This document shows, one piece after another, positions 1 to 64,000 of a stretch of 64,000 bases of DNA (the first letter of the stretch is position 1; each line of letters opens with the position of its first letter). The notes beneath the pieces are model-generated. The model saw only the letters and a program-made list of their open reading frames with translations. It was not told the DNA's origin and searched no databases. Source of the DNA: Saccharothrix obliqua (GTDB lineage Bacteria > Actinomycetota > Actinomycetes > Mycobacteriales > Pseudonocardiaceae); assembly GCF_019375475.1 (NCBI RefSeq), contig NZ_JAHXGQ010000005.1, positions 372,001-436,000 on the forward strand, in the 5' to 3' direction. Both the position numbers and the translations under genes were made by a program.

Positions 1-225
1 CCCGTGCAGGTGGCGGTGGTCGGCGTGGCGCCGGAACTGGTGTCGACGGCGTGGCGCGGCGTGCACGGCGGCGGCGTGGTCGTGGCGGGTGAGCCGGGCG
101 CCGCGCCGCTGCTCGCCGACCGGCCGCTGGTCGGCGGCGAACCGGCGGCCTACGTGTGCCGGGGCTACGTGTGCGACCGCCCGGTCACCACGACCGCCGA
201 ACTGGTAGAGGCGCTGGGTCGGTAG
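1..225 (+). CDS. C-terminal end of a thioredoxin-domain (YyaL/DUF255-type) protein, partial
   Basis: The reading frame is open from the first base and stops at 223-225, so only the last 74 codons are present. The tail carries a short block (PLLADRPLVGG, then a Tyr-Val-Cys segment with a second Cys five residues on) of the kind that ends long YyaL/SSP411 proteins, which have an N-terminal thioredoxin domain and a C-terminal glucosidase-like barrel. In M. tuberculosis the equivalent gene (Rv1084) lies next to the hemolysin III and uppS homologues, as here. The assignment rests on this tail and on synteny; catalytic parts lie outside the window. Confidence 0.6.
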   Translation, partial: PVQVAVVGVAPELVSTAWRGVHGGGVVVAGEPGAAPLLADRPLVGGEPAAYVCRGYVCDRPVTTTAELVEALGR

Positions 226-245
226 TGTTCGAGGGCCGGGAGATC

Positions 246-1250
246 ATGACCATCTCGTACGACATCACGTGGGATCTCGACCCGGCGGCGCCGACGTTCC
301 GCGGTCGGACGTCCGTGCGCTTCAAGGGAACGCGTGCCTACGCCGAGCTGTCGGCGGTGTCGTTGCGCGAGGCGTTGCTGAACGGGTGGCACGTGCCGTG
401 GGACGGCGCGCGGCTGGCGCTCGACGTGGACGGCGTGCTGGAGGTCGACGCCGATTTCGCCTACCACCGCGACCGCGGCTTCCGCCGGGTCGAGGTCGAC
501 GGCGCGACGTACCTGTACGCGTTGCACTACCCGGATTCGGCGGGGTGGACGTTCCCGTGCGTCGACCAGACCACGCGCAGCCGCGTGAACCTGACCGTCG
601 ACGCGCCGGGCGTGGTGCTCACCAACAGCACCGCCGCCCCGATCCCGCCCTACACGATCACCGCCGCGGTCGGGCCGTGGGTGGAGGTCGGGGAGGGCGT
701 GCACGTGATGCGGTCGCGTGCGGGCGAGCGCGACCGGGGTCGGGTGGTGTCGCGGCTGATCGAGGACTCGGTCGCGTTCTTCGAATCGGTGCTGGGCGTG
801 CCGTACCCGTACGAGAAGTGCGACGCGGTGTTCGTGCCGGAATTCCCGCACCTCGCCTTCTCGTCCCCGGGCTTGATCATGTTCGACGACGCGGTGTTCG
901 ACGCGTTGGCCACGCGTGAACCGAAGTACGCCGCCACGGTGCTCAGCCACGAGGTCGCGCACGCGTGGTCGGGGAACCTGGTGAACGCCGAGCCGTGGCT
1001 GGTGGAGGCGTTGGCGACGTACCTGAGCAGGTTGGCGACGGAGCAGTTCGTGCCCGGTGTCGACCCGTGGGCGATACCGGAGAACACCCCTTGGCCGGAT
1101 CGGCCTTACGTGCCGCACTTGGCGCACGTGCGGGCCGTGGAGGACACCATGGGGCGGGAGACGCTGTTATCGGGGTTATCGACGTTCCTGAGCCGTTATG
1201 CGCACACCAACGCGGGGTGGGCGGAGTTGAAGGCGTGCCTGAGCGAGTAG
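246..1250 (+). CDS. Short M1-family-like metallopeptidase with altered active-site spacing
   Basis: A 334-residue protein starting at ATG 246 after a GGGAG ribosome site. The fold and order resemble the N-terminal beta domain plus thermolysin-like domain of M1 aminopeptidases, but the usual C-terminal domains are absent. A zinc motif HEVAH is followed by the third ligand candidate Glu (PWLVE) after only 14 residues, whereas family members have HExxH-x18-E. The exopeptidase motif GAMEN is replaced by LAFSS in the otherwise recognisable segment FPHLAFSSPG. M1 enzymes need the GAMEN Glu to bind the substrate N-terminus, so aminopeptidase activity is doubtful; it may be an endopeptidase or a non-enzymatic scaffold. 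No signal peptide is seen. Confidence 0.7.
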   Translation: MTISYDITWDLDPAAPTFRGRTSVRFKGTRAYAELSAVSLREALLNGWHVPWDGARLALDVDGVLEVDADFAYHRDRGFRRVEVDGATYLYALHYPDSAGWTFPCVDQTTRSRVNLTVDAPGVVLTNSTAAPIPPYTITAAVGPWVEVGEGVHVMRSRAGERDRGRVVSRLIEDSVAFFESVLGVPYPYEKCDAVFVPEFPHLAFSSPGLIMFDDAVFDALATREPKYAATVLSHEVAHAWSGNLVNAEPWLVEALATYLSRLATEQFVPGVDPWAIPENTPWPDRPYVPHLAHVRAVEDTMGRETLLSGLSTFLSRYAHTNAGWAELKACLSE

Positions 1251-1287
1251 GGCGCACATCGCCGGTCGGCACGGCCCGACCTCCGGC

Positions 1288-1336
1288 CTTCGCCGTCCTG
1301 ACCCCCGGCGCCGCAGCCGTCGGCAGGGCGGCGAAG
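1288..1336. terminator. Inverted repeat between convergent genes
   Basis: Arms CTTCGCCGTCCTG (1288-1300) and CAGGGCGGCGAAG (1324-1336) pair with one mismatch across a 23-base loop, between the convergent peptidase and trhA genes. No T-run follows, as usual in high-GC actinobacteria. The long loop makes this a moderate candidate. Confidence 0.4.
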
Positions 1337-1356
1337 CCGTCGCGGCCACGCCCCGG

Positions 1357-2034
1357 TCAGGCGTACATCGCCAGCCAGATGGCGATGTAGTGGCAGAGGG
1401 CGGCCAGGACGGTGGCCGCGTGGAAGAACTCGTGGTAGCCGAAGACCTGGGGCCAGGGGTTCGGCCAGCGGGACGCGTAGAAGATCGCCCCGGCCGTGTA
1501 CAGGAGGCCGCCGGCGACGAGCAGGATCAACGCCGCCCAGCCCGCGCTGTGCAGCAGGTCCGGCAGCACGAAGACGGCCACCCAGCCCAGCGCGATGTAG
1601 ATCGGCACCCCGAGCCACCGCGGCGCGTGGGGCCACGCCAGCTTCAGGGTCACGCCGCCCAACGCGCCCAGCCACACCACCGCCAGCACCACCTTGCCGG
1701 TCGCCGGTGGCATCGCCAGCAGGGTGAACGGGGTGTACGTGCCGGCGATGAACACGAAGATCATCGAGTGGTCCATGCGCTTCATCCACGTCCGCGCCCG
1801 GACGCTGCGCCAGTTCACCCGGTGGTACAGCGCGCTCACGCCGAACAGGCCGACGACGGTCGCCCCGTACACGGACGTCGCGAGAGCCGCCTTCGCGGAC
1901 ACGGTCGCCGCGGCCAGGGCGATCAACGCCGCCCCGGTCACCACGGACACGACGAACGACCAGAAGTGCAGCCACCCGCGCATCCGGGGGCGCAGCGCTG
2001 GTGCCGGCGGCTGGGGGAGCGTGGACGTGGTCAC
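1357..2034 (-). CDS. trhA: Hemolysin III / TrhA family membrane protein (PAQR superfamily)
   Basis: A 225-residue, seven-helix integral membrane protein starting at GTG 2034. Family hallmarks are ALYHRVNW in an early loop (Ser-x-x-x-His class metal site), MDHSMIFVFIAGTYTPF in the middle, and GYHEFFHAATVLAALCHY near the C terminus; the conserved His and Asp residues that bind zinc in PAQR proteins are all present. Length is typical. Family members are linked to membrane-energetics homeostasis and, in older literature, to hemolysis; the true role is unsettled. It is divergent from uppS, the arrangement also found in mycobacteria (Rv1085c/Rv1086). Confidence 0.85.
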   Translation of the reverse strand: MTTSTLPQPPAPALRPRMRGWLHFWSFVVSVVTGAALIALAAATVSAKAALATSVYGATVVGLFGVSALYHRVNWRSVRARTWMKRMDHSMIFVFIAGTYTPFTLLAMPPATGKVVLAVVWLGALGGVTLKLAWPHAPRWLGVPIYIALGWVAVFVLPDLLHSAGWAALILLVAGGLLYTAGAIFYASRWPNPWPQVFGYHEFFHAATVLAALCHYIAIWLAMYA

Positions 2035-2102
2035 CCGAGCGAGGTTACGGGAGCGTAGGTAGCGGGGTCAGCACGCGTCGGCGTGACTGCGGCCACCCGG
2101 CG

Positions 2103-2116
2103 TACGCTCTTCCAGC
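2103..2116 (+). promoter_or_regulatory. Candidate -10 element of a leaderless uppS transcript
   Basis: TACGCT at 2103-2108 ends 8 bases before the GTG at 2117 and no Shine-Dalgarno sequence lies between them. That spacing puts the transcription start at or next to the start codon. No convincing -35 was found. Confidence 0.45.
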
Positions 2117-2896
2117 GTGGGTCTTCGCGAACGAGTCAAGAGCGTCCTCCTCAAGGGTTACGAGTACCGGCTCAACCGATGGCTCGACGGCAAGCAACGG
2201 CCCAGGCACGTCGGCGTGGTGCTGGACGGCAACCGGCGGTGGGCGAAGGAGGCCGGGTTCGCGGACGTCGCGCACGGCCACCGGGCGGGTGCGCGGAAGA
2301 TCCTGGAGCTGCTCACCTGGTGCCGCGAGGCCGAGGTCGAGGTGGTCACGCTGTGGATGCTCTCCACGGACAACCTGAATCGGCCGCCGGAGGAGCTGGA
2401 CCCGCTGCTGGGCATCATCGCCGACATCGTCGACGAGATCGCCGAGCCGGGTAACCCGTGGCGCGTGCGGCACGTCGGCGCGCTGGACCTGCTGCCCACG
2501 GAGACCGCCGCCCGGCTGTCCGCCGCGTCGCTGCGCACCAGGGACCGCACCGGCCTGGAGGTGAACGTCGCCGTCGGCTACGGCGGGCGGCAGGAGATCG
2601 CCGACGCCGTGCGCAAGCTGCTCACCAAGCACGCCGAGTCGGGCGGCACGATCGAGGAGCTGGCGGAGGTGCTGGACGTCGACCACATCGCCGAGCACCT
2701 GTACACGTCCGGCCAGCCCGACCCGGACCTGCTCATCCGCACGTCCGGCGAGCAGCGGCTGTCCGGGTTCATGCTGTGGCAGTCGGCGCACTCGGAGTTC
2801 TGGTTCTGCGAGGCGTACTGGCCGGAGTTCCGCCGCACCGACTTCCTCCGCGCCCTGCGCGACTACGCGGTACGCCACCGCCGCTTCGGCTCCTGA
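2117..2896 (+). CDS. uppS: Isoprenyl (cis-prenyl) transferase, Z-FPP/undecaprenyl diphosphate synthase type
   Basis: A 259-residue cis-prenyltransferase that condenses isopentenyl diphosphate onto allylic diphosphates to make polyprenyl carriers for envelope glycans. The pyrophosphate-binding P-loop region HVGVVLDGNRRWA with its catalytic Asp is at about residues 31-43. The later conserved blocks follow in order: TLWMLSTDN, NVAVGYGGRQEI, and the C-terminal PDLLIRTSGEQRLSGF with WFCEAYWPEF. The family cannot be split by eye into short-chain (Rv1086-like) and long-chain enzymes; synteny with Rv1085c/Rv1086 favours the (2Z,6E)-farnesyl type. The start at GTG 2117 fits a leaderless promoter. Confidence 0.9.
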   Translation: MGLRERVKSVLLKGYEYRLNRWLDGKQRPRHVGVVLDGNRRWAKEAGFADVAHGHRAGARKILELLTWCREAEVEVVTLWMLSTDNLNRPPEELDPLLGIIADIVDEIAEPGNPWRVRHVGALDLLPTETAARLSAASLRTRDRTGLEVNVAVGYGGRQEIADAVRKLLTKHAESGGTIEELAEVLDVDHIAEHLYTSGQPDPDLLIRTSGEQRLSGFMLWQSAHSEFWFCEAYWPEFRRTDFLRALRDYAVRHRRFGS

Positions 2897-2911
2897 CACC
2901 GGACGCGCCAA

Positions 2912-2936
2912 AGGGGCGCCCCGCTGAGGCGCCCCT
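2912..2936. terminator. Bidirectional hairpin terminator between uppS and the secreted protein gene
   Basis: Perfect 9-bp arms AGGGGCGCC (2912-2920) and GGCGCCCCT (2928-2936) with a 7-base loop lie 16 bases after the uppS stop and 16 bases before the convergent gene's stop. Confidence 0.7.
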
Positions 2937-2951
2937 CCGGTCCGGCCGTGC

Positions 2952-3260
2952 TCAGCCTCCGACGTTGTTGTCGTGACCATCGGAGATGCCGCCCGCGGCG
3001 CAGTTGCCCGTGGTCTCGGGCGACGCGATCGGCACGATGAGGCCGATGATCGGGATGTCGTTGTTGCAGAGGCCGACGACGGCGTTCACGTTGTTGCCGT
3101 TCAACAACGAGACGATGTGGCCCTGGTTGAAGTGGTGGTTGCCGTGGTGCCCGTCGTGGTGCCCGTGCCAGTCGTGCTCGGGCTCACCGGCGAACGCCGG
3201 GGAGCCGACCATCATCACGCCTGCCGCGAGAGCGGCGACCGCGCCAGCCTTCTTCAGCAC
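2952..3260 (-). CDS. Small secreted His-rich protein, chaplin/rodlin-like
   Basis: A 102-residue protein from GTG 3260, preceded by GGAGG about 8 bases upstream. Residues 1-25 are a clear Sec signal peptide (Lys-Lys, Ala/Val core, cleavage near PAFAG). A His-rich patch follows (DWHGHHDGHHGNHH), which could bind metal. The second half is hydrophobic, with a LLNGNNVNAV block and two Cys about 21 residues apart (GLCNNDIP and GNCAAGG). This resembles the hydrophobic domain of chaplins and related actinomycete surface proteins, which assemble on aerial structures. The exact family is uncertain. A degenerate copy lies immediately upstream (3397-3638). The ATG nearer the ribosome site is out of frame and stops after three codons. 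Confidence 0.6.
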   Translation of the reverse strand: MLKKAGAVAALAAGVMMVGSPAFAGEPEHDWHGHHDGHHGNHHFNQGHIVSLLNGNNVNAVVGLCNNDIPIIGLIVPIASPETTGNCAAGGISDGHDNNVGG

Positions 3261-3396
3261 GTCATGCCTCCTTGCGTAGTTCTTTCTTTGGGTGGGAAAT
3301 TAGTCGACCCGCGGGGGGCGCACCGCGTCACGACCCCATAGTGTGAATGTCGGCGTGTCGTGGTGCGGAAATCGGCAAATTCGGGGGAACCCGCGC

Positions 3397-3638
3397 TCAG
3401 TCGGAGGCGACACCGTCGGCGACGCCCACGGCGCGGTTCTCCGCCTGGTTCGGCGAGAGCGGCGGGAGGGAGGCGGGCACGTGGCCGCCGCACCGGTCCG
3501 GGACGGTGTTCAGGTCGTCGCCGTCGGGTGCGCTGACCTGCGGCTCCCGGTTCCGGTGCCCGCCACGTGCGCCGGGGGTCCGAGCGGCGGCACGCCTGCC
3601 GCCGCGGGGACGGTCCCGGCGCCAACCTCCTTCAGCAC
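3397..3638 (-). pseudogene. Decayed duplicate of the neighbouring chaplin-like gene (frameshifted)
   Basis: The first codons GTGCTGAAGGAGGTTGGCGC at 3638 match the intact neighbour's GTGCTGAAGAAGGCTGGCGC, and the signal-peptide segments GGCGGCAGGCGTG and CCCCGGCG follow in both. In this frame translation runs VLKEVGAGTVPAAAGV and hits a stop after about 42 codons. A second frame picks up the mature-domain homology: QVSAPDGDDLNTVPDRCGG here against HIVSLLNGNNVNAVVGLCNN in the intact protein, ending at TGA 3397-3399. A GAGGAG ribosome site survives upstream. I read it as a tandem duplicate inactivated by frameshift. The alignment was made by eye, and the domain part is weak compared with the clear signal-peptide part. 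Confidence 0.6.
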
Positions 3639-3881
3639 TTGCCTCTCCTCGGTGTCGGATATCCCCGCGCTTTCCGGGGACTGGGGGAAATCTCCGGGGC
3701 GCGCGGGGTCCTCGCGGTGGAGAAGTTACCGAAGGACAAAGCCGCCGGGAGCCCCATTACCCCATTGTGTGACGCGCGAGGTGATCAGCATCCCCTCTTC
3801 GGTTGTTCTTCCGGGTCGGAGTTCATCGCGCCGGGAGTTCCCGTGGTAATACGACCGAACGGCTCGTAAGCTCCCCTGCTC
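3639..3881. other. Intergenic region, no gene seen
   Basis: The stretch is less GC-biased than its surroundings and contains no convincing reading frame, hairpin or ribosome site apart from the upstream region of the DUF885 gene. With 3261-3396 and the pseudogene it makes a gene-poor interval of about 620 bases. Confidence 0.4.
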
Positions 3882-5120
3882 ATGGACGGCAACGCGCTGG
3901 TGCGCGAGTACCTGGCGCTCGGCCTGCGCCTCGACCGGCTGCGCCCCGGCCTGGTCGACTCCTACACCGGCGACCCGGAGCTGCGGCGCGCCGTCGCCCG
4001 CGAACCCCGCCCGCACCCGGTGGCGCTGGCCCGGCAGGCGGCGTCGCTGCGCCGCGAGCTGCCCGCCGCCGGCCTGGCACCGGTGCGCGAGCGCTTCCTG
4101 GACGCCCACCTGACCGCGGTGGAGTGCGCGGCACGCCGGCTGGCCGGTGTGGACGTGCCGTACGTGGCGGAGGTGCGCGCGTACTTCCAGGTGGACGTGG
4201 CGATGGGCGAGCCGGACGAGTACCGGGCCGCGCACGCCCGGCTGCACGAGGTGCTGCCCGGCCCGGGTCCGCTGGCCGAGCGCCTGGCCGACCACCGCGC
4301 CTACGACGTGGTGCCGCCGCGCAAGCTGGGCCGGGCCGTGCACGCCCTGTCCGCCGCCCTGCGCGACCTGGTCGGGCGGCGGTTCGGGCTGCCCGCGGGC
4401 GAGGCCGTGGAGTACGAGGTCGTCGCCGACCGGCCGTGGAGCGGCTTCAACCACTACCTCGGCGGCTTCCGGTCGCGGGTGGCGATCAACGCCGACCTGG
4501 GCCACCGGATGTCCAACCTGCCGCACCTGGTGGCGCACGAGTCCTACCCCGGCCACCACACCGAGCACTGCCGCAAGGACGCCGGGCTGGTCGACGCGCG
4601 CGGCCACGCCGAGCAGTCGCTGTTCCTGATCAACACGCCGCAGTGCCTGATGGCCGAGGGCGCGGCCGAGCTGGGCCTGCACGCGGTGGTCGGGCCCGGC
4701 TGGGGCCGGTGGACCGAGCTGGTGCTCGGCGAGGTCGGCCTGCGCATGGAGGGCGACCAGGCGGAGCGGGTGGAGGCGGCGGTCGCCGGGCTGGCCGGCG
4801 TCCGGCAGGACGCGGCGCTGCTGCTGCACGACCGGCGTGCGGCGGAGGACGACGTGGTGGCGCACCTGTGCCGCTGGCTGCTGGTGCCCGAGCGGCGGGC
4901 GCGGCACATGGTCCGGTTCCTCGCCGACCCGCTGTGGCGGGCGTACACGACGACCTACGTGGAGGGCGCGCGCCTGGTCCGCGCGTGGCTGGACCGGCGT
5001 CCACTTGCTGGGACGGCGGCTGAGCGTTACCTGAGACTTCTGGACGAACCGCTGGTGCCCGCGACCCTCCAGGACGACCTCCGGAACGGCCTCGACGGGC
5101 CGTCATGTCACCACCCGTGA
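3882..5120 (+). CDS. DUF885 family protein with HExxPGHH metal motif
   Basis: A 412-residue protein, ATG 3882. The signature of the DUF885 family, HESYPGHHTEHCRK, sits near residues 221-234 and resembles a gluzincin-type zinc site (HE plus two later His). Other family blocks include GFNHYLGGFRSRVAIN just before it and a QCLMAEGAAELGLH stretch after it, where an acidic residue may be the third ligand. No signal peptide or membrane segment is seen, so it is probably cytosolic. Family members are poorly characterised putative peptidases. It stands alone between the secreted-protein locus and phoH and has no clear operon partner. Catalysis is inferred from the motif only. Confidence 0.75.
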   Translation: MDGNALVREYLALGLRLDRLRPGLVDSYTGDPELRRAVAREPRPHPVALARQAASLRRELPAAGLAPVRERFLDAHLTAVECAARRLAGVDVPYVAEVRAYFQVDVAMGEPDEYRAAHARLHEVLPGPGPLAERLADHRAYDVVPPRKLGRAVHALSAALRDLVGRRFGLPAGEAVEYEVVADRPWSGFNHYLGGFRSRVAINADLGHRMSNLPHLVAHESYPGHHTEHCRKDAGLVDARGHAEQSLFLINTPQCLMAEGAAELGLHAVVGPGWGRWTELVLGEVGLRMEGDQAERVEAAVAGLAGVRQDAALLLHDRRAAEDDVVAHLCRWLLVPERRARHMVRFLADPLWRAYTTTYVEGARLVRAWLDRRPLAGTAAERYLRLLDEPLVPATLQDDLRNGLDGPSCHHP

Positions 5121-5180
5121 CGCCGCCGGCCGTCCGGAGTACCGCTACTGAGCTGCACGGACCACGTTGAGCGTCCTATT

Positions 5181-5238
5181 GGTCACGCCCAGTCGCTACA
5201 TCGGGTGGTAAGTGACCGCCGATGTGCGGTCACGTGAC
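5181..5238. promoter_or_regulatory. Nested GTCAC inverted repeats in the phoH leader
   Basis: Two overlapping hairpins exclude each other. ACATCGG (5198-5204) pairs with CCGATGT (5219-5225), while GTGACCGC (5212-5219) pairs with GCGGTCAC (5226-5233). A further GGTCAC lies at 5181-5186 and the palindrome GTCACGTGAC at 5229-5238. The rest of the 387-base gap before phoH (5121-5506) shows no gene. The role could be an operator, a terminator for the upstream gene or a folded leader. Confidence 0.35.
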
Positions 5239-5506
5239 GAATTGGGGAATCACCTGCCTGGCTGCCTGCAAACCGGGTGCATCCGGAGGTAACTTCCGAC
5301 TTGGCGGACCGCGTCCACTGCGGACCGCGCAGGGAGGCCCTGATCGTGGCTGTGGTCCGAACGCCGGTTCCGCCGGTGGAGGCGAGCGCGAGGGGGCCGG
5401 CACCCGGCCCTCGTGGCCGACGCGCCTGACGGCGTGCCGGTCGATCGGGGTGGTGCCTGGCCCAGCGAGGAGCGGACGCGGGTGCCGCGTTCGTGAAGGA
5501 GTTGCC

Positions 5507-6883
5507 GTGAACGCACGACGACCCGCGAGCCGTTCCTCAGGCTCATCGCGCAGCACTTCCCGGCGCAAGAGCGCGCCGACCAACCAGACGTACGTGGTGG
5601 ACACCTCCGTGCTGCTCTCCGACCCCCTGGCCACCACGCGGTTCGCGGAGCACGAGGTCGTGCTGCCGCTCGTGGTGATCAGCGAGCTGGAGGGCAAGCG
5701 CCACCACCCCGAGCTGGGCTGGTTCGCGCGGGAAGCGCTGCGCCTGCTCGACGACCTGCGGCTACAGCACGGTCGCCTGGACCACCCGGTCCCCATCGGC
5801 GACCAGGGCGGGACGGTGCGCGTCGAGCTGAACCACTCCGACCCGGAGGTGTTGCCCGCGGGTTTCCGCACGGACTCCAACGACGCCCGGATCCTGGCCT
5901 GCGCCCTCAACCTCGCCGCCGAGGGCAACTCCGTCACCCTGGTCACCAAGGACATGCCGCTGCGCGTCAAGGCGGGCGCGGTGGGCCTGGCGGCCGAGGA
6001 GTACCGCGCCCACGATGTGACGCTGTCCGGCTACACGGGCATGTCCGACGTGGACGTGGACCAGTCCGCGGTGGACGCGCTCTACAAGGAGGGTGTGGTC
6101 GACCCGGCCGCGTTCGACCTCGCCCACGTGGCGGAGCTGCCGTGCCACAGCGGCCTGCGGCTGCTCGCGGGCACGTCGAGCGCCCTGGGCCGGGTCACGC
6201 CGGACAAGCAGGTCCGCCTGGTGCGCGGCGACCGGGAGGCGTTCGGGCTGCACGGCCGGTCCGCCGAGCAGCGCGTCGCCCTGGACCTGCTGCTGGACAC
6301 CGATGTCGGCATCGTCTCGCTGGGCGGGCGCGCGGGCACCGGCAAGTCGGCGTTGGCGTTGTGCGCGGGCCTGGAGGCGGTCATGGAGCGCCGCCAGCAC
6401 CGCAAGGTCGTCGTGTTCCGCCCGCTGTACGCGGTGGGCGGGCAGGAGCTGGGCTACCTGCCCGGTTCCGAGAGCGAGAAGATGCAGCCGTGGGCGCAGG
6501 CGGTCTTCGACACGCTCGGCGCGCTGGTCAGCCAGGACGTGGTCGAGGAGATCATGGACCGCGGGATGCTGGAGGTCCTGCCGCTGACCCACATCCGGGG
6601 CCGCTCGCTGCACGACTCGTTCGTGATCGTGGACGAGGCGCAGTCGCTGGAGCGCAACGTGCTGCTGACCGTGCTGTCCCGGCTGGGCGCCAACTCGCGG
6701 GTGGTGCTGACCCACGACGTGGCGCAGCGGGACAACCTGCGGGTCGGCCGGCACGACGGCGTGGCCGCGGTGATCGAGAAGCTGAAGGGGCACCCGCTGT
6801 TCGCGCACGTGACGCTGAGCCGGTCCGAGCGGTCGCCGATCGCGGCGCTGGTGACCGAGATGCTGGAGGACTACGCGTCCTGA
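5507..6883 (+). CDS. phoH2: PhoH2: PIN-domain RNase fused to PhoH ATPase
   Basis: A 458-residue protein. The start GTG 5507 follows AAGGAG and gives a basic, Ser/Arg-rich tail before the PIN domain. The PIN domain begins with [11 protein letters not shown] (catalytic Asp) at about residue 30 and continues with ISELEGK and [12 protein letters not shown], which supply further acidic residues. The PhoH domain has Walker [13 protein letters not shown] and Walker [13 protein letters not shown], then the sensor region [15 protein letters not shown]. This architecture is PhoH2, described in mycobacteria as a sequence-specific RNase and RNA helicase linked to a toxin-antitoxin-like system. No separate phoAT antitoxin-like ORF was recognised just upstream. 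A strong terminator follows. Confidence 0.88.
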
Positions 6884-6896
6884 CGCGGGTGTGACG

Positions 6897-6931
6897 AAAT
6901 GGAGGCTTTCCCGGCTGGAAAGCCTCCATTT
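6897..6931 (+). terminator. Terminator after phoH2
   Basis: A perfect 15-bp inverted repeat, AAATGGAGGCTTTCC (6897-6911) and GGAAAGCCTCCATTT (6917-6931) with loop CGGCT, starts 14 bases after the stop codon. It ends in ATTT, giving a rare U-containing tail in this GC-rich sequence. Confidence 0.85.
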
Positions 6932-7005
6932 CCCCGTTGTTCACCGGATTCCATTAATGACGAATATGGCGGACCGGGCACGCCGACCCCGGTACTGTGA
7001 CGACC

Positions 7006-7659
7006 ATGCCGGTCGCGATGGACACCGCGCAGTACCTGGGTTACAGCGTGCTGGCCGTCGGCATGATCGCCGCGGTCGCCGCCGCCGTGCTGGCCGTCCG
7101 GTCGCAGGTCACCGGCTCCAAGGACCGCCAGCAGCTCGTGGCCGAGGACGTGCAGGCGACCAAGGAGCTGCTCGCCGCGCCGCAGGGCGCCACCGCGCCG
7201 CCGCAGGTCGCCAAGTGGGAGCAGCACGCGACGGAGACCGCACGCACTCAGCTCGACCTGTACCTGCGCAACTCCGAGGCCGCGCTGCGGCAGAGCGCCA
7301 CCAGCTTCCGCGTCGGCATGACCGCCGCGGCCGTCGGGTTCCTGGTGGTCATCGGCTCCGTGGTGTGGCTGCTCGCGGTGGACCGGGACGTCGCCCTGGC
7401 GGGCGTGATCAGCGGCGTCGTCTGCGAAATGATGGCCGCCCTGTTCTTCGTCGAGACCAAGGCCACGCGCGCACGCACGTCCGCCATGCTCGACCGCGCC
7501 CAGTCCGAGGCCGACCGCGTCGTGCGGGCACGTGCCGCGCTCGCCGTGGCGGCCGACATCACCGACACCACCACCCGCGAGGCGTTCCTCGCGGACATCG
7601 GGCGCTGGCTGCTCGGCGGTGAGCCGGTCGGCGAACCCACCACAACGGAGGCGCAGTGA
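7006..7659 (+). CDS. Membrane protein with a TRADD-N-associated-type two-helix membrane domain
   Basis: A 217-residue protein. The start ATG 7006 lies 7 bases after a -10 hexamer TACTGT (6993-6998), consistent with leaderless expression; GTG 6997 is an alternative. Helix 1 spans about residues 10-30. A basic/Gln-rich cytosolic linker follows, then TARTQLDLYLRNSEAALRQS leading straight into two helices (about 100-122 and 128-147), with the sequence FFVETKATRARTSAMLDR after the second. That pattern (amphipathic lead-in, two helices, then a Lys/Arg helix) matches my recollection of the TRADD-N-associated two-transmembrane domain reported in prokaryotic immunity/apoptosis-like systems. No TRADD-N or death-like domain is seen in this chain. 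It overlaps the next gene by 4 bases (GTGA), so the two are co-translated. Confidence 0.6.
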   Translation: MPVAMDTAQYLGYSVLAVGMIAAVAAAVLAVRSQVTGSKDRQQLVAEDVQATKELLAAPQGATAPPQVAKWEQHATETARTQLDLYLRNSEAALRQSATSFRVGMTAAAVGFLVVIGSVVWLLAVDRDVALAGVISGVVCEMMAALFFVETKATRARTSAMLDRAQSEADRVVRARAALAVAADITDTTTREAFLADIGRWLLGGEPVGEPTTTEAQ

Positions 7660-9425
7660 ACGCAGCCGCAGTGCAGCGACGCCGACGACTGCCGATCGTG
7701 CTCGGCGCGCTCGCCGTCGTGTTCATCCTGGTGGGCGGGATCCTCGCGCTGAGCGGTCCGGGCGACGCGCCCGCCGACGACGACTGCCTGCCGCTGAGCA
7801 TGTGGTCGTCGGACGAGAAGACGCCGCTGTTAATCGAGATCGCCAAGCGCTACAAGGAATCCGACCACCGGGTCGACGGGCGGTGCGTCGACGTCGAGGT
7901 GACGGCCCGCTCGTCGCAGGAAACGGTGGTCGCGTTGACCGCCGACCCGGACGCGCGGCCCGAGCTGTGGAGCCCGTCGTCCCGGTACTGGGTGGACAGC
8001 CTGCGCTCGGCCATCGCCACCCGGCCCGGCCGGGTGCGGTCCGTGCCGGACAACCCGGTGTCGCTGGCCTCGTCGCCGATCGTGATCGCCATGCCCGAGC
8101 CGATGGCCCGCGAACTCGGCTGGCCCGAGGGCGCGATCGGCTGGCGGGACATGATCGCGCTGGCGCGGCAGCCGGACGGCTGGGGCTCGCGCGGCAAGCC
8201 GTGGGGCGCGTTCAAGATCGGCAAGACGAACCCCGTGCACTCCACCGCCGGCCTGCTCGCCACCATCGCCACCGCCGGCGCCCTGTCCGGCACCAGCGAC
8301 GCGCTCACCCTGCCCGCGTTGGAGGACCCGGCCGTCGCGGCCGGCCTGCGTGCGCTGGAGAACACCGCCGTGCACTACGGCAAGCGCTCGTCGGTGTTCG
8401 TGCACAACCTGTACGCGGCGGACCAGGAGGGGCGGGCGCTGGACTACGTCAGCGCCGTGCCGCTGGAGGAGAAGGTCGTCCTGGACTACAACCGGGGCGT
8501 CCTGGTCGGCGACTCGCGGGCGCGGACCCCGCCGCAGGTGAAGTTGGCCGCGGTGTTCCCGACCGACGGCACCGCCGTGTCCGACAACCCGGCGATCGTG
8601 GTCGACGGCGAGTGGGTGACGGACGAGGAGAAGCGTGCCGCCGAGGGCTTCCTGGCCTACGCGCAGGAGCAGAAGGAGATGTTCGCCGAGGACGGTTTCC
8701 GGGACGGCGAGGGCAAGCCCGGCGAGCGGCACGTCGAGGCCAACGGCACGATCGCGAACCCCGCGTTCCGACTGGTGCGCACGCCCGCGTTGGAGGTGTC
8801 CGACGGGGTGCGGGAGCTGTGGCAGCGCAACCGGCGGCGGGCCAACGTGCTGCTGCTGGTGGACGTGTCGAAGTCGATGGAGAAGCTGGTCGACCCGGTC
8901 GCGCGGACCAGGCTGGACCTGGCCAGGGACGCCGCGCGCCTGGTGCCGGAGCAGCTCACCGAGGACGACACGCTGGCGTTGTGGGAGTTCAGCAGCCCCT
9001 TGGGCACCGATGCCCGGCCGTGGCGGGAACGGGTCGGGGCCGGGGCGGTGGGCGTGGTGCGGGACGCGTTCGGCCGCGCCGTGGACGGCCTCCAGCCGAC
9101 CGGGGCGACCGAGCTGTACGAGTCGACGCGGGCCGCCGTGGACGACGTGCGCGGCCGCTTCGACGCGAGCCGGATCAACGCCGTGGTGGTGCTCTCCGAC
9201 GGTCGCAACGAGCCTCCCCGGCCCGACGGGCTGACCGGCCTGGAGAACGCGTTGCGCGCCGCCGACAAGGACCGCGTGGTGCGGGTGTTCTCCATCGCGT
9301 ACGGCGACGAAGCCGACCGCCGCGCCCTGGAAGCGATCTCCACGGCCGCGCGGGGCGGTTTCTACGACTCCACCGACGCCGCGCGCATCGAGTCGGTCAT
9401 GGCCGACGTGCTGTCGAACTTCTGA
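7656..9425 (+). CDS. Membrane-anchored substrate-binding plus VWA domain protein
   Basis: A 589-residue protein beginning at GTG 7656, overlapping the upstream stop. An uncleaved N-terminal helix (about residues 8-30) anchors an extracytoplasmic chain. Residues about 45-380 look like a type II periplasmic binding fold of the bacterial extracellular solute-binding (SBP_bac_11-like) group, ending in a GEWVTDEEKRAAEGFLAYA segment. Residues about 395-589 are a von Willebrand A domain with an intact MIDAS: DVSKS at about 402-406, the Thr-type loop PTGATEL and the acidic loop VLSDGRNE. VWA domains of this type bind ligand through a divalent metal. No transporter genes are adjacent, so sensing or complex assembly is more likely than uptake. 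The only partner is the TRADD-N-associated-type membrane protein. Confidence 0.78.
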   Translation: MNAAAVQRRRRLPIVLGALAVVFILVGGILALSGPGDAPADDDCLPLSMWSSDEKTPLLIEIAKRYKESDHRVDGRCVDVEVTARSSQETVVALTADPDARPELWSPSSRYWVDSLRSAIATRPGRVRSVPDNPVSLASSPIVIAMPEPMARELGWPEGAIGWRDMIALARQPDGWGSRGKPWGAFKIGKTNPVHSTAGLLATIATAGALSGTSDALTLPALEDPAVAAGLRALENTAVHYGKRSSVFVHNLYAADQEGRALDYVSAVPLEEKVVLDYNRGVLVGDSRARTPPQVKLAAVFPTDGTAVSDNPAIVVDGEWVTDEEKRAAEGFLAYAQEQKEMFAEDGFRDGEGKPGERHVEANGTIANPAFRLVRTPALEVSDGVRELWQRNRRRANVLLLVDVSKSMEKLVDPVARTRLDLARDAARLVPEQLTEDDTLALWEFSSPLGTDARPWRERVGAGAVGVVRDAFGRAVDGLQPTGATELYESTRAAVDDVRGRFDASRINAVVVLSDGRNEPPRPDGLTGLENALRAADKDRVVRVFSIAYGDEADRRALEAISTAARGGFYDSTDAARIESVMADVLSNF

Positions 9426-9426
9426 C

Positions 9427-9455
9427 CCGGGGGGAGCGCGGGCCGCTCCCCCCGG
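9427..9455. terminator. Bidirectional terminator between convergent genes
   Basis: Arms CCGGGGGGAGCG (9427-9438) and CGCTCCCCCCGG (9444-9455) are perfect 12-mers with a 5-base loop, directly after the VWA gene stop and 10 bases before the guaB1 stop. Confidence 0.8.
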
Positions 9456-9464
9456 CCAGTGCGG

Positions 9465-10916
<1,452 letters not shown>

Positions 10917-11015
10917 CTACCCGCGTCCACCCGCTGCCGCCTTTGGCCGCGCGGTCCTACCACGACCCGCGGAACGGGCCCCGGTTTCGTGTGATCCTCC
11001 AAACGACGCGATGCG

Positions 11016-12521
11016 TCAGGGGAGCAGCGCCCGGACCGCCGTGATGGTGTCGGCCTCGTCGGGCGTCTTGTCCGGGCGGTAGCGGAGGACCCGGGCGAAG
11101 CGCAGGGCCACGCCGCCGGGGTACCGGGTGCTGGTCTGGACGCCGTCCAGCTCGATCTCGATCACCAGTTCCGGTCGGACGGTGACCAGCCAGTCGGTCC
11201 GCTCCGTGGCGATCGCCAGCAGTTCCCGGGTCTGCCACGCCAGCAGTTCGTCGGTCAGCCCCTTGAAGGTCTTGCCGACCATGATCGGCGGACCGCCGTC
11301 CGGGTCGCGCGCGCCCAGCCACAGGTTGGACAGCAGGCCACGCCGCCGACCGCTGCCCCATTCGACGCCCAGCACCACCAGGTCGAGCGTGTGCACCGGT
11401 TTCACCTTCTGCCACGCCCGACCCCGGCGGCCGGCCGCGTACGGCGCGTCGAGGGCCTTGACCACCACGCCCTCGTGGCCCGCGGCGAGCGCGTCGGCCA
11501 GCTCCCGCGCCGCGCGCGGCTCGTCGGGGTTCGCCACGCCGGCGATGACGTGGTCGCCCGCCACCTCCCGCAGGGCGGCGAGGCGGTCGCGCAACGGCTC
11601 GTCCAGCAGGTCCGCCCCGTTCAGGTGCAGGCAGTCGAAGAAGAACGGGCTGAGCAGCAGGGACCGCGGGTCGGCCGAACCCAGCAACGCGCCGAACCGG
11701 CTCATCGTCTCCTGGAACGGCCGGGGCTTGCCCTCGTCGGTCAGCGCCAGCGTCTCCCCGTCGAGCACCACGGACGTGCACGGCAGGCCGCGGACGAGGT
11801 CGACCAGCTCGGGCACGGTCGCGGTGATCTCACGCAGCGTCCGCGTGAAGACACGAACCTCGTCACCGGCGCGGTGCACCTGGATGCGCGCGCCGTCCAG
11901 CTTGTGCTCCACCACGCACTCGCCCAGCTCGGCCAGCGCGGCGGGCAGCGACTCGGCGGGCGACGCGAGCATCGGCCGCACCGGGCGGCCCACCTCCAGC
12001 CGGAACGCCGCCAGCGCGGCCTCGCCCGCCCGCGCCGCGACCGCCGTCTGCGGCAGGCTGCCGGAGAGCATGAACGCCCGCCGCACCACCTCGCCCGGCA
12101 CCTCGGCCGCCCGCGCGATGGCGTCGAGCATCACGCCCTCCAACGCGCCCTGCCGCAGCTCGCCGGTCAGCAGGCGGCGCAGGAAGTCCTGCTCGGGCGC
12201 GGTGGCGCGGGTGAACAGGCCGGTGAGCAGGTCGAGCCGCCGCTGCGCCGAACCCTTCCCGCTGATGGCCGCGTACGCGCCCAACGCCTCGTCCACCTCG
12301 GCCACGGTCAGCTCCGGCTCGGCGGCCGGCGGCGGCGTGATCCCGTGGACGGTGCGGTAGCCCGCGCCGATCCGGCCCTGGCTGGGCAGGCCGACCAGGA
12401 ACGACACGACGGCGGGCGTGCTCATCCGGCGCACCGACTCCGCCAGGGCGTCGACCTTGGCCAGGCGGGAGCGCGTCGCCGCCACGGCGGCGGACGTGGC
12501 GACGAGTTCGGCGAGCAGCAT
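11016..12521 (-). CDS. ATP-dependent DNA ligase (LigB type)
   Basis: A 501-residue ligase. ATG 12521 was chosen because family members begin with MLL followed by a helix; an upstream extension to 12554 is open but has no ribosome site. The N-terminal DNA-binding domain covers about residues 1-190. Motif I EHKLDGARIQ carries the Lys that is adenylylated, motif III gives FFFDCLHLNG and motif IV GVVVKALD. Motif V AWQKVKPV leads into the OB domain, which contains TFKGLTDE. Single-chain ATP ligases of this class accompany the NAD-dependent LigA in actinobacteria and act in repair rather than replication. It has no Ku or polymerase partner here. Confidence 0.9.
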   Translation of the reverse strand: MLLAELVATSAAVAATRSRLAKVDALAESVRRMSTPAVVSFLVGLPSQGRIGAGYRTVHGITPPPAAEPELTVAEVDEALGAYAAISGKGSAQRRLDLLTGLFTRATAPEQDFLRRLLTGELRQGALEGVMLDAIARAAEVPGEVVRRAFMLSGSLPQTAVAARAGEAALAAFRLEVGRPVRPMLASPAESLPAALAELGECVVEHKLDGARIQVHRAGDEVRVFTRTLREITATVPELVDLVRGLPCTSVVLDGETLALTDEGKPRPFQETMSRFGALLGSADPRSLLLSPFFFDCLHLNGADLLDEPLRDRLAALREVAGDHVIAGVANPDEPRAARELADALAAGHEGVVVKALDAPYAAGRRGRAWQKVKPVHTLDLVVLGVEWGSGRRRGLLSNLWLGARDPDGGPPIMVGKTFKGLTDELLAWQTRELLAIATERTDWLVTVRPELVIEIELDGVQTSTRYPGGVALRFARVLRYRPDKTPDEADTITAVRALLP

Positions 12522-12570
12522 GGGTACATCGTGCACCGGGGGGAGCGGTGGCACCGGCTACCTTGTGAGG

Positions 12571-13101
12571 GTGATCATCTGGCTCAACGGCGGGTTCGGC
12601 GCGGGCAAGACGACGCTGGCGGCCGAGCTGCACCGGCGGCTCCCGGACGCGGTCGTGTACGACCCCGAGGACGTCGGCGTCATGCTGTGGAGGTGGCTGC
12701 CGCCGAACGAGGACTTCCAGGACCTGCCGAGCTGGCGGGAGCTGGTCGTCGCGACGGCGCTGTCGTTGCGCAGGCACCACGCGCACACGCTCATCGTGCC
12801 GATGTCACTGGTCCGCGACGCCTACCGGGCGGAGGTCCTGGACGGCCTGGCCGCCGCGGGTGAGGAGGTCCTGCACGTCTTCCTGGACGCGGACGTCGAC
12901 GTGCTGGAGCAGCGGATCAGCGCCCGCCCGGCGCCCGCCGGCCAGTCGGCCGGTGACGCCCTCGACTGGGCCCTGAGCCGGCTGGACCCGACTGCCGCCG
13001 CCCGCCAGCCGGAGGGCACGGTCGTGTTGCGCTCGGACCGGCTCACGCCGGCCGAGCTGGCCGACGAGGTGCTGGCCGCGTCTCGTCACCTGACCGCTTA
13101 G
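12571..13101 (+). CDS. TmrB-like P-loop ATP-binding protein
   Basis: A 176-residue P-loop protein; GTG 12571 is used and GTG 12565 is an equal alternative. It opens with [23 protein letters not shown], a Walker A within a beta strand at the extreme N terminus. [15 protein letters not shown] and [13 protein letters not shown] follow. These blocks match Bacillus subtilis TmrB (IIWINGAFGSGKT, YDPE, LIVPM), an ATP-binding membrane-associated protein that confers tunicamycin resistance. TmrB-like proteins in actinobacteria are otherwise uncharacterised kinase-like proteins, so resistance is inference. It runs divergently from the ligase and converges on the NUDIX gene with a 4-base overlap of stop regions. 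Confidence 0.75.
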
Positions 13102-13589
13102 AGCCCGAGCGCGACCGGGGTGGCGGGCGCGCCGTGCGTGAGCAGCGCCGCCAGGGGCGTGGCGAGGTCGCGGGGCGAGAACAGGTCGGGACCGCGATGA
13201 CCGACGACCTCCGGCAGGGACCACCAGCGCCAGCCGCTGATGTGCTCGGCCGCCAGCTCCTCGTCGGTCAGCGCGCCGCGGGGTGTGAACGCCGGGGTGC
13301 GGAGGAGGAAGTAGTCGCTCACCACGCCGTCGTAGCCCGGCGCGTACGCCGGCCCGACGGCCTGCTGACGCCACACCGGCCGCGGGTCGACGTCGAAGGC
13401 GTCGAGGCCGATCTCCTCGTGCAGCTCGCGGCGCAGGGTGGTGAGCGGCGTCTCGCCGGCTTCGACGCCGCCACCGGGGGCCGCCCAGACCACCGTCGTG
13501 CCGGGGAGCGCCAGGCGGCCGAGCAGCACGCGGTCGTCCTGGTCCAGGACGATCGCGCGAGCGGTGCGGCGCAGGTTCGGTGATGACAC
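13098..13589 (-). CDS. NUDIX hydrolase
   Basis: A 163-residue NUDIX protein. The signature [24 protein letters not shown] gives the Gx5Ex7REUxEExGU box with all catalytic Glu present (about residues 44-66). A RWWSLPEV segment near the end is typical of this group. GTG 13589 is chosen; GTG 13598 is possible, and a longer upstream extension would run through the MITE-like element and is rejected. Substrate cannot be read from the sequence. No operon partner is apparent; the upstream MocR gene reads in the same direction but is separated by the 123-base element. Confidence 0.82.
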
Positions 13590-13599
13590 CTTCGGCACC

Positions 13600-13722
13600 C
13601 TAGGGCCTGTCCTCGCGCGAAACTTCCAGGGAGCCTGCCTGATAATTAGGGGCCTGTCCCGATCGCTGTCTTCGTCTTGCCGGAGGGGCGGGCCGCGCTC
13701 CGGCTTTGCGGACACGCCCTAG
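13600..13722. mobile_element. MITE-like remnant with terminal inverted repeats
   Basis: The left end CTAGGGCCTGTCC (13600-13612) and right end GGACACGCCCTAG (13710-13722) are inverted copies differing at one position, enclosing 123 bp with no gene. CTAG at both edges could be a duplicated target. A third end-like copy, TTAGGGGCCTGTCCC, lies inside at 13646-13660. Related AGGGC-TGTCC termini occur on actinomycete IS5/IS630-type elements, which is recollection and not a search result. The right edge supplies the TAG stop of the MocR gene. Confidence 0.5.
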
Positions 13723-15110
13723 CGGGGTGCTCCGCGCGGACCGGGCGGGGCGGCGGCGTGGAGGTCGTGGACGGCCTGGCGGAGGCGGTCCGGGGTTAGT
13801 GCCGCGTAACCCACGACCAGGCCGGGGAACGCCGGCCGGCGGGTGTAGTTCGCCAGCGCGGGCGCGTGCACGCCCCGCGCGGCCAACCGGGCCTGCACCG
13901 CCACGTCGTCCACGCCGGCCGGCATCCGCAGCACGACGTGCAACCCGGCCGCGACCCCGATCGGCGTCCACGCCGGCAGCACGCGGGCCAGCTCGTCCAG
14001 CAACGCGTCCCGCCGCGCCCGGTAGAGCTGCCGGGTGCGGCGCAGGTGGCGGTCGTAGCCGCCGGTGCGCAGCAACCGCGCGAACGCCGCCTGGTGCAGC
14101 GTGCCGCAGCCGAGGTCGTCCAACCGCTTGTGCTCCACGACGGTGTCGCGCAGGGCAGGCGGCAGGACCAGCCAGCCGAGCCGCAACGCGGGTGCGAGGA
14201 CCTTGCTGGCGCTGCCCTGGTAGACCACGTGGGCCGGGGCGAGCGCCTGCATCGCGCCCAGCGCCGGGCGGTCGTAGCGGTGCTCGGCGTCGTAGTCGTC
14301 CTCGATCACGACGCCGTCGCGGGCACGCGCCCAGGCCAGCAGCGCCCGCCGCCGCTCGGGGTGCAGCACGACGCCCAGCGGGAACTGGTGCGCGGCCGTC
14401 ACCAGCACCGCGCGGCAGTCCGCCGCGGCCAGCGCGTCGACGCGCAAACCCTTGTCGTCCACGGGGATCGGGTGCACGGCGAGACCGTGCGAGGCGAACA
14501 TGTCGGCCACCCCGGCGTGGCTCGGGTCCTCGACGGCGATGCCGCGGTGCCCCCGCTCCCGCAACACCCGGCCCAGCAGGGACATGCCTTCCGCCGCCCC
14601 GTTCACCACCACCACGTCCGCCGGCCGCGCCGCGACCGCCCGGACCCGACCCAGGTAGTCGGCGAGTTCTTCGCGCAACGCGCGGAAACCCGCCGGGTCG
14701 GGGTAACCCAGCTCCTCCACCGGCAGGTCGCGCAACGCGCTCTTCTGGGCCTGGAGCCACTCCTCGCGCGGGAACGCGTTGAGCGCGGGCAGCCCCGGCC
14801 GCAGGTCGATCCGCCAGCGCCGCGCGCGCTCCGGCTCCTCGTCGGGCGTGCCGGGCCACGTGGCCGCGACGGTGGTGCCCGACCCGCGCTTGGCCACGAG
14901 GTAACCCTCGCCGACGAGTTGCGCGTACGCCGCCGTCACGGTGCCGCGCGCCACCCCGAGCTGCCCGGCCAGGTCCCGGCTGGACGGCAGCCGCGTGCCC
15001 GGTTTGAGCCTGCCGTCGCGGACGGCGTGCCGCAGCGCGGACTCCACGGCCCGGCGACCGGTGAGGCCGGGCAGCAGCAGCTCGCGATAAGTGGTCCAAT
15101 TGGCGACCAT
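13719..15110 (-). CDS. MocR/PdxR-type transcriptional regulator (GntR-aminotransferase fusion)
   Basis: A 463-residue fusion. Residues about 15-80 are a GntR winged helix-turn-helix (LPSSRDLAGQLGVARGTVTAAYAQLVGEGYL). Residues about 105-455 are a fold type I aminotransferase domain with VEDPSHAG, VIEDDYDAEHRYDR and the PLP-lysine segment YQGSASKVLAP. These proteins bind PLP and often control a divergent transporter or PLP-salvage gene; here the divergent gene is an EamA exporter 47 bases away. The TAG stop lies in the right end of the MITE-like element, so the last residues could have been altered by the insertion, although the domain looks complete. Confidence 0.88.
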   Translation of the reverse strand: MVANWTTYRELLLPGLTGRRAVESALRHAVRDGRLKPGTRLPSSRDLAGQLGVARGTVTAAYAQLVGEGYLVAKRGSGTTVAATWPGTPDEEPERARRWRIDLRPGLPALNAFPREEWLQAQKSALRDLPVEELGYPDPAGFRALREELADYLGRVRAVAARPADVVVVNGAAEGMSLLGRVLRERGHRGIAVEDPSHAGVADMFASHGLAVHPIPVDDKGLRVDALAAADCRAVLVTAAHQFPLGVVLHPERRRALLAWARARDGVVIEDDYDAEHRYDRPALGAMQALAPAHVVYQGSASKVLAPALRLGWLVLPPALRDTVVEHKRLDDLGCGTLHQAAFARLLRTGGYDRHLRRTRQLYRARRDALLDELARVLPAWTPIGVAAGLHVVLRMPAGVDDVAVQARLAARGVHAPALANYTRRPAFPGLVVGYAALTPDRLRQAVHDLHAAAPPGPRGAPR

Positions 15111-15136
15111 CGAAGTGGAGCTTAAACCTGGACCAC
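15091..15136. promoter_or_regulatory. Candidate MocR operator in the divergent mocR-eamA region
   Basis: GTGGTCCA (15091-15098) and TGGACCAC (15129-15136) are perfect inverted 8-mers 30 bases apart, flanking both starts' control region. A related GTGGAG lies between them at 15115-15120. The left copy overlaps the first codons of the regulator, which would suit autorepression. Function is inferred from position. Confidence 0.45.
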
Positions 15137-15157
15137 CTGTCGGCGAGGGTGATCCAC

Positions 15158-16021
15158 ATGAGATCCGCCATCGCGTCCGGCGCCGTGACCTCGGTGCTCG
15201 TGGGCGCTTCCGTCCCCGTCACGGGGATGCTCCAGGGCTACCCGTTCCTCACCGGCCAGGCCATGCGTTACGCGCTGGGCGGCGTCGTCCTGCTCGCGTG
15301 GACGTTGTCTCGCGGCGGGAAGCTCGTGGTGCCCGCACGACGCGACTGGTGGGCGTTGGGCGCACTGGTGATCACCGGGATGCTCGGCTTCAACGCGTGC
15401 GTGCTCTACGCGCAGCGGTACGCCGAACCCGGCTTCGTGGCCGCCGTCCTGGGCGCGAGCCCGCTGGTGCTGGCGGTGGTCGCGCCACTGGTCGCGGGAC
15501 GGCGGCCCGCCGTCGCACCGGTGCTGGGCGCGGTCGTCGTGGTGGTCGGGATCGTCGTGCTGTCCGGTGGCGGCGCGTGGCGGGGGCCCGGTCTCGTGCT
15601 GGCCGTGCTGACCATGCTCGGCGAGGCGTCGTTCACGTTGTTCGCGGTGGGCGTGGTGCGTCGGCTCGGCGGGGTCGCGGTGGCCACGTGGTGCTGCTTC
15701 CTCGCGGCGGCGGCGGGTGGGCTCGTCGGCACGTTCGCGGGCGGGTGGCAGCTCCCGACCACGCGGGAGGCGGGCGCGCTGGTGGTGCTGGGCGTCGCCG
15801 TCACGGCGGTCGCGTTCGGGCTGTGGTACTTCGCCGTCGCGCGGCTCGGCGCGGACCGCGCGGGGGTGTTGATCGGCCTGATGCCGGTCGCCGGGCTGGC
15901 GGCGTCGGTGGTGCTCGGCGCCCAGCGGCCCACCGCGGCGGCCGTGCTGGGCGTGGTCGCCGTGGGCGTGGGCTGCGTGATCGGGTTGCGTCGGCGGGCA
16001 CCGGAACCGGTGCCCGCCTGA
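15158..16021 (+). CDS. EamA/DMT family exporter
   Basis: A 287-residue membrane protein with ten predicted helices in two EamA repeats. The first repeat contains TGMLGFNACVLYAQRYAEPGFVAAVLGASPLVLAVVAPL in pieces typical of the family, and the second AVTAVAFGLWYFAVARLGADRAGVLIGLMPVAGL. ATG 15158 has GCGAGGG about 8 bases upstream; GTG 15149 is possible. Family members export amino acids, metabolites or drugs. The divergent MocR regulator makes substrate-responsive control likely, perhaps by an amino acid or vitamin B6-related effector, but the substrate cannot be read from the sequence. Confidence 0.85.
   Translation: MRSAIASGAVTSVLVGASVPVTGMLQGYPFLTGQAMRYALGGVVLLAWTLSRGGKLVVPARRDWWALGALVITGMLGFNACVLYAQRYAEPGFVAAVLGASPLVLAVVAPLVAGRRPAVAPVLGAVVVVVGIVVLSGGGAWRGPGLVLAVLTMLGEASFTLFAVGVVRRLGGVAVATWCCFLAAAAGGLVGTFAGGWQLPTTREAGALVVLGVAVTAVAFGLWYFAVARLGADRAGVLIGLMPVAGLAASVVLGAQRPTAAAVLGVVAVGVGCVIGLRRRAPEPVPA
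15993..16018. terminator. Hairpin overlapping the 3' end of the EamA gene
   Basis: Perfect 12-bp arms GGCGGGCACCGG (15993-16004) and CCGGTGCCCGCC (16007-16018) form a near-continuous palindrome just before the stop codon, between convergent genes. It may stop transcription from both sides. Confidence 0.6.
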
Positions 16022-16027
16022 CCCGCG

Positions 16028-17422
<1,395 letters not shown>

Positions 17423-17475
17423 ACCACCGAGTTTGGACCGGCTTGCCTTACTGGGCACAGTGGCCTCGAACACCT

Positions 17476-18456
17476 ATGGTCGTGGACATGGACCTAGAGG
17501 TCGACCTGCTCGTCGTCGGAGCCGGACCGACGGGGCTGTTCGCCGCTTACTACGCGGGATTCCGGGACTTGTCCGTGGCGCTGGTCGACTCGCTGCCCGA
17601 GGCGGGCGGCCAGATCACCGCGATGTACCCCGAAAAGATGATCTTCGACGTGGCCGGGTTCCCCGCCGTGCGCGGCCGGGAGCTGGTGACCGCCCTGGTG
17701 GAGCAGGCGGGCCAGTGGAACCCGGCGTACCTGCTCGGCCGCCAGGCGCGCACGCTGTCCACAGTGGACGACAAGCTGGTGGTCGGGCTCGCCGACGGCG
17801 GCGCGGTGCGCGCGGGCGCGGTGCTGGTCACGGCCGGCATCGGCGAGTTCAAGCCGCGCCCGCTGCCGGCCGGCGCGGGGTGGCTGGACCGGGGCGTGGT
17901 GCACTTCGTGCCCGCGCTCGACGTCCACACCGGACAGGACGTCGTCGTGGTCGGCGGCGGCGACTCGGCGTTCGACTGGGCGCTGGCCCTGCACCCGATC
18001 GCGGCCAGCGTCACCGTCGTGCACCGCCGGGCCACCTTCCGCGCGCACCCGCCGACCGTGCGGCAGGTCCGCGACCTCGGCGTGCCGGTCATCACCGACG
18101 CGGAGGTGCTGGCGGTGCGCGGTGACGGCCACGTGGCGGAGGTCGAGCTGGGCCTGAAGTCCGGTGACCGCCGGGTGCTGCCCGCGCAGACCGTGGTGGC
18201 CGCGCTCGGGTTCACCGCTGACCTCGGGCCGATCGAGTCGTGGGGCCTGGAACTGGACCACCGGGCCATCGTCGTGGACTCCACCATGCGCACCGCGCGC
18301 GAACGGGTCTACGCGGCGGGCGACGTGGCCCAGTACCCCGGGAAGGTCAAGCTGATCGCGACCGGTTTCGGCGAGGCCGCCACGGCGGTCAACAACATCG
18401 CCGTGGCGCTCAACCCCGAAGCCCACCTGTTCCCGGGGCACTCCAGCAACGCCTGA
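17476..18456 (+). CDS. Ferredoxin/flavodoxin-NADP+ reductase (thioredoxin-reductase-like)
   Basis: A 326-residue FAD- and NADPH-binding protein lacking the redox Cys pair of thioredoxin reductase. The FAD site is VVGAGPTGLFAAYYAG (about residues 11-26), the EAGGQITAMYPEKMIFDVAGFP block is the YumC-type signature, NADPH binding is at VVVGGGDSAFDWAL, and the C-terminal FAD contact AAGDVAQYPGKVKLIATGFGEA ends the fold. The two-domain, Cys-free layout marks type 2 ferredoxin-NADP reductases, which feed electrons to ferredoxins; a 7Fe ferredoxin gene lies at 62.5 kb in this window. ATG 17476 chosen; ATG 17488 possible. Confidence 0.88.
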   Translation: MVVDMDLEVDLLVVGAGPTGLFAAYYAGFRDLSVALVDSLPEAGGQITAMYPEKMIFDVAGFPAVRGRELVTALVEQAGQWNPAYLLGRQARTLSTVDDKLVVGLADGGAVRAGAVLVTAGIGEFKPRPLPAGAGWLDRGVVHFVPALDVHTGQDVVVVGGGDSAFDWALALHPIAASVTVVHRRATFRAHPPTVRQVRDLGVPVITDAEVLAVRGDGHVAEVELGLKSGDRRVLPAQTVVAALGFTADLGPIESWGLELDHRAIVVDSTMRTARERVYAAGDVAQYPGKVKLIATGFGEAATAVNNIAVALNPEAHLFPGHSSNA

Positions 18457-18457
18457 T

Positions 18458-18883
18458 TCACCGCACGACCTGGACCTGCTCGCCCGGGAACAGGTTGTCG
18501 AAGAACGTCACCGCCGCCTCGTGCGACAGGTGCACGCAGCCGTGCGACTGCTCGGTCAGGCTGCCCTCGTGGAACGCGATGCCGTTGTCGGTGAAGTACA
18601 CCGAGTACGGCATCGGGGCGTTGTAGGGCTTGCTCCACTCGTCCTTCACCTTGCGCAGCACGGAAAACGTGCCGGTGGGCGTTTCGAAACCGGGTCGGCC
18701 GTGGGTCACCGGCACGGGCCCGTAACTCGCCTGGCCGTGGTAGATCAGCCATGCCTCGTTGGTGGACAGCCGGAGGCACGCGCCTTCCTGGATGGAGCAG
18801 GGCGTGCCGGTCGCTGCTTGAGCGGGTGCCGCGAAGCCGAAGGTCAAGGCCAGCGCGGCGATCGCGGTGCCGAGCTTCCTCAT
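18458..18883 (-). CDS. Secreted L,D-transpeptidase (YkuD domain)
   Basis: A 141-residue exported protein with a signal peptide (residues 1-23, cleavage after AQA). A minimal YkuD domain follows. Family blocks are TPTGTFSVL, then AFHEGSL with a conserved His and SHGCVHLSHEAA with the catalytic Cys (about residues 113-124). Such enzymes form 3-3 peptidoglycan cross-links or attach proteins. The protein has only the catalytic domain, with no Ig-like or LysM domain, so it is shorter than the main actinobacterial Ldt enzymes and may be a small auxiliary one. Its gene ends 2 bases past the convergent reductase gene. Confidence 0.85.
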   Translation of the reverse strand: MRKLGTAIAALALTFGFAAPAQAATGTPCSIQEGACLRLSTNEAWLIYHGQASYGPVPVTHGRPGFETPTGTFSVLRKVKDEWSKPYNAPMPYSVYFTDNGIAFHEGSLTEQSHGCVHLSHEAAVTFFDNLFPGEQVQVVR

Positions 18884-19172
18884 CTCGAATCACTCCCTCG
18901 GCGGCCGGGTACCCGCCGGGGGAGTGCGGCAACCGGTCGTGACCCCGAGCCCCCCGAACGGCCGAGCGCCGCTCCGCGAACGGGGCGGCTCACGCGTGCC
19001 TCGCGACCGGTGCCGCGGCGCGAACGGCCGGCCCTGGTCGGGGTGCCGGACGGACAGGGCGACCTCCGGTCAGGGCGCCCGGCGCGTGGCTCCCGCTTGC
19101 CCCGTGAACGGCGGAGGGCCGCCCCGCGAACGGGACGGCCCCCCGGTCAGGACACCGGACTCAGCGCGCGGC
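18884..19172. other. Intergenic region between two exported-protein genes
   Basis: About 290 bases containing repeated CGAACGGG(G/A)CGG and GAACGGCGGAGGGCCG fragments able to form imperfect GC hairpins (for example around 19108-19142), which may terminate the upstream serine protease transcript. No coding frame or RNA gene is recognised. Confidence 0.35.
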
Positions 19173-19943
19173 TCAGACGGAACCCGCGTTCTGGCTGATC
19201 CACGAGCGGAACGCCGGGACGTCCATGTAGATGGACGGGCCGGTGGCGCAGGTGGAGCTGCTGTTGCCCGCGCGGCTGGTGGCGCCGATCAGCTCCCACT
19301 GGCCGTTGACGGACTTGATCTGCGGGCCACCCGAGTCGCCGTAGCAGGCACCCGCGCGACCACCGGGGTTGTTCGTGCAGATCTCGTACGCACCGCTGAT
19401 GCCCTGGCAGCTGCTGTCCGCCACGATGGACGTGTTCAGCTCCTGGAGCGTCGTCGGCGCACCACCGCAACCGCGCGGGGCGCACGTCTGCCCCCAGCCG
19501 ATGATGCGGGTGGCGGTGCCGTTGGCACCGGACGAGGCGGACACGGCGATCGGCGTCTGGCTCACGTTCGTGGACAGGCGCAGCAGGGCGATGTCGTAGC
19601 TCGGGTGCGTGACGATCTGCGCACCGGACGCCGTCGAACCACCGCTGGAGCGGTTGGTCGAGCCGACCCGGACGCGGACCGACGTCGCGGAACGACCCTG
19701 CACGCAGTGCTTGGCCGTCACGACCCAGTTCGCCTTGATCAGGGAACCACCGCAGAAGTGGCTGCCCGAGGTGCTCTGGAGCGACACCATGAACGAGTAC
19801 GTCTGGGTGGCGTTGCCGCCGCCGACGATGTACGGCGTCACGCCGCCGTCCGCCGCCGGGGCCGCCGCCGCCCCGCCCGCGGTGGCGAGCGCCGCCCCGA
19901 TACCGACCGCGAACGCGGCCAACAGGGTACGAACCTTCATCAT
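19173..19943 (-). CDS. Secreted trypsin-fold serine protease (S1A)
   Basis: A 256-residue preproenzyme. Residues 1-28 are a signal peptide, then a short propeptide ends at IVGGGN (residue 39), the site where the new N terminus inserts on activation. The catalytic triad is visible: His79 in TAKHC, Asp117 in SYDIALL, Ser204 in GDSGGP. Cys pairs typical of the fold are present. The residue at chymotrypsin position 189 counts as Gly (GACYGDSGG) rather than Asp, so classic Arg/Lys specificity is not assured. It is a typical secreted protease of filamentous actinomycetes. ATG 19940 is an alternative start. Confidence 0.9.
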   Translation of the reverse strand: MMKVRTLLAAFAVGIGAALATAGGAAAAPAADGGVTPYIVGGGNATQTYSFMVSLQSTSGSHFCGGSLIKANWVVTAKHCVQGRSATSVRVRVGSTNRSSGGSTASGAQIVTHPSYDIALLRLSTNVSQTPIAVSASSGANGTATRIIGWGQTCAPRGCGGAPTTLQELNTSIVADSSCQGISGAYEICTNNPGGRAGACYGDSGGPQIKSVNGQWELIGATSRAGNSSSTCATGPSIYMDVPAFRSWISQNAGSV

Positions 19944-20057
19944 TTCCTCTCCGCACCCGGCGCAGGGGGCCGGGCACGAAACGGAAACTAGGGACGTATA
20001 GCAGTGCGTGACTACAGCCGTTCGGCCGGTAACAATGCGTTGACTGTTAACAGCGCG

Positions 20058-21113
20058 TTACGGGAGGGGCGGCAGCACCGGCTCGTCGGTCGGTCGCGGG
20101 TCGAAGTCCACCGACGAGTATTCGCGGAGCTTGGTCAACCGGTGGAAGCCGTCGATCATCCGCACCGTGCCGGACTTGGAGCGCATCACGATCGACTGCG
20201 TCGTGCAGCCGCCGGCGCGGTAGTGCACGCCCCGCACCAGGTCACCGTCCGTGACACCGGTCGCGCAGAAGAACACGTTGTCGCCACGCACGAGGTCGTT
20301 GGTGGACAGCACGCGGTCGAGGTCGTGGCCCGCGTCGAGGGCCTTCTGCCGCTCGTCGTCGTCCTTCGGCCACAGCCTGCCCTGGATCGCGCCGCCCATG
20401 CACTTCAGCGCCGCCGCCGCGATGATCCCCTCCGGCGTGCCGCCGATGCCGACCAGCAGGTCGATGCCGGTGTTCGGGCGGGCCGCCGAGATCGCGCCCG
20501 CCACGTCGCCGTCGGAGATGAAGTGGATGCGCGCGCCCGCGTCGCGGACCTGCGTGACGATCGACTCGTGCCGCGGGCGGTCGAGGATGCAGACCGTCAC
20601 GTCGGACACGTCGCTGTGCTTGGCCTTCGCCACGCGGCGGATGTTCTCCGCGATCGGCGCGGTGATGTCGATGACGTCGGCCGCCTCCGGGCCGACCGCC
20701 AGCTTCTCCATGTAGAAGACCGCCGACGGGTCGAACATCGCGCCCCGCTCCGCCACGGCCAGCACGGCCAGCGCGTTGGGCATCCCCTTCGCCATCAGGG
20801 TGGTGCCGTCGATCGGGTCCACGGCGACGTCGCAGTCCGGACCGTCGCCGTTGCCGACCTCCTCGCCGTTGAACAGCATGGGCGCCTCGTCCTTCTCGCC
20901 CTCGCCGATCACCACCACGCCACGCATCGACACCGTGCCGATCAGCTTGCGCATGGCGTCCACGGCCGCGCCGTCACCGCCGTTCTTGTCACCACGACCG
21001 ACCCACCGCCCGGCGGCCATCGCCGCCGCCTCGGTGACCCGGACGAGTTCGAGCGCGAGGTTCCGGTCTGGTGCTTCGCGACGACGCTCGGACGGGCTGT
21101 TGCTGGACACCAT
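20058..21113 (-). CDS. glpX: Class II fructose-1,6-bisphosphatase
   Basis: A 351-residue enzyme that dephosphorylates fructose 1,6-bisphosphate in gluconeogenesis. The metal-binding Li-sensitive phosphatase motif [16 protein letters not shown] sits at about residues 95-110. [14 protein letters not shown] precedes it and [24 protein letters not shown] lies at about 205-228, followed by a conserved QGRLWPK. Actinobacteria generally lack class I FBPase, so this is likely the only one (Rv1099c homologue). It ends a run of leftward genes and is separated from the xseB operon by 48 bases, so it may be partly co-transcribed. Confidence 0.93.
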
Positions 21114-21161
21114 GGCGCTCCTCCTGCGATTACCGGCCGGTAGACCAATCCTCGCACGCGC

Positions 21162-21371
21162 TCACGCCTCGGCGACGTCCTCCTCCGCCACCGCGAGCGC
21201 TTGATCGATCCGCTCGCGCGCGCCCGCGAGCTGCCGCTCGCAGGTCTTGGCCAGCGCCTCGCCGCGCTCCCACAACTTCAGCGACTCCTCCAGCGACAGG
21301 CCGCCCGCCTCCAACTTGCGGACCACCTCCACCAGTTCGTCCCTGGCCTCCTCGTAGCCCGGCTCACTCAC
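21162..21371 (-). CDS. xseB: Exonuclease VII small subunit
   Basis: A 69-residue helical protein matching XseB in length and sequence ([35 protein letters not shown] in pieces). It pairs with XseA to form the exonuclease VII holoenzyme that trims single-stranded DNA. Its ATG overlaps the stop of the upstream hypothetical gene by 4 bases, so translation is coupled. Confidence 0.93.
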
Positions 21372-21763
21372 CTGGACAACTTCCCCAATCGGTTCTGGAC
21401 GTGCACCACGACGGTCGCCACCGCCTGGTCGTAACCCGCGAACGCCTCCGCGAACTCCGCGCCGTCACCCTCCCGCACCGCGTCGTCGATGCGGGACTCG
21501 GCCTCCACGACCCGCCTGCGGTGCACGGAGCCGTGCCACCAGCGCGTGCCGGCGTACCCGGACGTCGCCTCGGACAGGTCGTGCAGCCTGCCCACCAGCG
21601 CCTGGCCGCCGGACGCGCAACCCGCGACCAGCGACAGCCAGCAGTCGGCGGCGGCCCGGTCGGCGGCGCGGGCCCGGTCGCGCACGGCGTGCGCGCCCTC
21701 GGCGCCCTCGGCGGCGGCCATGGTCAGCGGCAGGAACGTGGGCTCACCTGCCGGGTTCGGCAT
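21368..21763 (-). CDS. Uncharacterised helical protein between xseA and xseB
   Basis: A 131-residue protein, ATG 21763. It is alanine-rich and predicted almost wholly helical, with blocks [45 protein letters not shown] and [23 protein letters not shown]. No signal peptide, membrane helix or known motif is seen. It overlaps the end of xseA by 20 bases and the start of xseB by 4, so it is firmly inside the exonuclease VII operon. A role with this nuclease is only suggested by position. Not recognised as a named family. Confidence 0.75.
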
Positions 21764-23027
21764 CGCCGCCCCCTTCCTCGGGTTCCCGGACGACCGCGTG
21801 CACCGCGCCGTCCGCGACCCGGACCCGGAGGTGCGCGCCGACCGGTGCGTCGGCGACCGATCGGACCACACCGTCCACCCCGTCGGGTGTCACGAGTTGC
21901 ACCACGGCGTACCCACGCGCCAGCGTGGCGGCCGGTCCGAGGGTCGTCAAGCGCGCCGTCGTCGCGACCAGGCCCGCGTGCTCGGCGTCGAGCCGGTTGC
22001 GGATCGCCCGCCGGGACCGCTCGCGCCACTGGTCCACGTCCTGCGCGCGCCGGTCCAGCGGCCCGTGCGGGTCGGCCAGCGCGGGCCGGCTGCGCAACGC
22101 CGCGAGCAGCCGGTCCTCCCGCTCCACCCAGCCGCGCAGCGCGCGACGACCGCGGTCGCGCATCTGCCGGACGCGTGCCGTCTCCTCGGCCACGTCCGGC
22201 ACGACGCGCTTGCCCGCGTCGGTCGGGGTCGAGCAGCGCACGTCCGCGACGTAGTCCACCAGCGGCGTGTCCGGCTCGTGGCCGATGGCCGACAGCACCG
22301 GCGTGCGCGCCTGCGACACCGCCCGGCACAACGCCTCGTCGGAGAACGGCAGCAGGTCCTCCACGCTGCCGCCGCCGCGGGCGAGCACGATCACGTCCAC
22401 CTCGGGGTCGCGGTCCAGGGTGGTCAGGGCGGTGAGGATCTGCGGCACCGCCAACGCGCCCTGCACGGCCACGTTGACCACCCGGAACCGGGCCGCCGGC
22501 CAGCGGGCGCGCGCGTTGGTCAGGACGTCCCGCTCGGCCGCCGACGCCCGGCCCGTGATCAAGCCCACCTTGGTCGGCAGGAACGGCGGCGTGCGCTTGC
22601 GGCGCGGGTCGAACAGGCCCTCCGCGGCGAGCAGCTTCTTCAGCCGCTCGATGCGGGCCAGCAGCTCGCCGACGCCGACCGCGCGGATCTCGTCCACGCG
22701 CAGGCTCAGCGTGCCCCGGTTGGGGAAGAAGTTCGGCCTGCCGTGCACGACGACCCGGCTGCCCTCGGTGAGCTGGAGGTCGCGGACCAGGTTCACCGGC
22801 GCGGTCAGCGTCATGGACATGTCCACCGACGGGTCGCGCAGGGTGAGGAACGCGGTCGCCGTGCCGGGACGCGCGCTGAGCTGGGTGACCTGTCCCTCGA
22901 CCCACACGTCGCCGAGGCGGTTGATCCAGTCGAAGATCTTCCGGGCGACCGTGCGCACCGGCCAGGGGTTCTCCGGACTGGACTTCTCGGTGTTGGACTT
23001 CTCGGTGTTGGACCTCTCCACGCTCAC
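21744..23027 (-). CDS. xseA: Exonuclease VII large subunit
   Basis: A 427-residue XseA. The N-terminal OB domain begins after a short linker ([16 protein letters not shown], then [11 protein letters not shown]). The catalytic core includes [45 protein letters not shown] and [25 protein letters not shown]. The following helical segment binds XseB, and the barrel-like tail ends in a Glu/Gly-rich extension. The first residues contain two and a fraction copies of SNTEK, encoded by a 15-bp tandem repeat, so the N terminus is variable. The start at 23027 is only 6 bases from the upstream stop. Confidence 0.93.
22980..23019. repeat. 15-bp tandem repeat in the xseA N-terminal coding region
   Basis: GGACTTCTCGGTGTT occurs at 22980-22994 and 22995-23009, followed by a partial copy with one change (GGACCTCTCC). 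It encodes repeated Ser-Asn-Thr-Glu-Lys on the minus strand, outside the OB domain. Confidence 0.85.
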
Positions 23028-23033
23028 CGGCTG

Positions 23034-23519
23034 TCAGGGCTCACTCTGCACGTCGAGGTTGGCGATGCGGCGGATCAGCATCCCGGTGAACTCCGGGCGG
23101 TCGCCGTGCGCGCGCTCGTACTCCAACAGCTGGTGGAGGTCTTCGGCGGACAGCGCGCGCAGCCGCGCGCGCAACTGCGGCAGCGTCAGGTCGTCGTAGT
23201 TCGGCAGCGCGGCGGGTGGTTCGGCGGACAACGCGTGCTCCTCCGCCTCCCACGGGCCCTCGTCGGGCTCGGCGGGCTCGTCCTCGTCGAACGTCGCCCA
23301 CTCGGGCTCGTCCTCCACGGGGCGCATCCCGGCCAGGACGTCGTCGCCCTTGATGGCGAGTTCCGTCACTCGCTGCTGGACCCGCATCGACAGTTGCAGC
23401 GCCTCGCTGACCACGGTCACCGGCAGCCCCGCGAGTTGTTGCGGCAGCCTCCTGGCCTGCTCGACGGCGGTGGCCGCCAGACCCGCGGCGAGGCGGACCG
23501 GCAGCGGCAGTGGCTTCAT
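23034..23519 (-). CDS. Lipid droplet-associated protein (Rv1109c type)
   Basis: A 161-residue protein, ATG 23519. It starts with an amphipathic, Leu/Pro-rich helix region ([24 protein letters not shown] in pieces), followed by a helical stretch, a long acidic Glu/Asp-rich middle (about residues 65-100) and the conserved C-terminal [17 protein letters not shown] with [14 protein letters not shown]. This order matches the actinobacterial family typified by Rv1109c and the Rhodococcus small lipid-droplet protein. Members coat neutral-lipid droplets. It precedes the xseA operon with 6 bases spacing, so it is likely co-transcribed, and is divergent from ispH as in mycobacteria. Confidence 0.78.
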
Positions 23520-23583
23520 GGGCTCTAGCCTGCCGCAGTCGGGCGGCCGATGCCTACCTTCGCCACGCCCGTACCCTGGTGAC

Positions 23584-24528
23584 ATGGACAAGCGAGTGCT
23601 CCTGGCCAAGCCGCGCGGCTACTGCGCCGGTGTGGACCGTGCGGTCGTCACCGTCGAGAAGGCCCTTGAGCAGTACGGTGCTCCGGTCTACGTGCGCAAG
23701 GAGATCGTCCACAACAAGCACGTCGTGGAGACGCTGTCCAAGCGTGGCGCGATTTTCGTGAACGAGACGGACGAAGTGCCGGAAGGCGCGCTCGTGGTGT
23801 TTTCCGCGCACGGTGTGTCACCGGTCGTGCACCAGGAGGCGGCGGCGCGGCAGTTGCGCACCATCGACGCCACCTGCCCGCTGGTGACCAAGGTCCACAA
23901 CGAGGCCAAGCGGTTCGCGCGTGAGGACTACGACATCCTGCTGATCGGTCACGAGGGTCACGAGGAGGTCGAGGGCACCGCGGGTGAGGCCCCGGACCAC
24001 ATCCAGCTCGTGGACACGGCGGAGGACGTGGACAAGGTCGTGGTGCGCGATCCGTCCAAGGTGGTCTGGTTGTCCCAGACGACGTTGTCCGTGGACGAGA
24101 CCATGGTGCGCGTGCGGCAGTTGCAGGAGCGCTTCCCGGATCTCCAGGAGCCGCCGTCGGACGACATCTGCTACGCCACGTCCAACCGGCAGACCGCGGT
24201 GAAGACCATGGCGCCCGAGTGCGACCTCGTGCTGGTGGTGGGTTCGAAGAACTCGTCCAACTCGGTGCGGCTGGTCGAGGTGGCGCTCCAGGCGGGCGCG
24301 CGGGCCGCGCACCTCGTGGACTACGCCCGCGAGGTCGACCCGGCGTGGCTGGAGGGCGTGGGGACGGTCGGCGTGACGTCGGGCGCTTCCGTGCCGGACG
24401 TGCTGGTGATGGAGCTGCTGGAATTCCTCGCGGGGCACGGGTACGGCGAGGTCGAGGAGATCACCACGGCCAACGAGAAGATCGCGTTCGCCCTGCCGCG
24501 CGAGCTGCGCAAGGACCTGGTGCGCTGA
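23584..24528 (+). CDS. ispH: 4-hydroxy-3-methylbut-2-enyl diphosphate reductase
   Basis: A 314-residue IspH (LytB), the last MEP-pathway enzyme giving IPP and DMAPP. The three Cys that hold the iron-sulfur cluster are seen in KPRGYCAGV (Cys14), [12 protein letters not shown] and [11 protein letters not shown]. Other conserved blocks are [17 protein letters not shown] and [14 protein letters not shown]. Length is standard. The Fe4S4 enzyme needs reduced ferredoxin, for which partners are encoded elsewhere in the window. It is the homologue of Rv1110, and a strong hairpin follows its stop. Confidence 0.96.
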
Positions 24529-24539
24529 GTGCTTCCGCC

Positions 24540-24571
24540 GACCCCGCCCGGCCGTGTGGCCGGGCGGGGTC
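24540..24571 (+). terminator. Terminator after ispH
   Basis: A perfect 14-bp stem, GACCCCGCCCGGCC (24540-24553) and GGCCGGGCGGGGTC (24558-24571), with a GTGT loop begins 11 bases after the ispH stop. No U-tract follows. Confidence 0.8.
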
Positions 24572-24619
24572 GACGCGTGTCCGGGGCCGGTGATGGGCTG
24601 AGTTGGTGGCTCGGGCCGG

Positions 24620-24806
24620 TGGTGCGGTGGGTGGTTCGGCGGTGCGGCCTGGCCCGGCGCGCGGGGCTGGTGGTCAGCGTGGTGCCGGAGGCGGCGGGGG
24701 CGGTGCGCCGGTGGGCGGTTTGGCGGTGCGGCCTGGCCCGGTCCGCGGGGCTGGTGGTCGGCGCGGTGCCGGAGGTGGCGGGGTGGCGCGCCGGTGGGCG
24801 GTTCGC
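24620..24806. repeat. 84-bp tandem repeat, about 2.2 copies
   Basis: The block GGCGGTGCGGCCTGGCCCGG recurs at 24638 and 24722, and GCGGGGCTGGTGGTC, GGTGCCGGAGG and CCGGTGGGCGG follow with the same 84-base offset, with a third partial copy near 24788-24806. The period is a multiple of three and frames are open on both strands, but no start signal or recognisable product was found. The gap 24529-24904 holds nothing else apart from the ispH terminator. Confidence 0.65.
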
Positions 24807-24904
24807 CGAGCGAGGCTCGGCGGGCGCGGGGCCGGGAGCGGTGTGGCCCGGTGTTTCCCGCGCGGTGCGCCGGTGGTGTGAGACCGGGGACTCGCCGCCG
24901 GGCG

Positions 24905-25675
24905 TCAGTCGTCGTCGCGCGGGCGGGGGCGGCGCTGGGGCGGGCGACCGCCGCGGTTCGGGTCCTGGGGGCGGCGGCGTTCGCCCTGGGGGCGGGGGCG
25001 CTTCGGGCGCTGCTCGTCCTCCGCCGGGGCCGGGCGGCGGCGGGGGCGGTCTTCCGGGTCGCGGGACCGCTCCTTGGGCGCGCGGTCGGACCGCTCCTTG
25101 GGCGTGCGGTCGGCGGCCGGGGTGCGCGGGGCGCGCTCGCGGGGGCGCTTCGGGCGGTCCTCCGGGTTGTCCTCGGCGGGCACGCGCTTGGCCTCGCGGG
25201 CCTCGTCCTTGGTCGGGCGGTTCGGGTCCTTCTGGAGCGACACCCGCAGGATGCCGATGACCACCGTGCACGCCGTGGTCAGCGCCATCGCCGGGAAGCC
25301 GTCGATCAGCGGTTTGCCCAGGTTCAACCCGATGGCGGGCAGGCCGCCCTCGGGCACGCCCGCCGTGACGATCAGGACCAGCGGCACCACGATGGCCAGC
25401 ACCAGCGGCGGCTGGACGACCGGGCCGAACATCGACCGCCGCTCCACGAACACCACCGCGCCGACCGCGCCCACGAAGAACGTGATCCCGAAGACCCAGC
25501 CTACCGTCTTCGCCTGCGAGCTGACGTCCACGTAGGTGCCGACGATGGCGAGCACGAACGTGCCCAGCACCGCGACCCACCACGGCAGCCCGCGGAAGTT
25601 GCCGAAGAGGGCGCGGTCGTTCCAGCGGACGGGGTCGAGTTCCTCGTCCTCCGGCTCGCGCGTTGCAGCGGTCAC
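24905..25675 (-). CDS. DUF6542-type membrane protein with long basic tail
   Basis: A 256-residue protein from GTG 25675. Four hydrophobic helices lie in residues about 28-135 (GLPWWVAVLGTFVLAIVGTYVD opens the domain; AMALTTACTVVIGILRVS closes it). The remaining 110 residues are a charged, disordered tail very rich in Arg, Pro, Asp and Glu, with repeated PKER and RRPQ units. In mycobacteria the equivalent gene (Rv1111c) also sits beside ispH. Function is unknown; the tail may bind nucleic acid or an acidic partner. It reads towards ispH and is preceded by rmuC in the same direction, 41 bases away. Confidence 0.75.
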   Translation of the reverse strand: MTAATREPEDEELDPVRWNDRALFGNFRGLPWWVAVLGTFVLAIVGTYVDVSSQAKTVGWVFGITFFVGAVGAVVFVERRSMFGPVVQPPLVLAIVVPLVLIVTAGVPEGGLPAIGLNLGKPLIDGFPAMALTTACTVVIGILRVSLQKDPNRPTKDEAREAKRVPAEDNPEDRPKRPRERAPRTPAADRTPKERSDRAPKERSRDPEDRPRRRPAPAEDEQRPKRPRPQGERRRPQDPNRGGRPPQRRPRPRDDD

Positions 25676-25716
25676 GCCCACTCCTCGATCGGCTTCGGCA
25701 TCGGCCACACACTCTA

Positions 25717-26652
25717 TTACGCCTCGCGGGCGTCCAAGGGTGCACTGACGCCCTCGTCCGACCGCCGCACCACCGCGACCGGCGCGGGGCTCGACGCCGC
25801 CGCGGTGAGCGGTTCCACCGCCGCGCGGAAGCTCTCCAACGCGTCCAGCTCCCGCCGCCGCGCCGACAGGAACCGCTGCAAGTGCGTGGACGACAGGTTC
25901 ACCGCGTCGATGGCGTTGTCGGCGGCCCGGTGCGCGCGTGCCGCCTGGGCGCGCACCTGCTCCACGTCGTCGGCCAGCGCGCGGTCGGTCACGGCGAACA
26001 TCGCGGCCGACGCGATCACCGCGAACCCGGTCGGCCCGCACAGGAACACCCGCCGGTCGAGCAGCCAGCGCAGCAGCTCCGGGTCGGTGTCCAGGGCCGC
26101 GACCACCGCGCCGTCGTTGGGCACGAACATGATCGTCCCGTAGATGGCGTCGGCCCAGCGCTGGTAGCCCTTGCCCGCCAGCTCCGCCGCCCGCGCCCGG
26201 ATGTTGCGCACGTGCACGCGCAGCGCGTCGGTCCGCTCGGCCGGGTCGTCGGTCTCCACCGCCTCCGCCCACGTGGCCATGCTCATCTTCGCGTCCACCG
26301 GCACCTGCCGGCCGCCACCGACCTCCAGCACCAGGTCCGGCCGCACCGAGCCGCCGCCCGCCACGTCCACCTGGAGCCGGAAGTGCACGCCCTCGCGCAG
26401 GCCCAGCGCCCGCGCCGTCGCCACCAGCACCTGCTCGCCGAGTTCACCCCGGCCGCTCACCGACGAGAACGCCACCTCGTACCGCTGGAGCGCGGCCCGC
26501 GACACGTCGCCGCGCTCCCGCTCCTCCCGCACGTCCGCCAGGGCCTTGTCCGCGCGCCGCACCGAGTCCTGGTAGAGCCGCCACAGGAACACCAGGGCGC
26601 CCGCGAGCAGGAGCGCCACCACCACCGCCACCGCGCTGAGGACCGCCGCCAT
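25717..26652 (-). CDS. rmuC: RmuC family DNA recombination protein
   Basis: A 311-residue protein, ATG 26652. An N-terminal membrane helix (about residues 3-23) is followed by a short coiled segment and the RmuC nuclease-like domain. Family blocks are GELGEQVLV, RPDLVLEVGGGRQVPVDAKMSM (restriction-endonuclease-like Asp and Lys), LAGKGYQRWADAIYGTIMFVPNDGAV in pieces, and FLCGPTGFAVI. It is shorter than E. coli RmuC because the coiled coil is reduced. RmuC limits inversions at short inverted repeats. It stands back to back with sbcDC, whose product cleaves hairpins. Confidence 0.82.
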   Translation of the reverse strand: MAAVLSAVAVVVALLLAGALVFLWRLYQDSVRRADKALADVREERERGDVSRAALQRYEVAFSSVSGRGELGEQVLVATARALGLREGVHFRLQVDVAGGGSVRPDLVLEVGGGRQVPVDAKMSMATWAEAVETDDPAERTDALRVHVRNIRARAAELAGKGYQRWADAIYGTIMFVPNDGAVVAALDTDPELLRWLLDRRVFLCGPTGFAVIASAAMFAVTDRALADDVEQVRAQAARAHRAADNAIDAVNLSSTHLQRFLSARRRELDALESFRAAVEPLTAAASSPAPVAVVRRSDEGVSAPLDAREA

Positions 26653-26750
26653 GACCCGATCATCGCGCACGTCGGCCCGATCACACGTTCGAGCGACACG
26701 CCGAGTCGGATGGCGGGCGTGGCGCACCCGCGCCCCTAGCGTGTGCCGGC

Positions 26751-27890
26751 GTGAGGCTGCTGCACACGTCCGACTGGCACGTGGGACGGACGTTCCACGG
26801 CCGCGACCTGCTGGTCGAGCAGGAATCCGTGCTCGGCGGGCTGGCCGACCTCGTTTCCGACGAGCGCGTCGACGTGGTGGTGGTCGCGGGCGACCTGTTC
26901 GACCGGGCGGTGCCCAACGCGGAAGCGGTCGCCGTGTGCACGCGCGTGCTGGAGCGGATCAGGGCCGCCGGCGCGCGGGTCGTCGTCACGCCCGGCAACC
27001 ACGACTCGGCGGCACGCCTGGGCCTGTTCGGCGGGTTCGCCGCGGCGGGCGGGCTGCACCTGCGCACGCGCATCGCGGACCTGGCCGAACCGGTGCTGGT
27101 GCCGGACGCGGACGGGCCGGTCGCGGTGTACGGCATCCCGTACCTGGAGCCGGAGACGGCGCGGCACGCCCTGGGCGTGGCGGAGCGCGGGCACGCGGCC
27201 GTGCTGACCGAGGCGGTCCGGCGGGTCCGGGCGGACGTGGCGGCCCGCGGCACGCGGTCGGTGGTGCTGGCCCACGCGTTCGTGACCGGCGGCGAGCCGT
27301 GCGACTCGGAGCGGACGATCGCGGTCGGCGGGGTGCAGGACGTGCCGGGCGGCGTGTTCGACGGCTTCGACTACGTGGCGCTCGGGCACCTGCACGGGCA
27401 GCAGACGTTGGCCGAGCACCTGCGTTACTCGGGCAGCCCGGTGGCGTACTCGTTCTCCGAGGCGCGGCACGTCAAGTCGGTGTGGCTGGTCGAGCTGGGC
27501 CCGGAGGGGCTGGCGGGCGCGGAGCGGCGGCTGCTGCCGGTGCCGCGTGCGTTGTCCACGCTCGGCGGTCGCCTGGACGACCTGCTCCTCGACCCCGACC
27601 ACACGCCGGTGGAGCAGCACTTCCTGTCCGTGGTGCTGACCGACCGCGTCCGGCCGCTGGACGCGTTGCGCAGGCTCCAGGTCCGGTTCCCGCACGCGGT
27701 GCACGTGGAGTGGCGGCCGGAGGGCGGGCGGACCGGTGAGCTGCGGTTCGGTGACCGCGTCCGGGGCCGCGACGACGAGGAGATCGCCTGCTGCTTCGTG
27801 GAGGACGTGCGTGGTGAGCCGCCCGCCGAGCGCGAGTTGGCGCTGCTGCGCGCGGCCATCGCCGCCGCCGCGCGGGAGGGGGACGGGTGA
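26751..27890 (+). CDS. sbcD: SbcD nuclease subunit
   Basis: A 379-residue Mre11-type phosphoesterase. The metal-binding motifs are LHTSDWHVGRTF (residues 4-15), VVVAGDLFDRA, VTPGNHDSAARL, VLAHAFV and ALGHLHGQQ, all five intact. The capping domain and C-terminal SbcC-binding helix follow. It works with SbcC as an ATP-dependent nuclease that opens DNA hairpins and protein-blocked ends. The stop overlaps the SbcC start by 4 bases (GTGA), giving coupled synthesis. Confidence 0.94.
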   Translation: MRLLHTSDWHVGRTFHGRDLLVEQESVLGGLADLVSDERVDVVVVAGDLFDRAVPNAEAVAVCTRVLERIRAAGARVVVTPGNHDSAARLGLFGGFAAAGGLHLRTRIADLAEPVLVPDADGPVAVYGIPYLEPETARHALGVAERGHAAVLTEAVRRVRADVAARGTRSVVLAHAFVTGGEPCDSERTIAVGGVQDVPGGVFDGFDYVALGHLHGQQTLAEHLRYSGSPVAYSFSEARHVKSVWLVELGPEGLAGAERRLLPVPRALSTLGGRLDDLLLDPDHTPVEQHFLSVVLTDRVRPLDALRRLQVRFPHAVHVEWRPEGGRTGELRFGDRVRGRDDEEIACCFVEDVRGEPPAERELALLRAAIAAAAREGDG

Positions 27891-30790
27891 AGCTGCACCG
27901 GCTGGCGGTCAGCGCGTTCGGGCCGTACCCGGGCCGGGAGGAGGTCGACTTCGACCTGCTCGGCGCGGACGGCCTGTTCCTGCTGCACGGCGACACGGGC
28001 GCGGGCAAGACGACGTTGCTCGACGCCGTGGCGTTCGCGTTGTTCGGGAAGGTGCCGGGCGCGCGCGGCCAGGTGAAGCGGCTGCGTTGCGACTACGCCG
28101 ACCGGGACACGCCGACCGAGGTGTCGTTGGAGCTGACCGTGCGCGGTCGGCGGTTCCGGGTGGTGCGGGCCCCCGAGTACGACCGGCCGAAGAAGCGTGG
28201 CGAGGGCGTGACGCGGCAGCCCGCGAAGGCGTCGCTGACCTGGCTCGACGGGTGGCACGGCGAGGGGCACACCCGGATCGACGACGTGGCTCGCGAGGTG
28301 GAGTCGCTGCTCGGCCTGACCGCGGAGCAGTTCTTCCAGGTGGTGCTGCTGCCGCAGGGCGAGTTCGCGAACTTCCTGCGCGCGGAGACGGCCGAGCGGG
28401 AGAAGCTGCTGGAGCGGCTGTTCGGGACGGAGCGGTTCCTCGACGTGGAGCGCTGGTTCCGGGACCGGCGGCGGGACCGGCGGCGCGAGCTGGACGAGCT
28501 GGCGCGGGCCAACCGGGACCTGGTGCAGCGGGTCGCGGAGGCGGCGGGCGAGGAACCGCCCGAGGACGGTGACCCGGAGTGGCTCAGCTCGCTGCTCAAG
28601 CAGCTCGCCGAGGTCGAGCGGGACGCGCGGCGGCAGGCCGAGACGGCGGCCGGTGCGCGGGGGCGCGCGGAGACGGCGTGGCGGCAGGCCCAGGAGCTGG
28701 CGGAGCGCGTGCGGCGGGTGCGTGGCGCGCGGGACGAGCTGGCCCGGTGCGCGGCGGCCGAGCCGCGCCGGGTGGCGTGGGTGCGGGAACGCGACGCCGC
28801 CCGCCGGGCGGCGGTGGTCGTGCCCGCGCAGGAGGCCGTGCGGAAGCTGGAACGGGCGTTGGCCGCGGCCGAGGCGGCCGAGCGCGCCGCCGCCGACGCC
28901 GCGGCGGCGTTCGGTGCGGACGCGGGCGCCGCGGGGTCCGGCTACCTGAGCGCCGACCCGAGGGCCGCTGCCGAGCGGTGTCGGGAGGAGGCGGGTGGGC
29001 TCACCCGGCTCGTCGCCGAGGCCGAGCGGCAGCGGGTGGACGAGCGGCGGGTCGCCGAGTTGGCGCGGCGGGCCGAGGAGGTGGCGGCTCGGCTGGACCG
29101 GCTGGTGAGCGCGTTGGCCGCGGCGCCGGAGCGGGTGGCTGCCGCGCGGTCGGCCGTCGAGGGGTCGGCGGTGGCCGCGGCTCGCCTGGAGGCCGTCGCG
29201 GCCCGGGCGGCGGCGGCTCGGGAGCTGCCCGGCGCGGTGGCGGCGGCACGGGTCGCCGAGGAGCGTCGCCGGGCCGCCGTGGACGCGCACCAGGGGGCGA
29301 AGGACGTGCTGCTGCGGGTTCGGCAGCAGCGGTTGGACGGCATGGCGGCGGAGCTGGCCGCGTCGTTGCGTGCCGGTGACGCGTGCCCGGTCTGCGGTGC
29401 CACCGACCACCCACGACCCGCGCCGGCCGCCGCCACCGCGGTGACGGCCGCCGACGAGGACGCCGCCGCGACCGCCGAGCAGGCCGCCCTGGACCGGCGC
29501 ACCGCCGCCGAGCGGGCGGACCGGGACGCGGCGGCGCGGGTGGCCGTGCTGCGCGAGTCGGTCGGCGACGACGACCCGGCGGCGCTGGTCGCCGAGCACC
29601 GCGCGTTGGCGGCGCTGGCCGACCGGCGTGCCGAGCACGCCGCCGCGCTGGCCGACCTGGAGCGCCGGGTCGAGGCCGCGACGGCGGAGCGCTCCGGCCT
29701 GGAGCGGGAGGCGGCCGAGCTGGTCGCGGCGCGCCGCGAGCTGGCCGACACCGTCCGCGAGCGCGCCGACCTGCTGGCCGAGGCACGTGGCGACTTCCCG
29801 GACGTGCCCACCCGGCGTGCCCACCTGCTGGACCTGGCCGACGCCCTGACCGCGCTCGCCGACCGCCGCGCCGCCGTCGCCGAGCAGCGGGAACGGCTCG
29901 CCGAGCACCGCGTCGACGTCGCGCGCCTGGCGGCCGAGGCGGGTTTCGCGGACGTGGCCGAGGCGTTGGCCGCGGCCCGCCCGGAACACGCCGTCGCCGA
30001 CCTGGAGGCACGCGTCCGCGAGGTGGAGGACGCGCGGCTGCGCGCGGAGTCGGTGTTGGCCGAGCTGACGGACGTCGACCCGGACGCCGAGGTCGACGTG
30101 GCCGGCACGCAGGCCCGCTACCGCGCCGCGCAGGACCAGGCCGAGCAGGCGGCCAACGCGCGGGCCGACGCCGCCCGGCGCGCCGCCCGCGCGAGCGACC
30201 TGGCCGCCCGGCTCACCGCCGCCTGGGCGGAGCTGGAACCGGTCGCCGCCGAGTTCGCGGAGCTGGACGCGTTGACCGACGTGATCAACGGCATGGGCCA
30301 GAACACCGACCGCATGACGTTGCGCACCTACGTGCTGGCCGCCCGCCTGGAGGAGGTGGCGGTCGCCGCGAGCACCCGCCTGGAGCGGATGAGCCAGGGC
30401 CGCTACCGGTTCGTGCACTCCGTCGAGGCGGGTCCGCGCGGCACCAGGGGCGGCCTGGGCCTGGACGTGCTGGACGACTACTCGGGGCAGCGGCGGCCCG
30501 CGAAGACGTTGTCCGGCGGCGAGTCGTTCCTGGCGTCGCTGGCGCTCGCGCTCGGCCTGTCCGACGTGGTCGCGGCCGGCGCGGTGCTGGACACGCTGTT
30601 CATCGACGAGGGTTTCGGCACCCTGGACGCCGAAACCCTCGAACTGGTCATGAACACCCTGGACGAGCTGCGGGCCGGCGGCCGGGTGATCGGCATCGTG
30701 TCGCACGTCGAGGAGCTGCGCCGACGCATCCCGACCCGGCTGCGGGTGCGCAAGGCACGTGGCGGCTCGTCGCTGGAGACCACCTCCTGA
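27887..30790 (+). CDS. sbcC: SbcC ATPase subunit (SMC/Rad50-like)
   Basis: A 967-residue protein. The N-terminal ATPase lobe has the Walker A GDTGAGKTTLLDAV (about residues 32-45) and the Q-loop LLPQGEFANFLRAETAERE. Long Ala/Arg/Glu-rich coiled coils run from about 190 to 840 with a central zinc hook CPVCG near residue 503. The C-terminal lobe has the signature LSGGESFLASLALALGLS and Walker B LFIDEGFGTLD. It forms the ATP-driven clamp of the SbcDC nuclease. The strong compositional bias also creates a long spurious open frame on the opposite strand. Confidence 0.94.
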   Translation: MKLHRLAVSAFGPYPGREEVDFDLLGADGLFLLHGDTGAGKTTLLDAVAFALFGKVPGARGQVKRLRCDYADRDTPTEVSLELTVRGRRFRVVRAPEYDRPKKRGEGVTRQPAKASLTWLDGWHGEGHTRIDDVAREVESLLGLTAEQFFQVVLLPQGEFANFLRAETAEREKLLERLFGTERFLDVERWFRDRRRDRRRELDELARANRDLVQRVAEAAGEEPPEDGDPEWLSSLLKQLAEVERDARRQAETAAGARGRAETAWRQAQELAERVRRVRGARDELARCAAAEPRRVAWVRERDAARRAAVVVPAQEAVRKLERALAAAEAAERAAADAAAAFGADAGAAGSGYLSADPRAAAERCREEAGGLTRLVAEAERQRVDERRVAELARRAEEVAARLDRLVSALAAAPERVAAARSAVEGSAVAAARLEAVAARAAAARELPGAVAAARVAEERRRAAVDAHQGAKDVLLRVRQQRLDGMAAELAASLRAGDACPVCGATDHPRPAPAAATAVTAADEDAAATAEQAALDRRTAAERADRDAAARVAVLRESVGDDDPAALVAEHRALAALADRRAEHAAALADLERRVEAATAERSGLEREAAELVAARRELADTVRERADLLAEARGDFPDVPTRRAHLLDLADALTALADRRAAVAEQRERLAEHRVDVARLAAEAGFADVAEALAAARPEHAVADLEARVREVEDARLRAESVLAELTDVDPDAEVDVAGTQARYRAAQDQAEQAANARADAARRAARASDLAARLTAAWAELEPVAAEFAELDALTDVINGMGQNTDRMTLRTYVLAARLEEVAVAASTRLERMSQGRYRFVHSVEAGPRGTRGGLGLDVLDDYSGQRRPAKTLSGGESFLASLALALGLSDVVAAGAVLDTLFIDEGFGTLDAETLELVMNTLDELRAGGRVIGIVSHVEELRRRIPTRLRVRKARGGSSLETTS

Positions 30791-30800
30791 CCCGCACCGC

Positions 30801-32732
30801 TCAGTTCGCCGGGGCGGGGCGCGTCAGCAGGTCGCCCCGGTACGCGGCGGCCTGGAGTTCGAACAGCTCGGCGTAGTGGCCGCGTCGTGCCATCAGCTCC
30901 TCGTGCGTGCCCTGCTCCACGATCCGGCCCCGGTCCAGCACGACGATGCGGTCGGCGTTGCGGATGTTCGCCAGCCGGTGCGTGACCAGGACGGTGGTGC
31001 GCCGCTCGGTCGCCCGCCGCAGGCCCTCGAACACCCGTGCCTCGGCCTTGGCGTCCAGCGCCGCGGTCGGCTCGTCGGCCACCAGCACCGCCGCGTCCCG
31101 GTACATGCCGCGCGCGATGCCCATCCGCTGCCACTGCCCGCCGGACAGGTCCTGCCCGTCGTTGAACCGCCGCGACAACACGGTGTCCGCGCCGTCGGGC
31201 AGGGTGGCCAGCACCTCGTCCGCGCCGGACTTGGCGACGGCGTCCCGCCACGCGTCCTCGTCCTCGCGGTCCAGCCGGCCGACGGTGACGTTGCGGCGTG
31301 CCGTCATCGGCCACTGCGCCGGGTCCTGCGCGATGACCGCGATGGACGAGTGCACGGCGGTCTTGTCGGCCTCCGCGAGGTCCACGCCGTCCCAGCGCAC
31401 CACGCCCGACGTGACCGGGAACAGGCCCGTCAGCACCTTGCCCAGGGTGGTCTTGCCGGAGCCGTTCTCGCCGACCAGCGCGACCACCTCGCCCCGCCGC
31501 ACGGTCAGGCTCACGTCGTCCAGCGCCGGCGCACCCTTGCCGGGGTAGGTGAACGTGACGTGCTCCAACGCGATCAGCTCCGGGTCGGTGGGCGGGCGCG
31601 TGCCCGTCGAGCCCTGCGCCCGCTCCGCGCCCTCGGCCAGCAGCCGGCGGTAGAAGTCGATGTAGAACGAGTCCTCGTACAGCGAGTTCACCGCGCGGGT
31701 CGTGGTGCCCAGCGAGGAGAAGCCCGTCCGCATCGCGAGCAGCGCCGTGCCCGCCAGCGCCAGTTCGATGCCGCCGGTGTGCAGCAGCAACACCAGGACC
31801 CCGTACGCCACGCCCGTGCCGACACCCGCCATCGCCCGGCCCGCCAGCCGCACCAGGTTGGTCCGGTGCGCCATCCGCACCTCGTCGCCCACCAGCGAGT
31901 CCGCGATCCGCCGGTGCTCGGCGAGCAGCCGCTCCTGCAACGTCAACGCGTGCCGCTCCAGCGCGAAGTCCCGCCCGGTCGCGACGTCCTCCACGACGCT
32001 CTTGCGGGTGTTGCGCGTCACGGAGTCGAGGAAGTGCTGGTAACGCAGCTTCGACACGCGTGCCGACGCCCAGGCGTTCGCGGTGGCCGCCAGCAGCAGG
32101 GCGGGCGCGAGCCAGAAGTCCAGCAGCCCCACCGCCACCACCGCCGCGACGACCGTGACGCACGACGACACCAGGTCCGCCAGGTACCGCAGGCTGCTCT
32201 CCAGGCTTCGCACGCCGTTGCGCCCGCCCTGGCGGGCCAGTTCGCGGAAGTCGGCGTCCTCGAACGCCAGCAGCTCCGCCCGCACCAGCACGGCGGTCAC
32301 CTCGTCGTTGGCCGCGCGCGTGACGCGCGGGCGCAGCGAGCCCTCCACCGCCGCGACGGCCGCGTCCAGCAGGGCGCGTGCCGCGTACGACCCGACCACC
32401 ACGGCGAGCGCGGGCAGCGACGCGGTCACGCGGGCGGGCGTCGGTCCCTCCCGCAGCAGCGCCGTGAACACGTCCGCCGTCGCCAGCAGGCCGAACGCCG
32501 TGACGCAGCCGGACAGCACGTGCACCACGCCCGCGGCCAGCGTCAGCCGCGGCGACGTGCGCCACGCCAGCCGCAGCACCACCCGGATCGCCGCGGGCAG
32601 GCTCCGCAACGCCTTGCCGAGGCTCACCGAAGCCGCCTGCCGACCCATCCGCGCCCACTTGGGCGTGGCGATGTTCTCCACCCCGATCAACACCATGCCG
32701 TCCAGGAAACCCGCGGGAACCGGTGCGGCCAA
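30801..32732 (-). CDS. ABC exporter half-transporter (membrane plus ATPase domains)
   Basis: Up to 643 residues; an internal ATG near 32648 (MGRQAASVSL) may be the true start because the first 28 codons lack a ribosome site. The N-terminal membrane domain has five to six helices (about residues 60-330). The ATPase has Walker A LVGENGSGKTTLGKVL, Q-loop VIAQDPAQWPMT, signature LSGGQWQRMGIARGMY and Walker B AAVLVADEPTAALD, ending with the switch His in VTHRLAN. The GQWQR signature variant is common in exporters of peptides or antibiotics. It works as a homodimer or with an unlinked partner. No peptide precursor gene is nearby, and it converges on sbcC with 10 bases spacing. Confidence 0.85.
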   Translation of the reverse strand: MAAPVPAGFLDGMVLIGVENIATPKWARMGRQAASVSLGKALRSLPAAIRVVLRLAWRTSPRLTLAAGVVHVLSGCVTAFGLLATADVFTALLREGPTPARVTASLPALAVVVGSYAARALLDAAVAAVEGSLRPRVTRAANDEVTAVLVRAELLAFEDADFRELARQGGRNGVRSLESSLRYLADLVSSCVTVVAAVVAVGLLDFWLAPALLLAATANAWASARVSKLRYQHFLDSVTRNTRKSVVEDVATGRDFALERHALTLQERLLAEHRRIADSLVGDEVRMAHRTNLVRLAGRAMAGVGTGVAYGVLVLLLHTGGIELALAGTALLAMRTGFSSLGTTTRAVNSLYEDSFYIDFYRRLLAEGAERAQGSTGTRPPTDPELIALEHVTFTYPGKGAPALDDVSLTVRRGEVVALVGENGSGKTTLGKVLTGLFPVTSGVVRWDGVDLAEADKTAVHSSIAVIAQDPAQWPMTARRNVTVGRLDREDEDAWRDAVAKSGADEVLATLPDGADTVLSRRFNDGQDLSGGQWQRMGIARGMYRDAAVLVADEPTAALDAKAEARVFEGLRRATERRTTVLVTHRLANIRNADRIVVLDRGRIVEQGTHEELMARRGHYAELFELQAAAYRGDLLTRPAPAN

Positions 32733-32739
32733 CGAAAAA

Positions 32740-33255
32740 TCAGGGGCGGGCGGGTGCGGGGTCCTCGTGGTGGAGCAGCCGGCGCTTCACGTCGACGCCC
32801 CAGCGGAAGTCGCCGATCGCGCCGCCGGTCCGGATCACGCGGTGGCAGGGCACGAACAGCGTGGCCGCGTTGCGGGCGCACGCGCTCGCCGCCGCCCGCA
32901 CCGCCGTCGGGCTGCCCGCGAGCAGCGCGTAGTCCGCGTAGCTGACCGGCTTGCCCGGGGGCACGGTGCGCAACGCCTCCCACGCGCGCTGCATGAACGC
33001 GCCGGACCGCTGACGCACCGGCACCTCGTCGATCGCGTCCAGCGCGCCCGCGTGGTAGTCGCGCACCGCCCGCGTGATCAGGCCCAGGTCGCGGCGCGGT
33101 ACGAGTTCGGCAGGCCGCAGCGACGGCGACACCTGCGGCAGCAGGTCGTCGGTGCTCGCGGTCCAGCCGCTGGCCAGCACGGCGCCGTCCGGCGCGACGA
33201 CGGCCGTGAACGGGCCGATGTGTGTGTCCACAGTGGACGCGAATGCGGTGCTCAC
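32740..33255 (-). CDS. ogt: Methylated-DNA-[protein]-cysteine S-methyltransferase
   Basis: A 171-residue suicide repair protein that removes O6-methylguanine adducts. The C-terminal domain contains PPGKPVSYADYALLAG, the Arg-finger region AARAAASACARN in pieces and the active-site motif FVPCHRVI (Cys near residue 140). An N-terminal ribonuclease-like domain of normal length precedes it. GTG 33255 overlaps the stop of the upstream ada-alkA gene by 4 bases, making a coupled alkylation-repair operon. Confidence 0.93.
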   Translation of the reverse strand: MSTAFASTVDTHIGPFTAVVAPDGAVLASGWTASTDDLLPQVSPSLRPAELVPRRDLGLITRAVRDYHAGALDAIDEVPVRQRSGAFMQRAWEALRTVPPGKPVSYADYALLAGSPTAVRAAASACARNAATLFVPCHRVIRTGGAIGDFRWGVDVKRRLLHHEDPAPARP

Positions 33256-34529
33256 GCGCTCCTCCTCAGGTGCATGGCGGCGTAGGAGCGCCAAGGGCGC
33301 CACGCCGCGTTGTCGTTGTGCAACGGCACGTCGGGCGCGCCGAGCACGCGCATCACGACGTACCGGGCGATGTCCGGGCCGACACCGGGGAACGCCGCCA
33401 GCTCCGCTTCCAGGTCGTCGGTGTCGCGACCCACGTCCACGACGAGCGAGCCGTCCGCGAGCGCCGCCGCCACCGGCGAGTCGATCGCGGACGGCGCGGG
33501 GTAGAGGTGGGTCACCGGGCCGTCCGGGACGTCCAGCGCCTCGCCGGGCGACGTGTGGCCGAGGGCGCGCAGCAGCGTCTCCGCGCCGTCCACGCTGCCC
33601 GGCAGCCGCACGCCCGGCCGCGCCGCGACCAGGGGCCGCAGGGTCGGGTCGTCGCCCAGGAACTCGTCCACCGCCCGGGGGTCCGCGTCCAGGTCCAGCA
33701 GGCGGCGCACCCGGTTCACCGCGCTGCCCAGGTCACGCAGGTCGGTCAGCCGCAGCGAGCACGACACGTACCCGGCGGCGGGCGTGAGGATCACGGTCGC
33801 CTGGCCGTGCGGCAGTCGCAGCGACCGCGCGTACGTGGTGTCCGTGACGTGCTCCACGCCGGGTATCGCCGACGCCCGGAAGTACCCGAGCAGCCCCGCC
33901 GCGTCGAACGGCGGCCGGTACGGCAGGCGCAGCACGATGCGGCCGGCCGCGCCCGGCGCGCTCCGCTTGGCCCGCAACGCCGACGGCGTGGCCGCGAACA
34001 CCGACCGGATCGTGTCGTTGAACTGCCGCACGCTCGCGAACCCGGCCGCGAACGCGACTTCGGTCAGCGACAGGTCCGTGGTCTCGATCAGCAGCCGCGC
34101 CGAGTGCGCCCGGTGCGCCCGCGCCAGGGCCAGCGGACCCGCGCCGAGTTCGGCGGTGAGCACCCTGGTCAGGTGGCGTTCCGAGTAACCGAGCCGGGCG
34201 GCCAGGCCCGGCACGCCCTCCCGCTCCACCACGCCGTCCGAGATGAGCCGCATGGCCCGCGCCGCGAGGTCCGCCCGCAGGTTCCACTCCGGCGAACCCG
34301 GCACGGCGTCCGGCAGGCAGCGGCGGCACGCCCGGTACCCCGCCGCCTGCGCGGCGGCGGCCGTCGGGTAGAACTCGGCGTTGCGGCGCTTCGGGGTCAC
34401 CGCCGGGCACGACGGCCGGCAGTAGATGCGGGTGGTCCGCACGGCGAGGATGAAGCAGCCGTCGAAGCGGGCGTCGCGGGCGGCGACGGCCCGGTAGGCG
34501 CGTTCGGTGTCGACCAGCACGACAGTCAC
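33252..34529 (-). CDS. Ada-like methyl sensor fused to AlkA-type glycosylase, glycosylase domain shortened
   Basis: A 425-residue fusion starting at GTG 34529 (GTG 34520 possible). Residues about 10-75 are the Ada methylphosphotriester domain: FDGCFILAV with the methyl-accepting Cys, then YCRPSC and ACRRCLPD as zinc ligands. An AraC-type DNA-binding domain follows (LAARLGYSERHLTRVL and LTEVAFAAGFASVRQFND). The remainder is an AlkA glycosylase, with helix-hairpin-helix FPGVGPDIARYVVMRVL and RPWRSYAAMHL. Between the Asp region (VPLHNDNAAW) and RPWRSY the roughly 20-25 residue helix present in AlkA proteins is missing, and the usual HLW ending is HLRRSA. Sensor and regulator parts look intact, so the protein may be mainly a regulator of ogt. 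Confidence 0.85.
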   Translation of the reverse strand: MTVVLVDTERAYRAVAARDARFDGCFILAVRTTRIYCRPSCPAVTPKRRNAEFYPTAAAAQAAGYRACRRCLPDAVPGSPEWNLRADLAARAMRLISDGVVEREGVPGLAARLGYSERHLTRVLTAELGAGPLALARAHRAHSARLLIETTDLSLTEVAFAAGFASVRQFNDTIRSVFAATPSALRAKRSAPGAAGRIVLRLPYRPPFDAAGLLGYFRASAIPGVEHVTDTTYARSLRLPHGQATVILTPAAGYVSCSLRLTDLRDLGSAVNRVRRLLDLDADPRAVDEFLGDDPTLRPLVAARPGVRLPGSVDGAETLLRALGHTSPGEALDVPDGPVTHLYPAPSAIDSPVAAALADGSLVVDVGRDTDDLEAELAAFPGVGPDIARYVVMRVLGAPDVPLHNDNAAWRPWRSYAAMHLRRSA

Positions 34530-34585
34530 TGTGCCACCGTCCGCACCAGCGTTCTCGCGGAAATCGGACACGACACCCGGGCGCG

Positions 34586-34599
34586 TAGACTCACCACCC
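34586..34599 (+). promoter_or_regulatory. Candidate -10 element of leaderless ychF
   Basis: TAGACT at 34586-34591 lies 8 bases before the GTG start at 34600 with no ribosome site between, the spacing of a leaderless actinobacterial promoter. The upstream -35 is not clear. Confidence 0.45.
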
Positions 34600-35679
34600 G
34601 TGAGTTTGACCCTCGGTATCGTCGGCCTGCCCAACGTCGGCAAGTCCACCCTGTTCAACGCCCTCACGCGCAACGACGTGCTCGCGGCGAACTACCCGTT
34701 CGCGACCATCGAGCCGAACGTCGGCGTGGTGCCGTTGCCGGACGCCCGCCTCGGCAAGCTGGCGGAGATCTTCGGCTCCGAGCGCGAGGTGCCCGCCGTG
34801 GTGTCGTTCGTCGACATCGCGGGCATCGTGAAAGGCGCGTCCGAAGGCGCCGGGCTGGGCAACAAGTTCCTCGCGAACATCCGCGAGGCCAACGCCATCT
34901 GCCAGGTCATCCGGGTCTTCGACGACTCGGACGTGGTGCACGTGGACGGCCGCGTGGACCCCGCGTCCGACATCGAGACCATCAACACCGAGTTGATCCT
35001 CGCCGACCTCCAGACGCTGGAGAAGGCCGTGCCCAGGCTGGAGAAGGAGGCGCGGACCCAGAAGGACCGCCGCCCCGCCCTGGACGCCGCCCTCAAGGCA
35101 CGCGCGGTGCTCGACTCCGGGCGCACGCTGTTCGCCGCGCGGTCCGAGGTGGACGGCGAGCTGCTGCGCGAGCTGAGCCTGCTCACCGCCAAGCCGTTCC
35201 TCTACGTCTTCAACGCCGACGAGGCGGTCCTCACCGACGAGGCGCGGATCAAGGAGCTGCGCGAGTCGGTGGCGCCCGCGGACGCCGTGTTCCTGGACGC
35301 CAAGGTCGAGGCGGAGCTGCTGGAGCTGGACGAGGAGTCGGCCCGCGAGCTGCTGGAGTCGATCGGCCAGCACGAGCCGGGCCTGCACGCCCTGGCCCGC
35401 GCGGGTTTCCACACGCTGGGCCTCCAGACCTACCTGACGGCAGGCCCGAAGGAGTCGCGGGCGTGGACCATCCCGCGGGGCGCGACCGCGCCGCAGGCGG
35501 CGGGCGTGATCCACACCGACTTCGAGCGCGGCTTCATCAAGGCCGAGGTGGTGTCCTTCGACGACCTGGTGGCGGCCGGCTCGATGGCCGCCGCGAAGGC
35601 CGCCGGCAAGGTCCGCATGGAGGGCAAGGACTACGTCATGGTGGACGGCGACGTCGTGGAGTTCCGGTTCAACGTCTGA
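34600..35679 (+). CDS. ychF: Redox-regulated ATPase YchF (Obg family)
   Basis: A 359-residue P-loop protein, full length. G1 is GLPNVGKSTLFNAL (residues 9-22), the switch region NYPFATIEPNVGVV, G3 DIAGIVKGASEGAGLGN; the G4 position reads FNADE instead of NKxD, the YchF feature that shifts preference from GTP to ATP. A coiled-coil insertion and a C-terminal TGS domain (TYLTAGPKESRAWTI to VMVDGDVVEFRFN) complete it. YchF binds ribosomes and affects oxidative stress responses. Homologue of Rv1112. Confidence 0.95.
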   Translation: MSLTLGIVGLPNVGKSTLFNALTRNDVLAANYPFATIEPNVGVVPLPDARLGKLAEIFGSEREVPAVVSFVDIAGIVKGASEGAGLGNKFLANIREANAICQVIRVFDDSDVVHVDGRVDPASDIETINTELILADLQTLEKAVPRLEKEARTQKDRRPALDAALKARAVLDSGRTLFAARSEVDGELLRELSLLTAKPFLYVFNADEAVLTDEARIKELRESVAPADAVFLDAKVEAELLELDEESARELLESIGQHEPGLHALARAGFHTLGLQTYLTAGPKESRAWTIPRGATAPQAAGVIHTDFERGFIKAEVVSFDDLVAAGSMAAAKAAGKVRMEGKDYVMVDGDVVEFRFNV

Positions 35680-35692
35680 GCCGGGGACGGAG

Positions 35693-35729
35693 GAAGGGCC
35701 TCCCGGGCGGATGCTCCGGAAGGCCCTTC
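35693..35729 (+). terminator. Terminator after ychF
   Basis: Arms GAAGGGCCTCCCGG (35693-35706) and CCGGAAGGCCCTTC (35716-35729) pair with one mismatch over a 9-base loop, 14 bases after the stop. Confidence 0.75.
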
Positions 35730-35755
35730 GGTCGTCACGTCGGCCGGTGCCGACG

Positions 35756-35860
35756 TCAGCGCACGTGGTTGCGGCTGTGGCGCGCCAGGGCGAAGACGCC
35801 CCCGGCGGTGGCCAGCATCAGCAGCGCGGCGACGGTGAACACGACGATGTCGGCGGTCAT
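35756..35860 (-). CDS. 34-residue single-helix membrane miniprotein
   Basis: An ATG at 35860 with AAGGGG about 7 bases upstream opens a 34-codon frame ending at TGA 35756. It has a short acidic start (MTADIV), one hydrophobic helix of about 20 residues (VFTVAALLMLATAGGVFALA) and a basic end (RHSRNHVR), an inside-positive single-pass layout. Codon use fits real actinobacterial genes. It is divergent from pimE with an 101-base gap. No family is recognised. Ribosome site plus helix make a real gene likely, but short frames occur by chance. Confidence 0.5.
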   Translation of the reverse strand: MTADIVVFTVAALLMLATAGGVFALARHSRNHVR

Positions 35861-35892
35861 GCGATTCCCCTTGCGTTGATCTCCCACTCGTC

Positions 35893-35922
35893 TTGACGTA
35901 CGGGTACCCGGTTTCGTAGCCC
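35893..35922 (+). promoter_or_regulatory. Candidate pimE promoter
   Basis: TTGACG (35893-35898) and TAGCCC (35917-35922) with an 18-base spacer lie about 40 bases before the pimE start. The spacer contains the palindrome CGGGTACCCG. Confidence 0.4.
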
Positions 35923-35961
35923 GACAGTCGCGCAATTCACACGATCGTGGAGGTACTGGCT

Positions 35962-37164
35962 GTGAACCTGAGGGCGTTGGAGGCCCGGGTCCTCACCGTC
36001 GCGCCGTGGTTGTTCGGGCTCTCGCTGGCGGGCCACCTGGTGATGGTGGCGTTCCAGACGCAGATGACCATGATCGACCTGATGGTCTACCGCAACGGCT
36101 CGCCCGAGCTGTTCTCCGGCAACCTCTACCAGTGGCGGCTGTCCGAGTTCTCGGACCAGTTCGCGCTGCCGTTCACGTACCCGCCGTTCGCGGCGATCGC
36201 GTTCCTGCCGCTGTCGCTGCTCTCCTGGGAGGCGTCGCGCTGGTTCTGGCAGCTGCTGAGCCTCGCGTGCCTGTGGTTCCTGGTCCGCAAGTCGCTGCAC
36301 CTGGTCGGCAGCCGGGACCCCCGGCGGGCGATGCTGTGGACGGCGTTGTTCGTCTGGGTCGAACCCGTCCGCACCACGCTCAACTACGGCCAGGTCAACC
36401 TGCTCCTCGCCGCGTTGCTGCTCGGCACGATGGTGAGCACGCGGGCGTGGGCGGCGGGCGCGGGTGTCGGCGTCGCGGCGGGCGTCAAGCTCACGCCGGC
36501 GATCTCCGGCCTCTACTTCCTGGTCACCCGGAACTTCAAGGCCGCCGCGTGGTCGATCGCCGCGTTCGCGGGCACGGTCGGCATCGGCTACCTCGTGACG
36601 CCGGGCCAGTCGAACCAGTTCTGGTTCGAGCTGCTGGGCGACGCGACCCGCGTCGGTCCGGTCGGCTCGGCGATCAACCAGTCGCTGCGCGGCGCGTTGT
36701 CCCGCACGGTCGGCTACGACGTGGAGACCGGGCCGGTCTTCCTGGTGGCCGCGGTGGTCGCGGCGGCGCTGACCGGGTGGGCGCTGCACGCCGCAGCGCG
36801 CGCCAAGGACACGCTCGCGATGCTGGTCGCCGTGCAGTTCCTCGGCCTGCTGGTGTCGCCGATCTCGTGGAGCCACCACTGGGTGTGGGCGGTGCCCGCG
36901 CTGATGTGGCTCTGCTACGGCGTGCGGCACCGGCTCGCGGCCGTCGCGGCGTGGGCGTGGGTGCTCGCCATCGGCAGCTACCTGATCTCGTTCCTGCTGA
37001 TCGCGCAGGAGTCGATCTGGATCATCCCGCGCCCGTGGCACCTGGCGCTGCTCGGCTGGGTGTACCCGGCGGCGGGCCTGCTCACCCTCGTCACGATCGC
37101 CGTCGTGCTGCGCACCCGGTCACCCGAGCGCGTCGAGCACGCCGTCGATCTCGCCGGCAAGTGA
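35962..37164 (+). CDS. pimE: GT87 polyprenol-phosphate-mannose-dependent alpha-1,2-mannosyltransferase, PimE-like
   Basis: A 400-residue polytopic GT-C enzyme. GTG 35962 is preceded by GGAGG at a spacing of 8; the upstream GTG at 35947 lies inside that site. About eleven helices are predicted. The first extracellular loop has TMIDLMVYRNGSPEL, with the Asp expected to be catalytic in the family, and FTYPPFAAIAFLPLSLL follows. NYGQVNLLLAALLLGTM and GVAAGVKLTPAI are GT87 signatures, and SPISWSHHWVWAVPAL is near the end. PimE adds alpha-1,2-mannose to make polar phosphatidylinositol mannosides. Support comes from its neighbour, a pterin dehydratase, as at Rv1159/Rv1159A. Other GT87 enzymes share these motifs. 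Confidence 0.75.
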   Translation: MNLRALEARVLTVAPWLFGLSLAGHLVMVAFQTQMTMIDLMVYRNGSPELFSGNLYQWRLSEFSDQFALPFTYPPFAAIAFLPLSLLSWEASRWFWQLLSLACLWFLVRKSLHLVGSRDPRRAMLWTALFVWVEPVRTTLNYGQVNLLLAALLLGTMVSTRAWAAGAGVGVAAGVKLTPAISGLYFLVTRNFKAAAWSIAAFAGTVGIGYLVTPGQSNQFWFELLGDATRVGPVGSAINQSLRGALSRTVGYDVETGPVFLVAAVVAAALTGWALHAAARAKDTLAMLVAVQFLGLLVSPISWSHHWVWAVPALMWLCYGVRHRLAAVAAWAWVLAIGSYLISFLLIAQESIWIIPRPWHLALLGWVYPAAGLLTLVTIAVVLRTRSPERVEHAVDLAGK

Positions 37165-37413
37165 CACGTCCAGCGCGGTGATCCCGCCGCTGGAGTGCGT
37201 CCGGCAGCGGAACGTCAGGATGCGCCAGCGGATGTCGATGTCCGGGTGGTGGTGGTCGTTCTCGGCGATCTCGGCGACCCGGTTCACCACCTGGACGGCG
37301 TGCGGGAAGCTCGGGAGTTCGGCGGTGCGCACCAGCGCGCCGCCCCGCGCGGTCCAGTCGGGCAGCTTGGCGAGGGCGGCGGTCACCTGGTCGTCGGTCA
37401 GCAGCTCGGCCAT
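37120..37413 (-). CDS. 4a-hydroxytetrahydrobiopterin dehydratase
   Basis: A 97-residue PCD/DCoH-fold protein, ATG 37413. The active-site motif with three His is present in AENDHHHPDIDIRW (about residues 49-62), and LPDWTARGGALVRTAELPSF precedes it. It dehydrates 4a-carbinolamine pterins; in organisms without aromatic hydroxylases the role may be in molybdopterin metabolism. Its 3' end overlaps the convergent pimE gene by 45 bases, the same pairing as Rv1159 and Rv1159A. Confidence 0.9.
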   Translation of the reverse strand: MAELLTDDQVTAALAKLPDWTARGGALVRTAELPSFPHAVQVVNRVAEIAENDHHHPDIDIRWRILTFRCRTHSSGGITALDVSLAGEIDGVLDALG

Positions 37414-37454
37414 GTGCCAGATGGTGCCACCGCGTGGCGTAAGCTGCGCGTTCG

Positions 37455-37546
37455 CCACGGGAGTCCGGTGTTGCGCCGGGCTGAGAGGAGGGCACGCAGG
37501 CCCTCGACCGTCCCCACCTGATCCGGGTAATGCCGGTGTAGGGAGA
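37455..37546 (+). promoter_or_regulatory. TPP riboswitch (THI element)
   Basis: The conserved thi-box core is readable in order: CACGGGAGTCCGG (5' arm), CTGAGAGGAGGG (pyrimidine-sensor helix region), GACCGTC, CCACCTGATCCGGGTAATGC (pyrophosphate sensor, 37514-37533) and GTGTAGGGAG closing stem. It ends directly at the ribosome site of the thiamine transporter operon, so translational control by sequestration of GGGAG is likely. Confidence 0.93.
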
Positions 37547-37550
37547 GATG

Positions 37551-38585
37551 ATGTTGCGACGTGTCCTGACCGCCGCCCTCGCCGGGATCGCGCTCACCGC
37601 GTGCTCGGTCACGGTCGACGACCCCGCGCCGCCGGGCGAACGCGTGGTGACGGTGCTCACGCACGACTCGTTCGCCGTGTCGCCGGAGGTCCTGGACGCC
37701 TTCCGGGCCAAGAGCGGGATCACGGTCAAGACGCTCGCGTCCGGTGACGCGGGTGAGCTGACCAACAAGCTGGTGCTCACCAAGGGCAACCCGCTCGGCG
37801 ACGTGGCGTTCGGCGTCGACTCGACCTTCGCGTCCCGCGCGCTGAAGGAGGACGTGTTCGCCGAGTACGCGTCGCCCGAGGCGGACCGGGGCGCGCAGCG
37901 CTACCGGATCGACCCGCCGAACCGGCTGCACGCGGTGGACGTCGGCGACGTGTGCGTGAACGTCGACGTGGCAGCGTTCAAGGACAAGGGCGAGCCGAGG
38001 AGCTACGCCGACCTGGCCGACCCGAAGTACAAGGACCTGCTGGTGGTCGAGGACCCGGCCACGTCCTCGCCGGGCCTGGCGTTCCTGCTGGGCACCGTCG
38101 CCGAGTTCGGCGAGTCCGGCTGGCAGGACTACTGGTCGCGGCTGAAGGCCAACGGCGTGAAGGTGGTCAGCGGCTGGGAGGAGGCGTACACCCAGGACTT
38201 CTCCGGCTCCAGCGGCCGGGGTCCGCGCCCGGCCGTGGTGTCCTACGCATCCTCGCCGTCCGCCGAGATCGGCGAGGACGGCAACCCGCGCACCAGGGCG
38301 CTGCTCGACACGTGCTACCGCCAGGTCGAGTACGCCGGTGTGCTGAACGGCGCGAAGAACCCCGACGACGCCCGCGCGGTGGTGGACTTCCTGCTGTCGG
38401 CCGAGTTCCAGGCCGACGTGCCGGGCCAGATGTACGTCTACCCGTCGCGGGAGGGCGTGGCCCTGCCCGAGGCGTGGGCGAAGGCCGCGCCGCTGCCCGC
38501 GCAGGCACGCGCGCTGCCCGCGGACCGGGTCGACGCCAACCGGGAGCAGTGGGTCCAGCAGTGGCGTTCCCTGGTGCAGGGCTGA
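37551..38585 (+). CDS. thiB: Thiamine ABC transporter substrate-binding lipoprotein
   Basis: A 344-residue lipoprotein. Of two adjacent ATG codons (37548, 37551) the second has better spacing to GGGAG. The signal peptide ends in the lipobox LTAC (about residue 17). The mature chain is a type II binding protein of the ThiB/TbpA group: VTVLTHDSFAVSPEVLDAF, LVLTKGNPLGDVAFGVDSTF and VSYASSPSAE match the family. It captures thiamine or its phosphates outside the membrane. It follows the TPP riboswitch and precedes the permease. Confidence 0.9.
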   Translation: MLRRVLTAALAGIALTACSVTVDDPAPPGERVVTVLTHDSFAVSPEVLDAFRAKSGITVKTLASGDAGELTNKLVLTKGNPLGDVAFGVDSTFASRALKEDVFAEYASPEADRGAQRYRIDPPNRLHAVDVGDVCVNVDVAAFKDKGEPRSYADLADPKYKDLLVVEDPATSSPGLAFLLGTVAEFGESGWQDYWSRLKANGVKVVSGWEEAYTQDFSGSSGRGPRPAVVSYASSPSAEIGEDGNPRTRALLDTCYRQVEYAGVLNGAKNPDDARAVVDFLLSAEFQADVPGQMYVYPSREGVALPEAWAKAAPLPAQARALPADRVDANREQWVQQWRSLVQG

Positions 38586-40156
38586 GGTCGGGCTGGACGC
38601 TCGCCGCGCTGCTGCCGATCGCGTTCCTCGGGGTCTTCTTCGCCTGGCCGGTGGCCGCGATCGTCGGCCTGGGGTTCGCCGAGGGCGGCGTGTGGCGTGC
38701 GTTGACCGAGCCCGGCACGTGGGGCCTGGTCGGGTTCACGCTCGGCCAGGCGGCGGGCGCGACGGCGCTGGCGTTGCTCGCGGGGCTGCCGGTGGCGTTC
38801 CTGCTGGCGCGGTGCCGGGTGCGTGGCGCCGGTGTGGTGCGTGCGGCGGTGATGGTGCCGTTCGTGCTGCCGACCGTGGTGGTGGGCCTCGCGTTCCGGG
38901 CGCTGTGGCCGGACGGCGGCGTGCTGCCGATCGTGCTGGCCAACGCGTTCTTCAACGTGGCCGTGGTGGCGCGGACCGTGGGCGGCCTGTGGGCGCGGGT
39001 GGACCGGCGTGCCGAGGACGCGGCGCGTGCGCTGGGCGCATCCCGGACCCGGGCGTTCACGTCGGTCGTGCTGCCCGCGCTCGCACCCGCGATCGGCTCG
39101 GCCGCGTCGGTGGTGTTCCTGTTCTGCGCCACCAGTTTCGGCGTGGTGCTGGTGCTCGGCGGCGCGCGGTACCGGACCCTGGAGACGGAGATCTACCTGC
39201 GCACGGTCGAGCTGTTCGACCTGTCCGGCGCGGCGGCGTTGTCCCTGCTCCAGTTCGCCGCCGTGGTGGCGGTGCTGCTCCTCGGCGGCGCGGCCCGGCG
39301 CAAGCGGGAACGGGCGTTGCCGCTGCGGGTCGAGCCGACCCGGCGACCGGTCGGCGGCGAGTGGGCCGCGGTCGTGGCGGCGTGGCTGGTGGTCGGCGCG
39401 CTGCTGGTGCCGGTGGTGGGCCTGGTCGTGCGCTCGCTGGCCACGGCGGACGGGTGGAGCCTCGCCGGGTACCGCGCGCTCGCCGGCACGGGTGAGCGCG
39501 GCACGCTCGCCGTGTCCGGCTGGCAGGCCGCGCTGAACTCGGTGCGCGTCGCCACCGACGCCACGCTGGTCGCGCTCGTCGTCGGCGTGCTGTCGGCGGT
39601 GGTGCTGGTCGGGTTGCGGCGGCGCGGGTCGTGGCTCGGCGAGGTCCTGGACACGGCGCTGATGCTGCCGCTGGGCGTGTCGGCGGTGACCGTCGGCTTC
39701 GGCTACCTGGTCACCATGGACGCGTTGCCCGGCGACTTCCGCACGTCGCCGCTGCTGGTGCCGCTGGCGCAGGCGCTGGTGGTGACGCCGCTGGTGGTGC
39801 GGATCGTGCTGCCCGTGCTGCGTGCCGTCGACGAGCGGCTGCGGCAGGCGGCGGCGTCGCTCGGCGCGAGCCCGTGGCGGGTGTGGCGGGAGGTGGACCT
39901 GCCGCTGGCGGCCCGGTCGCTGGTGGCGGCGGCGGGTTTCGGGTTCGTGGTGGCGCTCGGCGAGTTCGGCGCGACCAGCTTCCTGGCCCGGCCCGACGCG
40001 CCGACGCTGCCGGTGGTGATCGCCCGGCTCATGGGTCGGCCCGGCGAGTTGAACAGCCAGCTCGCCTACGCGGCGTGCGCGTTGCTGATGGTGGTGACCA
40101 CGGTGGCCGTGCTGCTGATCGAGCGGCTGCGCGTGCCCGCGGGTGGGGAGTTCTAG
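38561..40156 (+). CDS. thiP: Thiamine ABC transporter permease (two fused permease units)
   Basis: A 531-residue double permease of the ThiP/FbpB type. GTG 38561 is the nearest in-frame start, overlapping thiB by 25 bases; the frame is open much further upstream but that part is out-of-frame thiB. Two permease halves each carry an EAA loop: RAEDAARALGASRTRAFTSVVLPAL in pieces in the first, and LRQAAASLGASPWRVWREVDLPL in the second. About twelve helices are predicted. The stop is followed immediately by thiQ. Confidence 0.9.
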   Translation: MAFPGAGLRSGWTLAALLPIAFLGVFFAWPVAAIVGLGFAEGGVWRALTEPGTWGLVGFTLGQAAGATALALLAGLPVAFLLARCRVRGAGVVRAAVMVPFVLPTVVVGLAFRALWPDGGVLPIVLANAFFNVAVVARTVGGLWARVDRRAEDAARALGASRTRAFTSVVLPALAPAIGSAASVVFLFCATSFGVVLVLGGARYRTLETEIYLRTVELFDLSGAAALSLLQFAAVVAVLLLGGAARRKRERALPLRVEPTRRPVGGEWAAVVAAWLVVGALLVPVVGLVVRSLATADGWSLAGYRALAGTGERGTLAVSGWQAALNSVRVATDATLVALVVGVLSAVVLVGLRRRGSWLGEVLDTALMLPLGVSAVTVGFGYLVTMDALPGDFRTSPLLVPLAQALVVTPLVVRIVLPVLRAVDERLRQAAASLGASPWRVWREVDLPLAARSLVAAAGFGFVVALGEFGATSFLARPDAPTLPVVIARLMGRPGELNSQLAYAACALLMVVTTVAVLLIERLRVPAGGEF

Positions 40157-41140
40157 ATGTCGTTGGGGCTGAACGGGATCAGCGTCCGGTACGGCGCGGT
40201 CGAAGCGGTGTCCGAAGTGGACCTGGCGGTCGGCGGCGGCGAGGTGGTCGCGTTGCTGGGTCCGTCCGGGTGCGGCAAGTCGACGTTGCTGCGTGCCGTC
40301 GCGGGTCTGCTGACGCCCGCCGCGGGTTCCGTGACGTGGGACGGTGAGGACCTGGCGGGCACGCCGCCGCACCGGCGTGGTTTCGGCCTGGTGTTCCAGG
40401 ACGGCCAGCTGTTCCCGCACCGGGACGTGGCCGGGAACGTGGCGTTCGGCCTGCGGATGCGTGGCGTGCCGCAGGACGAGCGGGCGGAGCGGGTGGCGCG
40501 GCTGCTGGAGCTGGTCGGGCTCGCCGGTTACCAGCGGCGGAGGGTGACCGAGCTGTCCGGCGGCGAGCAGCAGCGGGTGGCGTTGGCGCGTGCGCTCGCG
40601 CCGCGGCCCCGGCTGCTGCTGCTGGACGAGCCGTTGTCGGCGTTGGACCGGGCGTTGCGGGAAGCGCTCGCCGACGACCTGGCGCGGCTGCTGCGCGAGG
40701 CGCGTGCGACGGCGCTGGTGGTCACCCACGACCACGACGAGGCGTTCACGCTGGCCGACCGGGTGGCGGTGATGCGGTCCGGCCGCGTGCGCCAGGTCGG
40801 CCCGCCCGCGCGGGTGTGGCGTGCGCCGGTGGACGTCGAGACCGCCCGGTTCCTCGGCTGCGGCGTGGTGCTCGACCCCGAGCCGGCGCGGCGGCTGGTG
40901 GGCGTGGCGCACCGGGTGGGGCTGCGGGCGACGGCCCTGCGCGTCGACCCGGACGGCCCGTTCGAGGCGGAGGTCCTGACCCGCGCGCACCGCCGCGACC
41001 ACGTCCGGTCGCTGGTGCGGGTGGCCGGGTTCGAGGGCGAGTTCGAGGCGGTGGCCCCGGTGTCCGCGCCGCCGGAGCCCGGTGACCGGGTGCGGTTGGC
41101 GGTCGACGCGGACGGGGTCGCCGTCATCGGCGGTGGCTGA
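40157..41140 (+). CDS. thiQ: Thiamine ABC transporter ATP-binding protein
   Basis: A 327-residue ATPase. Walker A LLGPSGCGKSTLLRAV (about 33-48), Q-loop LVFQDGQLFPHRDV, signature LSGGEQQRVALARAL, Walker B LLLLDEPLSALD and the switch VTHDHDEAF are complete. After the ATPase core a C-terminal extension of about 100 residues resembles the TOBE domain of iron and polyamine importers and is longer than in E. coli ThiQ. The ATG directly abuts the thiP stop. It converges on the acetyltransferase gene with a 17-base overlap. Confidence 0.9.
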   Translation: MSLGLNGISVRYGAVEAVSEVDLAVGGGEVVALLGPSGCGKSTLLRAVAGLLTPAAGSVTWDGEDLAGTPPHRRGFGLVFQDGQLFPHRDVAGNVAFGLRMRGVPQDERAERVARLLELVGLAGYQRRRVTELSGGEQQRVALARALAPRPRLLLLDEPLSALDRALREALADDLARLLREARATALVVTHDHDEAFTLADRVAVMRSGRVRQVGPPARVWRAPVDVETARFLGCGVVLDPEPARRLVGVAHRVGLRATALRVDPDGPFEAEVLTRAHRRDHVRSLVRVAGFEGEFEAVAPVSAPPEPGDRVRLAVDADGVAVIGGG

Positions 41141-41681
41141 GAGCGGGGCGGTGGCACCGGGCGGCCCACTCCTCGGCCGTCAGGTCGTACTCGACCTCGC
41201 CGTGCTCGGAGCCGGGGATCGGGTCCGGCCAGTCCACCACGCACGTCCGCCGGTGACGCAGGCCGACCTTCGCCAGGACCCGGCGCGAACCCGTGTTCAC
41301 CGCCAGCGCCGTGGCGAACACCCGGCGCACACCCAGCTCGCGGAAACCGCGCGCCACCAACGCGCGCCCGACCTCGGTGGCGTAACCCGCGCCCCAGTGC
41401 GCCCGGCGCAGGCGGTAGCCCAGCTCGCGCACGCCGTCGTCGGTGGTGCGGAACTCGAACGCGCCGAGCAGTTCGCCCGACGCCCTCGCCACGCCCGCCC
41501 ACCAGCCGTCCACCCGGAGCAGCCGGGGCAGCAGCACGCGCCGCGTGGTGGCGGGGTCCAGCGGTCGGCCGCCCTCCAGGTACCGCATCACCTCCGGGTC
41601 ACCGTGCATCGCCACCAGCGGACCCTCGTCGGCGGGGGTGAAGCGGCGCAGGACCACTCGTTCCGTCTCCAGGAACACCAC
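41124..41681 (-). CDS. GNAT N-acetyltransferase (RimJ/RimL-like)
   Basis: A 185-residue acetyltransferase starting at GTG 41681 or 41678, whose first base overlaps the permease stop (TAGTGGTG). Family blocks are LETERVVLRRFTPADEGPL at the N terminus, ELGYRLRRAHWGAGYATEVGRAL with the acetyl-CoA pyrophosphate loop, and ATALAVNTGSRRVLAKVGLRH with a C-terminal LTAEEWAA. It resembles ribosomal-protein or small-molecule acetylating GNATs. Being last in the LolA-like/ABC operon it may modify the transported molecule, but this is only positional. Confidence 0.82.
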   Translation of the reverse strand: MVFLETERVVLRRFTPADEGPLVAMHGDPEVMRYLEGGRPLDPATTRRVLLPRLLRVDGWWAGVARASGELLGAFEFRTTDDGVRELGYRLRRAHWGAGYATEVGRALVARGFRELGVRRVFATALAVNTGSRRVLAKVGLRHRRTCVVDWPDPIPGSEHGEVEYDLTAEEWAARCHRPALSHRR

Positions 41682-42514
41682 TAGCTGTCCTTGGTGGCCA
41701 ACCGCATGGCCGCGAGCGACAGCCCGATCAGCACGTAGCACCCGGCGAGCGCGGTGCTGTGCCACAGCTCCCCGGTGGGCAGCGGGTCGCGCATCACGTC
41801 GACCAGCTTGTTCCAGCCCGACGTGATCAAGTACGGGTGGAGCCAGTCCAGCGAGCTGAACACGCCGAGCACCCCGGACACGATGACACCGGCCATGGTC
41901 GCCGCCATCACCACCAGCGGGTGCTCGGTGCACGCCGAGATCGCCATCGCGATCGCCGCCACACCCCACACCTGCACGGTCACCAGCAGCACGGTCAACG
42001 CGATCCGGCCGAGCGCGGCACCGACCGGCAGCGTGTTGCCGGACAGCGTCAGCATCCCCTGCCCGCCGAACAACACCACGCCCACCACCGCGCCGACGAC
42101 GGCCAGCAACGCCACCGCCGCCAACGTCATGGTCGCCACGCCGAACGCCTTGATCGCCAGCAGCCGGACCCGGCCGACCGGCGACAGCAGCAACCCGCGC
42201 AACGTGCCGTGCTGGGCCTCGCCCGCGAGGCCGTCCGCCGCCCAGATCGCGCCGACCAGCGGCAGCAGCAGCGGCAGCGCCAGGAACAACGTGAACACCG
42301 GCAGCACCAGGCCGTTGCCGGCGATGATCGCCGCCAGGCCGGGACCGGCGGGTCCGTCGCCGTCCACCGCGAACCACAGCCCGATGCCCGCGAGCACCGG
42401 CACCAGGCACAACGCCGACAGGCCGATCACCGTCCGCGGCCTGCGCACGATCCAGCGCAGCTCGGACCGGAGCTGCCTGCCCAGCGGCGCCCGCGTCACG
42501 ACCGGGTTGGTCAT
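41681..42514 (-). CDS. ABC-2 type transporter permease
   Basis: A 277-residue permease with six predicted helices, ATG 42514 overlapping the ATPase stop by 4 bases. A cytosolic N-terminal segment (RSELRWIVRRPRTVIG) leads into helix 1; ADGLAGEAQHGTLRGLLLSPVGRVRLLAIKA in pieces between helices 2 and 3 is the typical ABC-2 coupling region. The protein forms the membrane part of an exporter or extractor with the ATPase upstream. Substrate is not predictable. Confidence 0.85.
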   Translation of the reverse strand: MTNPVVTRAPLGRQLRSELRWIVRRPRTVIGLSALCLVPVLAGIGLWFAVDGDGPAGPGLAAIIAGNGLVLPVFTLFLALPLLLPLVGAIWAADGLAGEAQHGTLRGLLLSPVGRVRLLAIKAFGVATMTLAAVALLAVVGAVVGVVLFGGQGMLTLSGNTLPVGAALGRIALTVLLVTVQVWGVAAIAMAISACTEHPLVVMAATMAGVIVSGVLGVFSSLDWLHPYLITSGWNKLVDVMRDPLPTGELWHSTALAGCYVLIGLSLAAMRLATKDS

Positions 42515-43527
42515 CGCGCCCCCTCCTCGACGGTGTCCACCGCGGACAGACCCTCCTCGGCCTCCTCGGCCTCGGTCAGCCGGGCGAACAGCTCCTCCAG
42601 CCCGGTGCGCTGCCGGCGTGCCTCCCACACCGGGATACCGCCCTTCACCAGCGCCTCCAGCACGGCAGGCGGCGTGGTGCCGATCAGCTCGACGCGCAGG
42701 CTCTCCCCGCCCGCCGCGCGTGCCGAGATCCGGGCGTCGCGCAGCACGTTCAACGCGCGCACCCACTCCGGCGTGGTGACCAGCAACGCGCTGCTCTCCG
42801 CCTGGAGCAGCTCGGTGAGGCCGCCCTGGGCGACGACCGTGCCGCGGTGCAGCACCGCCACGTGCGTGCAGGTCGCCTCGATCTCGCTGAGCAGGTGCGA
42901 CGACACGACCACGGTGGTGCTGCCCGTGCGCAGCTCGGCGATCACGTTGCGCACCTCGCGCGTGCCCGCCGGGTCGAGCCCGTTGGTCGGCTCGTCCAGC
43001 ACGATCAGCTCCCGCGGCACCAGCAGCGCGGCGGCCAGGCCGAGCCGCTGCTTCATGCCCAGCGAGTACCCCCGGTAACGCCGGTGCGCGGCGGCGGCCA
43101 GGCCGACGCGCTCCAACGCGTCCTCCACCGCCCGCTTGATGTCGCCGGTGGCGAGCAGCGGCTCGAAGGCCGCCACCCGCCGCAGGTTCTCCCGCCCCGT
43201 CAGGAACGGGTGGAAACCGGGTCCCTCGACCAGCGCGCCGACGTGCGGCAGCGCGGCGGCGGCGCCGTCGGGCAACGCCCTCCCCAGCAGCTCGACCTCC
43301 CCCTCGGTCGGCCGCACGAGCCCGAGCAGCATCCGGATCGTGGTGGTCTTGCCCGAGCCGTTCGGCCCGAGCATCCCGAGCACCGCCCCCCGCGGCACGT
43401 CGAGGTCCACCCGGTCCACCGCCACCGTCCGGCCGTACACCTTGCGCAGCCCCCTGGTGCGCGCGGCCAGGGCCGGTGCGGTGACGTCGTCCGCACGTTC
43501 CGCCGGCGTGCTGGTCGAGGTGGTCAT
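42511..43527 (-). CDS. ABC transporter ATP-binding protein
   Basis: A 338-residue ATPase of the drug/lipid-export class. Walker A LGPNGSGKTTTIRML (about 53-67), GFHPFLTGRENLR, signature YSLGMKQRLGLAAALL, Walker B LIVLDEPTNGLDPAG and SSHLLSEIE are intact. The C-terminal about 100 residues form the accessory domain found in ABC-2 exporters (bacitracin/Nod-type). It lies 40 bases after the LolA-like gene and overlaps the permease gene. Confidence 0.9.
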   Translation of the reverse strand: MTTSTSTPAERADDVTAPALAARTRGLRKVYGRTVAVDRVDLDVPRGAVLGMLGPNGSGKTTTIRMLLGLVRPTEGEVELLGRALPDGAAAALPHVGALVEGPGFHPFLTGRENLRRVAAFEPLLATGDIKRAVEDALERVGLAAAAHRRYRGYSLGMKQRLGLAAALLVPRELIVLDEPTNGLDPAGTREVRNVIAELRTGSTTVVVSSHLLSEIEATCTHVAVLHRGTVVAQGGLTELLQAESSALLVTTPEWVRALNVLRDARISARAAGGESLRVELIGTTPPAVLEALVKGGIPVWEARRQRTGLEELFARLTEAEEAEEGLSAVDTVEEGAR

Positions 43528-43567
43528 CCGGCTCTACCCCCTGCGTCGTTCGACGCGGTCGCGGCGG

Positions 43568-44680
43568 TCACTTGACCTGCGCGATCGCCTCGGTCAGCAC
43601 CTGCTCGGGCACCGCGCCGAACGCCACCCGGCCGTCGTCGGCGAGGAGCACGCCGCCGATCCGCGTGGTGATCAGCGTGCCGCTGCCCCACGGGCCGCTG
43701 ACCGGCTTGCCGACCCGCGCGAGCAGGCCCGCGACGTCGACCTCGTCCTCCGCCGGCGTGCCGGGGCGCTCCCGTTCGGCCAGACCCGCCAGCGCGTTCT
43801 CCGGGGTCCGGGCGGTGATGACCACGTCCCAGCCCTCGCCGTGGACCTGCGGCCGGGCCTCGGCCAGCGCGCCCTCGGCCAGCGCCCGGTCCTCGTCGGT
43901 CGGGCCGGTCGGCTGCTGCTCGGCCACCTTCGCACCGGGCGGCGGCGTGAACGCGAACAGGGTCGCGTCCTGCGGACCCACGTTCAGCTCGGTGAAGCCC
44001 ACCCGCACCGCCGGGTTGTTCGTGCCGTTGGTCAGCACGGCGACCCGCAGCGGCACCCGCAGCTCGGCGTCGACGGCCACCCGGACCTCGCGCAGCACGG
44101 TCCGCTCGGTCGGCTTCGGCGTGAGCACCAGCTCGTAGGTCGCGCGACCGGCCACGCGGGCCGTGCCGTCCACCGCGACGTCGCTGAACTCCTTGACCTT
44201 CGCCACGACCTCGCGGGACACCGCGACCGGGTCCGGCGGCACCTGCTCGCCGTCCGGGTCGAGGTCGAGCTTCGGCTCGGCGGACGCGCCGTGCGGCAGC
44301 TTCGTCACGGTCTGGTCCGCGGAGTTCCACAGCCAGCCGGTCTCGCCGTCGTCGACGAACGTGCGCTCCGCGTCGGCCGCGGGCAGCTGCACCCGCACGC
44401 GGCCCTCGCCGTCGGACCACATCCGCAGCTTCGACTCGCCGTCGGCGAGCTGCGGCACGTCGGCCAGCGCCGGCACGCCCAGGTCGTTGGCCACCTCCAC
44501 CGACCCGCCGAACGCCGCGGGCCGGGCGGTCAGCACCGACTCCACCAGGGACTCCGCGCTCACGTCCGGCAGGACCGGCGCGGGACCCGCACCGGCGGGC
44601 ATCGCGAGCACCCCCAGGCCCGCGGCTCCGGCGACCACGCCGACCGCCGCGGCGACCACGGTCACCCTTCTCCGGTTCAT
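43568..44680 (-). CDS. LolA/RseB-fold exported protein
   Basis: A 370-residue protein, ATG 44680. The N terminus has an Arg-rich start and one helix (residues about 8-32) without a lipobox Cys, so it is either cleaved at MPAGA or membrane-anchored. The rest shows the alternating strands of LolA/RseB-like proteins: VRVQLPAADAERTFVDDGETGWLWN and ATYELVLTPKPTERTVLREVRVAVDAELRVPLRV in pieces correspond to the DUF2092-like core. A C-terminal VITARTPENALAGL to LLADDGRVAFGAVPEQVL section completes it. In Gram-negatives this fold binds lipoproteins or senses stress. It leads the ABC transporter operon and is divergent from a two-component system. Confidence 0.75.
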   Translation of the reverse strand: MNRRRVTVVAAAVGVVAGAAGLGVLAMPAGAGPAPVLPDVSAESLVESVLTARPAAFGGSVEVANDLGVPALADVPQLADGESKLRMWSDGEGRVRVQLPAADAERTFVDDGETGWLWNSADQTVTKLPHGASAEPKLDLDPDGEQVPPDPVAVSREVVAKVKEFSDVAVDGTARVAGRATYELVLTPKPTERTVLREVRVAVDAELRVPLRVAVLTNGTNNPAVRVGFTELNVGPQDATLFAFTPPPGAKVAEQQPTGPTDEDRALAEGALAEARPQVHGEGWDVVITARTPENALAGLAERERPGTPAEDEVDVAGLLARVGKPVSGPWGSGTLITTRIGGVLLADDGRVAFGAVPEQVLTEAIAQVK

Positions 44681-44747
44681 GTCCCCTCCTCCACAGGCGT
44701 CGGCCGACCGGGTGCCGGTCCGACACCGCAGACGTTCCACGCCCCGA

Positions 44748-44794
44748 GCTGAGATCACGCTGAGAGCGGCCCCGACGCTGAGAACGTGCTGAGG
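44748..44794. promoter_or_regulatory. Two pairs of 11-bp-spaced direct repeats, response-regulator site
   Basis: GCTGAGA occurs at 44748, 44759 and 44777 and GCTGAGG at 44788. Each pair is offset by exactly 11 bases (one helical turn), as for OmpR-family dimers, and the pairs are 29 bases apart. They lie between the divergent LolA-like gene and the response regulator gene, 43 bases before the latter's start. Confidence 0.7.
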
Positions 44795-44836
44795 GCCCCG
44801 CGCGGATTGTCCTCCTGTCCGGGCATCCTGAGGAGC

Positions 44837-45559
44837 GTGAGGCCACGGGTGCTGGTAGTCGACGACGAGGTGGGCGTGCGGCGCGCGCTGGAGCGCGGCC
44901 TGTCCGCGGAGGGCATGGAGGTGGTCACCGCCGCCGACGGCCCCAACGCCCTGCGGGTGGCGTTGACCGGCGCGTTCGACGTGGTCCTGCTGGACATCAT
45001 GCTGCCCGGCCTGAGCGGCTACCGGGTGCTCCAGCGGATGCGCGCGGAAGGCGTGCGCACGCCCGTGCTGATGGTGTCCGCGAAGGACGGCGAGGTGGAC
45101 CAGGCCGACGGCCTCGACCTCGGCGCGGACGGCTACCTGGTGAAGCCGTTCAGCTTCGTGGTGCTGGTCGCGCAGGTCCGGGCGCTGCTGCGGCGCAACC
45201 AGGCCGACCTGGCGCGGCGCAAGCTCAAGCTCGGCGAGCTGGTCGTGGACCGGGCGGTGCGCGAGGTCAGCTGGGCGGGCGAGCCGGTGAGCCTGTCGCC
45301 GCGCGAGTACGCCGTGCTGGACGTGCTGGCGGGCCGAGCCGGTTCCGTGGTGACGAAGGACGAGCTGCTGCGCACCGTGTGGGGCGACGAGCAGGCCGCC
45401 ACCCGCAACGCCGTCGAGGTGTACGTCGGGTACCTGCGGCGCAAGCTGGAGGCCATGGGCGCGGGCGAGGTGGTGCGCACCGTGCGCGGCCACGGCTACC
45501 TGGCGTCCACCCCCGACCTGGACGCGGCCCTGGACTCCGCCGCCGCCCGCCGCAGGTGA
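44837..45559 (+). CDS. OmpR-family response regulator
   Basis: A 240-residue regulator, GTG 44837 with GAGGAG close upstream. The receiver domain has the acidic pair in VLVVDDEVG (residues 5-13), the phospho-acceptor Asp in VVLLDIMLPGLSG and the switch Lys in GYLVKPFSF. The winged-helix output domain contains LSPREYAVLDVLAGRAG and EVYVGYLRRKLE with VRTVRGHGYL. The stop overlaps the sensor kinase start by 4 bases. Direct repeats upstream suggest autoregulation and control of the divergent operon. Confidence 0.93.
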   Translation: MRPRVLVVDDEVGVRRALERGLSAEGMEVVTAADGPNALRVALTGAFDVVLLDIMLPGLSGYRVLQRMRAEGVRTPVLMVSAKDGEVDQADGLDLGADGYLVKPFSFVVLVAQVRALLRRNQADLARRKLKLGELVVDRAVREVSWAGEPVSLSPREYAVLDVLAGRAGSVVTKDELLRTVWGDEQAATRNAVEVYVGYLRRKLEAMGAGEVVRTVRGHGYLASTPDLDAALDSAAARRR

Positions 45560-46824
45560 ACCCGCGCCGCTGGTGGCTGCACCGCACCCTGCGGTTCCGG
45601 ATCACGGTGGTGGCGACCGGCGTGGCCCTGCTGTGCCTGCTCGCGCTGACCCTGCTCGCGCCGAGCCTGATCGGGATGGTGCAGATCAGCGCCACCGACG
45701 CCGAGCTGGAGCGGACCGCCGCCGTGCGCGTGCTGGACACCGCGGGCGAACCGCTGGACGGTGGTCCGCGACCCGACCTCACGCCGCAGGAGATCCGGCA
45801 GCTCAAGGCGGGGGAGAAGGTGCTGCGGGTGGAGGGCGAGAGCGCCCACCGCTGGCACGGGCGCGTCGTGTTCGCGCCGGACGGGACGCCGCGGCTGCAC
45901 GTCGCGGGTGACACCCTGGTCGGCTACGGCAAGGCCAACGAGCTGGGCACCAGGTGGTTGGCCGTGGCGGCGGTGCTGGTCGCGGGCCTGGTGGGCACCG
46001 CGACGTGGCTCGCCGTCCGGTCGTCGCTGCGGCCGGTGGAGCGGATGCGGATCGCCGCCGGTGAGCTGCCGCGCGGCAGGCGGCTGCCCGTGCCGCCGAC
46101 CCGGGACGAGTTGCAGGCCCTCGCCGAGGCGTTGAACGCCCTGCTCGCCCGGCGGGACGAGGCCACCGAGCGGCTGCGCCGGTTCACCGGCGACGCCGCG
46201 CACGAGCTGCGCTCGCCGGTGACGTCCGTGCGCGCGCAGGCCGAGGTCGCCGTGGCGCACCCCGACCCGGACTTCTCCATCGAGGTGCTGGAGTCCGTGG
46301 TGGAGGAGTCCGAGCGGCTGTCGAACCTGGTGGACGCCCTGCTCCTGCTGGCCCGCGCGGACACCGGCGAGCTGCCCCGCGCCGAACCGGTCGACCTGGT
46401 GCTTCAGGCGCAGGCCGCGACCGAGCGGCTGCCCGCGAGCGACCTGCTGGTGTCCGTGCACGCGCCGATGACGGCGTGCCTGATCCAGGCCGCCAAGTCC
46501 GAGGTCGAGCTGGTGCTGGACAACCTCATCCGCAACGCGAGCCGGTACGCGCGGACGTTCATCCGGATCTCGGTGCTGCCCGCGCCCGGCGAGGTGCGGC
46601 TGGTCGTCGACGACGACGGCCACGGCATCCCGCCCGAGCACCGGGAGCGGGTGTTCGACCGGTTCTACCGGGTCGAGTCCGACCGGGGCCGCGCGACCGG
46701 CGGGTTCGGGCTCGGGTTGGCGCTGGTGGCGCACCTGGTGCTGCGGCGGCGCGGCACGGTGCGCGCGCTGGAGTCGCCGGAGGGCGGCGCGCGCCTGGAG
46801 GTTCGCTGGCCCGCCTACCGGTGA
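45556..46824 (+). CDS. Sensor histidine kinase
   Basis: A 422-residue kinase, GTG 45556. Helix 1 is at about residues 14-37 and helix 2 at about 134-154, enclosing an extracytoplasmic sensor of roughly 95 residues with no recognised fold. A HAMP-like linker follows (VRSSLRPVERMRIAAGEL). The dimerisation domain has the H-box FTGDAAHELRSPVTSVRAQ with the phosphorylated His. The ATPase has N-box LDNLIRNASRYA, G1 VDDDGHGIP, F-box DRFYRVE and G2 GGFGLGLALV. The cognate regulator is encoded by the overlapping upstream gene. Confidence 0.93.
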   Translation: MNPRRWWLHRTLRFRITVVATGVALLCLLALTLLAPSLIGMVQISATDAELERTAAVRVLDTAGEPLDGGPRPDLTPQEIRQLKAGEKVLRVEGESAHRWHGRVVFAPDGTPRLHVAGDTLVGYGKANELGTRWLAVAAVLVAGLVGTATWLAVRSSLRPVERMRIAAGELPRGRRLPVPPTRDELQALAEALNALLARRDEATERLRRFTGDAAHELRSPVTSVRAQAEVAVAHPDPDFSIEVLESVVEESERLSNLVDALLLLARADTGELPRAEPVDLVLQAQAATERLPASDLLVSVHAPMTACLIQAAKSEVELVLDNLIRNASRYARTFIRISVLPAPGEVRLVVDDDGHGIPPEHRERVFDRFYRVESDRGRATGGFGLGLALVAHLVLRRRGTVRALESPEGGARLEVRWPAYR

Positions 46825-46840
46825 TGGGAGGATCAGCGCC

Positions 46841-47671
46841 GTGCCCGAGCTTCGAGCGACCACGCTGGTCGACGCGCCGTTGCGCACGGTCGCCGCGGCG
46901 TTGCTGGACGCCCGGCTGCTGGCCGCGTCCACCCGCGGCCTGGGCGTGCGGATCGCGAGCGGCGACCCGGTGCTGTACGCGGGCGCGCGGCTCGCGGGCG
47001 CGGTCGGTCCGGTCGCCGGGACGCTGCTGGTGACCAGGGCGGACACCACGGGCGTGTCGGCGGAGCTGGTGGACGGCCCGCTGCCGAGGTTCGTGCTGGC
47101 CACCGACCTGCTGCACACCGGTGGCGGCACGCTGGTGGTCGACTCCGTCGAGTGGACCAGCCCGGGAGGGCCGTTCGGGCGGCTGGCGGACGTGATCGTG
47201 GGGCGCGGCCTGGCGCTGAAGGTGCTCCAGGCGCGGGCCGAGGCGGTGTCCGCGCGGAGCAGGCGGTTGGTCGGCGCGCGGGTGGTCGTGGGCGCGGCGG
47301 TCGTCCGGGACGGCCTGCTGCTGGCCCAGCAGCGCGCCTACCCGGCGGACCACGCCGGTCGGTGGGAGCTGCCGGGCGGGCGCGTCGAGCCGGGTGAGGA
47401 CGACCGCGCGGCCGTGGTCCGGGAGTGCGCCGAGGAGCTGGGCGTGACCGTCGCGGTGACCGACCCGCTCGGCCCCGACGTGCCGCTGCGGGAGGACCTG
47501 CTGCTGCGGGTGTACCGGGCGGAGCTGACCGCCGGCGAGCCGCGGGCGTTGGACCACCAGGCGGTCCGCTGGGTCGCGCCGGCCGAGCTGGGCGGCCTGG
47601 ACTGGCTGCCCGCCGACCGCGTCCTGCTGCCCGCCCTGCACGCGGAGCTGGAGCGGGAACCCGAGGGCTGA
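46841..47671 (+). CDS. SRPBCC-NUDIX fusion protein
   Basis: A 276-residue protein from GTG 46841, with GGGAGG upstream. Residues about 1-135 look like an SRPBCC (START-like) ligand-binding domain: ATTLVDAPLRTVAAALLDA, LVVDSVEWTSPGGPFGRLADVIV and a C-terminal long helix. Residues about 140-276 are a NUDIX domain with VGAAVVRDGLLLAQQRAYP, the box GGRVEPGEDDRAAVVRECAEELGV and the MutT-type ending WVAPAELGGLDWLPADRVLL. The NUDIX half resembles MutT2/CTP pyrophosphohydrolases, and Rv1160 (mutT2) occupies a similar map position in mycobacteria. The added SRPBCC half is unusual and could bind a hydrophobic ligand or act as a regulator. Confidence 0.78.
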   Translation: MPELRATTLVDAPLRTVAAALLDARLLAASTRGLGVRIASGDPVLYAGARLAGAVGPVAGTLLVTRADTTGVSAELVDGPLPRFVLATDLLHTGGGTLVVDSVEWTSPGGPFGRLADVIVGRGLALKVLQARAEAVSARSRRLVGARVVVGAAVVRDGLLLAQQRAYPADHAGRWELPGGRVEPGEDDRAAVVRECAEELGVTVAVTDPLGPDVPLREDLLLRVYRAELTAGEPRALDHQAVRWVAPAELGGLDWLPADRVLLPALHAELEREPEG

Positions 47672-47850
47672 GGGCCTGCCGCTCCCCGACGCCGGGTGTC
47701 CGCCCCCGCCGCCCGCGGCTGCCCGCCGGGCTCGCCACACCGGAGGGGCACCGCCGCCCGCTGCTCGCGGCTGCCCGCCGCGCGCCCGGCCCGGCCGAGG
47801 GTGCCTGTCCGCCGGACCGACGTGCCCTGGTCGCCGCGCCCGGCGGCGAA

Positions 47851-47889
47851 CCCGGCCCGACCCCCGCCGCCGATGAGGGTCGGGCCGGG
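47851..47889. terminator. Bidirectional terminator between the NUDIX fusion and trpS
   Basis: Perfect 13-bp arms CCCGGCCCGACCC (47851-47863) and GGGTCGGGCCGGG (47877-47889) with a 13-base loop lie 5 bases before the trpS stop on the opposite strand. The preceding 180 bases (47672-47850) hold no gene. Confidence 0.7.
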
Positions 47890-47893
47890 GCCT

Positions 47894-48859
47894 TCAGCCC
47901 AGGCCGGACATCCGCAGGGCCGCGTCGAGGCGGTGGCGACAGCGCTCGCGAGTGCGCTCGGCACCGTGCGCGCGCACCCGGTCCAGCTCGGCCGGGTCGT
48001 CCAGCAGCGACTGCGTCCGCTCCCGCACCCCGCGCAGCTCCTCGATCACGGCCTCCGCCGTGGCCTCCTTCAGCTCCGCGTAGTCCTTCACCGTGGCGAC
48101 CAGGTCCTCGGGGGTCTTCCCCGTGCACGCGGCGAGGATCTCCAGCAGGTTGGCCACCCCCGGCTGGGTGTCCGGCGCGTACCGCACAACCCCCTGGTCG
48201 TCGGTCACGGCCCGCCGGATCTTCCGGCGCACCAGGTCCGGCGGGTCGAGCACGAACACCGTGCCCGCCGAGTCCTTCGCGGTCTTCGCCATCTTCCGGG
48301 TCGGGTCCGCCAAATCGCGGACCCGGGCGGCGGTGGGCGGGACCACCGACTTCGGCATCACGAACACCTCGCCGTACGTCCCGTTGAACCGCCGGGCCAG
48401 CACGCGGGCCAGCTCGACGTGCTGCGCCTGGTCGTCACCCACCGGCACCTCGTGCGCGCCCTGGAGCAGGATGTCCGCCGCCATCAGCACCGGGTAGGTG
48501 AGCAGGCTCAACCGGACCGACGAGCGGCCGGCCGACTTCTCCTTGAACTGGATCATCCGCGCGGCCTCGCCGTACGTGCAGGTGCACTCCAGCACCCAGG
48601 TCAGCGCGCCCAGCTCGCGGACCAGGTCGGACTGGACGGAGACGGACCGCGGGTCGACGCCCGCGGCGATCAGCACCGCGAGTTGTTCCCTGGTCAACGA
48701 GCGCAATCGCGCCGGGTTGTGGGACGTGGTCATCGCGTGCAGGTCGCTGATGAAGTACACGTCCTCGTCGGTGCCCTCGGCCGCCCACCGGCGGATCGCG
48801 CCGAGGTAGTTGCCCAGTTGGACCTGGCCGGAGGGGGTGATGGCGGACAACCTGATCAT
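47894..48859 (-). CDS. trpS: Tryptophanyl-tRNA synthetase, probably the auxiliary attenuated type
   Basis: A 321-residue class I synthetase that charges tRNA-Trp. The ATG-binding HIGH-type motif is TPSGQVQLGNYLGA (residues 8-21); DLHAMTT, VGDDQAQHVELAR and VFVMPKSVVP follow. The KMSKS loop reads KMAKTAK (about residues 198-204), a departure from the usual KMSKS. Upstream on the same strand are a leader peptide with tandem Trp codons and a terminator hairpin. Streptomyces encodes an auxiliary, indolmycin-resistant TrpRS that is controlled by just such ribosome-mediated attenuation. Equating this gene with that one is inference; whether a second trpS exists cannot be seen here. A GGGAG ribosome site precedes ATG 48859. 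Confidence 0.88.
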   Translation of the reverse strand: MIRLSAITPSGQVQLGNYLGAIRRWAAEGTDEDVYFISDLHAMTTSHNPARLRSLTREQLAVLIAAGVDPRSVSVQSDLVRELGALTWVLECTCTYGEAARMIQFKEKSAGRSSVRLSLLTYPVLMAADILLQGAHEVPVGDDQAQHVELARVLARRFNGTYGEVFVMPKSVVPPTAARVRDLADPTRKMAKTAKDSAGTVFVLDPPDLVRRKIRRAVTDDQGVVRYAPDTQPGVANLLEILAACTGKTPEDLVATVKDYAELKEATAEAVIEELRGVRERTQSLLDDPAELDRVRAHGAERTRERCRHRLDAALRMSGLG

Positions 48860-48909
48860 GGTGGCTCCCTTTCGAGGTGCGCCCGCCCGACCAGCCCCCG
48901 GATACGCGA

Positions 48910-48932
48910 AGGCCGCCCGGAGCGGGCGGCCT
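48910..48932 (-). terminator. trpS attenuator terminator
   Basis: A perfect 10-bp stem, AGGCCGCCCG / CGGGCGGCCT with loop of three bases, lies between the leader peptide and trpS. Its first arm can alternatively pair with CGGCGGCC just after the leader stop codon (about 48956-48966), forming an antiterminator. A second hairpin TGCGTT/AACGCA sits between them. The three mutually exclusive structures are what attenuation needs. Confidence 0.75.
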
Positions 48933-48966
48933 GCGTTTCGTCAACGCACAGTTCTCACGGCCGCCG

Positions 48967-49002
48967 CTAGGCGGACCACCAGAACGGGTAAAGAGTGCGC
49001 AT
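48967..49002 (-). CDS. trp leader peptide MRTLYPFWWSA
   Basis: An 11-codon frame from ATG 49002 to TAG 48967-48969 encodes MRTLYPFWWSA with two adjacent Trp codons (TGG TGG) three codons before the stop. It begins 7 bases after a -10 hexamer TATGAT (49015-49010), so its mRNA is probably leaderless; an in-frame ATG at 49014 would sit within the promoter. Ribosome stalling at TGG TGG when charged tRNA-Trp is scarce would free the antiterminator. Confidence 0.8.
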   Translation of the reverse strand: MRTLYPFWWSA

Positions 49003-49009
49003 AGCCGCG

Positions 49010-49038
49010 ATCATAGCGTGTTTTACCCGTGTGTCGCA
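49010..49038 (-). promoter_or_regulatory. Promoter of the trpS leader transcript
   Basis: On the minus strand TATGAT (49015-49010) is preceded at 17 bases by TGCGAC (49038-49033). The implied start of transcription falls on the leader ATG at 49002. Confidence 0.55.
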
Positions 49039-49054
49039 GGTCTACATTTCCTCT

Positions 49055-49354
49055 ATGTACATCGTGCTGCTGGAGTACATCAAGCCGCTGGACGAAGTCG
49101 ACTACGCCTTGCCGGAGCACGTGGACTGGCTGAACAAGCAGTACGAAGCCGGTTACTTCCTCGCCTCCGGGCGGCAGGTGCCCAGGGTCGGCGGTGTGAT
49201 CATCGCCCGCCCGATGGCGCGCGGGAAGCTGGACGCCCTGCTCGCGACCGACCCCTTCGCGGTGCAGAAGCTGGTCCGTCACCGGGTGGTGGAGTTCCAG
49301 GCCACCAAGACCGCCCCGGAACTGGCCAAGGTCAACGAAGCCGTGTTGGCCTGA
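49055..49354 (+). CDS. YciI family protein
   Basis: A 99-residue YCII-fold protein, ATG 49055; the frame is open upstream but overlaps the divergent trpS promoter. Family features are the hydrophobic first strand YIVLLEYIKPLDEVD, HVDWLNKQYEAGYFLASGRQVPRVGGVIIARP in pieces with the conserved His-Asp pair and Gly region, and DPFAVQKLVRHRVVEF. The fold is shared with YciI from Haemophilus, a proposed enzyme of unknown substrate. It is expressed divergently from the trpS leader. Confidence 0.88.
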   Translation: MYIVLLEYIKPLDEVDYALPEHVDWLNKQYEAGYFLASGRQVPRVGGVIIARPMARGKLDALLATDPFAVQKLVRHRVVEFQATKTAPELAKVNEAVLA

Positions 49355-49586
49355 ACAAGTCGGGCAACCCCCGGACAACCCACAATCGGACAACGGTGTC
49401 GACCCCCACCCGGGTGATCCGGGTGAACCGGGTTCGCGCGGATTCCCGCGTGGCTCCGCGAGCCGCCCGCCGCTTTCTTGATCGCCTTCCGGCGTGTTTT
49501 CCGCACTCCGCCACCGGACGGCTTTCCGCCGTACTGCGGTGAACGACGGCCCCCTCTTCATCCGCTGCGGTCGACCCGTGCGCGCA

Positions 49587-49614
49587 CACGGGGTGAGGTT
49601 GACCTCACCCCGTG
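49587..49614. promoter_or_regulatory. 28-bp perfect palindrome upstream of typA
   Basis: Arms CACGGGGTGAGGT (49587-49599) and ACCTCACCCCGTG (49602-49614) flank the dinucleotide TG. With almost no loop it suits a protein-binding operator better than a terminator. It sits about 30 bases before the candidate -10 of typA. The rest of the gap 49355-49586 shows no gene. Confidence 0.55.
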
Positions 49615-49643
49615 CACGTGTGTGGTAATGGCGGTCGGCCCGG

Positions 49644-49649
49644 TAGGCT
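49644..49649 (+). promoter_or_regulatory. -10 element for the typA leader transcript
   Basis: TAGGCT matches the actinobacterial -10 TANNNT and lies 5 bases before the ATG of the short leader frame, implying a leaderless start. No clear -35. Confidence 0.5.
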
Positions 49650-49654
49650 GTCCG

Positions 49655-49711
49655 ATGGCTGCGCGCGATCTCAACTCCCGGCGCCTGCCCATCCTCGACG
49701 AACAGCTCTAG
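49655..49711 (+). CDS. 18-residue leader peptide upstream of typA
   Basis: ATG 49655 opens MAARDLNSRRLPILDEQL and stops at TAG 49709-49711. That stop overlaps the ribosome site TAGGAG of typA, whose GTG is 9 bases further on. A terminating ribosome would therefore sit on the typA initiation region, giving translational coupling or control. No homologue is recognised, and the frame could be fortuitous. Confidence 0.45.
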   Translation: MAARDLNSRRLPILDEQL

Positions 49712-49720
49712 GAGTTCCGC

Positions 49721-51622
49721 GTGCCCACGGCCACCGCGTCGATCAAGGAAACGCAGGTCCGCCACGACCTGCGCAACGTCGCGATCGTCGCGCACGTTGA
49801 CCACGGCAAGACCACTCTCGTCGACGCCATGCTGCGCCAGTCAGGCGCCTTCTCCGAACGCGCCGAACCCGTTGACCGGGTGATGGACTCCGGCGAGCTG
49901 GAGCGCGAGAAGGGCATCACGATCCTCGCCAAGAACACCGCCGTCCGCCGGCACACGCCGGACGGCGTGGTGACCATCAACGTGGTGGACACCCCCGGCC
50001 ACGCCGACTTCGGCGGCGAGGTGGAGCGCGGCCTGTCGATGGTGGACGGCGTCGTGCTGCTCGTCGACGCCTCCGAGGGCCCGCTGCCGCAGACCCGGTT
50101 CGTGCTGCGCAAGACGCTGGCCGCGGGCCTGCCGGTGATCCTGGTGGTGAACAAGGTCGACCGCCCCGACGCCCGGATCTCCGAGGTCGTGGACGAGGCG
50201 CACGACCTGCTGCTGGACCTGGCCACCGAGGTCGGCGCGGACGACTCCGTGCTGGACCTGCCGGTCGTCTACGCCTCGGCCCGCGCCGGTCGCGCCTCGC
50301 TGACCCAGCCCGCGGACGGCGACCTGCCCGCCGAGGAGAACCTCGACCCGCTGTTCGAGGTCCTGCTCAACCACATCCCCGCGCCGACCGGCGACGCCGA
50401 CGCGCCGCTGCGCGCGCTGGTGACGAACCTCGACGCGTCCACCTTCCTCGGCCGCATCGCGCTGTGCCGGATCGCCGCGGGCCGCATCCGCAAGGGCGAG
50501 ACGGTCGCCTGGTGCCGCGAGGACGGCTCGGTGCACAAGGTGCGCATCACCGAGCTGCTGATCACCGAGGCGCTGGAGCGCGTGCCCGCCGAGGAGGCGC
50601 ACGCGGGCGACCTGGTCGCCATCGCGGGCATCCCGGAGATCACCATCGGCGACACGCTGGCCGACGTGGACAACCCGGAGCCGCTGCCCCGGATCACCGT
50701 CGACGAGCCCGCCATCTCGATGACCATCGGCGTCAACACCTCGCCGCTGGCGGGTCGCGGCGGCGGCACGAAGCTCACCGCCCGCCTGGTCAAGGCCCGC
50801 CTGGACTCGGAGCTGGTCGGCAACGTGTCGGTGCGCGTGCTGCCCACCGAGCGCCCCGACACCTGGGAGGTGCAGGGCCGCGGTGAGCTGGCGCTGGCCA
50901 TCCTGGTCGAGCAGATGCGCCGCGAGGGCTTCGAGCTGACCGTGGGCAAGCCGCAGGTGGTGACGAAGACCGTCGACGGCAAGGTGCACGAGCCGTTCGA
51001 GCGGCTGACCATCGACGCGCCCGAGGAGCACCTGGGCTCGATCACCCAGCTCCTGGCGAACCGCAAGGGCCGGATGGAGAACATGTCCGGCCACGGCTCC
51101 GGCCGGATCAAGCTGGACTACGTCGTGCCGTCGCGCGGCCTGATCGGCTTCCGCACGGAGTTCCTCACCGAGACGCGCGGCACGGGCATCGCGAACGCCG
51201 TCGCCGAGGGCTACGGCCCGTGGGCGGGCGAGATCCGCACCAGGCACAACGGCTCGCTGGTCGCCGACCGGGCGGGTTCGGTCACCGCGTACGCGATGAT
51301 CCAGCTCGCGGACCGCGGCACGTTCTTCGTGGAGCCGGGCGCGGACAGCTACGAGGGCATGGTCGTCGGGGAGAACCCGCGTGCCGAGGACCTCGACGTG
51401 AACGTCTGCCGCGAGAAGAAGCTGACGAACATGCGCACGTCGACCGCCGACGTGATGGAGACGCTGGCCCGCCCGCGCAAGCTGTCGCTGGAGGAGGCGC
51501 TGGAGTTCTGCGCCGCCGACGAGTGCGTGGAGGTCGCGCCCGAGGTCGTCCGGGTCCGCAAGGTGACCCTGGACGCCAACCAGCGCGGGCGCGAGCGCAA
51601 CCGCGCCAAGCTGCGCGGCTGA
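49721..51622 (+). CDS. typA: Ribosome-associated translational GTPase TypA/BipA
   Basis: A 633-residue GTPase, GTG 49721 after AGGAG. G1 is [14 protein letters not shown] (about residues 25-38), G2 [14 protein letters not shown]3 [16 protein letters not shown]4 [11 protein letters not shown], followed by domain II, the two EF-G-like domains and the TypA-specific C-terminal domain ([23 protein letters not shown] in pieces, [22 protein letters not shown]). BipA assists 50S assembly and growth under stress. Length and motifs are complete; homologue of Rv1165. Confidence 0.96.
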
Positions 51623-51635
51623 CGCCCCGGACCAC

Positions 51636-51676
51636 CGCGAACGCCCCCCGCCGCCCGCCGGCGGGGGGCGTTCGCG
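51636..51676 (+). terminator. Terminator after typA
   Basis: A 17-bp perfect stem, CGCGAACGCCCCCCGCC (51636-51652) and GGCGGGGGGCGTTCGCG (51660-51676), with a 7-base loop, begins 14 bases after the stop. Confidence 0.88.
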
Positions 51677-51798
51677 TGCCATCACCCGATCGTGCGGATC
51701 GCCACAGCGGCCAACCGGGGCGCGGCCGGGCCCGTCCCAGGTACGTGAAGCCTGGGGTCCCCGGTAACCTGCCCGAACCGTCTGGCACCCTCGTGCGC

Positions 51799-53490
51799 AT
51801 GATTCGGTCTGGGGGGACGCGTGTGCGCGCTGCCGTCGGTGCGGTGGTCGCGCTCTTCGCGCTGTCCGCCTGCTCCATCACCCCGCCGCCACCGCTGGTG
51901 CCCTCCACGCCCGGCATGACGGTCGTGCCGAAGGAGAAGCTGAACGAGGTCGTCGTCGGCGTCGACGAGGTCAAGGGCGGCTACAACCCGCACACCCTCG
52001 CCGCCCAGTCGACGGTCACCACGGCCCTGTCGTCGCTGCTGCTGCCCAGCGCGTTCCGCACCAACGGCGACGGCACGCCCCGCATCGACCTCGACCTGCT
52101 GGTGAGCGCCGAGGTGACGAAGGCCGAGCCGTACACGGTGACCTACACCATCCGCCGGGACGCGTCCTGGTCGGACAGCGCGCCCATCGCCGCCGAGGAC
52201 TTCGTCTACCTCTGGGAGCGGATGCGCGAGGAGCCGGGCGTGGTGGACCCGGCCGGCTACCGGCTGATCTCGGACATCGCGTCCCGCGAGGGCGGCAAGG
52301 TGGTCGAGGTGGTGTTCCGCAGCCCCTACCCGGGCTGGCGGAGCCTGTTCACCAACCTGCTGCCGGCGCACCTGCTCAAGGACGCGCCGGGCGGGTGGGC
52401 CGCGGCGCTCGCCGACAGCTTCCCGGCGAGCGCGGGGCCGTTCGCCGTCCGCACCCTCGACCAGCCGCGTGGCGAGATCATCCTGGAGCGCAACGACCGG
52501 TTCTGGGAGCGACCCGCCGCGCTCGACCGCGTGGTGCTGCGCCGGGCGAGCCAGCACAACACCATCGAGGCGCTGAAGTCCGGCGACAACCAGGCCGCGT
52601 TGCTCCGGGCGGACGCGATCGCGTTGAAAGACATCGGTGACCTCGGCCGGACAACGAGCCTGACAACGTCCGTCGTGCCCCGGCCCGAGGTGGTGACGCT
52701 GCTGGCCAGACCCGCGGCGCCGCAGCTCGCGGACGTCCGGGTTCGGCAGGCCGTGTTCAACGCCCTGGACCGGGACGAGCTGGTCGCCCTCGGCTCGCGC
52801 AACGGGCCGTCCGCCCGGCTCCGCGCGGACTCGCAGGTCGTGCCGCCCACGAAGACCGGCTACCAGCCCGCCTACCAGCCCAACCCGGCGCCGGTCGCCC
52901 AGCTGCTCACCGACGCCGGCTACACCCAGCAGAACGGCCAGTGGGCGCGGGACGGCAAACCGCTGACGCTCACCATCGCCGCACCCGCCGGGATCGAGCC
53001 GTACGTCACCGTCGCGAGCCAGGTGCAACGCCAACTGGCATTGTCCGGAATCGCCGGACGGCTCCTGACAACGCCCGGCAATCAGTTGTTCGGACGTGAT
53101 CTTTCCGGCACCGCGACAACCAACGCCGAGCCGATCGACATTGCCGTCGTGCCCCGCGTCGACACCGGTGATTCGACCGCCGTGCTCGCCTCCGCATTCG
53201 GCTGCCGCACCGCCGAGGCGGACTCCGGTACACCCATTCCGGCGAATCTGTCCGGTTTCTGCGATCAGTCCGTCCAGCCCACGATCGACGACGCGCTGTC
53301 CGGTGGGCTGCTGTTGTCCGACGCGCTGGCCCGGGTCGAGCCGGTGCTCTGGCAGCAGGCCGTCTCGATGCCGTTGTTCCAGGTAGCAGACCTGCTCGTG
53401 GTCCTGCCACAGGCCCAGAACGTCACCGCTGGCGCGCCCTTCGCGGGTCCGCTGAGCGGTGCGGCCACCTGGCGGAGGGAGGGGCGTTGA
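51799..53490 (+). CDS. lpqW: LpqW-like substrate-binding lipoprotein
   Basis: A 563-residue lipoprotein from ATG 51799. Signal peptide ends in lipobox LSAC (about residue 24). The mature part is a cluster C (SBP_bac_5) binding protein like DppA/OppA, with EVVVGVDEVKGGYNPHTL at the N terminus, EDFVYLWERMREEPG and a degenerate ligand region. It is not adjacent to its own permeases, and the following transporter has its own binding protein. In mycobacteria LpqW, located downstream of typA, influences flux between polar PIMs and lipomannan at the PimE step. The match is by position and architecture, and transport cannot be excluded. Confidence 0.75.
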   Translation: MIRSGGTRVRAAVGAVVALFALSACSITPPPPLVPSTPGMTVVPKEKLNEVVVGVDEVKGGYNPHTLAAQSTVTTALSSLLLPSAFRTNGDGTPRIDLDLLVSAEVTKAEPYTVTYTIRRDASWSDSAPIAAEDFVYLWERMREEPGVVDPAGYRLISDIASREGGKVVEVVFRSPYPGWRSLFTNLLPAHLLKDAPGGWAAALADSFPASAGPFAVRTLDQPRGEIILERNDRFWERPAALDRVVLRRASQHNTIEALKSGDNQAALLRADAIALKDIGDLGRTTSLTTSVVPRPEVVTLLARPAAPQLADVRVRQAVFNALDRDELVALGSRNGPSARLRADSQVVPPTKTGYQPAYQPNPAPVAQLLTDAGYTQQNGQWARDGKPLTLTIAAPAGIEPYVTVASQVQRQLALSGIAGRLLTTPGNQLFGRDLSGTATTNAEPIDIAVVPRVDTGDSTAVLASAFGCRTAEADSGTPIPANLSGFCDQSVQPTIDDALSGGLLLSDALARVEPVLWQQAVSMPLFQVADLLVVLPQAQNVTAGAPFAGPLSGAATWRREGR

Positions 53491-53550
53491 CAGTTGACTC
53501 GTCTCTTCGAGTGAGTTCACTCGCACCCGAGGTGCGGTGCCCGGTCAATA

Positions 53551-53580
53551 TTGACAGTATTCCCGACGTCCGGTTAACAA
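53551..53580 (+). promoter_or_regulatory. Candidate promoter of the peptide transporter operon
   Basis: TTGACA (53551-53556), a perfect -35, is followed after 17-18 bases by TTAACA/TAACAA (53574-53580). The 301-base gap 53491-53791 is markedly less GC-rich than its surroundings. It gives a leader of about 200 bases before the first gene, in which no recognised RNA element was found. Confidence 0.6.
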
Positions 53581-53791
53581 ACGCTCCCGCGCGGTAACGA
53601 CGGAGTAGCTTGCTGCTACCAGCGTGTCACCCTTTGGTCACGATCGGCCGGGGGGTCGTGACCCTGCTTGCGGCGGGTTCTTATCGTGCTGCAACGGTGT
53701 GTCGGTTCGGGGCGCGTTTGGCACATCACGGTTATGGGTGGAGTTCACCGCTGAGCGGTGCTCCAACCCAGTGCTAGGAGGGCACGTGTCG

Positions 53792-55621
53792 ATGAGGAGA
53801 TCAAAGGCTGTCTCGGCGCTTGCGCTGCTGACCGGCGCCGCACTCGTGTTGAGTGCGTGTGGTGGCGGCGGCAGCACCGGCGGGACCGACCAGGGTGAGC
53901 AGCAGAACTCCGACCCCGGCAAGATCGGTGGTCAGGACGAGCTGTTCAAGCGTCCCAAGGTGGACGACATCGGTGAGATCGCGGTCGCGATCGAAGAGGG
54001 CTTCCACAACTACAACAACAACATCGGCGCGACGAACAACTTCTCCAGCACCATCGCGCTGTCCAACGTGCAGCCCTCGCCGTACATCACCGACCTGGTC
54101 GACGGCAAGTTCGTCATCAAGATCGACGGCGACCTGATGGAGTCCATCAAGGTCACGTCGAGCGACCCGCAGGTCATCGAGTGGAAGGTCAACAAGGCCG
54201 CCGTCTGGTCCGACGGCGCGCCGATCGACTGCAAGGACTTCCACCTGAAGTGGCTGGCCGCCACCAGCAAGGCGACGGTCAAGGGCGACGACGGCTCGGA
54301 AGCCTCGATCTTCGACTCGTCCCCGACGGGCTACGAGAACATCGAGAAGCTCGAGTGCTCGGACAACGGCAAGACGATCACCACGTCGTTCTTCAAGGAC
54401 AAGCCGTTCGCGGACTACCGCGCGCTGTTCTCGCAGGTCGGCAGTGACGGCCTGCTCCCGGCCCACGTGCTGGAGCAGAAGACCGGCGTCGCGGACATCA
54501 CCAAGGTCCTGCCGTCCCAGAACGACGAGACCGTCAAGAAGGTCGCCGAGTTCTACACCAAGGGCTGGCTGGGCTTCGACCCGGCGGTCGCCCTCTCCGG
54601 CGGTCCGTACCTGATCGAGTCCTCGGACCTGAAGGACCAGACGGTCCTGGTGCGCAACCCGAAGTGGTGGGGCGAGAAGCCCGCCGCGTCGAAGGTCGTC
54701 CTGAAGACGAACACGGACGCCCAGTCGGCGGCCCAGCAGCTCCAGAACAAGGAAGTCGTCGTCATCGCCCCGCAGGCCGACCCGGCCGTGGCGCAGCAGC
54801 TGCGCGGTGACAGCTCGTTCAAGGTCTACGCGGCCGGTGGCCAGACCTACGAGCACGTGGACTTCAACATGGACCGCCCCTTGTTCAAGAACAACAAGGA
54901 GCTGCGCCTCGCCGTCGCCCAGTGCTTCGACCGGCAGGACCTGGTCGAGAAGCTGGTGAAGGACGTCGACCCGAACGCCAAGCCGCTCGGTTCGTTCACC
55001 TTCATGCCGAACGAGGTCGGCTACGAGGACCACTACGGCGACGTCGGCAACGGTGACGTGGCCGCGGCCAAGAAGACCCTGGACGACGCCGGCTGGAAGC
55101 AGGGCGGCGACGGCATCTACACCAAGGGTGAGTTCCGCGCGTCCTTCAAGATCGGCCACAAGACGGTCCAGCGCCGTGCGGACACCGTCCGCATCCTCCA
55201 GGACAAGTGCCGCCAGGCGGGCATCGAGATCATCGACGACCAGGCCGCCGACTTCAACGACAAGCGCCTCCCGGCGTCCGAGTTCGACGCGGCCCTGTTC
55301 GCGTGGGTCGGCCAGCCGCTGAAGGCCGGTGCGTTCGGCAACTACGCCCAGAAGGAGAAGGGCGGGTCGGCGAACTACAACAACTACGACTCCGCCGTGG
55401 TCACCGAGAAGTGGCAGGCCGCGAACGGTGAGCTGGACTTCCAGAAGCGCATCACGATGATGAACGACGTCGACAAGCAGATGCGCGAGGACCTGCACAG
55501 CGTCCCGCTGTTCCAGCTGACCGACTTCGCCGCGTCCACCGCGGACATCGGCCCGATCTCGTACATCGGTGTCGGTGGTGGCGTGACCTGGAACCTCTAC
55601 GCCTGGCAGATCAAGAAGTAA
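53792..55621 (+). CDS. Peptide ABC transporter substrate-binding lipoprotein
   Basis: A 609-residue cluster C binding protein. ATG 53792 lies 9 bases after AGGAGGG; GTG 53786 is closer to it. The signal peptide ends in the lipobox LSACG (about residue 26), followed by a Gly/Ser/Asn linker. Family blocks are EWKVNKAAVWSDGAPIDCKDFHLKW in pieces, LSGGPYLIESS, LVRNPKWWG, NKELRLAVAQCFDRQDLVEKL and FNDKRLPASEFDAALFAW. Codon use is highly optimised (AAG, GAG, AAC), suggesting strong expression. It captures oligopeptides or a similar ligand for the permeases downstream. Confidence 0.9.
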   Translation: MRRSKAVSALALLTGAALVLSACGGGGSTGGTDQGEQQNSDPGKIGGQDELFKRPKVDDIGEIAVAIEEGFHNYNNNIGATNNFSSTIALSNVQPSPYITDLVDGKFVIKIDGDLMESIKVTSSDPQVIEWKVNKAAVWSDGAPIDCKDFHLKWLAATSKATVKGDDGSEASIFDSSPTGYENIEKLECSDNGKTITTSFFKDKPFADYRALFSQVGSDGLLPAHVLEQKTGVADITKVLPSQNDETVKKVAEFYTKGWLGFDPAVALSGGPYLIESSDLKDQTVLVRNPKWWGEKPAASKVVLKTNTDAQSAAQQLQNKEVVVIAPQADPAVAQQLRGDSSFKVYAAGGQTYEHVDFNMDRPLFKNNKELRLAVAQCFDRQDLVEKLVKDVDPNAKPLGSFTFMPNEVGYEDHYGDVGNGDVAAAKKTLDDAGWKQGGDGIYTKGEFRASFKIGHKTVQRRADTVRILQDKCRQAGIEIIDDQAADFNDKRLPASEFDAALFAWVGQPLKAGAFGNYAQKEKGGSANYNNYDSAVVTEKWQAANGELDFQKRITMMNDVDKQMREDLHSVPLFQLTDFAASTADIGPISYIGVGGGVTWNLYAWQIKK

Positions 55622-55664
55622 GTCGAGCTGCCTCCAGCTCACGACGCCATTCCGTTTGTTCCGA

Positions 55665-55699
55665 CCGGGGGGTCGGTGCCACAAGCACCGGCCCCCCGG
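55665..55699 (+). terminator. Internal terminator/processing hairpin after the binding-protein gene
   Basis: Arms CCGGGGGGTCGGTGC (55665-55679) and GCACCGGCCCCCCGG (55685-55699) pair with one mismatch over a 5-base loop. It lies between the binding protein and permease genes and would reduce read-through, allowing excess binding protein. A -10-like TAGGCT follows at 55717-55722. Confidence 0.7.
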
Positions 55700-55765
55700 G
55701 CGGTGTCCGCGTCCGGTAGGCTGGCCCGCTTGGGCGGGGGCGCCTAGGGAGACTAGAGACTTGTC

Positions 55766-56764
55766 ATGTTCCGTTACATAATCCGGCGGCTGTTGATCTC
55801 GATCCCGCTGTTGATCGTCGCCTCATTCCTCTGCTTCGGACTCGTCAACGCGATGGGCGACCCCCTCGGCGAGTGGAAGCTCCAGAAGCCGAGGACCCCG
55901 GCGGAGATCTCCGCCGCCTACGAGCGGACCGGTTACAACAAGCCGTTCTTCGAGCGCTACGCCACCTGGGCGGGTGACTTCGTGACCGGCGACTGGGGCG
56001 AGTCCGTCGTCCCGGGCAACGCGGGCAGGCCGGTGAAGGACGAGGTCCTCAAGGCGTTCGGCGTCACCCTCCGGTTGATCCTGGGCGCCGAGATCATCGC
56101 GCTGATCCTCGGCATCGCGGTCGGCGTCATCGGCGCCGTGCGACAATATTCGATCTTCGACTACATAGCCACCGGTATATCGTTCACGATGTTCTCGATG
56201 CCCCTCTTCTGCGTGGCACTCGTGCTCAAGGCCGGTGGCATCGAGTTGAACAACTGGCTGGAGTCGATCGGCGCGGACCGGTGGATCATCACCGCGGGTC
56301 CGCCGGGTGACGGCTTCAGCGGCAGCATCGGCACCCAGGTCTTCCAGTACACCGGCGCGTACGTGCTGCCCACCATCTGCCTGGTGGTCATCCAGTTCGC
56401 GTTGTACAGCCGGTTCCAGCGCGCGTCCATGCTGGACACCCTCAACGCCGATTACGTGCGCACCGCGCAGGCGAAGGGCGTCTCCCAGGGCCGGGCGATC
56501 TTCAAGCACGCTTTCCGGAACGCGCTCATCCCGATCATCACGGTGTCCTCGTTGAACATCGGTGCGAACTTCGGTGGTGCGGTGATCACCGAAACCGTCT
56601 TCGGGTGGTCCGGCATGGGCAAGTTCCTCGTCGAGGCGATCACGAAGATCGAGCCCTACCAGGTGCTCGGCTTCATGATGGTGACGGCCGTGTTCATCAT
56701 CGTGTTCAACCTGATCGCGGACGTCATGTACGCGATCCTGGACCCGAGGATTCGCCTTGACTGA
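55766..56764 (+). CDS. Peptide ABC transporter permease (DppB/OppB type)
   Basis: A 332-residue permease with six helices. The N-terminal FRYIIRRLLISIPLLIVASF is the classic OppB start. The periplasmic loop contains FFERYATWAGDFVTGDWGES. The EAA loop is LNADYVRTAQAKGVSQGRAIFKHAFRNALIP in pieces, and NFGGAVITETVFGWSGMGKFLVEAI is the C-terminal signature. An insertion between helices 3 and 4 (about residues 150-190) is typical of actinobacterial OppB. It overlaps the next gene by 8 bases. Confidence 0.93.
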   Translation: MFRYIIRRLLISIPLLIVASFLCFGLVNAMGDPLGEWKLQKPRTPAEISAAYERTGYNKPFFERYATWAGDFVTGDWGESVVPGNAGRPVKDEVLKAFGVTLRLILGAEIIALILGIAVGVIGAVRQYSIFDYIATGISFTMFSMPLFCVALVLKAGGIELNNWLESIGADRWIITAGPPGDGFSGSIGTQVFQYTGAYVLPTICLVVIQFALYSRFQRASMLDTLNADYVRTAQAKGVSQGRAIFKHAFRNALIPIITVSSLNIGANFGGAVITETVFGWSGMGKFLVEAITKIEPYQVLGFMMVTAVFIIVFNLIADVMYAILDPRIRLD

Positions 56765-57707
56765 GATCGGTTCCCCCGTGGCCGCGCCGACCGGGCCGAG
56801 CACCGGCGAGGCGAGCCAGTTCGACTCGACGGCGGCCCGCAAGCAGTGGCAGGTCATCCTGCGCCGGTTCACCCGGCACAAGGCGGCCCTGGTCGGCCTC
56901 GTGCTGTTCGTGGTCCTCGTGCTGTTCGCCTTCCTGGGCGGGTGGCTCTGGAAGCACCCGTACGACCAGACCTTCCGCCGCTACCTCGACCCGACCGGCG
57001 ACCACCCGTTCGGCACCGACCGGCTCGGGTTCGACATGGTCGCGCAGATCATCCGCGGCACCCAGTTCTCGCTCCAGATCGCGATCTTCGTGGCCGTGCT
57101 GTCCACGATCATCGGCGTGGTGCTCGGCTCGCTCGCGGGCTACCTGCGCGGCTGGGTCGACGCCGTGATCAGCCGGTTCATCGACCTGATCCTGGTGATC
57201 CCCAGCCTGGTCATCGCGGCGGTGCTGGTCCGCAACAGCTTCGTGGCCTCGGTCGCGGGTGGCGGCGGCAGCAACTGGGTCGTCGTGGCCCTGTACCTGG
57301 GCCTGATCATGTGGCTGTCCATCGCCCGCGTCATCCGCGGCATGGTGCTGTCGCTGCGTGAGAAGGAGTTCGTCGAGGCGGCCCGCGCGCTGGGCGCGTC
57401 GACCTCCCGCATCGTGTTCCGGCACATCCTGCCGAACACCATCGACGTGATCATCGTCAACGCGACCCTGGCCATCGCGCAGGCCGTGCTGCTGGAGGCC
57501 GCGCTGTCGTTCATCGGCCTCGGCGTGCAGAGCCCGGACACGTCCCTCGGCCTCATGATCAGCCTGAACAAGAACGAGCTGACGCTGCACCCGTGGCTGT
57601 TCTTCACGCCGTTCATCTTCATCGTGCTGATCTCGCTGTCGGTCAACTTCATCGGCGACGGCCTCCGGGACGCCTTCGACCCGCGCCAGAAGAGGGTGAA
57701 GGCATGA
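56757..57707 (+). CDS. Peptide ABC transporter permease (DppC/OppC type)
   Basis: A 316-residue permease. It starts at TTG 56757, overlapping the stop of the partner permease by 8 bases; no better start is available upstream of the conserved WQVILRRFTRHKAALVGLVLF. The family markers are HPFGTDRLGFDMVAQIIRGTQFSLQIA in pieces, REKEFVEAARALGASTSRIVFRHILPN (EAA loop) and AALSFIGLGVQSPDTSLGLMI. Six helices are predicted. The stop overlaps the ATPase start (ATGA). Confidence 0.93.
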   Translation: MTEIGSPVAAPTGPSTGEASQFDSTAARKQWQVILRRFTRHKAALVGLVLFVVLVLFAFLGGWLWKHPYDQTFRRYLDPTGDHPFGTDRLGFDMVAQIIRGTQFSLQIAIFVAVLSTIIGVVLGSLAGYLRGWVDAVISRFIDLILVIPSLVIAAVLVRNSFVASVAGGGGSNWVVVALYLGLIMWLSIARVIRGMVLSLREKEFVEAARALGASTSRIVFRHILPNTIDVIIVNATLAIAQAVLLEAALSFIGLGVQSPDTSLGLMISLNKNELTLHPWLFFTPFIFIVLISLSVNFIGDGLRDAFDPRQKRVKA

Positions 57708-58882
57708 GTGAGTTGGGTGTCATGAACGCTCCCGAGTCGGCGTCCCGAGGGCTCGCCGGGGACAAGCTGCTCCGGGTCGAGAACCTCTCGGTCGACTTCC
57801 CCACCGAGGACGGCGTGGTCCACGCCGTGCGCGACGTGTCGTTCACGCTCGGGCCGGGCGAGGTGCTGGGCATCGTCGGCGAGTCCGGCTCCGGCAAGTC
57901 CGTGTCGTCCATGGCGGTCATGGGCCTGCTGCCCAAGACCGCGCGGGTCGGCGGCTCCATCCGGTTCAAGGGCGACGAGCTGGTCGGTCGGACCTACAAG
58001 CAGATGCAGCCGGTGCGCGGCAACGGCATCTCGATGATCTTCCAGGACCCGATGACGTCGCTGAACCCCGTCTACACGGTGGGGTGGCAGCTCGCCGAGG
58101 CGTACCTCGCGCACCACGACGTGTCGAAGAAGGCCGCGTGGGCGAAGGCGGTCGAATCGCTGGAACTCGTCGGCATCCCGCAGCCGGACCGCCGCGCCGC
58201 CCAGTACCCGCACGAGTTCTCGGGCGGTATGCGGCAGCGCGCGATGATCGCCATGGCGATCATCAACGACCCGGACGTGATCATCGCGGACGAGCCGACC
58301 ACGGCGCTGGACGTGACCGTGCAGGCGCAGATCCTGGACACGCTGCTGCGCATCCGGGACGAGACGAGCGCCGGCATCATGATCATCACCCACGACCTCG
58401 GCGTCGTGGCGGGCATGGTGGACCGCGTCCAGGTGATGTACGGCGGCACGGTCGTCGAGCAGGGCGGCGTGGACGAGGTCTTCGAAGCCCAGCGGATGCC
58501 CTACACGGTCGGCCTGCTCGGGTCCATCCCGAACCCGCAGCTGCTCGGCAAGCGGCTCACCCCCATCAAGGGCGCGCCGCCCTCGCTGATGAACCTCCCG
58601 AAGGGCTGCTCGTTCTCGCCGCGCTGCCCGCTCGCGATCGACGTGTGCCGGGAGACCGAGCCGGAACTGCTCGAAACCGACCGCACGGGCCACTTCGCCC
58701 GCTGCCACCGGTCCGCGCACCTGGCCACCATCGAGCAGCCGCAGCGGCTGTTCGCGCACGAGGAGATCGGCGTGGTGGAGAACCCCGCGGCGGTCACCAT
58801 GGCCAACCCGGACATCCCCGTCGCCGAAGAACTCGACGACGTGGAGGCGCGGCTGCACGAAGATGAGAGGCCCACCTCATGA
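57704..58882 (+). CDS. Peptide ABC transporter ATP-binding protein (DppD/OppD type)
   Basis: A 392-residue ATPase, ATG 57704. Walker [19 protein letters not shown] (about 51-68), Q-loop [13 protein letters not shown], signature [15 protein letters not shown], Walker [15 protein letters not shown] and the switch ITHDLGVVA are complete. The C-terminal oligopeptide-transporter domain has four Cys in [16 protein letters not shown] and the later FARCH, expected to bind an iron-sulfur cluster as in related DppD proteins. A final acidic tail is longer than usual. Confidence 0.93.
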
Positions 58883-59934
58883 GCACTGCAACTGACGTGA
58901 ACCCGCAGGCGGGCGGTGCCGCGTCCGGTGCCGGCGGCGCGCCGCTGCTGGAGGTCACCGACCTGGTCAAGTCGTTCCCCGTGCGGGGCGGCGGCATCGT
59001 TCCGCGCACGGTCGGGCAGGTGCAGGCCGTGTCCGGCGTGTCCTTCGACCTGCGTGCGGGCGAGACGCTGGGCCTCGTCGGCGAGTCCGGCTGCGGCAAG
59101 TCCACCACCGGGCGCGCCATCCTCCAGCTGCACAAGCCCACCTCCGGCTCGGTCAGGTTCCAGGGCAAGGAGCTGACCAAGCTGCGCGGCAAGGCGTTGC
59201 GCGGCATCCGGCGGGACATGCAGATCGTGTTCCAGGACCCGTACGCGTCGCTCAACCCGCGCTGGCAGATCAACGAGCTGATCTCCGAGCCGTTCAAGAT
59301 CCACGGCACGGAGAGCGGCACGGACGTCCAGCACCGGGTCAACGAGCTGATGGAACTCGTCGGCCTCAACCCGGAGCACCGCAACCGCTACGCGCACGAG
59401 TTCTCCGGCGGTCAGCGGCAGCGCATCGGCATCGCCCGCGCGCTGGCGCTCAACCCGAAGCTCATCGTGCTGGACGAGCCGGTGTCCGCGCTGGACGTGT
59501 CCGTCCAGGCCGGTGTGGTGAACCTGCTGGAGGAACTCCAGGAGCGGTTGGGCCTCGCGTACCTGTTCGTGGCGCACGACCTGTCCGTGGTGCGGCACAT
59601 CTCCGACCGGGTCGCCGTGATGTACCTCGGGAAGATCATCGAACTCGGTGAGCGCGAGGACATCTACAGCCGGCCCATGCACCCGTACACGCAGGCGCTG
59701 CTGTCGGCCGTGCCGGTGCCGGACCCCAAGCAGGAGCGGCAGCGGCAGCGGATCGTGCTCACCGGTGACGTGCCGTCGCCGGTGAACCCGCCGTCCGGCT
59801 GCCGGTTCCGCACGCGGTGCTGGAAGGCGCAGGACATCTGCGCGGTGGAGGAGCCGAAGTTGGAGCGGCGGGGTGACGCCGACGGGACGTTGTCGGCGTG
59901 CCACTTCGCCGAGGTGCGGTCCATCGTCGGGTGA
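58879..59934 (+). CDS. Peptide ABC transporter ATP-binding protein (DppF/OppF type)
   Basis: A 351-residue ATPase beginning at ATG 58879 inside the stop of its partner. Walker [19 protein letters not shown]-loop [13 protein letters not shown], signature [15 protein letters not shown], Walker [15 protein letters not shown] and [10 protein letters not shown] are complete. The C-terminal domain carries the Cys cluster [14 protein letters not shown] and a final Cys-His (SACHF). It closes the five-gene operon, which is followed by a strong hairpin. Confidence 0.93.
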
Positions 59935-59965
59935 CGGTGGGGTTCCGCTCGGTGTGAGCTGAGCC

Positions 59966-60013
59966 GAGGGCCGGGTCGGCTGCCTGGGGTGCCAGGTGGC
60001 CGGCCCGGCCCTC
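59966..60013 (+). terminator. Terminator of the peptide transporter operon
   Basis: Arms GAGGGCCGGGTCGG (59966-59979) and CCGGCCCGGCCCTC (60000-60013) pair with one mismatch across 20 bases; part of the loop can form its own small stem (CCTGG/CCAGG). Confidence 0.65.
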
Positions 60014-60088
60014 GCTGTGCGAGGCCTCGCTGTGCGGGGTTCTGCTGTGCGAGGTCTTGCTGTGCGGGGTCTTGCTGTGCGGGTCGGC
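60014..60088. repeat. 15-bp tandem repeat, five copies
   Basis: Units starting GCTGTGCG at 60014, 60029, 60044, 60059 and 60074 follow the consensus GCTGTGCGRGGTCTT. They sit between the operon terminator and the mshB promoter and do not belong to a recognised gene. Confidence 0.88.
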
Positions 60089-60124
60089 AACCCTCCCCCG
60101 ACCTGCGCCGTCGGACCCGGTCTC

Positions 60125-60130
60125 TACGCT
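60125..60130 (+). promoter_or_regulatory. -10 element of leaderless mshB
   Basis: TACGCT lies 6 bases before the GTG start at 60137 with no ribosome site between them. Confidence 0.5.
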
Positions 60131-60136
60131 GATCTG

Positions 60137-60973
60137 GTGACGCTGACTGCTCCACCACGGTTGCTGCTGGTACACGCACACCCGGACGACGAAAGCCTGT
60201 GGACGGGCGGCACCATCGCCCGCTACGCGGCGACCGGCGTGCACGTCACCGTGGTCACCTGCACCCTCGGCGAAGAGGGCGAGATCATCCCGCCCGCGCT
60301 GAGCGAACTGGCCGCCGGCGCCGCCGACCAGCTCGGCGGATACCGCGTCGCCGAACTCAGATCCGCCTGCACCGCCCTCGGCGTGACCGACCACCGGTTC
60401 CTCGGCGGTGTCGGGCGGTGGCGTGACTCCGGCATGGCGGGCGTCGCCGCGAACAGCCACCCGCGCGCGTTCACCCGCGGCTCGGCCGACGAGCAGGCCG
60501 AACAGCTCGCGGCGATCATCGCGTCGGTGAAACCGCAGGTCGTGGTCACGTACGACGCGTTCGGCGGGTACGGGCACCCGGACCACATCCGGGCGCACGA
60601 GATCACCATGGCCGCCGCGGGCGACGTGGACCGGGTGTTCTACACGGCCACGTCCCGAGCGGCACTGGAAGAAGGTACGGCGGGCCTCGCGACCTGGGAC
60701 GACCTGCCGTGGCGGCTGCCCGCGCCCGGCGAGCTGCCGGCCACCGACGACGCCGACATCACCACCACCGTCGACGTGTCGGAGCACCTGGTGGCGAAGC
60801 TCCGCGCGTTGCGCGCGCACTCCACGCAGGTCAGTGTGTGGCAGGACGGGCCGCGTGCCGCGTACGCGCTGTCCAACGGCATCGCGCAGCCCGTGCTGCC
60901 CGCCGAGTCCTACGTGCTGGCACGGGGCTCGGCGGAAGGCGCGGGCACGGACCTGTTCGGAGGGCTCGATTGA
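60137..60973 (+). CDS. mshB: N-acetyl-1-D-myo-inositol-2-amino-2-deoxy-alpha-D-glucopyranoside deacetylase
   Basis: A 278-residue LmbE-fold zinc deacetylase of mycothiol synthesis, removing acetyl from GlcNAc-inositol. GTG 60137 gives the canonical start, directly before LLLVHAHPDDESLWTGGTIA, in which His and Asp bind zinc (AHPDD) and the second Asp is the general base. GGYGHPDHIRAHEIT supplies the third zinc His. DHRFLGGVGRWRDSGM and the long ELPATDDADITTTVDV tail match MshB rather than the Mca amidase, which is similar. Homologue of Rv1170; overlaps the next gene by 4 bases. Confidence 0.9.
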   Translation: MTLTAPPRLLLVHAHPDDESLWTGGTIARYAATGVHVTVVTCTLGEEGEIIPPALSELAAGAADQLGGYRVAELRSACTALGVTDHRFLGGVGRWRDSGMAGVAANSHPRAFTRGSADEQAEQLAAIIASVKPQVVVTYDAFGGYGHPDHIRAHEITMAAAGDVDRVFYTATSRAALEEGTAGLATWDDLPWRLPAPGELPATDDADITTTVDVSEHLVAKLRALRAHSTQVSVWQDGPRAAYALSNGIAQPVLPAESYVLARGSAEGAGTDLFGGLD

Positions 60974-61359
60974 GAGACGGGCTGGCGCTCGCGGCACTGA
61001 TGGTCCAGGCGTTCGTGTTGGCGGTGCTGGAGCTGTTCTTCCTGCCGCTGCGCCTGGACGGCACGTTGCTGCCGCGGGTCGCCGACTACCCGTTCCCGGT
61101 GACCGTCCTGGTGGCCACCGTGACGACGCCGTGGCTGGTGGTCGTGGCGTCGCGGTACGCGCGCCGACCGGTGGCCGCCGCCTCGCCGCTGCTGGTGTGG
61201 TTCGGGACGCTGCTGCTGTTCGGCATGTTCGGGCCGGGCGGTGACGCGGTGCTGATGAGCGACTGGCGGACGTTGCTGTTGTTCGCGGGCGGTGCGCTGC
61301 CCGCCGCCGTCGCGGTCGGCGCGTTCATGGGGAGACCGGTCCGTGCCGTCGATCAGTGA
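60970..61359 (+). CDS. Small four-helix membrane protein downstream of mshB
   Basis: A 129-residue protein from TTG 60970, which overlaps the mshB stop (TTGA). Four hydrophobic helices are predicted (about 5-25, 40-58, 66-86, 98-118), with few charges. A similar small membrane protein follows mshB in other actinobacteria (Rv1171). Function unknown; link to mycothiol is positional only. Confidence 0.7.
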   Translation: MRDGLALAALMVQAFVLAVLELFFLPLRLDGTLLPRVADYPFPVTVLVATVTTPWLVVVASRYARRPVAAASPLLVWFGTLLLFGMFGPGGDAVLMSDWRTLLLFAGGALPAAVAVGAFMGRPVRAVDQ

Positions 61360-62122
61360 CCGGGACGTGGTGCGGGCGCTGCGGCCGTTCGTGCGGGCCA
61401 CCGGGCCGGTCCTGGACCGGGTCCGCGACGCCGACCTGCTCGGGTTGCGGGAGCGGGAGAGGGTCGGCGGAGGGCGCGTGGCGCGCCTGTGGGACCGGCT
61501 GGCCGAGGTGAAGGTGCCCGGCACCGCGGGGTGGGCGCGGATGGACGTGGCGCAGCGGGACGCGTGGTGGCTGAACCGCGTCGGGAGGCTCGTGTCGCTG
61601 GTGGCGGCGCTGCCCGGGGTCGGCGGCGCGCTGGCCGACCGGCTGCCGGTCCAGGCCGCGCTGGGCGCGGCGGGGCAGGGGCTGCTGCTGTCCGCGATGG
61701 CCGGTGAGCACGGGTTCACCTCGGTGGAGGACCGGGTTCGGCTCCTCGCGCACGTGTTGTTCCAGCGGGAGGTGGACGGGCGTGCTCCCGGGGAGCGGGT
61801 GGAAGAGGAGCGGGCGGAGGAGGAGCGGGCGGAGGAGGACCGGGTGGAGGAGGACCGGGTTACCGAGGAGTTGACCTCGGAGCTGGGTGTCCGGTCTACC
61901 GTGCGTGGTGTCGGGCGCACGGTGTGGAAGCTCGGCAAGGTGTTGTGGGCGTTAGAGGGGGAGCTGGACAAGCGCCCGCAGGGGCGGTTCTACCACCAGG
62001 CATTGGGGATGGTGCCGGTGGTCGGGGTCGTGGGTGACTACCTGGGGGAGCGGTCCGCGTTGCGGCGGGTGCGGGGGGAAGCGGAGAAGTGGTTCGAGCG
62101 CGAGAGCGGTGGGGTTCGGTAG
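61343..62122 (+). CDS. Uncharacterised protein with an acidic repeat
   Basis: A 259-residue protein, GTG 61343, overlapping the upstream gene by 17 bases. The first 150 residues are helical (VVRALRPFVRATGPVLDRVRDADLLGLRERERVGG in pieces; AWWLNRVGRLVSLVAALPGVGGALADRLP with a hydrophobic helix). Residues about 153-172 are four copies of a five-residue Glu/Arg unit (VEEER, AEEER, AEEDR, VEEDR). The last 80 residues include FYHQALGMVPVVGVVGDYLGERSAL, a Gly-rich hydrophobic hairpin that may insert in membrane. No family is recognised. It ends the mshB cluster. Confidence 0.7.
   Translation: MPSISDRDVVRALRPFVRATGPVLDRVRDADLLGLRERERVGGGRVARLWDRLAEVKVPGTAGWARMDVAQRDAWWLNRVGRLVSLVAALPGVGGALADRLPVQAALGAAGQGLLLSAMAGEHGFTSVEDRVRLLAHVLFQREVDGRAPGERVEEERAEEERAEEDRVEEDRVTEELTSELGVRSTVRGVGRTVWKLGKVLWALEGELDKRPQGRFYHQALGMVPVVGVVGDYLGERSALRRVRGEAEKWFERESGGVR
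61799..61858. repeat. 15-bp coding tandem repeat, four copies
   Basis: Four units of the form G(T/C)GGA(A/G)GAGGA(G/C)CGG encode the Glu/Arg repeat in the middle of the uncharacterised protein. Period and purity suggest recent expansion by slippage. Confidence 0.88.
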
Positions 62123-62510
62123 CTGCTGAGGTCGCTTGGCCGGGGTGGGCGGCTCGGCCGTTGTCTGTGCGCGCCCCCTGTCATCGGGAACCCGTCTTGC
62201 TTCCTGCTGTTCTGGGCGCGGAGAGCCCCGACCCCTTGTGCTCTTGATCTCTGCCGGCATGGTTGTCGTGGACCCGCCGTCTTCGGGGTCGCGAAGCCTT
62301 GGAGGCCCCGGTGCGCGCCAGAGACCCCGCTCCACCCGCCAGGACCTGCGCGGGTGTGGAGCGCGTACCTCGTGGAGCCGTGCCGGTGAACACCCGGGGT
62401 GTGAGCTGGAGCACGGTGCTGATTAGGCAAGCCTGAGCGTTGGACAATCGGACTCGCCGCGTACTCTCCGGCTTGCGCGGTGTGGACCAGGACAAGAGCA
62501 GGAGAGCGCA
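62123..62510. other. Intergenic region upstream of the ferredoxin gene
   Basis: About 390 bases. The first 280 hold no recognisable gene or RNA and have lower coding character. The last 100 carry the ferredoxin promoter and an iron-box-like sequence. Short open frames here lack ribosome sites. Confidence 0.4.
62423..62467 (+). promoter_or_regulatory. Ferredoxin promoter with iron-box-like inverted repeat
   Basis: TTGGAC (62440-62445) and TACTCT (62462-62467) with a 16-base spacer form the promoter. Directly upstream, TTAGGCAAGCCTGA (62423-62436) is an inverted repeat with one mismatch, resembling half of an IdeR/DmdR iron box (TTAGG...CCTAA). Iron control is plausible for a ferredoxin but the site matches the full 19-bp consensus only partly. 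Confidence 0.5.
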
Positions 62511-62837
62511 GTGACCTATGTGATCGCCCAGCCGTGCGTGGACGTGCTCGACAAGGCGTGCATCGAAGAGTGCCCCGTCGACTGCATCTACGAAGGCGAC
62601 CGGATGCTCTACATCCACCCGGATGAGTGCGTCGACTGTGGTGCTTGCGAGCCGGTGTGCCCCGTTGAGGCCATCTACTACGAGGACGACGTGCCGGACG
62701 AGTGGAAGGAGTACACGAAGGCGAACGTGGACTTCTTCGACGAACTCGGTTCCCCGGGCGGCGCCTCCAAGGTGGGCAAGGTGAGCGCGGACCCGGCCTT
62801 CGTGAAGGCTCTCCCGCCGCAGGCGTCGCACGAGTGA
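62511..62837 (+). CDS. fdxA: 7Fe-8S ferredoxin
   Basis: A 108-residue ferredoxin, GTG 62511 with AGGAG upstream. Cluster ligands: [17 protein letters not shown] at the N terminus (the 3Fe-4S pattern plus one Cys for the second cluster), then [15 protein letters not shown], the CxxCxxCxxxCP motif of the 4Fe-4S cluster. The acidic tail ([13 protein letters not shown]) is typical of the FdxA/FdxC group. It carries electrons for reductive enzymes and cytochromes P450. It overlaps dapC by 4 bases, the same gene pair as Rv1177-Rv1178. Confidence 0.94.
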
Positions 62838-63916
62838 CGAAGCGGCTCCCGGACTTCCCCTGGGATTCCCTGGCAGGCCACGCCACCGAGGCGCGTTCGC
62901 ACCCCGGCGGCGTGGTCGACCTGTCCGTCGGCACGCCCGTGGACCCGGTGCCGAGGATCATCCAGGACGCCCTGGCCTCGGTGGCCGCCGAACCCGGGTA
63001 CCCGACCACGCACGGCACCGCCGAGCTGAGGCGGGCCGTGGTCGGCGCGCTGGAGCGGCGGCACGGGGTCCGGGGGCTCGACCCCGTCGCGGTGCTGCCC
63101 ACCATCGGCTCCAAGGAGCTGGTGGCGTGGCTGCCGACGTTGCTGGGACTGGGGCCCGGTGACGTGGTCGCCATCCCGGCGCTCGCGTACCCGACGTACG
63201 AGGTGGGCGCGCGGCTGTGCGGCGCGACGGTGGTGCGGCTGGCCGACGGCGAGCCGCCACCCGAGGGCACCCGGCTGGTGTGGTTGAACTCGCCGTCCAA
63301 CCCCACGGGGCGCGTCCTGCCGGAGGACGCGCTGGCGGGTGCCGTCGCGGACGCGCGCGCGGTCGGCGCGGTGGTGGCCTCCGACGAGTGCTACCTGGCG
63401 CTGGCCTGGGAGGCGTCGCCGGTGTCCGTGCTCCGGGAGTCGGTGAACGGCGGGTCGCTGACGGGCCTGCTCGCGGTGCACTCGCTGTCCAAGTCGTCCA
63501 GCCTGGCCGGGTACCGGGCGGGCTTCGTGACCGGTGACCCGGACGTGGTCGCCGGGCTGCTGGAGGTCCGCAAGCACGCCGGGATGATCGTGCCCCGGCC
63601 GGTGCAGGCGGCCATCACCGCCGCGTTGGACGACGACGAGCACGTGGCCGCGCAGCGCGCGCGGTACGGGCGGCGGCGTGAGGTGCTGCTGCCGGCGTTG
63701 AAGGACGCGGGTTTCTCGGTCGACCACTCGGAGGCCGGGCTGTACCTGTGGGCCACCCGGGGTGAGAACGCCTGGGACACCGTTGCCTGGTTCGCCCGGC
63801 GCGGGATACTGGTCGCGCCCGGGACGTTCTACGGGCCCACCGGGGACCAGCACGTGCGGATCGCGTTGACGGCTGCTGATGAGCGGGTCGCGGCTGCGGT
63901 TGAGCGGCTGGCTTGA
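62834..63916 (+). CDS. dapC: Succinyldiaminopimelate transaminase
   Basis: A 360-residue fold type I aminotransferase. It starts at GTG 62834 inside the ferredoxin stop. Blocks in order: [62 protein letters not shown] (substrate Asn), ASDECYLAL (PLP pyridine Asp), [15 protein letters not shown] with the PLP Lys, and a C-terminal VRIALTA. The sequence fits actinobacterial DapC, which makes N-succinyl-LL-diaminopimelate for lysine and peptidoglycan. Context with fdxA (Rv1177-Rv1178) supports this over generic aminotransferases. Confidence 0.9.
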
Positions 63917-63930
63917 GTTTCTTCCGCGTG

Positions 63931-64000
63931 GTGCGGGTCTCGGCCGCTGATGCTGAGCTGCTGCGGGCTGCGGTTCTGGAGTTCCGCGGGGTTGATGTTC
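63931..64000 (+). CDS. Possible start of a downstream gene, partial
   Basis: A frame open to the window edge begins at GTG 63931 (or 63928), 14 bases after dapC, and reads VRVSAADAELLRAAVLEF. The helix-like composition is plausible for a protein N terminus. There is no ribosome site and too little sequence to name it. Confidence 0.3.
   Translation, partial: MRVSAADAELLRAAVLEFRGVDV

Follow-up and report, generated by a model that had tools for sequence, protein, structure and literature searches.

The window, i.e. the whole stretch of 64,000 nucleotides of DNA analysed here, from a soil actinobacterium, contains two overlapping genes between phoH2 (PhoH and PIN domains) and the gene of IMP dehydrogenase. 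The locus raises the question of what a small membrane protein and a membrane-anchored protein with solute-binding (SBP) and VWA domains do together, and whether they belong together at all. The elements that delimit the pair are the following:

6896..6932, + strand: strong hairpin with a 16-bp stem between phoH2 and the pair, probable phoH2 terminator (-28.1 kcal/mol, z -5.1)
6993..6998, + strand: TACTGT, a -10-like box exactly 7 nt 5' of the ATG at 7006, putative leaderless-type promoter
7006..7659, + strand: gene 1, three-helix membrane protein of 217 aa
7656..9425, + strand: gene 2, membrane-anchored SBP-VWA protein of 589 aa with a GTG start
9427..9455, no strand assigned: hairpin with a 12-bp stem between the pair and the convergent IMP dehydrogenase gene, probable bidirectional terminator
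9465-10904, - strand: IMP dehydrogenase gene, convergent neighbour (PF00478, 332 bits)

The closed two-gene unit described in the initial annotation is borne out by the coordinates: the four bases GTGA are common to both genes, with the stop codon TGA of gene 1 at 7657-7659 and the start codon GTG of gene 2 at 7656-7658. Both hairpins proposed as terminators, the one behind phoH2 and the bidirectional one at the end of the pair, were also found, and the latter scores on either strand (-30.1 kcal/mol, z -2.9, 3 of 200 shuffles as good on the + strand; -34.5, z -4.2 on the - strand). Since no T run follows the hairpin at 6896-6932 or that at 9427-9455 in the inspected sequence, both are regarded as putative terminators. 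Leaderless actinobacterial promoters resemble the pattern TANNNT-N7-start, which is rare in the window (2 of 1995 ATG/GTG on the + strand), and the spacing is kept in all four pair-carrying genomes of the genus, though the start codon itself varies; the box is thus consistent with the leaderless-type promoter suggested earlier. Neither an ABC permease nor an ATPase lies next to gene 2, which is flanked by phoH2, the pair's other member and the IMP dehydrogenase gene, and no Pfam match to TRADD-N, a nuclease or TIR was obtained for gene 1, gene 2 or phoH2, in agreement with the initially noted absence of adjacent TRADD-N, nuclease and transporter genes. Genes farther out than phoH2 and IMP dehydrogenase were judged by eye.

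The two proteins themselves were divided as follows:

7042..7098, + strand: helix 1 of gene 1, residues 13-31 (hydropathy)
7282..7476, + strand: CyanoTRADDas_TM domain of gene 1, residues 93-157, with helices 2 and 3 near residues 107 and 131
7695..7751, + strand: N-terminal membrane anchor of gene 2 after RRRR, residues 14-32 (hydropathy)
7800..8702, + strand: SBP_bac_11 solute-binding domain of gene 2, residues 49-349 (51.4 bits, cut-off 25)
8844..9398, + strand: VWA domain of gene 2, residues 397-581 (29.9 bits, cut-off 23.8)

Gene 1 had been described as a helix, a linker and a two-helix domain, and its hydropathy windows indeed peak at residues 13, 107 and 131; judged by the charges, the N-terminus is probably outside, and the linker and the C-terminus inside. 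An HMM search recovered the suggested TRADD-N-associated 2-TM domain (CyanoTRADDas_TM, PF20712) at 34.7 bits, compared with the Pfam cut-off of 24.3, and each of the 13 rows in alignment A3 of gene 1 matched the same model (E up to 0.01). To judge from the substitution rates of residues 76-195 (dN/dS about 0.09, 0.08 and 0.17 against three congeners), purifying selection acts on the membrane core of gene 1. Gene 2 has a single helix (hydropathy peak at residue 14), and this anchor is predicted to put the rest of the protein outside. Its solute-binding and VWA domains both exceed their cut-offs, and the VWA domain has a complete MIDAS motif (D403, S405, S407, T485 and D515), so that the earlier description holds, the outward side being a prediction. 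Among 30 homologues, D403, S405 and S407 are invariant, and T485 and D515 are at least 90% conserved; the protein's only cysteines, C44 and C77, are both conserved. Constraint on the whole of gene 2 is weaker than that on phoH2 (dN/dS about 0.41-0.47 and 0.10-0.18, respectively). A solitary SBP-VWA paralogue (L135) was also observed in the same genome. None of the papers listed in searches of an open-licence library dealt with the SBP-VWA family.

In part of the neighbourhoods surveyed, genes were called with a crude ORF picker; gaps there follow the longest ORFs, and some genes escaped it, among them gene 1 of L194 and L195, which was recovered separately. Close copies of gene 1 and gene 2 are present in the same four of 25 genomes of the genus, directly behind phoH2 in each of the four. 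Fifteen of the 21 non-carriers have the phoH2/guaB junction without the pair, while in the other six guaB is absent from the 1.5 kb examined. The carriers are scattered on the phoH2 tree (four changes, at least two of them forced by supported branches), a DNA tree of a single gene, which may recombine, and in which we kept a row misframed at a contig end (L148, 12 stops when translated) and four rows with one stop. In a second genus, a more distant pair was found at another site in all five genomes examined, with 40-43% identity over 115-134 residues for gene 1 and 39-41% over 562-612 aligned positions for gene 2. One branch of the gene 1 tree (27 rows; SH-aLRT 96) parts nine paired rows from 18 unpaired ones, and gene 1 adjoins an SBP-VWA gene in 9/9 loci of the paired group. 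Conserved pairing was thus found only in part: the pair is kept in two genera, but most SBP-VWA genes occur without gene 1. Because gene 2 matches were found in 81 of 150 genomes of the order, as against 3 of 150 for gene 1, the pairing holds from the side of gene 1 only. These counts speak for two functionally unrelated genes with a common promoter; such an arrangement is nevertheless very unlikely, given the adjacency in every locus of the paired group, in two genera and at different sites.

A single origin of the paired gene 2 was considered as well and rejected, since a Phytohabitans row linked to Hsp70 joins the four rows from the window's genus on the tree (100/99); the nine paired loci do not form one clade (p-AU 0.001, in a test run after the tree was seen). 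Three of the 75 rows were dropped from this tree: L079, probably a wrong-strand translation, and L057 and L128, which are long or of odd composition. Loci L015, L113, L114 and L115, of the same genomes as entered under L073-L075, and the partial loci L054, L058, L062, L063 and L064 were omitted.

The partners of related genes were then compared in 43 SBP-VWA loci, mostly the best-scoring ones of the order sample, with partner domains checked on example loci. A gene of a distantly PspM-like membrane protein lies downstream in 22 of the 43 and a WD40-KAP NTPase gene upstream in six; a Ser/Thr kinase was found in a further six, fused in four and directly upstream in two, and nine loci have no recognised partner. 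The initial annotation had proposed an outside sensor signalling to an inside partner, and this view gains support from the kinase fusions and from the differing partners. The order kinase, helix, SBP-VWA in the fused protein argues for a polarity with the output inside and the sensor outside. The PspM assignment is distant: 10 of the 22 proteins match NCBIfam PspM and 4 of 22 match Pfam Rv2743c (E up to 0.001), the best PspM match of 54 bits is below the NCBIfam cut-off of 80, the alignment of a 41-row PspM-like set with the genome's own PspM has a probability of 14.5%, and pspA is within the examined stretch in 4 of the 22 loci. Kinship of gene 1 with the PspM-like proteins, or with the 171-aa or 191-aa 2-TM proteins, did not show in profile comparisons (probability about 1% or less); for the 41-row set and the genome's own PspM, hhalign gave 0.8% and 0.2%, respectively. 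Gene 1 is therefore not detectably homologous to these partners, and it is position that argues for the same role. The orientation differs too: gene 1 is upstream of its SBP-VWA gene, and the PspM-like genes are downstream.

From these results, a hypothesis regarding the function of the pair may be formulated: it is a putative two-protein transmembrane sensing unit, in which gene 2 is the outside sensor and gene 1 the membrane partner. The SBP domain of gene 2 would read a small ligand or a component of the cell envelope outside the membrane, and the metal-bound MIDAS of its VWA domain would hold a partner, most likely either gene 1 or a protein of the envelope. Having crossed the membrane, the signal would reach the cytoplasmic linker and the C-terminal helices of gene 1, which would then alter its assembly or affect the membrane. 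Gene 1 would thereby occupy the output place that is taken in related SBP-VWA loci by the Ser/Thr kinase, the WD40-KAP NTPase or the distantly PspM-like protein. As curated PspM models recognise no more than a part of the PspM-like proteins, few of which have PspA nearby, our confidence in this sensing unit is reduced to slightly better than even. Since the partner encountered most often is a PspM-like protein, envelope surveillance is weakly suggested as the likeliest purpose of the pair.

A role in structure or assembly, in which gene 2 would serve the envelope as a metal-dependent scaffold or chaperone, placed with the help of gene 1 and passing no signal across the membrane, draws on another operon of the same genome (L136). 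It contains an SBP-like gene with no Pfam match, TelA (227.5 bits), a gene of an SBP_bac_11/VWA protein and that of a 2-TM protein with no Pfam match; SBP and VWA proteins linked to TelA may be scaffolds or chaperones of this kind. VWA domains are commonly metal-dependent binders, and the profile of gene 2 matches the VWA domain of the calcium-channel alpha-2/delta subunit. We consider such a role quite unlikely, as it leaves the SBP-VWA-kinase fusion and the other adjacent intracellular enzymes unexplained.

It is likewise unlikely that the pair is a unit of defence or programmed death, with gene 2 sensing phage or a competitor at the surface and gene 1 perforating the membrane. The Pfam family of gene 1 is named for its association with TRADD-N, the distribution within the genus is patchy, and the WD40 and KAP NTPase proteins found as partners in related loci are reminiscent of conflict-system components. 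SLATT-type 2-TM proteins are proposed to be pore-forming effectors in the accessible part of PMC7159879, but gene 1 scores only 11.8 bits with SLATT_1 (NCBIfam), far under the cut-off of 41. PADLOC gives no match for gene 2 and a sole match for gene 1, DruK (E 0.002, 15.5 bits; no cut-off is given for this model), and the neighbours of the pair are phoH2 and an IMP dehydrogenase gene. With DruK as the only match in a defence library, and with no TRADD-N or nuclease model in gene 1, gene 2 or phoH2, the link to immunity or apoptosis-like systems drawn by the initial annotation was not substantiated.

The sensing unit may be placed in a wider frame, which we put forward tentatively and with considerable doubt: SBP-VWA proteins would form a so far unnamed family of envelope receptors in actinobacteria whose outputs can be exchanged. 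With a PspM-like membrane protein as their commonest partner, they would be outside sensors that feed Psp-type protection of the membrane, and in one clade this output would have been swapped for kinases, WD40-KAP NTPases, an Hsp70-like protein or, at this locus, the gene 1 membrane module known from apoptosis-like systems, so that a stress sensor became a membrane-acting switch. The thin PspM/PspA link weakens this reading. The pair itself appears to be a version of a sensor with an exchangeable output part, and the simplest SBP-VWA form, two genes that are present or absent together.

Several known systems resemble the pair in part. The calcium-channel alpha-2/delta subunit is a VWA protein on the outside, where it modulates a partner in the membrane; its VWA profile matches gene 2 (E about 2e-8), and as the match covers the VWA domain only, this is an analogy and not kinship of whole proteins. 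Gene 1 belongs with the CyanoTRADDas_TM proteins by its score over the curated cut-off, whereas neither gene 1 nor gene 2 has TRADD-N; here the domain comes with an outward-facing SBP-VWA protein, a coupling that the accessible part of PMC8195603 does not mention, and the pair gives the TRADD-N-associated membrane domain a concrete partner. The MoxR-vWA ternary conflict systems likewise have a vWA protein in an actinobacterium, which works with a MoxR AAA+ ATPase (accessible parts of PMC7159879 and PMC8195603), while the VWA domain of gene 2 is predicted to be outside, and no MoxR AAA+ gene was recognised by eye among the genes adjacent to gene 2. The mycobacterial GlnH-GlnX-PknG system is similar in outline, as there too a solute-binding protein on the outside is proposed to signal via a membrane protein; according to the accessible part of PMC6069109, its sensor is a lipoprotein and its output a kinase, whereas the pair has a VWA domain in gene 2 and no kinase. 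The actinobacterial Psp system (ClgR-PspA-PspM) differs in that no pspA or pspM is present at the window locus: the single PF04012 match of the genome (pspA), with pspM adjoining, is not on C44, the contig of the window, but on C47, where the 14 kb examined around it contain no SBP-VWA gene. Many relatives of gene 2, however, directly precede distantly PspM-like 2-TM genes, few of them with pspA next to them. The SBP-VWA family, found beside PspM-like proteins in many lineages and fused to kinases elsewhere, is a direct candidate for the outside receptor of actinobacterial Psp-type responses.

The two genes overlap by GTGA, common to the end of gene 1 and the start of gene 2, and their reading as a unit in the initial annotation is confirmed at the locus:

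7006-7659, + strand: gene 1 (ATG to TGA), a three-helix membrane protein of 217 aa, overlapping gene 2
7656-9425, + strand: gene 2 (GTG start), a 589-aa protein with a solute-binding (SBP) and a VWA domain, overlapping gene 1

TACTGT stands 7 nt upstream of the gene 1 ATG. The same TANNNT-N7-start spacing was found in the three other pair-carrying genomes of the genus, despite different start codons, and precedes 2 of the 1995 ATG/GTG triplets on the + strand of the window. Strong hairpins without T runs flank the pair on both sides. In gene 2, RRRR precedes the single helix, which would place the rest of the protein outside the membrane. Both domains score above their cut-offs (SBP_bac_11, 51.4 bits; VWA, 29.9 bits), the MIDAS is complete, and of the sole cysteines, C44 and C77, the latter is invariant and the former kept in at least 90% of 30 aligned rows. 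Also in the window, a small histidine-rich, probably secreted protein is encoded at 2952-3260 (- strand; signal peptide by eye, no Pfam match), and similar-looking genes occur in loci L113 and L115.

That the pair forms a genetic unit is well supported by its distribution. Gene 1 is present in 4 of the 25 genomes of the genus (a sample taking in Saccharothrix deserti; locus L015 is a stretch of genome G154), and only these four carry a close gene 2 (identity 77% or higher); remoter SBP-VWA matches (identity 37% at most, E up to 1e-20) occur across all 25, save where the close copy is the one that counts. The phoH2 gene is present in 25/25 genomes, with the pair directly behind it in all four carriers. 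Among the 21 non-carriers, the pair is missing in 15 and phoH2 is followed, no more than 1.5 kb away, by the convergent IMP-dehydrogenase (guaB-type) gene; in 6 that stretch contains neither. The carriers are scattered on the phoH2 tree: the label changes four times, and well-supported branches force two or more of these changes. Gain or loss must therefore have happened at least twice, with gene 1 and gene 2 agreeing every time.

In the family, 26 of 346 genomes match the gene 1 profile: the four carriers, five from a single further genus and another 17, including two of the window's own genus (G168 and G170) with a distant relative. In the second genus, gene 1 lies directly upstream of an SBP-VWA gene in 5/5 genomes sampled. 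No SBP-VWA gene was found near the gene 1 relative, within 8-14 kb stretches, in any of 16 of the 17 (all but the weakest match, G532, E 8e-4). An unpaired gene-1-type protein (L140:7175-7828) adjoins terminase-like genes, perhaps of a prophage (names by eye). A tree of 27 gene 1 relatives, built without the unpaired G069 protein, has a branch (SH-aLRT 96) that parts the 9 paired from the 18 unpaired. Across the phylum, gene 1 matches occur in 8 of 396 genomes, one being the window's own; the other seven have no SBP-VWA gene beside the match (flanks of 1.5 kb or less per side).

Hydropathy along gene 1 is highest near residues 13, 107 and 131. Its first nine residues hold no K/R, the linker 8 K/R and 8 D/E, and the part downstream of helix 3 9 K/R and 10 D/E; these charges weakly suggest an outside N-terminus, with linker and C-terminus inside. 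The TRADD-N-associated two-helix pattern initially noted was right: gene 1 passes the Pfam cut-off of PF20712 (CyanoTRADDas_TM), and all 13 members of its alignment match that model (E up to 0.01). For gene 1 a second model, DUF7139, is just below its cut-off (28.6 against 30). The suggested immune role is unsupported: a domain search of gene 1, gene 2 and phoH2 found no TRADD-N domain, NCBIfam SLATT_1 is far below cut-off, and the sole PADLOC match of gene 1 is DruK (E 0.002). As no TRADD-N was found in these three proteins, the family name carries no function for gene 1; an SBP-VWA partner is not described for the TRADD-N-associated family in the available passages of PMC8195603. By a simple counting method against three congeners, dN/dS is about 0.09, 0.08 and 0.17 for gene 1 residues 76-195 and about 0.53-0.56 for its first 75 residues, compared with 0.41-0.47 for whole gene 2 and 0.10-0.18 for phoH2.

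Of 150 genomes sampled from the order, 81 have a gene 2 match (E up to 1e-10); SBP-VWA proteins are thus common, and gene 1 accompanies them rarely. A first survey covered 72 loci, of which 52 came from a gene 2 pattern scan and 20 from the samples of the order and the genus; gene 2 could be placed in 70 of them, and L015 and L114 are the same genome. A PspM-like cluster member lay at most four genes away in 41 loci, in 36 of them immediately downstream in the same orientation; PspA was encoded near the gene 2 relative in 20 loci, an AAA+ protein in 16 and a second SBP-like protein in 13, and a WD40-KAP gene stood directly upstream in 9. AAA+, SBP-like membrane protein, SBP-VWA, PspM-like and PspA genes form a row in L018, L019, L023 and L052; the SBP-like protein of L025 has no Pfam match. 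The second survey comprised 43 loci, 17 shared with the first: 42 of the 46 best-scoring order matches, which reach down to 225.7 bits (omitted: the window's own, G082, G013 and G035, and all weaker matches), plus G168. A PspM-like gene follows in 22 (gap 0-70 nt or overlap, except 1216 nt in L127), WD40-KAP is upstream in 6 (five with a 171-aa-type 2-TM gene behind), and a Ser/Thr kinase is fused in 4 and upstream in 2. Pfam verified kinase, KAP, WD40 and Hsp70 domains on examples (L131, L130, L132, L129, L016) and AAA+ on L052; Hsp70 was seen in a single locus.

Among the 22 PspM-like proteins, 10 match NCBIfam PspM and 4 Pfam Rv2743c at E up to 0.001; the best, in L117, passes the Pfam cut-off (41.8 vs 27.7) and misses that of NCBIfam (54 vs 80). 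The 41-row PspM-like set reaches a probability of only 14.5% against the genome's own PspM, and PspA is encoded within the span covered at 4 of these 22 loci. The link between SBP-VWA and Psp is real in L117, L118, L120, L121 and the first-survey loci with PspA; elsewhere the PspM likeness of the neighbours is a distant resemblance. PspM is said, in the part of PMC11237479 available, to be restricted to mycobacteria and corynebacteria. In the window's genome an HTH gene (clgR-like, by eye), pspA and pspM stand together at another site, with no SBP-VWA gene in 14 kb around pspA/pspM, so the pair is not a displaced Psp locus. Another SBP-VWA unit of this genome is an operon on contig C8 (L136:3491-7927), with genes for:

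SBP-like protein, identified by eye and without Pfam match
TelA, 227.5 bits
SBP_bac_11/VWA protein, weak lipoprotein-signal match
191-aa 2-TM protein

In the gene 2 tree (72 rows kept of 75 built), the nine rows paired with gene 1 fall within a 21-row group (support 96/97) that also holds the Hsp70 row, all nine WD40-KAP rows and the two rows with a kinase gene in front, L130 and L132; outside it are 38 PspM rows and, on a long branch, the kinase fusion L131. Rows of the window's genus join the Hsp70 row (100/99). A single clade for the nine paired rows was rejected (p-AU 0.001), whereas the gene 1 proteins beside them do group together, and partner exchange inside the 21-row group is the simplest account. 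L052 comes from a record whose title reads Bifidobacterium breve MAG; its SBP-VWA protein clusters closely with the one from L018, an Acidimicrobiia MAG, and the L052 contig may be a binning error.

L131, L235, L239 and L240 encode SBP-VWA and a Ser/Thr protein kinase in one reading frame; L131 has a membrane helix between the two, and a long GPPISGPP-type repeat linker. Since such kinase-helix-SBP-VWA fusions set the polarity, kinase inside and SBP-VWA outside, an outside receptor is the best supported role predicted for gene 2. Judged by position, gene 1 would be the part addressed by this receptor and may then assemble, recruit or disturb the membrane; their interaction is putative, and a sensing mechanism for the pair is moderately supported. 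Against it, 9 of the 43 second-survey loci have no recognised partner (one, L241, has another 2-TM gene right behind), and the partner side varies: gene 1, kinase and KAP upstream, PspM-like downstream. Moreover, a solitary VWA paralogue in the window's genome (L135, in which Pfam recognises no SBP) is an example of such a protein standing alone.

No description of an SBP-VWA family was found among the literature matches listed: the available portion of PMC11237479 contains no vWA or von Willebrand terms, its two 'solute-binding' passages both concerning other operons; PMC9239133 lacks vWA, solute-binding and PspM, and PMC7159879 the term 'solute-binding'. GlnH-GlnX-PknG is the nearest worked-out parallel to this kind of sensing chain, alike in function only; for it the text available of PMC6069109 proposes that an outside solute-binding protein acts on a kinase via a membrane protein.
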